Below, piece after piece: positions 1 to 17,596 of a stretch of 17,596 bases of DNA (the first letter of the stretch is position 1; each line of letters opens with the position of its first letter). Origin of the DNA: Paenibacillus sp. (GTDB taxonomy: Bacteria; Bacillota; Bacilli; Paenibacillales; Paenibacillaceae). The notes under the pieces were generated by a model. It saw only the letters and a list, made by a program, of their open reading frames with translations. It did no database searches and was not told the origin of the DNA. The position numbers and the translations under genes were made by a program. Location of the stretch: positions 1 to 17,596 of the forward strand of contig JAQSXN010000007.1 in the NCBI GenBank assembly GCA_029256665.1. Reading direction: 5' to 3'.

Positions 1-1
1 G

Positions 2-367
2 ATGATCGCGCTGCTGTCCGCCGTTCAATGGTTCAGCGGCTCTGCCATCATCCAAGGCATGATCGGCGCGGTCATTCCCGTGATCGCGGTTATGCTGGGC
101 GTTATGGCGTACGAGTTCGGGGAGCGCGCGGTCAAGGGGCTTGGCATCTATGCGGGAATCGCCTTCTTCGCGTTGGCGTTCGGACTGCTTCAACTGGTGC
201 AGCTGCATCCCGCCATCGTCATCGTCGCGTTTCTCGGTTATGGGGCGTTCCATTTGCGAACCTCGGCGGCATGGAAGAAACGTAAGGAAGAACGGCAACA
301 GAAGCGGGAGCAGGACGCGAGATTCAAGCAGCAGGAGAAAGGGGGCGTGACGCGTGGAATGGACTGA
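2..367 (+). CDS. Chromate transporter (CHR family) half, 5'-truncated by window edge
   Basis: This is the C-terminal part of a half-size (single-domain) chromate ion transporter, an inner-membrane protein linked in its family to chromate/sulfate export. About 120 residues are visible, against roughly 180-200 for a full half-transporter. The ATG at position 2 is probably internal, because the N-terminal GGGP and PGP motifs of the family are missing while the later membrane segments are present. Three hydrophobic segments can be seen at about residues 1-35, 48-65 and 68-83. They are followed by a strongly charged Lys/Arg/Glu tail, which should be cytoplasmic. The 3' end overlaps the next gene, a second half-transporter, by 14 bp. 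This is the usual paired arrangement of short-chain ChrA proteins, which act as heterodimers. The family call is firm; the substrate is not established by sequence. Confidence 0.8.
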   Translation: MIALLSAVQWFSGSAIIQGMIGAVIPVIAVMLGVMAYEFGERAVKGLGIYAGIAFFALAFGLLQLVQLHPAIVIVAFLGYGAFHLRTSAAWKKRKEERQQKREQDARFKQQEKGGVTRGMD

Positions 368-911
368 GTGGCTGCAGCTTATCATCGGCTTTTTCGTGGC
401 GAACGTGCTCGGTTACGGCGGCGGCCCGGCCTCGATTCCGCTTATGTACCGGGAAGTCGTAACCAATCACGCATGGTCCACGCCGGAGGAGTTCTCCAAC
501 ATCCTTGCGCTTGGCAATGCGCTGCCCGGTCCGATCGCGACGAAGATCGCGGCGTTCGTCGGCTTTGACGTCGGCGGCTGGTTCGGCGCGGTTGTCGCGC
601 TTTCGGCGACGATCGTCCCGTCGGCCATCGCGCTCATCGTGCTGCTGAACGTGCTGCAGAAGCACCGCCAGTCCCCCGTCGTCAAAGGCATGACGCTGCT
701 GGTGCAGCCCGTCATCGCCATCATGATGCTGCTCCTCACCTGGCAGATGGGGGAGAGCGCTATCGAATCCATCGGCTGGCTTCAGTCGCTCATCATCGCG
801 GCGGTCGCCTTCTGGGCGATGCAGATCCGCAAGATCCACCCGGCCTTGGTCATCGTGGCGGCGTTCGTCTATGGCGGGCTCGTGATCCCGAATGCGGGGA
901 CGTGGCTGTGA
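354..911 (+). CDS. Chromate transporter (CHR family), second half-size subunit
   Basis: This is a complete 185-residue half-size chromate transporter. It starts at a GTG that overlaps the end of the preceding half-transporter, with a purine-rich GGAGAAAGGGGG ribosome binding site 8 nt upstream. The N-terminal family signature is present: a GGGPASIPLMYRE segment near residues 24-36 and a NALPGPIATKIA segment near 60-72. Long hydrophobic stretches follow, consistent with about five to six membrane helices. The overlap with the previous gene implies translational coupling and a heterodimeric transporter. Known pairs of this type confer chromate efflux in Bacillus, but the substrate here is inferred only from family. 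No rho-independent terminator is visible directly downstream; the gene runs into the repeat-rich stretch that follows. Confidence 0.88.
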   Translation: MEWTEWLQLIIGFFVANVLGYGGGPASIPLMYREVVTNHAWSTPEEFSNILALGNALPGPIATKIAAFVGFDVGGWFGAVVALSATIVPSAIALIVLLNVLQKHRQSPVVKGMTLLVQPVIAIMMLLLTWQMGESAIESIGWLQSLIIAAVAFWAMQIRKIHPALVIVAAFVYGGLVIPNAGTWL

Positions 912-936
912 GGTTTATCCTATCAGGCAGTTTCTT

Positions 937-1041
937 GAAATATATGAAATTATATCGTGTTGCCATACTATCTCTATATTTCTCGGAATGTAACTCGCTG
1001 CGCCGCCAAAGACGGCGTCAGCCGTTTCACCTTGGAACGGC
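937..1041 (+). repeat. Structured intergenic repeat, copy 1
   Basis: About 98 bases (937-1034) match 8963-9061 with roughly 85 identities by hand count. Three nested dyads can be seen: GAAATATA (937-944) with TATATTTC (975-982); CGCCG (1001-1005) with CGGCG (1013-1017) around a CCAAAGA loop; and GCCGTT (1021-1026) with AACGGC (1036-1041). The same three dyads exist in copy 2. I do not recognise it as a known riboswitch class. It is either a dispersed intergenic repeat or a structured RNA of unknown role. Confidence 0.75.
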
Positions 1042-1069
1042 AGGCATGGAGAGGTGCTCTTAAAAATGT

Positions 1070-1250
1070 AACGGACATGCTGGGCGTTAATTCAATAAAA
1101 TTGCATCAATCCGAAAAACAACGGACATGAGAGACTCTATTTGGCCGAAAAGCGACGAAGTGTCGCCATTTCCGAGCCAATAAGGTCTCCCATGTCCGTT
1201 ACAATTTTTATTAGCTCTAAATCGTGCGAATAGCGGCATTGGTGTCCGTT
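1070..1250. repeat. 181-bp four-unit inverted element A (head AACGGACA)
   Basis: AACGGACATG heads start at 1070 and 1120, and inverted heads (CCGTT) end at 1200 and 1250. The spacing is therefore 50, 81 and 50 bp. The inner pair can form a long hairpin: AACGGACATG-A-GAGAC at 1120 pairs with GTCTC-C-CATGTCCGTT at 1185-1200, and a central GCGAC/GTCGC stem caps it. A TATTT-like motif recurs about 18 bases inside most heads. Two further elements with identical geometry lie at 9130-9310 and 12609-12789. Confidence 0.85.
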
Positions 1251-1341
1251 AGCTTTGCGTCCGGGGGAGAGCCGGGTTGCTGTCCTCGCCCCGCGCCGCC
1301 GCTCTGGCGAACGCCGGTTAATGCCGCCGCCTCGCGCTGAA

Positions 1342-1429
1342 CTCGCCCTAGCGCACTAGTGCGCCCCTGCGAAGCCCTCGCCCTAGCGCCGACTAGTGCG
1401 CCCCCGCGAAGCCCTCGCCCCGCGCCGCA
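1342..1429. repeat. GC-rich tandem repeat with CTAG palindromes
   Basis: Two near-identical units of about 35-37 bp (1342-1376 and 1377-1413) are followed by a partial third unit. Each full unit carries CTCGCCCTAGCGC, then ACTAGTGCGCCCC, then GCGAAGCC. The first unit contains a perfect 14-bp palindrome, GCGCACTAGTGCGC (1351-1364); the second has a broken version. CTAG, a tetranucleotide that is usually rare in bacteria, occurs four times in under 50 bp. It lies immediately 3' of the minus-strand oxidoreductase. There is no T run, so it is not a standard terminator. Confidence 0.75.
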
Positions 1430-1431
1430 AT

Positions 1432-2511
1432 CTACGGCAAATCGATCGTGACTTCCTTACCCGCCGCGGAGGAGCGGAGGATGCCGTCGATGATGGCTTG
1501 ATTGTATAGAATCTCCGAAGCCGGGATCGGCGCGGCGTCGCCACCCCGCAAGGCGCGGACGAAGTCCTTCACCTTCTCCTCGAAGACGTTCAGGTTATGC
1601 TCGATGCGCGGAAGCGGCGTCTGCGTATGCTGTCCCAGCAGATCGTGGTACAGCGTCATGCTGCCGACCTGTCCGTCCCATACGCCGGACCAAGGGCCCT
1701 GTCCCGCCGGCGTGACCTTAAGCCCCGCGTCCGTGCCGAGGAAAGTGGAAGCGCCAAGCGTATCCATGTGCATGGCCCACGATATTTTGAACTGGAGCGT
1801 GATGCCCCCCTCCAGACGGATGAAGGCGGCGCCGAAGTCCTCGACGTCGAAGCGGCTGGCTTCGGGATGATAGGCCGGGTTGGTGCCAAAATAGTTCGAA
1901 GTCACCGCCGATACCGTCAGCGGCTTCGGATAACCGAGCGCCTGGAGCGCGAAGTCGAGCGAGTAGCAGCCGATATCGGCCATTGCGCCCGCGCCGGCAA
2001 GCTCCTTGCGAATAAAAGTGCCGCCCGGCATCCCCCTGCGGCGCCCGCCGCCGACTTCCACGTAATACACCTTGCCGAGCTTGCCTTCTTGTATCACTTG
2101 GCGAATCAGCTTCATATTCGGATCATAGCGCGGCTGGAATCCGACGGTCAGCATGCGTTCCGTGTCCGCCGACGCCTGCGTCATCTCGATCGCTTCGTCC
2201 AGCGTGACGGACATCGGCTTCTCTAGCAGCACGTTTTTGCCCGCGCGGAGCGAGTCAAGCGTGGTCTGATAATGCGATACGTTGGGCGTGCAGATGCTGA
2301 CGCCATCCAGATCAAGCTCGAGCAGCTTGCGGTGATCCTCGAAAGCAACCGCTTCCGCAAGTCCCGCCGCCGATAGGAATTGAGCCGCTCTCCCCGGCAC
2401 GACATCCGCCGCGCCCACGATTTCTACATCCTCCATATTCTGATAAGCCCTCAGATGTCCGCCTGCGATGCCGCCGCTTCCGATAATGCCAATGCGAATG
2501 GTTTTGCCCAT
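1432..2511 (-). CDS. Gfo/Idh/MocA-family NAD(P)-dependent oxidoreductase
   Basis: This 359-residue protein is of normal family length. An N-terminal Rossmann fold begins at once, with the dinucleotide loop GSGGIAGG at residues 11-18. The EKP motif (E97-K98-P99), which places the family's key lysine, is present, as is the DIGxYxxD segment at about 179-186, where Tyr stands in the place of the more common His. The family oxidises or reduces sugars, inositols and related polyols; the substrate cannot be read from the sequence. No signal peptide is visible, so it should be cytosolic. On the minus strand an AGGGAGAT ribosome binding site lies about 12 nt upstream of the ATG. The gene stands alone, divergent from the allantoin operon and convergent with the chromate transporters. 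A 25-bp dyad lies 31-56 bp upstream of its start and may be its operator. Confidence 0.9.
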   Translation of the reverse strand: MGKTIRIGIIGSGGIAGGHLRAYQNMEDVEIVGAADVVPGRAAQFLSAAGLAEAVAFEDHRKLLELDLDGVSICTPNVSHYQTTLDSLRAGKNVLLEKPMSVTLDEAIEMTQASADTERMLTVGFQPRYDPNMKLIRQVIQEGKLGKVYYVEVGGGRRRGMPGGTFIRKELAGAGAMADIGCYSLDFALQALGYPKPLTVSAVTSNYFGTNPAYHPEASRFDVEDFGAAFIRLEGGITLQFKISWAMHMDTLGASTFLGTDAGLKVTPAGQGPWSGVWDGQVGSMTLYHDLLGQHTQTPLPRIEHNLNVFEEKVKDFVRALRGGDAAPIPASEILYNQAIIDGILRSSAAGKEVTIDLP

Positions 2512-2542
2512 GGTGTTAAGTCATCTCCCTAATCTGTAATTG

Positions 2543-2567
2543 TGACATTACCCTCATGGTAACATCA
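2543..2567. promoter_or_regulatory. Operator-like dyad upstream of the oxidoreductase gene
   Basis: This is an odd-centred dyad: TGA-N2-TTACC-N5-GGTAA-N2-TCA. TTACC (2548-2552) mirrors GGTAA (2558-2562), and the outer TGA and TCA also pair. It lies 31-56 bp upstream of the minus-strand start, where a repressor or activator site would be expected. The form would suit a dimeric helix-turn-helix regulator, but no regulator gene is present in the window. Confidence 0.35.
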
Positions 2568-2782
2568 GTCCCGTCTGGGAAGTAGTCGATCTTTGCGTCA
2601 TTTACACCCTGCAATATTGCGACAAACATATGGAGGCGCGGCGAAACCAGGACGTATCCCGTTGTGCGCGGTATTCAACGCGTCTTGCGATTTTTGGTGC
2701 TCCTGCACAATGACAGTGAACGAAGCAACCGCTTATGATGTAGAAACATGAAGACGGCGGCGAGAGTAAAGTTAGCATGTAC

Positions 2783-2788
2783 AGGAGG
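2783..2788 (+). promoter_or_regulatory. Ribosome binding site of allantoinase gene
   Basis: A perfect AGGAGG lies 11 nt before the ATG at 2800 and 5 nt before an in-frame GTG at 2794. A further in-frame ATG at 2818 would give the N terminus MNIVIRNG, typical of the family. The ATG at 2800 is preferred, but the GTG remains possible. Confidence 0.6.
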
Positions 2789-2799
2789 CGGCTGGTGAT

Positions 2800-4179
2800 A
2801 TGGAAGGCGACAATACGATGAATATCGTCATTCGGAACGGCTCGGTCGTGCTCCGGGACGAGGTGCGCGTCATGGATATCGGCATCAAGGACGGGGTCAT
2901 CGCGCAGCTTGGCCAAGCGGGATTGCCGGAAGGAGAAAGGGAGATCGACGCGGCGGGACTCGTCGTCATGCCGGGCATGATCGACGCCCATGTACACTTG
3001 AACGAACCGGGGCTTGGCGACTGGGAAGGGTTCGAGACGGGCTCGGCCGCGCTTGCGGCGGGGGGCGTCACCGCCTATCTCGACATGCCGCTGAACGGCG
3101 TGCCTCCGACGGTTACGGAGGCGGCTCTCCGCCAAAAGCTCGCGGCCGCGCAAGGCCGCTCCCATGTCGATTACGCGTTGTGGGGCGGACTGGTGCCGGG
3201 CAAGCTAGAGCATTTGGTGCCCCTGCACGAGGCGGGAGTCATCGGGTATAAGGCGTTTATGTCCGAACCGGGGGGGCCGGGCGAGGATGCTTTTGCCCGG
3301 GTGGACGATTATACGCTGCTGGAGGGGATGAAGATCATCGCGGGGACGGGCAAGGTGCTCGCGCTGCATGCCGAAAGCGAGCCGATCGTCTCCAAGCTGG
3401 CGGAAGCGGCGATGCGGGAAGGCCGCGCTTCGGCCGCCGATTTTGTCGCTTCGAGACCGATCGTCGCCGAGCTGGAGGCGATTCACCGGGCGCTCTTCTA
3501 TGCGGAGCAGACGGGCTGCGCGCTTCATATCGTGCACGTCAGCAGCGCGGCGGGCATCCGGCTGATCGCCGAGGCACGGCGCAGAGGCGTCGACGTAACG
3601 GCGGAAACCTGCCCCCATTACCTCGTTCTGACGGAAGAAATGCTTGCTAGCAAGGGCGCCGCCGCCAAATGCGCGCCTCCGCTGCGGAGCGAGGCGGAGC
3701 AGGAGAAGTTATGGGAGACCGTCCGCGAAGGTCTTGTCCACGTTATTGCTTCCGATCATTCTCCGTGTCCGGAGGAGATGAAGGACGCGGAGCATTTTGC
3801 CGGGGCGTGGGGCGGCATCGCGGGGGCGCAGAGCTCGCTGACGCTGCTAGTGGGGGAAGGTCACATGAAACGCGGAATACCGCTTACGGAGATCAGCCGC
3901 ATGCTTAGCTACGAGCCGGCCAAACGTTTCGGTCTGCTGAACCGAAAGGGCGAGATTCGGATCGGGGCGGATGCCGATTTGGCGCTGGTGGACCTTGCCG
4001 CCGCGCATGAGCTCAAGAGGGAGCACTTATATCACAAACATAAACATAGCCCATACATCGGCGAGACGATGTTGTGCGCCGTGCAAGCGACGCTATCGCG
4101 GGGACGCGTCGTCTATGAACGGGCAAGCGGACATGCGGGAGGTATGGCGGGGGAATGGCTGAAATATCGTAAAGCTTAG
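2800..4179 (+). CDS. allB: Allantoinase
   Basis: This cytosolic metal-dependent cyclic amidohydrolase opens the hydantoin ring of allantoin to give allantoate, the first step of allantoin use. The protein has 459 residues (Bacillus PucH is of similar size). The binuclear metal ligands of the dihydroorotase/allantoinase family can all be placed: HVH at H64 and H66, the carbamylated lysine K151 in YKAFMSE, H190 in HAES, H246 in HVSS and D319 in SDHSP. The ETCPHYL segment, common to allantoinases and hydantoinases, is also present. It is the first gene of an operon; allantoate amidohydrolase follows after 20 bp. Hydantoinase or dihydroorotase activity is an alternative within the family, but the two downstream genes make allantoinase much the best call. 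Confidence 0.93.
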   Translation: MEGDNTMNIVIRNGSVVLRDEVRVMDIGIKDGVIAQLGQAGLPEGEREIDAAGLVVMPGMIDAHVHLNEPGLGDWEGFETGSAALAAGGVTAYLDMPLNGVPPTVTEAALRQKLAAAQGRSHVDYALWGGLVPGKLEHLVPLHEAGVIGYKAFMSEPGGPGEDAFARVDDYTLLEGMKIIAGTGKVLALHAESEPIVSKLAEAAMREGRASAADFVASRPIVAELEAIHRALFYAEQTGCALHIVHVSSAAGIRLIAEARRRGVDVTAETCPHYLVLTEEMLASKGAAAKCAPPLRSEAEQEKLWETVREGLVHVIASDHSPCPEEMKDAEHFAGAWGGIAGAQSSLTLLVGEGHMKRGIPLTEISRMLSYEPAKRFGLLNRKGEIRIGADADLALVDLAAAHELKREHLYHKHKHSPYIGETMLCAVQATLSRGRVVYERASGHAGGMAGEWLKYRKA

Positions 4180-4199
4180 GCGAGGAGGAGCGGAGGCGT

Positions 4200-5492
4200 A
4201 TGGGAGTGCGGACGAGGATGACGGAGAGCGAGCGGGAAGCGCTCCTCATACGGCTGGAAGAGAAGGTGGATGACTTCCTGGAATGGTTGTCGGCTTTTTC
4301 GGCGGAGGGAGCGGGCGTGACGCGCCTGCTCTATTCGCCGCAGTGGCTGGAAGCGCAGCAAGCGCTGCATGCCAAGCTTGCCGGGATGGGGCTGGACGCG
4401 TCGTTCGACGAGGTCGGCAACGTGTTCGGCCGGCTTGCGGGCCGGAAGCCGGAGCTGGCGCCAATCGTGACGGGGTCCCATGTCGACACGGTCGTTAGCG
4501 GCGGGCGGTATGACGGCGCGTACGGCATCGCCGCGGCGTGCATCGCGCTGGAGTACCTGCGCGATACCTACGGCTCGCCGATCCGCACGCTGGAGGCGGT
4601 GTCGCTGAGCGAGGAGGAAGGGAGCCGCTTCCCGATGGCGTATTGGGGCTCCGGCAGCATCGCGGGCGAGAGGAGCTTCGAGGGCGTCCGGGGGCTCGCC
4701 GATTCGGACGGGGTGACCTTCGAGGAAGCGATGAGGAGCTGCGGCTTCGGGGCGGGGAGCGGGAAGGCCGCGCGCCGGGAGGACATCGGCGCGTTCGTCG
4801 AGCTGCACATCGAGCAGGGCTCCGTGCTTGAGAGCGAAGGTCTGTCCGTCGGCGTGGTCGACGCCGTCGTCGGGCAGCGGCGATTCTTGGTCAGGCTGGG
4901 CGGCGAGGCCAACCATGCGGGAACGACGCCGATGCGCATGCGCCGCGACGCGCTTGAAGGAGCGGGAGCGATGATGTCGCTGCTGCGCGGCGAGGCGCTG
5001 CGGCGAGGCGCGCAGCTGGTAGCGACGGTGGGCCGGCTGCTCGCGTCGCCCAACGTGCCGAACGTGGTGGCGGGCGAAGCGAGCTTTACCGTTGACGTCA
5101 GACATTCGGATCCTCTGGAGCTCGAGCGTTTCTGCGGCTGGTTTCCGGCTGCTTTCCGAGATGCCGCGGAGTCCCGCGGTTTGACCTTCGAGTGCGAGGA
5201 GTGGTTCCGCGAGGAGCCGGCTCCGATGGACGATAAGCTCAAGGAGCGACTGGATAAGGTATGCGAGGAGCTTGGCATCGGATCCAAGCGGATGGTCAGC
5301 GGGGCGGGCCATGACGCGCAGATGTTCCAGCGGCTGTGCCCGTCGGCGTTGTTGTTCGTGCCGAGCAAGGGAGGACTGTCGCATGCCCCCGAAGAATTTA
5401 CTTCATCAAGAGAGCTGGCTACGGGGGTGCTCGTGCTGACGGAGCTGCTGTACCGTTTGGGTTACGAGGAGGAGGAGGAGACGCTGCCATGA
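4200..5492 (+). CDS. allC: Allantoate amidohydrolase (M20-type Zn-dependent hydrolase)
   Basis: The 430-residue enzyme would hydrolyse allantoate to ureidoglycine, ammonia and CO2 in the cytosol. M20/AllC landmarks are in order: TGSHVDTV with metal ligands H94 and D96, YDGAYG with D105, EEEGSRF with the catalytic and ligand glutamates near 138-140, ELHIEQG with H203, NHAGTTPM in the dimerisation lid, SGAGHDAQ, and GGLSHAPEEF with H395. Related enzymes hydrolyse N-carbamoyl amino acids, but the position between allantoinase and a PucG-type aminotransferase supports AllC. A GAGGAGGAG ribosome binding site lies 9 nt before the ATG. A run of five GAG codons near the 3' end doubles as the ribosome binding site of the next gene, which overlaps by 4 bp (ATGA). 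Confidence 0.9.
   Translation: MGVRTRMTESEREALLIRLEEKVDDFLEWLSAFSAEGAGVTRLLYSPQWLEAQQALHAKLAGMGLDASFDEVGNVFGRLAGRKPELAPIVTGSHVDTVVSGGRYDGAYGIAAACIALEYLRDTYGSPIRTLEAVSLSEEEGSRFPMAYWGSGSIAGERSFEGVRGLADSDGVTFEEAMRSCGFGAGSGKAARREDIGAFVELHIEQGSVLESEGLSVGVVDAVVGQRRFLVRLGGEANHAGTTPMRMRRDALEGAGAMMSLLRGEALRRGAQLVATVGRLLASPNVPNVVAGEASFTVDVRHSDPLELERFCGWFPAAFRDAAESRGLTFECEEWFREEPAPMDDKLKERLDKVCEELGIGSKRMVSGAGHDAQMFQRLCPSALLFVPSKGGLSHAPEEFTSSRELATGVLVLTELLYRLGYEEEEETLP
5466..5480 (+). promoter_or_regulatory. GAG-repeat ribosome binding site inside allC
   Basis: Five tandem GAG triplets end 8 nt before the pucG start at 5489. They encode five glutamates at the AllC C terminus and supply several overlapping Shine-Dalgarno matches. 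This fixes the pucG start at 5489; an upstream in-frame ATG at 5336 lies deep inside allC and is not used. Confidence 0.8.
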
Positions 5493-6742
5493 ACCTATAC
5501 AAAGACCTATCCCCGTCGCCGCGCACGATCATGACGCCGGGACCCGTGGAGGTAGATCCGCGCGTGCTGCGCGCCATGTCTTACCCCATATTGGGGCAGT
5601 TCGATCCGGAGTTTACGGGTCTTATGAACGAGACGATGGGCATGCTGCGCGAGGTGTTCATGACGGGCAACCAATGGGCTTATCCGGTGGACGGGACATC
5701 CAGATCGGGCATCGAAGCGGTGCTGGTGAGCCTGATCGAGCCGGGAGACGCGGTGCTTGTGCCCGTGTATGGCCGGTTCGGCCATCTGCTGGCGGAGATC
5801 GCGAAGCGCTGCGGAGCGGAGGTAATAACGCTGGAGAAGGAATGGGGAAGCGTCTTCGCGCCGGAGGAAATAATATCCGGCATCCGCGCTCATCGCCCCG
5901 CGATCGTGGCGATGGTGCACGGGGAGACGTCGACGGGACGGCTGCAGCCGCTGGACGGTATCGGAGCGGCGTGCCGCGAGCAGGACGCGCTGTTCGTCGT
6001 CGACGCGGTCGCCACGATCGGCGGCGTCAAGGTTGCGACGGACGAATGGCAGATCGACGCCGTCATGGGCGGGACGCAGAAGTGTTTGTCGGTGCCGGCC
6101 GGGCTTGCGCCCGTCACGTACAACGACCGAGCGGAGGCCAAGCTGCTGAAGCGCAAGGTGATCGAGCGGGGGCTGCTAACGGCAGAGGAAGCGGCGGGAC
6201 GAATGAACGGAGCTATGCCGGTCCCCGCCTTCCCGATCCAAAGCAACTACCTCGATCTGAGCCAGCTGCAGGACTATTGGGGTCCGGCGCGGCTCAACCA
6301 TCATACGGAAGCGACGTCGATGCTGTATGCGCTCCGCGAAGGACTGCGGCTCGTGCTGGAGGAGGGGCTGGAGCGGCGCTTCGCGAGACATCGGCTTCAG
6401 GAAGCGGCGCTTGTCGCGGGTATCGAAGCGATGGGGCTGCGGTTATTCGGGGACCCGGCGCACAAGATGCCGGTCGTTGCTTGCATAGAGATCCCGGGCG
6501 GCGTCGACGGCGAATCCGTTCGCGCCATGCTGCTAAGCGAGTTCGGCATCGAGATCGCCAGCTCGTTCGGCGCGCTTAAGGGGCGCATCTGGCGCATCGG
6601 CACGATGGGCTACAGCTGCAGCAAGCGCAACGTGCTGCTTGCGCTTGGCGCGCTGGAAGCGGTGCTGCTGCGGCACGGCGCCAAGGTGGATGCGGGCGCC
6701 GGGCTGCAGGCGGCGATGGATGTTTACGCGATCGGACGTTAA
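5489..6742 (+). CDS. pucG: (S)-ureidoglycine-glyoxylate aminotransferase
   Basis: This PLP-dependent class V aminotransferase would transfer the amino group of ureidoglycine to glyoxylate, giving oxalurate and glycine. The 417 residues match the length of Bacillus subtilis PucG (416). The start MNLYKDLSPSPRTIMTPGP is typical. The PLP lysine is K198 in GGTQKCLSVPAG, the position I recall for PucG. Q37 (YPILGQFDPEF) and an asparagine in RLNHHTEAT (N270 here) match, to my recollection, the two residues that distinguish ureidoglycine enzymes from alanine-glyoxylate aminotransferases; N270 is offset by a small insertion near residues 244-249. The ATGA overlap couples it to allC. A strong terminator begins 36 bp after the stop, closing the operon. 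Confidence 0.9.
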   Translation: MNLYKDLSPSPRTIMTPGPVEVDPRVLRAMSYPILGQFDPEFTGLMNETMGMLREVFMTGNQWAYPVDGTSRSGIEAVLVSLIEPGDAVLVPVYGRFGHLLAEIAKRCGAEVITLEKEWGSVFAPEEIISGIRAHRPAIVAMVHGETSTGRLQPLDGIGAACREQDALFVVDAVATIGGVKVATDEWQIDAVMGGTQKCLSVPAGLAPVTYNDRAEAKLLKRKVIERGLLTAEEAAGRMNGAMPVPAFPIQSNYLDLSQLQDYWGPARLNHHTEATSMLYALREGLRLVLEEGLERRFARHRLQEAALVAGIEAMGLRLFGDPAHKMPVVACIEIPGGVDGESVRAMLLSEFGIEIASSFGALKGRIWRIGTMGYSCSKRNVLLALGALEAVLLRHGAKVDAGAGLQAAMDVYAIGR

Positions 6743-6778
6743 GGCATCGCGACGCGGAGTCGGCGCAAATGAATATGA

Positions 6779-6808
6779 ATGGCAGCGGCCGGAGCCGCTG
6801 CCATTTTT
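6779..6808 (+). terminator. Rho-independent terminator of the allantoin operon
   Basis: A perfect 11-bp stem, ATGGCAGCGGC (6779-6789) with GCCGCTGCCAT (6794-6804), has a CGGA tetraloop and is followed by five T residues. It lies 36 bp after the pucG stop. Confidence 0.93.
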
Positions 6809-6960
6809 GTACTGGAGGGGAGCTGCGAGAGTTATGGTTGGGGAAAGAAAGAGGCTGTAGGCTGGGCGGAACAAGCGGGATACTAATTTGTGATAGATTC
6901 GATCAAACTAAATGATGTAAAATAGAGTTAAAATGATCTAAACGCGCAAAATTGGCAGAT

Positions 6961-6966
6961 GAGGAG
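6961..6966 (+). promoter_or_regulatory. Ribosome binding site deciding the GH20 start
   Basis: GAGGAG lies 10 nt before the ATG at 6977. An upstream in-frame ATG at 6959 overlaps this site itself and has no Shine-Dalgarno of its own, so 6977 is the likely start. The AT-rich stretch 6880-6950 presumably holds the promoter, but I see no clean -35/-10 pair. Confidence 0.7.
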
Positions 6967-6976
6967 CGGTAACAAC

Positions 6977-8887
6977 ATGAAGCTAAACATAGTGGGCGAT
7001 ATAACGGACGTACAAGCCGGAATGAAGCTGCTTCTGAAGGATCTGAAAGTAACTCTGAGCGAGGAAGGGCTACTGGTCGAAGTATCAAGTTCCGAAGGCG
7101 AGCTGGAGGTTGGGCTTGAAGGCAATCGTGCCTACATCCGCTATGGAGCCAAACATCAATTTTTCCGGGCGCTGGGTTTGCTCGTGCAAAACGGTCTTAA
7201 GAGCGGCGGTTTCCATATTCTTGAGAAGCAGCAATTCGATGCGATCGGACCGATGTTCGACCTGTCGCGCAACGGCGTGTTAACGCTGAATAGCTTTAAG
7301 TTCCTGCTGCGCAAAATGGCGCTGATGGGATTAAACAACGTGATGCTGTATATGGAAGACACGTACGAGATCGAGGGAGAAGCTTATTTCGGCTATATGC
7401 GCGGCCGCTATTCCGCGTCCGAGCTGAAAGAAATCGACGATTACGCGGATCAATTCGGAATCGAGGCGTTCCCGAGCATCCAGACGTTGGCCCATCTCGA
7501 GGAATTCCTGAAGTGGGAGCCGGTCAAGGCGTATAAGGATACGAAAGGAGCTTTGCTCGCGCAGGACGACCATACCGACAAGCTGGTGCAAAAGATGATC
7601 GCCTCGGTCAGCGCGCCGTTCCGCAGCAACAAGATCCACATCGGCATGGACGAAGCGGAGGAGCTCGGACGCGGCAAGTTCTTGGACCGCAACGGCTTCG
7701 TGAGCCGGTTCGACATTATGACGACGCATCTGGAGAAGGTGCTTGCGGCGGTGCGCAAGCTGGGTCTGAAGCCGATGATGTGGAGCGATATGTTCCTCAA
7801 GCTCGCTTCCGGCAGCGGCGAGGATTATTACGGGCACGATACGCAAATTCCGGAGGAGATGGCGCGTCGAATTCCCAAGGATGTCGATATGGTGTATTGG
7901 GACTACAACCACGTAGAAGAGTCCGACTACGAGACGTTGATCGCGAAGCATCGTCCGCTTGGCAACAATCTTGTTTTTGCCGGGGCGGTGTGGGTGTTCA
8001 ACACGTTCGGGGTCAATTACGGGCTGTCTCTTCCGGCGACGGAGGCCGCGCTGACCGTCTGCAAGCGCGAAGGCATCCGCGAAGTTTACGCGACGATGTG
8101 GGGCGACGACGGCATGGAGAGCAATCCGTACATCGCGTTGCTCGGACTTCAGTTTTATGCGGAGCATGCATACGCGGAAGGTTCTCCTAGCATGGAGACG
8201 GTAGCGGAGCGCGTTGCCTTCTGCACGGGAATCGAAGCGGACGCTTACCTGCAGCTGAAGTATCTCGACGAAACGCCGGGAGCGGAGCCGAACAACCAAA
8301 AGCAGAGCAACCCTTCGAAGTTTCTGCTCTATCAGGACGTTTTGCTTGGATTGTTCGACAAGCAAATCGAAGGACTGCCGATGAACGCGCATTACGGGCA
8401 AGTCGAGCAGGCCATTGCGGCCCGCCGCGATCCGGAGGCGGAGCTGGATTATTTGTTCGAGGTGCCTCAGCTGCTATGCGGCGTCTTGAAGCATAAGAGC
8501 GAAGTCGGCATCGCGCTGAAGCGTGCCTACGACGGCGGAGACAAAGCCGAGCTGAAGCGGATCGCGCTGGAGGTGCTTCCTCTGATCTCCGAAGGCGTAA
8601 CGAAGCTGCGCGCCGCCCATCGCAAGCAGTGGCTGGGCATGTTCAAGCCGTTTGGCTGGGAGGTCATCGACATCCGTTACGGCGGCGTCGTAAGCAGGCT
8701 CGATACGGCGGCGATGCGTCTCGTGGAATATGCCGAAGGCCGTATCGAACGGATCGAGGAGCTGGAGCAGGAGCGGCTCGTGTACAGCACGGTCAACCGC
8801 TTCAACGAGAAAGGCGCGGGCTGGTGCAGCTACTACTATAGGATGGCATCGCCCAACGTGTTTTTCCACGTTATTAATCCGTTCTAA
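6977..8887 (+). CDS. GH20 beta-N-acetylhexosaminidase, GcnA-like
   Basis: This 636-residue protein has the layout of the GH20 GcnA group (the Streptococcus GcnA is 627 residues). A small alpha/beta domain at about 1-80 is followed by a TIM barrel starting near FDLSRNGVLT at about residue 92, and then a long helical C-terminal region. The GH20 catalytic pair Asp-Glu is D225-E226 in HIGMDEAEELG. This enzyme class removes terminal beta-linked GlcNAc or GalNAc using the substrate's own acetamido group. No signal peptide or membrane segment is visible, so it probably acts in the cytosol on imported sugars or on wall and glycan fragments. It is a single-gene unit, flanked upstream by the allantoin terminator and downstream by its own terminator. 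No sugar transporter is adjacent, so the natural substrate is open. Confidence 0.88.
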   Translation: MKLNIVGDITDVQAGMKLLLKDLKVTLSEEGLLVEVSSSEGELEVGLEGNRAYIRYGAKHQFFRALGLLVQNGLKSGGFHILEKQQFDAIGPMFDLSRNGVLTLNSFKFLLRKMALMGLNNVMLYMEDTYEIEGEAYFGYMRGRYSASELKEIDDYADQFGIEAFPSIQTLAHLEEFLKWEPVKAYKDTKGALLAQDDHTDKLVQKMIASVSAPFRSNKIHIGMDEAEELGRGKFLDRNGFVSRFDIMTTHLEKVLAAVRKLGLKPMMWSDMFLKLASGSGEDYYGHDTQIPEEMARRIPKDVDMVYWDYNHVEESDYETLIAKHRPLGNNLVFAGAVWVFNTFGVNYGLSLPATEAALTVCKREGIREVYATMWGDDGMESNPYIALLGLQFYAEHAYAEGSPSMETVAERVAFCTGIEADAYLQLKYLDETPGAEPNNQKQSNPSKFLLYQDVLLGLFDKQIEGLPMNAHYGQVEQAIAARRDPEAELDYLFEVPQLLCGVLKHKSEVGIALKRAYDGGDKAELKRIALEVLPLISEGVTKLRAAHRKQWLGMFKPFGWEVIDIRYGGVVSRLDTAAMRLVEYAEGRIERIEELEQERLVYSTVNRFNEKGAGWCSYYYRMASPNVFFHVINPF

Positions 8888-8910
8888 CCGGACGATACGG
8901 ACTTGCCGCA

Positions 8911-8962
8911 AGCGAATCCGATGTTCATGCCTCGCCGCATGGATATCGGATTCGCTTTTTTT
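8911..8962 (+). terminator. Rho-independent terminator after the GH20 gene
   Basis: A 12-bp perfect stem, AGCGAATCCGAT (8911-8922) with ATCGGATTCGCT (8945-8956), encloses a 22-nt loop and is followed directly by a T run to 8962. It starts 24 bp after the stop codon. The structured repeat begins at the very next base after the T run. Confidence 0.9.
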
Positions 8963-9077
8963 GAAATATAGGAAAGTATATTATTTTTCCATATTTTCTC
9001 TATATTTCTCGGATTGTAACGCGCTACGCCGCCAAAGGACGGCGAGAGCCGTTTCACCTTGCGATTTTTTGAACGGC
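8963..9077 (+). repeat. Structured intergenic repeat, copy 2
   Basis: This is the second copy of the element at 937-1041. Its dyads are GAAATATAG (8963-8971) with CTATATTTC (9000-9008), CGCCG (9027-9031) with CGGCG (9040-9044) around a CCAAAGGA loop, and GCCGTT (9048-9053) with AACGGC (9072-9077). An additional GGAAA/TTTCC pairing is possible inside the first dyad. The last dyad has a 9-base longer loop than copy 1, including a T6 run, yet the closing AACGGC is kept. Confidence 0.75.
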
Positions 9078-9129
9078 GTGAGCTTGACTCCGAAAATGGC
9101 TGGTCGTTCGTTGTTTTCCGCCAGCGTCT

Positions 9130-9310
9130 AACGGTTGCCATTAAGCTTATTTCGCCTCAAACGCCACTTCCCGAATTGTAACGGTTGCGACCGAGCTTAT
9201 TTCATCATAAACAGCCCCATTTCTCCGTTTTGGTACCGTTTAAGCTCCGTCACAACCGTTACAATTCCAAACTAGCCCAAAAGCCGCATTTAATCGCACT
9301 GACAACCGTT
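9130..9310. repeat. 181-bp four-unit inverted element B (head AACGGTTG)
   Basis: Heads AACGGTTGC start at 9130 and 9180, and inverted heads CAACCGTT end at 9260 and 9310, again giving 50-81-50 spacing. CTTATTT occurs at the same offset (base 17 of the unit) in both direct units. The inner pair matches over about 20 of the first 23 bases, so it can form a long hairpin with a sequence different from element A. All four heads carry TTG in place of the ACA of elements A and C. Confidence 0.85.
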
Positions 9311-9447
9311 ACAGGTTCTAACGCCACCAGCCCCCCCCCCGGTCAAGCCGCCGCTAAACGGATGCGTTTTCTCCACTCCTGTCCAATCGATAGAAGGCCT
9401 AAGAGCATATACATAGGAGAACATCGCTTATACAGCTTTTCGAGAGT

Positions 9448-9453
9448 GGAGGT
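9448..9453 (+). promoter_or_regulatory. Ribosome binding site fixing a TTG start
   Basis: GGAGGT sits 7 nt before a TTG at 9461, the only start with a good Shine-Dalgarno in this frame. The next in-frame ATG (9494, giving MEQDESSS) has none. Confidence 0.8.
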
Positions 9454-9460
9454 AGCTTAG

Positions 9461-11269
9461 TTGGAACAATACCAAATCGTGCCTTGGGATCATATGGAGC
9501 AGGATGAGTCCTCGTCGATCAATCTCGAGCAGTATGTTCCGCCGGAGGTAGAGCAACTCGCGTACGAAGTTATGAAATCCTATGATATGAGCGTCAGCGG
9601 CATGACATTGATCACGTCCAAGCCGGATAAAGGCGGGGCGATCTGGAGGATCGACACGAATCATGGCACGCGAAGCTTAAAGGTGCTTCATCGGACGCCG
9701 CAGCGCAGCTTGTTCAGCGTGGGCGCGCAAGAGTACGTGGTTAGCAAGGGCGCCAGGGTGCCCGCGATTATCGCGACCAAGGATGGCAAAAATTCCGTCG
9801 TGGCCGGAGGCAAGCTGTGGATCGTGACCGATTGGATCGATACGTTGACGCCCGTCGCGAAGATCGATCTCGAAGGCGCGAAGACGCTATGCCACGGCCT
9901 AGGAGAGTTTCATCAATGGTCGAAGGGTTACGAACCGCCGCTGGAAGCGGGAACCTCGTCTCGGATCTACAAGTGGGAGAGCCAATACCAAAAAATAATG
10001 TCGAAGATCGGCTGGTTCCGGCATATTGCAACCGCTTATCCCAATACGCAAGCGAGCTCGCATCTGTTGTCCGTGCTGGACACGTTCGAGCAGCAGGCAA
10101 GAGATATGTTGAAACGATTCCAGGAGTCGGCCTACAAAAGAATGGTAGCCAAAGGCGAAGCGCATTGGGGTCTCGCGCATCAGGATTACGGCTGGTCCAA
10201 CGGTCAGATGGGGCCGGGCGGCATCTGGGTCATCGACCTCGACGGAGTGGCCTTCGACCTTCCGGTCCGGGATCTTCGCAAAATCATTACCAGCACGATG
10301 GACGACATGGGCGCCTGGGACCTGGAGTGGATCAGAGGCGTGATCGCCGCCTATCATGAGGCGAATCCGCTGGATCAGGAAACGTTCGAGCTGCTGTGGA
10401 TCGACATGGCGTTCCCCAATGAATTCTACAAGCATGTGAAGGAAGTCGTGTTTAATCCGGTGGTATTCATGGATACGGAGTTAAACGCGATTCTGGATCG
10501 TGTCGTCGCGACCGAGGCGAACAAGTGGGAAGTGCTCCGCGAGCTGGAGAAGGACAAAGCGAATTACCGGGCAGGCGACTATCCGGATGTTGCGGCGGCG
10601 CCGAGCGCGCCTTACCGGTACAAAGAATTTGCCAAGGATGGCAGTATCCCGCTGTTGGTATCGCCGGACGGCAAGCGCCGGAAGCAGTCGGGGCCGATCC
10701 ACATTGTCATCAGGCCGGAAGGGAAATCGCAGATCACCCCCGGCGGAGAAACTCCTCGCAAGCTGAAGGGGAAAGACAAGAAGAAGCTGGCGAAGAAGCT
10801 GGAGAAGAAGCGGAGACGCCAGATGGCGGAACAGGCCGATCGTCTGCAGCCTATCATGCAGGAGGCGGATCACCGCAAAACCAAGAAGGCCGAAGCCGCA
10901 GAGCCTGCCCGGTCCAAGAAAGGAATCCGGCGGAGGTCGGGAACGGAGGCGGCGGTCGCGCTGCCTGCCAAATCGAAGTCGGGCAAGTCCGCAGGAAGCG
11001 CGCAGAAGCAGCGTAGCGCCGCCGGGGGCGGGGCCGCGCGCAGAGCCGCAACGGTTGCGAGACCGCGCAGCGCCAGCGGAGCCGCGAAGAGCGGCATGAA
11101 AAAAACGTCCGGCAGCGGGAAGTCGCGAACGTCGTGGAGCAAACAATCGAAAAAGGCCGGCGTGAAATTGTATCTCTCGGCATATCGCTGGAGTATGCCG
11201 TCGGCGGGGAGGACTGAGATTGAACATTCTGATGATATGCACGGAGAAGCTGCCGGTACCGAATATTAG
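9461..11269 (+). CDS. CotS-family spore coat protein with long basic C-terminal tail
   Basis: Residues about 30-345 form a CotS/aminoglycoside-phosphotransferase-like kinase fold. The Brenner-type motif HQDYGWSN (H240, D242, N247) and the metal-binding IDLDG (D259, D261) are intact, so phosphotransfer activity is possible. Family members are spore coat proteins deposited in the mother cell. Bacillus CotS has about 350 residues; this protein has 602. The extra part, from about residue 425, is rich in Lys, Arg, Ala, Ser and Gly, with blocks such as KGKDKKKLAKKLEKKRRR and repeated SGKS/SGAAKSG-like pieces, and is probably disordered. Translation starts at TTG with a good ribosome binding site. 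The 3' end overlaps the next gene by 50 bp in another frame. The pairing with a CotSA-like glycosyltransferase supports the coat role. Confidence 0.85.
   Translation: MEQYQIVPWDHMEQDESSSINLEQYVPPEVEQLAYEVMKSYDMSVSGMTLITSKPDKGGAIWRIDTNHGTRSLKVLHRTPQRSLFSVGAQEYVVSKGARVPAIIATKDGKNSVVAGGKLWIVTDWIDTLTPVAKIDLEGAKTLCHGLGEFHQWSKGYEPPLEAGTSSRIYKWESQYQKIMSKIGWFRHIATAYPNTQASSHLLSVLDTFEQQARDMLKRFQESAYKRMVAKGEAHWGLAHQDYGWSNGQMGPGGIWVIDLDGVAFDLPVRDLRKIITSTMDDMGAWDLEWIRGVIAAYHEANPLDQETFELLWIDMAFPNEFYKHVKEVVFNPVVFMDTELNAILDRVVATEANKWEVLRELEKDKANYRAGDYPDVAAAPSAPYRYKEFAKDGSIPLLVSPDGKRRKQSGPIHIVIRPEGKSQITPGGETPRKLKGKDKKKLAKKLEKKRRRQMAEQADRLQPIMQEADHRKTKKAEAAEPARSKKGIRRRSGTEAAVALPAKSKSGKSAGSAQKQRSAAGGGAARRAATVARPRSASGAAKSGMKKTSGSGKSRTSWSKQSKKAGVKLYLSAYRWSMPSAGRTEIEHSDDMHGEAAGTEY
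11207..11212 (+). promoter_or_regulatory. Ribosome binding site fixing the TTG start of the cotSA-like gene
   Basis: GGGAGG lies 7 nt before a TTG at 11220, which gives the family-typical N terminus MNILMICTEKLPVP. The site lies within the 3' end of the preceding gene, which implies translational coupling. Confidence 0.8.
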
Positions 11270-12443
11270 GGGAGGCGCGATCCAAACTTATATTGGCGGC
11301 GTAGTCGGCCTGCTGAAGGCGCGTCATTCGATTACGATTATCGGACGCGACGATCCGGAGCTGGCAAGCGACGAGAGAGCGGATGGCGTCCGGTATCTGC
11401 GGTTCGAGTCGAACGGGGCGCTCGAGGTGTATATGAGCCGGGTGCTTCCTTATTTGGCGGCGAGCAAGGAGTCGTACGACGTCATCCACATCTTTAACCG
11501 GCCGCGGCTGGTCATGCCGGTGGCGGAGGTCATGCCGAACGCGCGCATCGTGCTGAGCATGCACAACGATATGTTCAATCCGCAGAAGCTGGCCAAAGAA
11601 GAAGGCGACGCGGTCGTGGAGCGGGTCGACACGATCATTACGATCAGCAACTATATCGGCGCGGCTATCTGCAAGGATTATCCGCAAGCGGAATCCAAGA
11701 TCCGCACCATCTACTCCGGCGTCGATCTGGGCAGGTTCGCGCCATGGAAGCTTTCGCAGTCGGCTCAGCGGGACAGGGATGAAATCCGCTCTCAGCACGG
11801 CCTCGGCAATAAAAAAGTAATCCTGTTCGTCGGCAGGCTGTCGCGGAACAAAGGACCGCATGTGCTGGTGCGCGCCATGTCGCAGATCAAACATTCCGAC
11901 GCGGTGCTCGTCATCGTCGGTGCGGCCTGGTACAGCGACAACCGCGTCAGCGACTATATCGCGTACCTCCGCACCATGGCGGAAACCTCGCCTCTCCCGG
12001 TCATGACGACCGGGTACGTGCAGGCCGGCGATGTGCATAAGTGGTTCTGCGCGGCGGATATCTTTGTTTGCACGTCGATCTGGGAGGAGCCGCTTGCCCG
12101 CGTTCATTACGAAGCGATGGCCGCGGGACTGCCGCTCATCACGACCGCTCGCGGCGGCAATCCGGAGATCATTCGGAACAACAACGGCGTCATCATCCAG
12201 AATCCGGAGGACCCGGCGGAGTACGCGGTGCAGATCAACAAGATGTTGTCGAACGTAGCCGAGTCCAGACAAATGGGACTGAGCGGCCGCAAGCTGGCGG
12301 AGGACAATTTCACGTGGAGCCATGTTGCCGGCAATATCCTGGATGTGTGGGATAAGCCGAGAACGGCAGCGGTAGAGGTACGTTCCGTCTTATCGGATGA
12401 TGAACGGGATACAGGCGAAGAAGGCGCGGGCGAGGACGGTTAG
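11220..12443 (+). CDS. Family 4 glycosyltransferase, CotSA-like
   Basis: This 407-residue GT-B glycosyltransferase opens with EKLPVPNIRGGAIQTY, the N-terminal signature I associate with Bacillus CotSA. The GT4 features are present: R206 and K211 in FVGRLSRNKG, and the E-x7-E motif E290/E298 in EEPLARVHYEAMAAG, followed by TTARGG for nucleotide-sugar binding. In Bacillus subtilis cotSA neighbours cotS and its product is found in the spore coat; here the gene follows a cotS-like gene and overlaps it by 50 bp. The donor and acceptor sugars are unknown. The C terminus ends in an acidic tail after about residue 385. A strong terminator follows at 12481. Confidence 0.88.
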   Translation: MNILMICTEKLPVPNIRGGAIQTYIGGVVGLLKARHSITIIGRDDPELASDERADGVRYLRFESNGALEVYMSRVLPYLAASKESYDVIHIFNRPRLVMPVAEVMPNARIVLSMHNDMFNPQKLAKEEGDAVVERVDTIITISNYIGAAICKDYPQAESKIRTIYSGVDLGRFAPWKLSQSAQRDRDEIRSQHGLGNKKVILFVGRLSRNKGPHVLVRAMSQIKHSDAVLVIVGAAWYSDNRVSDYIAYLRTMAETSPLPVMTTGYVQAGDVHKWFCAADIFVCTSIWEEPLARVHYEAMAAGLPLITTARGGNPEIIRNNNGVIIQNPEDPAEYAVQINKMLSNVAESRQMGLSGRKLAEDNFTWSHVAGNILDVWDKPRTAAVEVRSVLSDDERDTGEEGAGEDG

Positions 12444-12480
12444 CCGTATCGTTCGAACCTTGGAATAGAGAACTAACGAG

Positions 12481-12517
12481 AACGGCGTTGCAGCTTGAAC
12501 TGCGGCGCCGTTTTTTT
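12481..12517 (+). terminator. Rho-independent terminator of the cotS/cotSA pair
   Basis: The outer stem AACGGCG (12481-12487) pairs with CGCCGTT (12506-12512). An inner GCAG/CTGC stem continues it after a 2-bp internal mismatch. Seven T residues follow. It starts 37 bp after the stop codon. Confidence 0.9.
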
Positions 12518-12608
12518 GGAGTTTGGGAAACGATGCATAACCTCAAACCGTGGATAACGTGACCCTACATACAAACCAAGGGCTTGTCCATAATCGGATT
12601 AAAAATCT

Positions 12609-12789
12609 AACGGACATCAGAAGCTCTTAGAGCCCGTTTTTTCCACATGTATCCCTGTAACGGACTGCAGAACCTTTATTTAACCGAAATGAGACTAATC
12701 GTCGTTCGAGTGGAGCAAATAGAGTCGCCTGTGTCCGTTGAAATTTTAAAACACAGAAAAAGCGAGGAATAGCATCCCTGTTGTCCGTT
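12609..12789. repeat. 181-bp four-unit inverted element C (head AACGGACA)
   Basis: AACGGAC heads start at 12609 and 12659, and inverted CCGTT heads end at 12739 and 12789, giving the same 50-81-50 spacing as elements A and B. TATTT occurs at base 19 of the second unit and at base 19 of the third unit read in reverse; the fourth reads TATTC at that place. Inner pairing beyond the heads is poorer than in A and B. The flanks TCT and AGA extend the outer dyad by three bases. Confidence 0.83.
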
Positions 12790-12915
12790 AGAGGTTTGCT
12801 CACGTCATTGTTTTCAAGCACAGAGAGGAGATTTTGTTCTGTCGAAATCATCAAATGTTTAATAACGATGGAAATAGGTGTACTAATTCACAAAACCCTA
12901 TAGAGGAGCGATAAT

Positions 12916-13719
12916 ATGTCCCATCACTCATCTGCCAAACGTCTGGAAGGGAAGGTCGCGCTTATTACCGGCGCAGGCTCCGGCATCGGACGAGCTGCCG
13001 CGATCCGGTTCGCGCAGGAGGGCGCGAATCTCGTCCTGTTGGACCGGAAACGGCCCACGGTCGATGCGGTTTGCCGCGAATCGGAAGCCTTCGGAATTAA
13101 AGCCATAGCGGTTCAGGCGGATATTTCGGACGAGCAGTCTCTCGCGGAAGCCTATCGCAAAACAAAAGACACATTCGGACAGCTTGATATTGTATTCGCC
13201 AATGCGGGCATTAACGGCACGATCTCTCCTATCGAGTATATGGGCAAAGAGGAATGGGAAGCAACAATCAGCGTAAATCTGACCGGCACTTTTCTGACCG
13301 TCAAACATGCCATACCGCAAATGAAGGAGAAGGGCGGCAGCATCATTATAACGAGTTCGATCAACGGCAATCGCGTGTTCGCAAACTTCGGTTTTAGCGC
13401 CTATAGCAGCTCCAAGGCCGGGCAATCCGCCTTTACTCGCATGGCGGCTTTGGAACTGGCGGAATACGGGATCCGCGTCAATGCGATATGTCCGGGAGCG
13501 ATCTCTACCAATATCGGCCAATCCACTAAACCGAAGCCGGAGCTCGAGGAAATACAAATTCCCGTCGAGTTCCCCGAAGGGGATCAACCGCTTGAGGACG
13601 GACCTGGACAGCCGGAGCAAGTTGCTAATCTCGTGCTGTTTCTGGCATCGGAAGAAGCGGACCATATTACGGGAACATCGGTCTATATCGACGGTGCGGA
13701 GTCGCTGCTTCGCGGTTAA
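12916..13719 (+). CDS. Short-chain dehydrogenase/reductase (SDR), classical type
   Basis: The 267-residue protein has the classical SDR layout: the cofactor loop TGAGSGIG near residues 19-26, the structural NAG near 94, a serine pair S147-S148 and the YxxxK pair Y163/K167 in SAYSSSKAG. An acidic residue at the end of the second beta strand (LLDRK) suggests NAD(H) preference. It ends in VYIDGAESLLRG. GAGGAG lies 7 nt upstream of the ATG. A GH13 hydrolase follows after 39 bp in the same direction and glgC after that, so it is likely the first gene of a sugar-related operon. The substrate is unknown; a sugar or polyol is a guess from context only. Confidence 0.88.
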   Translation: MSHHSSAKRLEGKVALITGAGSGIGRAAAIRFAQEGANLVLLDRKRPTVDAVCRESEAFGIKAIAVQADISDEQSLAEAYRKTKDTFGQLDIVFANAGINGTISPIEYMGKEEWEATISVNLTGTFLTVKHAIPQMKEKGGSIIITSSINGNRVFANFGFSAYSSSKAGQSAFTRMAALELAEYGIRVNAICPGAISTNIGQSTKPKPELEEIQIPVEFPEGDQPLEDGPGQPEQVANLVLFLASEEADHITGTSVYIDGAESLLRG

Positions 13720-13758
13720 GCCTGTAACACAGGATTGCAAAAAAAAGGAGTTGGCCCT

Positions 13759-15507
13759 ATGCAAGTAGAGAGCATCTACCATTCCCCCAGCCACAGATGG
13801 GCGTATGCCTATGATCCCGAGACGTTCCATCTGCGACTTAGAACCAAACGCGGCGATGTCGAGCGGGTTATTGCCGTCGCGGGAGATAAATACGACTGGG
13901 ACCGGTATGTCCAGGAAGTCGCAATGGACCACATCGCGGCGGATGGCCTGCATGATTATTGGGAGGCCGTCATCCGGCCGGAATTCAAACGGTTCAGCTA
14001 CGGATTCCGTCTGCATAGCGGCGAGGAGACGATCTGGCTGACGGGAGACGGCTTCTCCTCCGAGCAGCCTAAGCCTGCCGCCGGGTATTTCGAAGGGCAT
14101 TACATCCATGCCATCGATCTATTCGACGCTCCGGGATGGGCCAAGGAAGCCATCTTCTATCAGATCCTCCCCGATCGTTTCGAGAACGGAGACCGGTCTA
14201 ACGATCCTGAAGGCACCTTGCCATGGGGAGAAAAGCCGGAGGGAGATTCCTTCTTCGGAGGGGATCTTCAGGGCATCTTAAACCGCATCGGGCACTTGAG
14301 CGAGTTGGGCGTAAACGCCGTTTATTTGACCCCGATCTTCCGCTCGCCCTCCAACCATAAATATGACACCGTGGATTACCGCGAGGTTGATCCGCAGTTC
14401 GGAGACAAGGAGCTGCTGAAGAAGCTGGTCCGGGAATGCCATGACCGCGGCATCCGCGTCATACTGGACGCCGTATTCAATCATGCGAGCGAGCAGTTCC
14501 AGCCGTTTCGGGATGTCCTGGAGAAAGGCGAGCAGTCGGAGTACAAGGACTGGTTCCATCTGGGCGGATTCCCGGTTGGCGTAGAGGATGGAGTGCCGAA
14601 CTATGATACGTTCGGCTTCTATGGCCATATGCCAAAGCTGAATACGGCTAATCCAGACGTCAAGCGGTATTTGATCGAATCCGCGGTCAACTGGATGAAA
14701 GATACGGGGATCGACGGCTGGCGGCTCGATGTCGCGGGTGAGGTGGATCACCGCTTCTGGCGCGACTTCCGTACAGCGGTCAAGAAGGTGAACAAGGACG
14801 CGTTTATTGTAGGCGAAATATGGAGCGATTCGCTGCGCTGGCTGCACGGCGACCAGTTCGATTCGGTCATGAATTATCCATTGACGGAGCTGATGCTAAA
14901 CTTTTTTGCCGACCGGACGATCTCGGCTGCCCAATTTGCGGAAAATATTAATCGGCTCCTGATGCGGTATCCGCAGCAAACGAATGAAACGCTGTTCAAC
15001 CTGTTGTCAAGCCATGACATTCCGCGCGTGATGACCCGTTGCGGTGGCGATATCGGGCGGCTTAAGCAAGCCGTCGTCTACCTGATGACCACCATGGGCT
15101 TGCCTTGCGTGTATTACGGCGACGAGTTCGGCATGGACGGCGGAGAAGACCCCGATTGCCGCAAATGCATGGTCTGGAGCGAGGAAAACCAGAACCGGGA
15201 CCTATTTGACTTCTACAAGCTTATTATCGGGCTCAGGAAAGAGCGTGCCGCCCTGCGCAGCGGCCGTTTCCGCGTATTGTCGGCCGAAGCGGACGGAGGC
15301 TCGCTCATTTACGAGCGGCTGGACGGCAATGAGCATTTTACGATATGGATCAACCGTTCGGATGAGCCTGCCGAGCTGTCGCATCCGATGATAGAAGGCG
15401 GATGGCATGATGCCTTAACCGGAGAGCAGATCGACAACCTGGACGGCAAGGTGGTTATCCGGCTTGAGCCGAACGGATATCGGATCGTATGGCGCAAGAT
15501 CGAATAG
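13759..15507 (+). CDS. GH13 alpha-glucan hydrolase, neopullulanase/cyclomaltodextrinase type
   Basis: The 582-residue enzyme hydrolyses alpha-1,4 (and possibly alpha-1,6) bonds in cyclodextrins, pullulan or maltodextrins. An N-terminal CBM34-like domain (about 1-120) precedes the barrel. The GH13 motifs are present: ILPDRFENGD, GGDLQGI, DAVFNH, GWRLDVAGEV with nucleophile D324, GEIWSDS with acid/base E353, and SSHDIPR with D420. These three residues have exactly the spacing I recall for neopullulanase (328/357/424). No signal peptide is visible, so it should be cytosolic, as is usual for this subfamily. AAGGAG lies 8 nt upstream of the chosen ATG; an ATG at 13735 overlaps the poly-A stretch before that site and is rejected. 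The position between an SDR and glgC suggests a role in glycogen or maltodextrin turnover. Confidence 0.88.
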   Translation: MQVESIYHSPSHRWAYAYDPETFHLRLRTKRGDVERVIAVAGDKYDWDRYVQEVAMDHIAADGLHDYWEAVIRPEFKRFSYGFRLHSGEETIWLTGDGFSSEQPKPAAGYFEGHYIHAIDLFDAPGWAKEAIFYQILPDRFENGDRSNDPEGTLPWGEKPEGDSFFGGDLQGILNRIGHLSELGVNAVYLTPIFRSPSNHKYDTVDYREVDPQFGDKELLKKLVRECHDRGIRVILDAVFNHASEQFQPFRDVLEKGEQSEYKDWFHLGGFPVGVEDGVPNYDTFGFYGHMPKLNTANPDVKRYLIESAVNWMKDTGIDGWRLDVAGEVDHRFWRDFRTAVKKVNKDAFIVGEIWSDSLRWLHGDQFDSVMNYPLTELMLNFFADRTISAAQFAENINRLLMRYPQQTNETLFNLLSSHDIPRVMTRCGGDIGRLKQAVVYLMTTMGLPCVYYGDEFGMDGGEDPDCRKCMVWSEENQNRDLFDFYKLIIGLRKERAALRSGRFRVLSAEADGGSLIYERLDGNEHFTIWINRSDEPAELSHPMIEGGWHDALTGEQIDNLDGKVVIRLEPNGYRIVWRKIE

Positions 15508-15544
15508 TAGAGGTACAACGGTGCTGTTTCAAATGAGGCAATTT

Positions 15545-15622
15545 ATGGGTAATAAAAAGTTACCAAGAAAAATTGACGAGTTAGGCCAACCTAATAAGAA
15601 AGCTAGGAGGACTAGATCATGA
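15545..15622 (+). CDS. Tiny basic ORF overlapping the glgC start (25 aa)
   Basis: In the gap between the GH13 gene and glgC, an ATG at 15545 opens a 25-codon frame that ends in TGA overlapping the glgC ATG (ATGA, 4 bp). TGAGG lies about 6 nt before the ATG; an in-frame ATG at 15533 would add four residues. The peptide is strongly basic, starting MGNKKLPRKIDELG and ending KKARRTRS. It uses AT-rich codons (AAT, AAA, TTA, AGA) unlike its neighbours. The AGGAGG of glgC lies inside it as two AGG codons. I do not recognise the peptide. It may be a real small protein, a leader peptide that couples translation to glgC, or a chance frame. Confidence 0.5.
   Translation: MGNKKLPRKIDELGQPNKKARRTRS
15605..15610 (+). 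promoter_or_regulatory. Ribosome binding site of glgC inside the small ORF
   Basis: AGGAGG lies 8 nt before the glgC ATG at 15619. It is read as Arg-Arg codons by the 25-aa ORF, so ribosomes translating that ORF would pass over it. Confidence 0.85.
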
Positions 15623-16860
15623 CGCAAATGGTTTGTATGGCCATGCTGCTTGCAGGCGGCGAAGGCAAAAGGCTCGCACCGCTTACCGCTTCGCTTGCTA
15701 AACCGGTTGTACCGTTCGGAGAACGGTATCGGATGATTGATTTTCCGCTTAGCAACTGCATGAACTCGGGAATTCGCAGGATCGGCGTTTTGACCCAGTA
15801 TTGCGCCGAAACGGTTCACCGCCATATCGGCGATGGAGATGCATGGCTTAACGCCGCACAAACCAAGCATCTAGGCGAAATCGCGATACTGCCGGCTTCC
15901 GATCATGCTCCGGATGGCTGTTACGCAGGGACGGCCGACGCGATTTATCGCACGTTATCCTACATCGAGCAGCATAATCCTAAGCATGTTCTCATCTTAT
16001 CCGGCGATCATATTTATCAAATGGATTACCGTCCGATGCTGGAGACGCATATCCGCAGCGGCGCATCCGCTACCATTGCGGTTAAGCGGGTTCCATGGCA
16101 TGAGGCAAGCCGTTTCGGGATTCTGAATACGAACGAGGACTACAGCGTAGTTGAATTTGAGGAGAAACCCGAACGTCCAAGAAGCAACTTGGCTTCGATG
16201 GGCATCTATTTATTTCGTGCGGACAAGCTGAAGGAAGTGCTCGAGCAGGATGCGAGCAACCCCGCTTCCAGCCATGATTTCGGCAAGGATATTATTCCGA
16301 AGCTGCTGCGGGAGGGCGCCAGCCTGACCGCATATCCTTATGAAGGCTACTGGCGCGATGTAGGCACGGTAGACAGCTTGTGGGAAGCCCATATGGAACT
16401 GATCGATGGAACGCTTCAGTTGTCTGAGCCCTACTGGCCGCTTCATGCGGGCTGCATGCCGGCTTCTGCCGACCCATACCGCCGGAGCGGCGTAGCGCCT
16501 CATAACTGCATCGTCGATCGTCATTGCCGGATGGAAGGCAGCGCTCAACGCTCGGTTATCGGCACCGGATCGGATATCGGCAAAGGCAGTCTGGTCTGCG
16601 AGAGCGTCATCATGCCCGGAGCGCGGATTGGCCGCAATGTCCGTATTTACAAAGCGATTATCGGCGAGAACGCCGTCATCGAGGACGGCGCCGTCATCGG
16701 CGCTCCGCAGGCTGAGCAGATTACGGTCGTAGGACCGGGAGTGCGTATAAGCGCAGGACGCAAGACAGTGTCGCCAGGCCGCGATACCTTGGCAGCGTTG
16801 CTCTCTAATGCCGGACGCCGCGAGCGCGAATTGCATGCAGGCAAAGCGTTCGGCTATTGA
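15619..16860 (+). CDS. glgC: Glucose-1-phosphate adenylyltransferase (ADP-glucose pyrophosphorylase)
   Basis: The enzyme makes ADP-glucose from ATP and glucose-1-phosphate, the committed step of bacterial glycogen synthesis. The 413-residue protein has an N-terminal nucleotidyltransferase domain with LLAGGEGKRLAPLT, AKPVVPFG and DFPLSNCMNSGI. It also has SGDHIYQMDY with the catalytic metal aspartate at D130, VEFEEKP, ASMGIYLF and EGYWRDVGTVDSLWEAH. A left-handed beta-helix of hexapeptide repeats follows (about 290-375), with a short extra basic tail. It is somewhat longer than the Bacillus GlgC (about 380). No glgD, glgA or glgB is in the window. It ends the dehydrogenase-GH13-glgC operon and has its own strong terminator. 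Confidence 0.92.
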   Translation: MTQMVCMAMLLAGGEGKRLAPLTASLAKPVVPFGERYRMIDFPLSNCMNSGIRRIGVLTQYCAETVHRHIGDGDAWLNAAQTKHLGEIAILPASDHAPDGCYAGTADAIYRTLSYIEQHNPKHVLILSGDHIYQMDYRPMLETHIRSGASATIAVKRVPWHEASRFGILNTNEDYSVVEFEEKPERPRSNLASMGIYLFRADKLKEVLEQDASNPASSHDFGKDIIPKLLREGASLTAYPYEGYWRDVGTVDSLWEAHMELIDGTLQLSEPYWPLHAGCMPASADPYRRSGVAPHNCIVDRHCRMEGSAQRSVIGTGSDIGKGSLVCESVIMPGARIGRNVRIYKAIIGENAVIEDGAVIGAPQAEQITVVGPGVRISAGRKTVSPGRDTLAALLSNAGRRERELHAGKAFGY

Positions 16861-16882
16861 GCTGACACGCGAAACGGCCTGG

Positions 16883-16913
16883 AAACCTTGGGGAATTTCC
16901 CCAAGGTTTTTTT
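16883..16913 (+). terminator. Rho-independent terminator after glgC
   Basis: The stem AAACCTTGGGG (16883-16893) with CCCCAAGGTTT (16899-16909) has an AATTT loop and is followed by a T run to 16913. It starts 22 bp after the stop. A second small dyad, GTTGCG/CGCAAC (16918-16932) followed by C and five T, lies immediately downstream and may be a back-up terminator. Confidence 0.93.
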
Positions 16914-16995
16914 GGCTGTTGCGATTCGCAACCTTTTTATGGAGGACACGTCTGATTGTAAGAGTGAGATTATCATGCAAAGGCGGTTAGAAATC

Positions 16996-17596
16996 ATGTT
17001 GCCAATCGAAAGAATCACTCATGCACACCTGGCTAAATGGAGTACTAAGCTGCTGCTGGCTTCTACTATCGCATTTGGAATGATTACATTGGCAGCTGGC
17101 GTACCGGCGCATGCAGCCGAGACGGCTGCCGTCAAGCTTACGGACGTCAAGCAAGCGATCGAACGGGCCAAAAGCTTGAACTTGCTGCCGGACGAAGCAA
17201 CCGTCACTAAATCGGGCAAGCGCCACACCGGCGAGTGGGAAATTGTTTATAAGACGGATGAGAAGGACGATAGCATACGGGACCGACATTTCGGAGAGAT
17301 ATGGCTCAGCGCAGAGAACGGCGAAGTGCTGCTTTATAATGCGAGCATGTACAACAATGTCGCCTCTTCCAATAAAGGAGAGCAACAGGTGTCCTACGAG
17401 GATGCGGTGACCATCGCGGATCAATACATGAAAGAGCGGACATGGAAACTTGGCGTTGACACCTGGATCCATGACTTCTACCCGCGCACCAATTACGTGG
17501 ATTGGCGCGAAGTCGGTCCGGAAGCAGGCGAAAAACGCTATCATACGATATTCTATCATCGGGCTCATGAAGGCATGCGTTATGAGAGCAACAAGT
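16996..17596 (+). CDS. Secreted protein, YcdB/YcdC-like, 3'-truncated by window edge
   Basis: An open frame runs off the window end, with 200 codons visible. A clear Sec signal peptide is present: a positively charged start, a hydrophobic core at about residues 19-36 (LLLASTIAFGMITLAAG) and an AHA-AE cleavage site near residue 40. The mature part resembles the repeated extracellular domain of Bacillus YcdB/YcdC and PepSY-like proteins, with phrases such as EIWLSAENGEVL and VSYEDAVTIADQYMKE. That assignment is from general appearance and is not certain. In-frame ATGs at 16939 and 16975 are alternative starts; 16996 is preferred because AAGGCGG lies about 10 nt before it and it gives a normal signal peptide. 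The gene lies beyond the glgC terminator and is probably independent. Confidence 0.65.
   Translation, partial: MLPIERITHAHLAKWSTKLLLASTIAFGMITLAAGVPAHAAETAAVKLTDVKQAIERAKSLNLLPDEATVTKSGKRHTGEWEIVYKTDEKDDSIRDRHFGEIWLSAENGEVLLYNASMYNNVASSNKGEQQVSYEDAVTIADQYMKERTWKLGVDTWIHDFYPRTNYVDWREVGPEAGEKRYHTIFYHRAHEGMRYESNK

Follow-up and report, generated by a model that had tools for sequence, protein, structure and literature searches.

Elements in the window

The window, that is, the whole stretch of 17,596 nucleotides of Paenibacillus DNA analysed here, carries three elements of 183 bp. All three are found as a sequence-only reading of the window had claimed, each with four AACGG heads, two direct and two inverted. 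Their coordinates are as follows.

1069..1251, no strand: element 1, AC class, 183 bp
1069-1074 (+), 1119-1124 (+, CAACGG), 1196-1201 (-), 1246-1251 (-): heads of element 1
1069..1092, + strand: example of a unit of about 24 bp, with TAACGG head, specificity letters at 7-9 and 17, and [C/T]TA at 19-21
9129..9311, no strand: element 2, TT class, 183 bp
9129-9134 (+), 9179-9184 (+), 9256-9261 (-), 9306-9311 (-): heads of element 2
12608..12790, no strand: element 3, AC class, 183 bp
12608-12613 (+), 12658-12663 (+), 12735-12740 (-, CAACGG), 12785-12790 (-): heads of element 3

The outer ends of the AACGG heads fall exactly at offsets 0, 50, 130 and 180 in all three elements. With the conserved T included, the four-unit plan reads TAACGG-N44-TAACGG-N71-CCGTTA-N44-CCGTTA, 183 bp in length, and CAACGG replaces TAACGG at one inner head each in elements 1 and 3. 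The heads in the window are beyond chance, since TAACGG is observed 15 times while 5.8 occurrences are expected.

Other repeats are present nearby. A second shared module lies upstream of elements 1 and 2 (931-1034 and 8957-9061), with 85% identity over 81 bp and 89% over 27 bp. To the right of element 1, at 1355-1420, two 29-bp copies (97%) are found with a spacing of 37 bp. Repetitive reading frames likewise lie between elements in the P. faecis clusters L130 and L180.

Copy number, spacing and distribution

The assembly of the window's own genome has 4.14 Mb in 630 contigs and is 64% complete. A search with the whole pattern (at most 3 mismatches in 24 positions) finds 44 copies in it, and the reversed-pattern control finds 0. 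We also used a half-element profile, built from a gapless alignment of 88 halves and leaving the total length free. It recognises at least 142 half-elements, with 150 of 524 first-look candidates scored. These halves pair into at least 61 elements, of which 50 are 183 bp long, eight 182 bp and three 184 bp; the earlier observation that spacing is kept far better than sequence is borne out. Another 20 halves are without a pair. Several of these are at contig ends, three (L250, L251 and L255) turned out to be complete elements, and three (L248, L252 and L258) are neither. Among the halves of this one, 64% complete genome, pairing is at a distance of about 183 bp, and no long-spaced pair enclosing cargo is recognised; on this sample, transposon ends around a cargo were considered and set aside.

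In the pooled loci, most of which had been chosen by the pattern, neighbours of the same direction are spaced by 50 bp 213 and 211 times, by 51 bp four times and once, and by 49 bp once. The centre spacing is 82 bp in 198 cases, 81 bp in seven, and 80 and 83 bp in one each. In nine further pooled cases a spacing of 131-132 bp marks a missing inner unit.

Within the genus, 21 of 51 genomes carry elements (at most 2 mismatches). In the family they occur in 96 of 295 sampled genomes and 12 of 19 genera, with a maximum of 166 copies (at most 1 mismatch). The class scan finds them in 11 of 398 genomes: 9 of the 37 of the own family, one of another family of the order and one of another order. Reversed-pattern controls for the three scans give 0 among the matches listed. 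In named genomes at least 116 stretches carry the pattern, and the 80 listed belong to Paenibacillus, Cohnella, Fontibacillus, Saccharibacillus, Gorillibacterium or Paenibacillaceae MAGs. Few other copies or a widely varying spacing, either of which had been expected to speak for coincidence or recent duplication, are not what these scans find; copies between genes are numerous, both here and in related genomes.

Some special arrangements were also seen. Four consecutive elements at L164 2600-3544 follow an exact 254-bp period, the 71-bp gap between them being equal to the inner gap. The IMG/VR viral contigs L238 and L239 contain one exact element each. The P. timonensis group has another high-copy repeat (L200 5645-5915; G054 C14 128129-129490), partly tandem in steps of about 184 bp.

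Unit anatomy and helical phasing

In each unit the TAACGG head is followed by two to three specificity letters; further along, G is conserved at position 15, position 17 is C/G, and [C/T]TATT occupies 19-23. The TATTT-like motif that had been noticed at base 19 holds up in the 88 half-elements: unit position 20 is T in 98% of them, and position 21 is A in 95%. The unit core is followed by A/T-rich patches about every ten bases. The centre of the element is without conserved letters, and conservation ends about 2 bp beyond the outer heads.

Before the phasing, covariation and orientation analyses, similar elements were removed by set thresholds. The A/T content of 156 non-redundant elements is periodic at 10.1 bp (power 3.49, median 0.11) and its maximum sits at the dyad. 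The period is still 10.1 bp when the heads and positions 19-24 are masked (power 0.89 versus 0.12).

The four units of an element share their specificity letters. Agreement at position 7 is 0.89 within elements versus 0.59 between elements, and at position 8 it is 0.91 versus 0.46. Positions 9, 17, 21 and 22 also agree within elements well above the between-element level. In the own genome two specificity classes are found, AC and TT. G096, G622 and part of G542 have CTTA in place of CTAT at positions 19-22 of the unit, with letters alike across the displayed units of an element, and thereby show a further specificity class. In G051 and G052 of the P. timonensis group, a doubled ATTTCCC motif in one outer unit makes the element polar. 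The orientation of these polar elements relative to transcription was 22:6 at first; we claim no bias, because removal of near-copies leaves 10:3 (p 0.09).

Tests for a folded structure

The sequence-only reading had inferred selection on spacing or fold and had proposed a covariation test. The fold did not survive this test. Column correlation over the whole set mostly reflects the split into two classes. Watson-Crick covariation between the arms is near the shuffled level in every scheme tried (within class, similar copies removed), with z from -1.7 to +1.8 within class. RNAalifold predicts no pair in half-elements, and Rfam has no match over the window at gathering scores. An RNA or cruciform structural element, to which the inverted layout and the ability of the heads to pair would be suited, is rejected on these three results, and we regard it as extremely improbable. 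Four sites that share a motif and vary independently, as seen here, are what protein binding predicts.

Genomic context, selection and spread

None of 215 pooled elements overlaps a predicted gene. Among 145 elements with both neighbours known, 93 gaps are tandem, 42 convergent and 10 divergent; element-free gaps are 58 tandem, 13 convergent and 26 divergent (convergent against divergent, p 9e-6).

Orthologous elements in two P. timonensis genomes show that the part of the earlier claim concerning selection stands. We compared 15 element pairs with flanks 78-92% identical, scoring those motif columns that are not used to find elements. Changes occur in 30 of 450 cells of motif columns (6.7%) versus 155 of 600 cells of uninformative columns (25.8%, p 5e-17). 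Of the 28 flanking stretches of 60 bp next to the elements, only 3 can be aligned without gaps at 70% identity or higher. Since motif columns change about four times less than uninformative ones, the resident copies are under purifying selection. This set says nothing on spacing, because both members of each pair had been found by spacing. It leaves out two pairs: L285/L287, in which one spacing is 51 bp in one species, and L321/L341, a locus beside the partner gene described below, at which all four heads change from AA to AC and the element is 62% identical (identity 0.62). Selection in place requires a role for the resident copies, which may be one such as docking or chromosome architecture.

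The elements also reach new sites. The related genome G045 is syntenic with the window; it lacks elements 1 and 2 at the corresponding sites, and it carries an element at a site that is empty in the window. One element of the P. timonensis group occurs in three species and is absent from two, the missing stretch being larger than the element. Near-identical copies with unrelated flanks exist within single genomes (for example L174 4761/5633, L133, L195/L203), and their similarity stops at a distance of 0-17 bp from the outer heads. In other near-identical pairs the similarity runs on into one flank or both, for at most about 75 bp, so that what moves can be more than the 183 bp alone. In a subfamily of P. 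agaridevorans (G001; L104-L111) the 183-bp core is inside a larger unit of 283 bp, which has different inverted ends (GGCTGTCGATTCATTGTG) and is only partial in several copies. Unit exchange at a head has one clear case, unit 1 of L111 in this species, and a scan of 215 elements gives no clear case of further shuffling. Target duplication was sought in 44 own-genome elements: no excess identity appears at any shift, although such a signal could be lost in old insertions.

The probable partner gene

A gene of about 218 codons, here called the partner gene, lies between close element pairs in two species. It is absent from the 14 largest clusters of recurrent neighbours, presumably due to the codon-usage filter. 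By tblastn, relatives are found in 18 loci, several of them overlapping; an element is present in 10 of the 18, most of which had been fetched for their elements. A protein profile, built from element-adjacent proteins, matches 242 of 295 family genomes at 1e-20 with 1-10 copies each. Among loci picked by protein score, some of them from close relatives, an element is found in 26 of 30 and then 17 of 20, that is, 43 of 50. Six Markov resamplings of these 50 loci contain 0 elements. Of 18 control stretches, four carry an element, as many as the window and G045 were known to contain.

The element has a preferred side. For 50 loci with an element within 1.2 kb of the gene, drawn from L353-L398 and L411-L430, the nearest element is on the 3' side in 47 and within 450 bp in 46. 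Several loci have elements on both sides. In the own genome, one partner gene (G000:C371) is flanked by two AC-class elements, and the second strong gene (G000:C88) has no element within the 3 kb taken.

Taking a strong protein match as 1e-75, the protein is present in 82 of 96 element-bearing genomes versus 80 of 199 element-free ones (p 5e-14). It is found in 70 of 74 genomes with at least five elements versus 92 of 221 others. The 14 element-bearing genomes without a strong match include G352, G463, G490 and G637, which have at least five elements. In 361 genomes of the class outside the family, only G387 and G096 contain elements, and again only these two contain protein matches below 1e-100. 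About 70 bp separate gene and element in G387, and in G096 the distance between the gene and a four-unit element is 19 bp.

The class of the nearest element was placed on two protein trees, similar proteins having been removed from both. On a tree of 34 proteins, with L275 (28.8% identity) left out, it changes 9 times versus 19.8 times when shuffled; with 57 proteins below 95% identity, there are 17 changes versus 34.4. In both cases 0 of 200 shuffles are as low. Seven AA-class proteins from several species form one clade of the smaller tree, with one AA protein elsewhere, and on the larger tree the AC class is not a single clade. Protein lineage follows the class of the adjoining element, a coupling that linked co-inheritance would also give.

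Weaker relatives of the protein occur in other families of Bacilli (ten loci, L400-L409), and no four-unit element was found near them. The protein is absent from the phage collection, and the viral contigs have no relative of it. In the plasmid collection a P. cellulosilyticus replicon gives one match, at 31%. PADLOC gives no match to the partner, and PHROGs gives weak matches to the winged-helix part of one of two proteins.

Deviant geometry in genus g3

In genus g3 the strong protein is present in 17 of 43 sampled genomes and the TAACGG element in none. In 7 of 8 g3 loci an unsupervised search for any four-fold head finds TAACGAAC/T next to the gene, spaced 50-92-50 or, in one of them, 50-91-50, with scores of 36-42 versus 31-34 in shuffled loci. 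These heads are TAACGAA, and position 20 of the units still shows TATT-like letters. Their centre spans 92 bp (91 in one genome) versus the usual 82, about ten bases more, which is one helical turn. At the eighth locus, L394, the best match is another head at 50-91-50, and the gene-side element was seen by inspection. All eight loci are one orthologous locus, thus the change counts as one event. The locus of a truncated gene, L399, has 50-77-50, off the ten-base grid. Other four-fold heads in partner loci are TAAGGAA at 50-91-50 (L394 840), TAACGCT (L385 2434), ATGCGGAC at 50-77-50 (L399 976) and GGCGGATA at 52-75-52 (L404 241).

The probable partner protein

Seven residues are invariant in 53 members: W44, L54, E59, D62, D71, E84 and H91. 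In Pfam, DUF559 matches 10 of the 53 weakly and REase_MTES_1575 nine. No Pfam or NCBIfam model is above cut-off in three members checked, and there is no match of the protein to a transposase family. A structure model from 53 sequences reaches pLDDT 88 and pTM 0.67 (an earlier one from 9 sequences, pLDDT 55). Its order of strands and helices suits a restriction-endonuclease-like core, followed by a C-terminal winged helix. The fold search matches the winged helix well and confirms this domain in the model. For the N-terminal domain it returns weak matches, including viral DUF559, restriction and homing endonuclease models; this fold is weakly placed because the Protein Data Bank fold searches are filled by winged-helix matches. 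Solved structures found by sequence are weak matches as well, mostly to winged-helix parts. The modelled N-terminal domain gives a strong lead to, though no proof of, a PD-(D/E)XK-type nuclease fold, and the protein may cleave DNA. The partner protein is similar to DUF559 and REase_MTES_1575 in the weak matches and in the invariant E59, D71, E84 and H91, but it adds the C-terminal winged helix and the neighbouring DNA element.

Discussion

The explanation that we favour, held as a whole with reasonable though not high confidence, has several parts. The element would be a double-stranded DNA platform with four like asymmetric protein sites, in which two direct site pairs, 50 bp apart, face one another across the dyad. 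Four protomers, of the partner protein or of one like it, would occupy the sites, the DNA would bend or wrap so as to follow the A/T-rich patches every 10.1 bp, and 50-82-50 would thus be a helical-phase requirement. We infer the wrapping of DNA in the element. The binder would most likely be the nuclease-like/winged-helix protein of about 218 aa, whose gene stands beside a parent element, and the dispersed copies would be its targets in trans. It is quite probable that this candidate binds the elements. Spread would proceed through DNA cutting by the partner, as copying along a homing-like route without target duplication, and the spread copies would then be kept in place by selection for binding. 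That the putative nuclease drives the spread is, on the sequences at hand, an evenly balanced proposition. Nuclease-primed copying would account for the absent target duplication, and a copying mechanism that measures length, which had also been raised from the window, is possible. Only tentatively do we picture a nucleosome-like, phase-locked particle of four nuclease/winged-helix copies on 183 bp. Here the protein may copy the element by cutting without target duplication, the residents may be selected docking sites, and specificities of protein and element may co-evolve, a change of the centre by one helical turn being among the results.

Selection in place, the intergenic and mostly non-divergent position and the helical phasing would suit a global chromosome-architecture protein, unrelated to the partner, that docks on the elements, with the nuclease-like gene only using the elements as a neighbourhood for regulation or insertion. 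The 14 of 96 element-bearing genomes without a strong partner match also fit this. However, the linkage of gene and element in 43 of 50 loci, the class coupling and the restriction of out-of-family elements and of protein matches below 1e-100 to the same two genomes argue against it, and we consider it unlikely. A purely selfish, non-autonomous MITE-like element, moved by the partner protein and without a role once inserted, would explain the near-identical copies at unrelated sites, the empty sites in relatives and the avoidance of divergent (promoter) gaps. It would not explain the roughly four-fold sparing of motif columns in orthologs, and target duplication was not found in 44 elements; this reading seems to us distinctly unlikely. 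The elements could also be strong DNA-gyrase sites, functionally analogous to BIME-2. The E. coli gyrase motif has G/C phased over more than 130 bp with dyad symmetry and often lies downstream of genes (PMC6379681), and the element resembles it in this long, dyad-symmetric, phased pattern. But its period is 10.75 bp with a central cleavage motif (PMC6379681), whereas the element has a period of 10.1 bp, four specific sites with sharp sequence-specific heads and an unconserved centre, which makes gyrase sites a very improbable explanation.

We return to the favoured explanation, a protein-binding platform spread with its nuclease-like partner, and compare it with known systems. No match to a named element has emerged, as the sequence-only reading had also stated, and we found no description of the four-unit element in the open-licence literature. 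Bacterial MITEs such as bcr1, ERIC and RUP (named in PMC3733652) are short, non-coding, mobile and intergenic with inverted ends. The element is alike in these features and in reaching new sites, with its unrelated flanks and empty sites, but differs in lacking target duplication (44 elements) and in being under selection in place. An autonomous copy, in which these ends would stand far apart, was not seen in the own genome (64% complete).

The nearest comparison concerns dispersed intergenic repeats with a resident gene. REP/BIME repeats together with RAYT (TnpA-REP) genes form the so-called REPtrons, in which each repeat is an imperfect palindrome that folds into a hairpin and RAYT is a Y1/HUH tyrosine transposase. 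Like them, the element is dispersed between genes, has direct and inverted units at set spacing, and flanks a resident gene (an element in 43 of 50 partner loci). The hairpin unit is not seen, as there is no covariation and no RNAalifold pair in half-elements, and in place of a Y1/HUH transposase the gene encodes a nuclease-like protein with a winged helix. The element differs further in having its sites on a helical grid. Since every known kind tested failed a defining feature, we set the element apart as a new kind. Filed by its logic rather than its parts, it may be regarded by analogy as a distant variant of the REPtron idea.

The finding means that a repeat without a name fills dozens of intergenic regions across many members of a large bacterial family. 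It carries a readable geometric code: the sequence drifts while four sites, a shared specificity and the helical phase stay. Its candidate partner protein has no name in the curated libraries searched. The system opens the way to tests of a protein that would measure DNA in helical turns, and of a repeat and a nuclease-like protein that may change specificity jointly. It also makes it possible to test whether an element can spread and at the same time serve its host.
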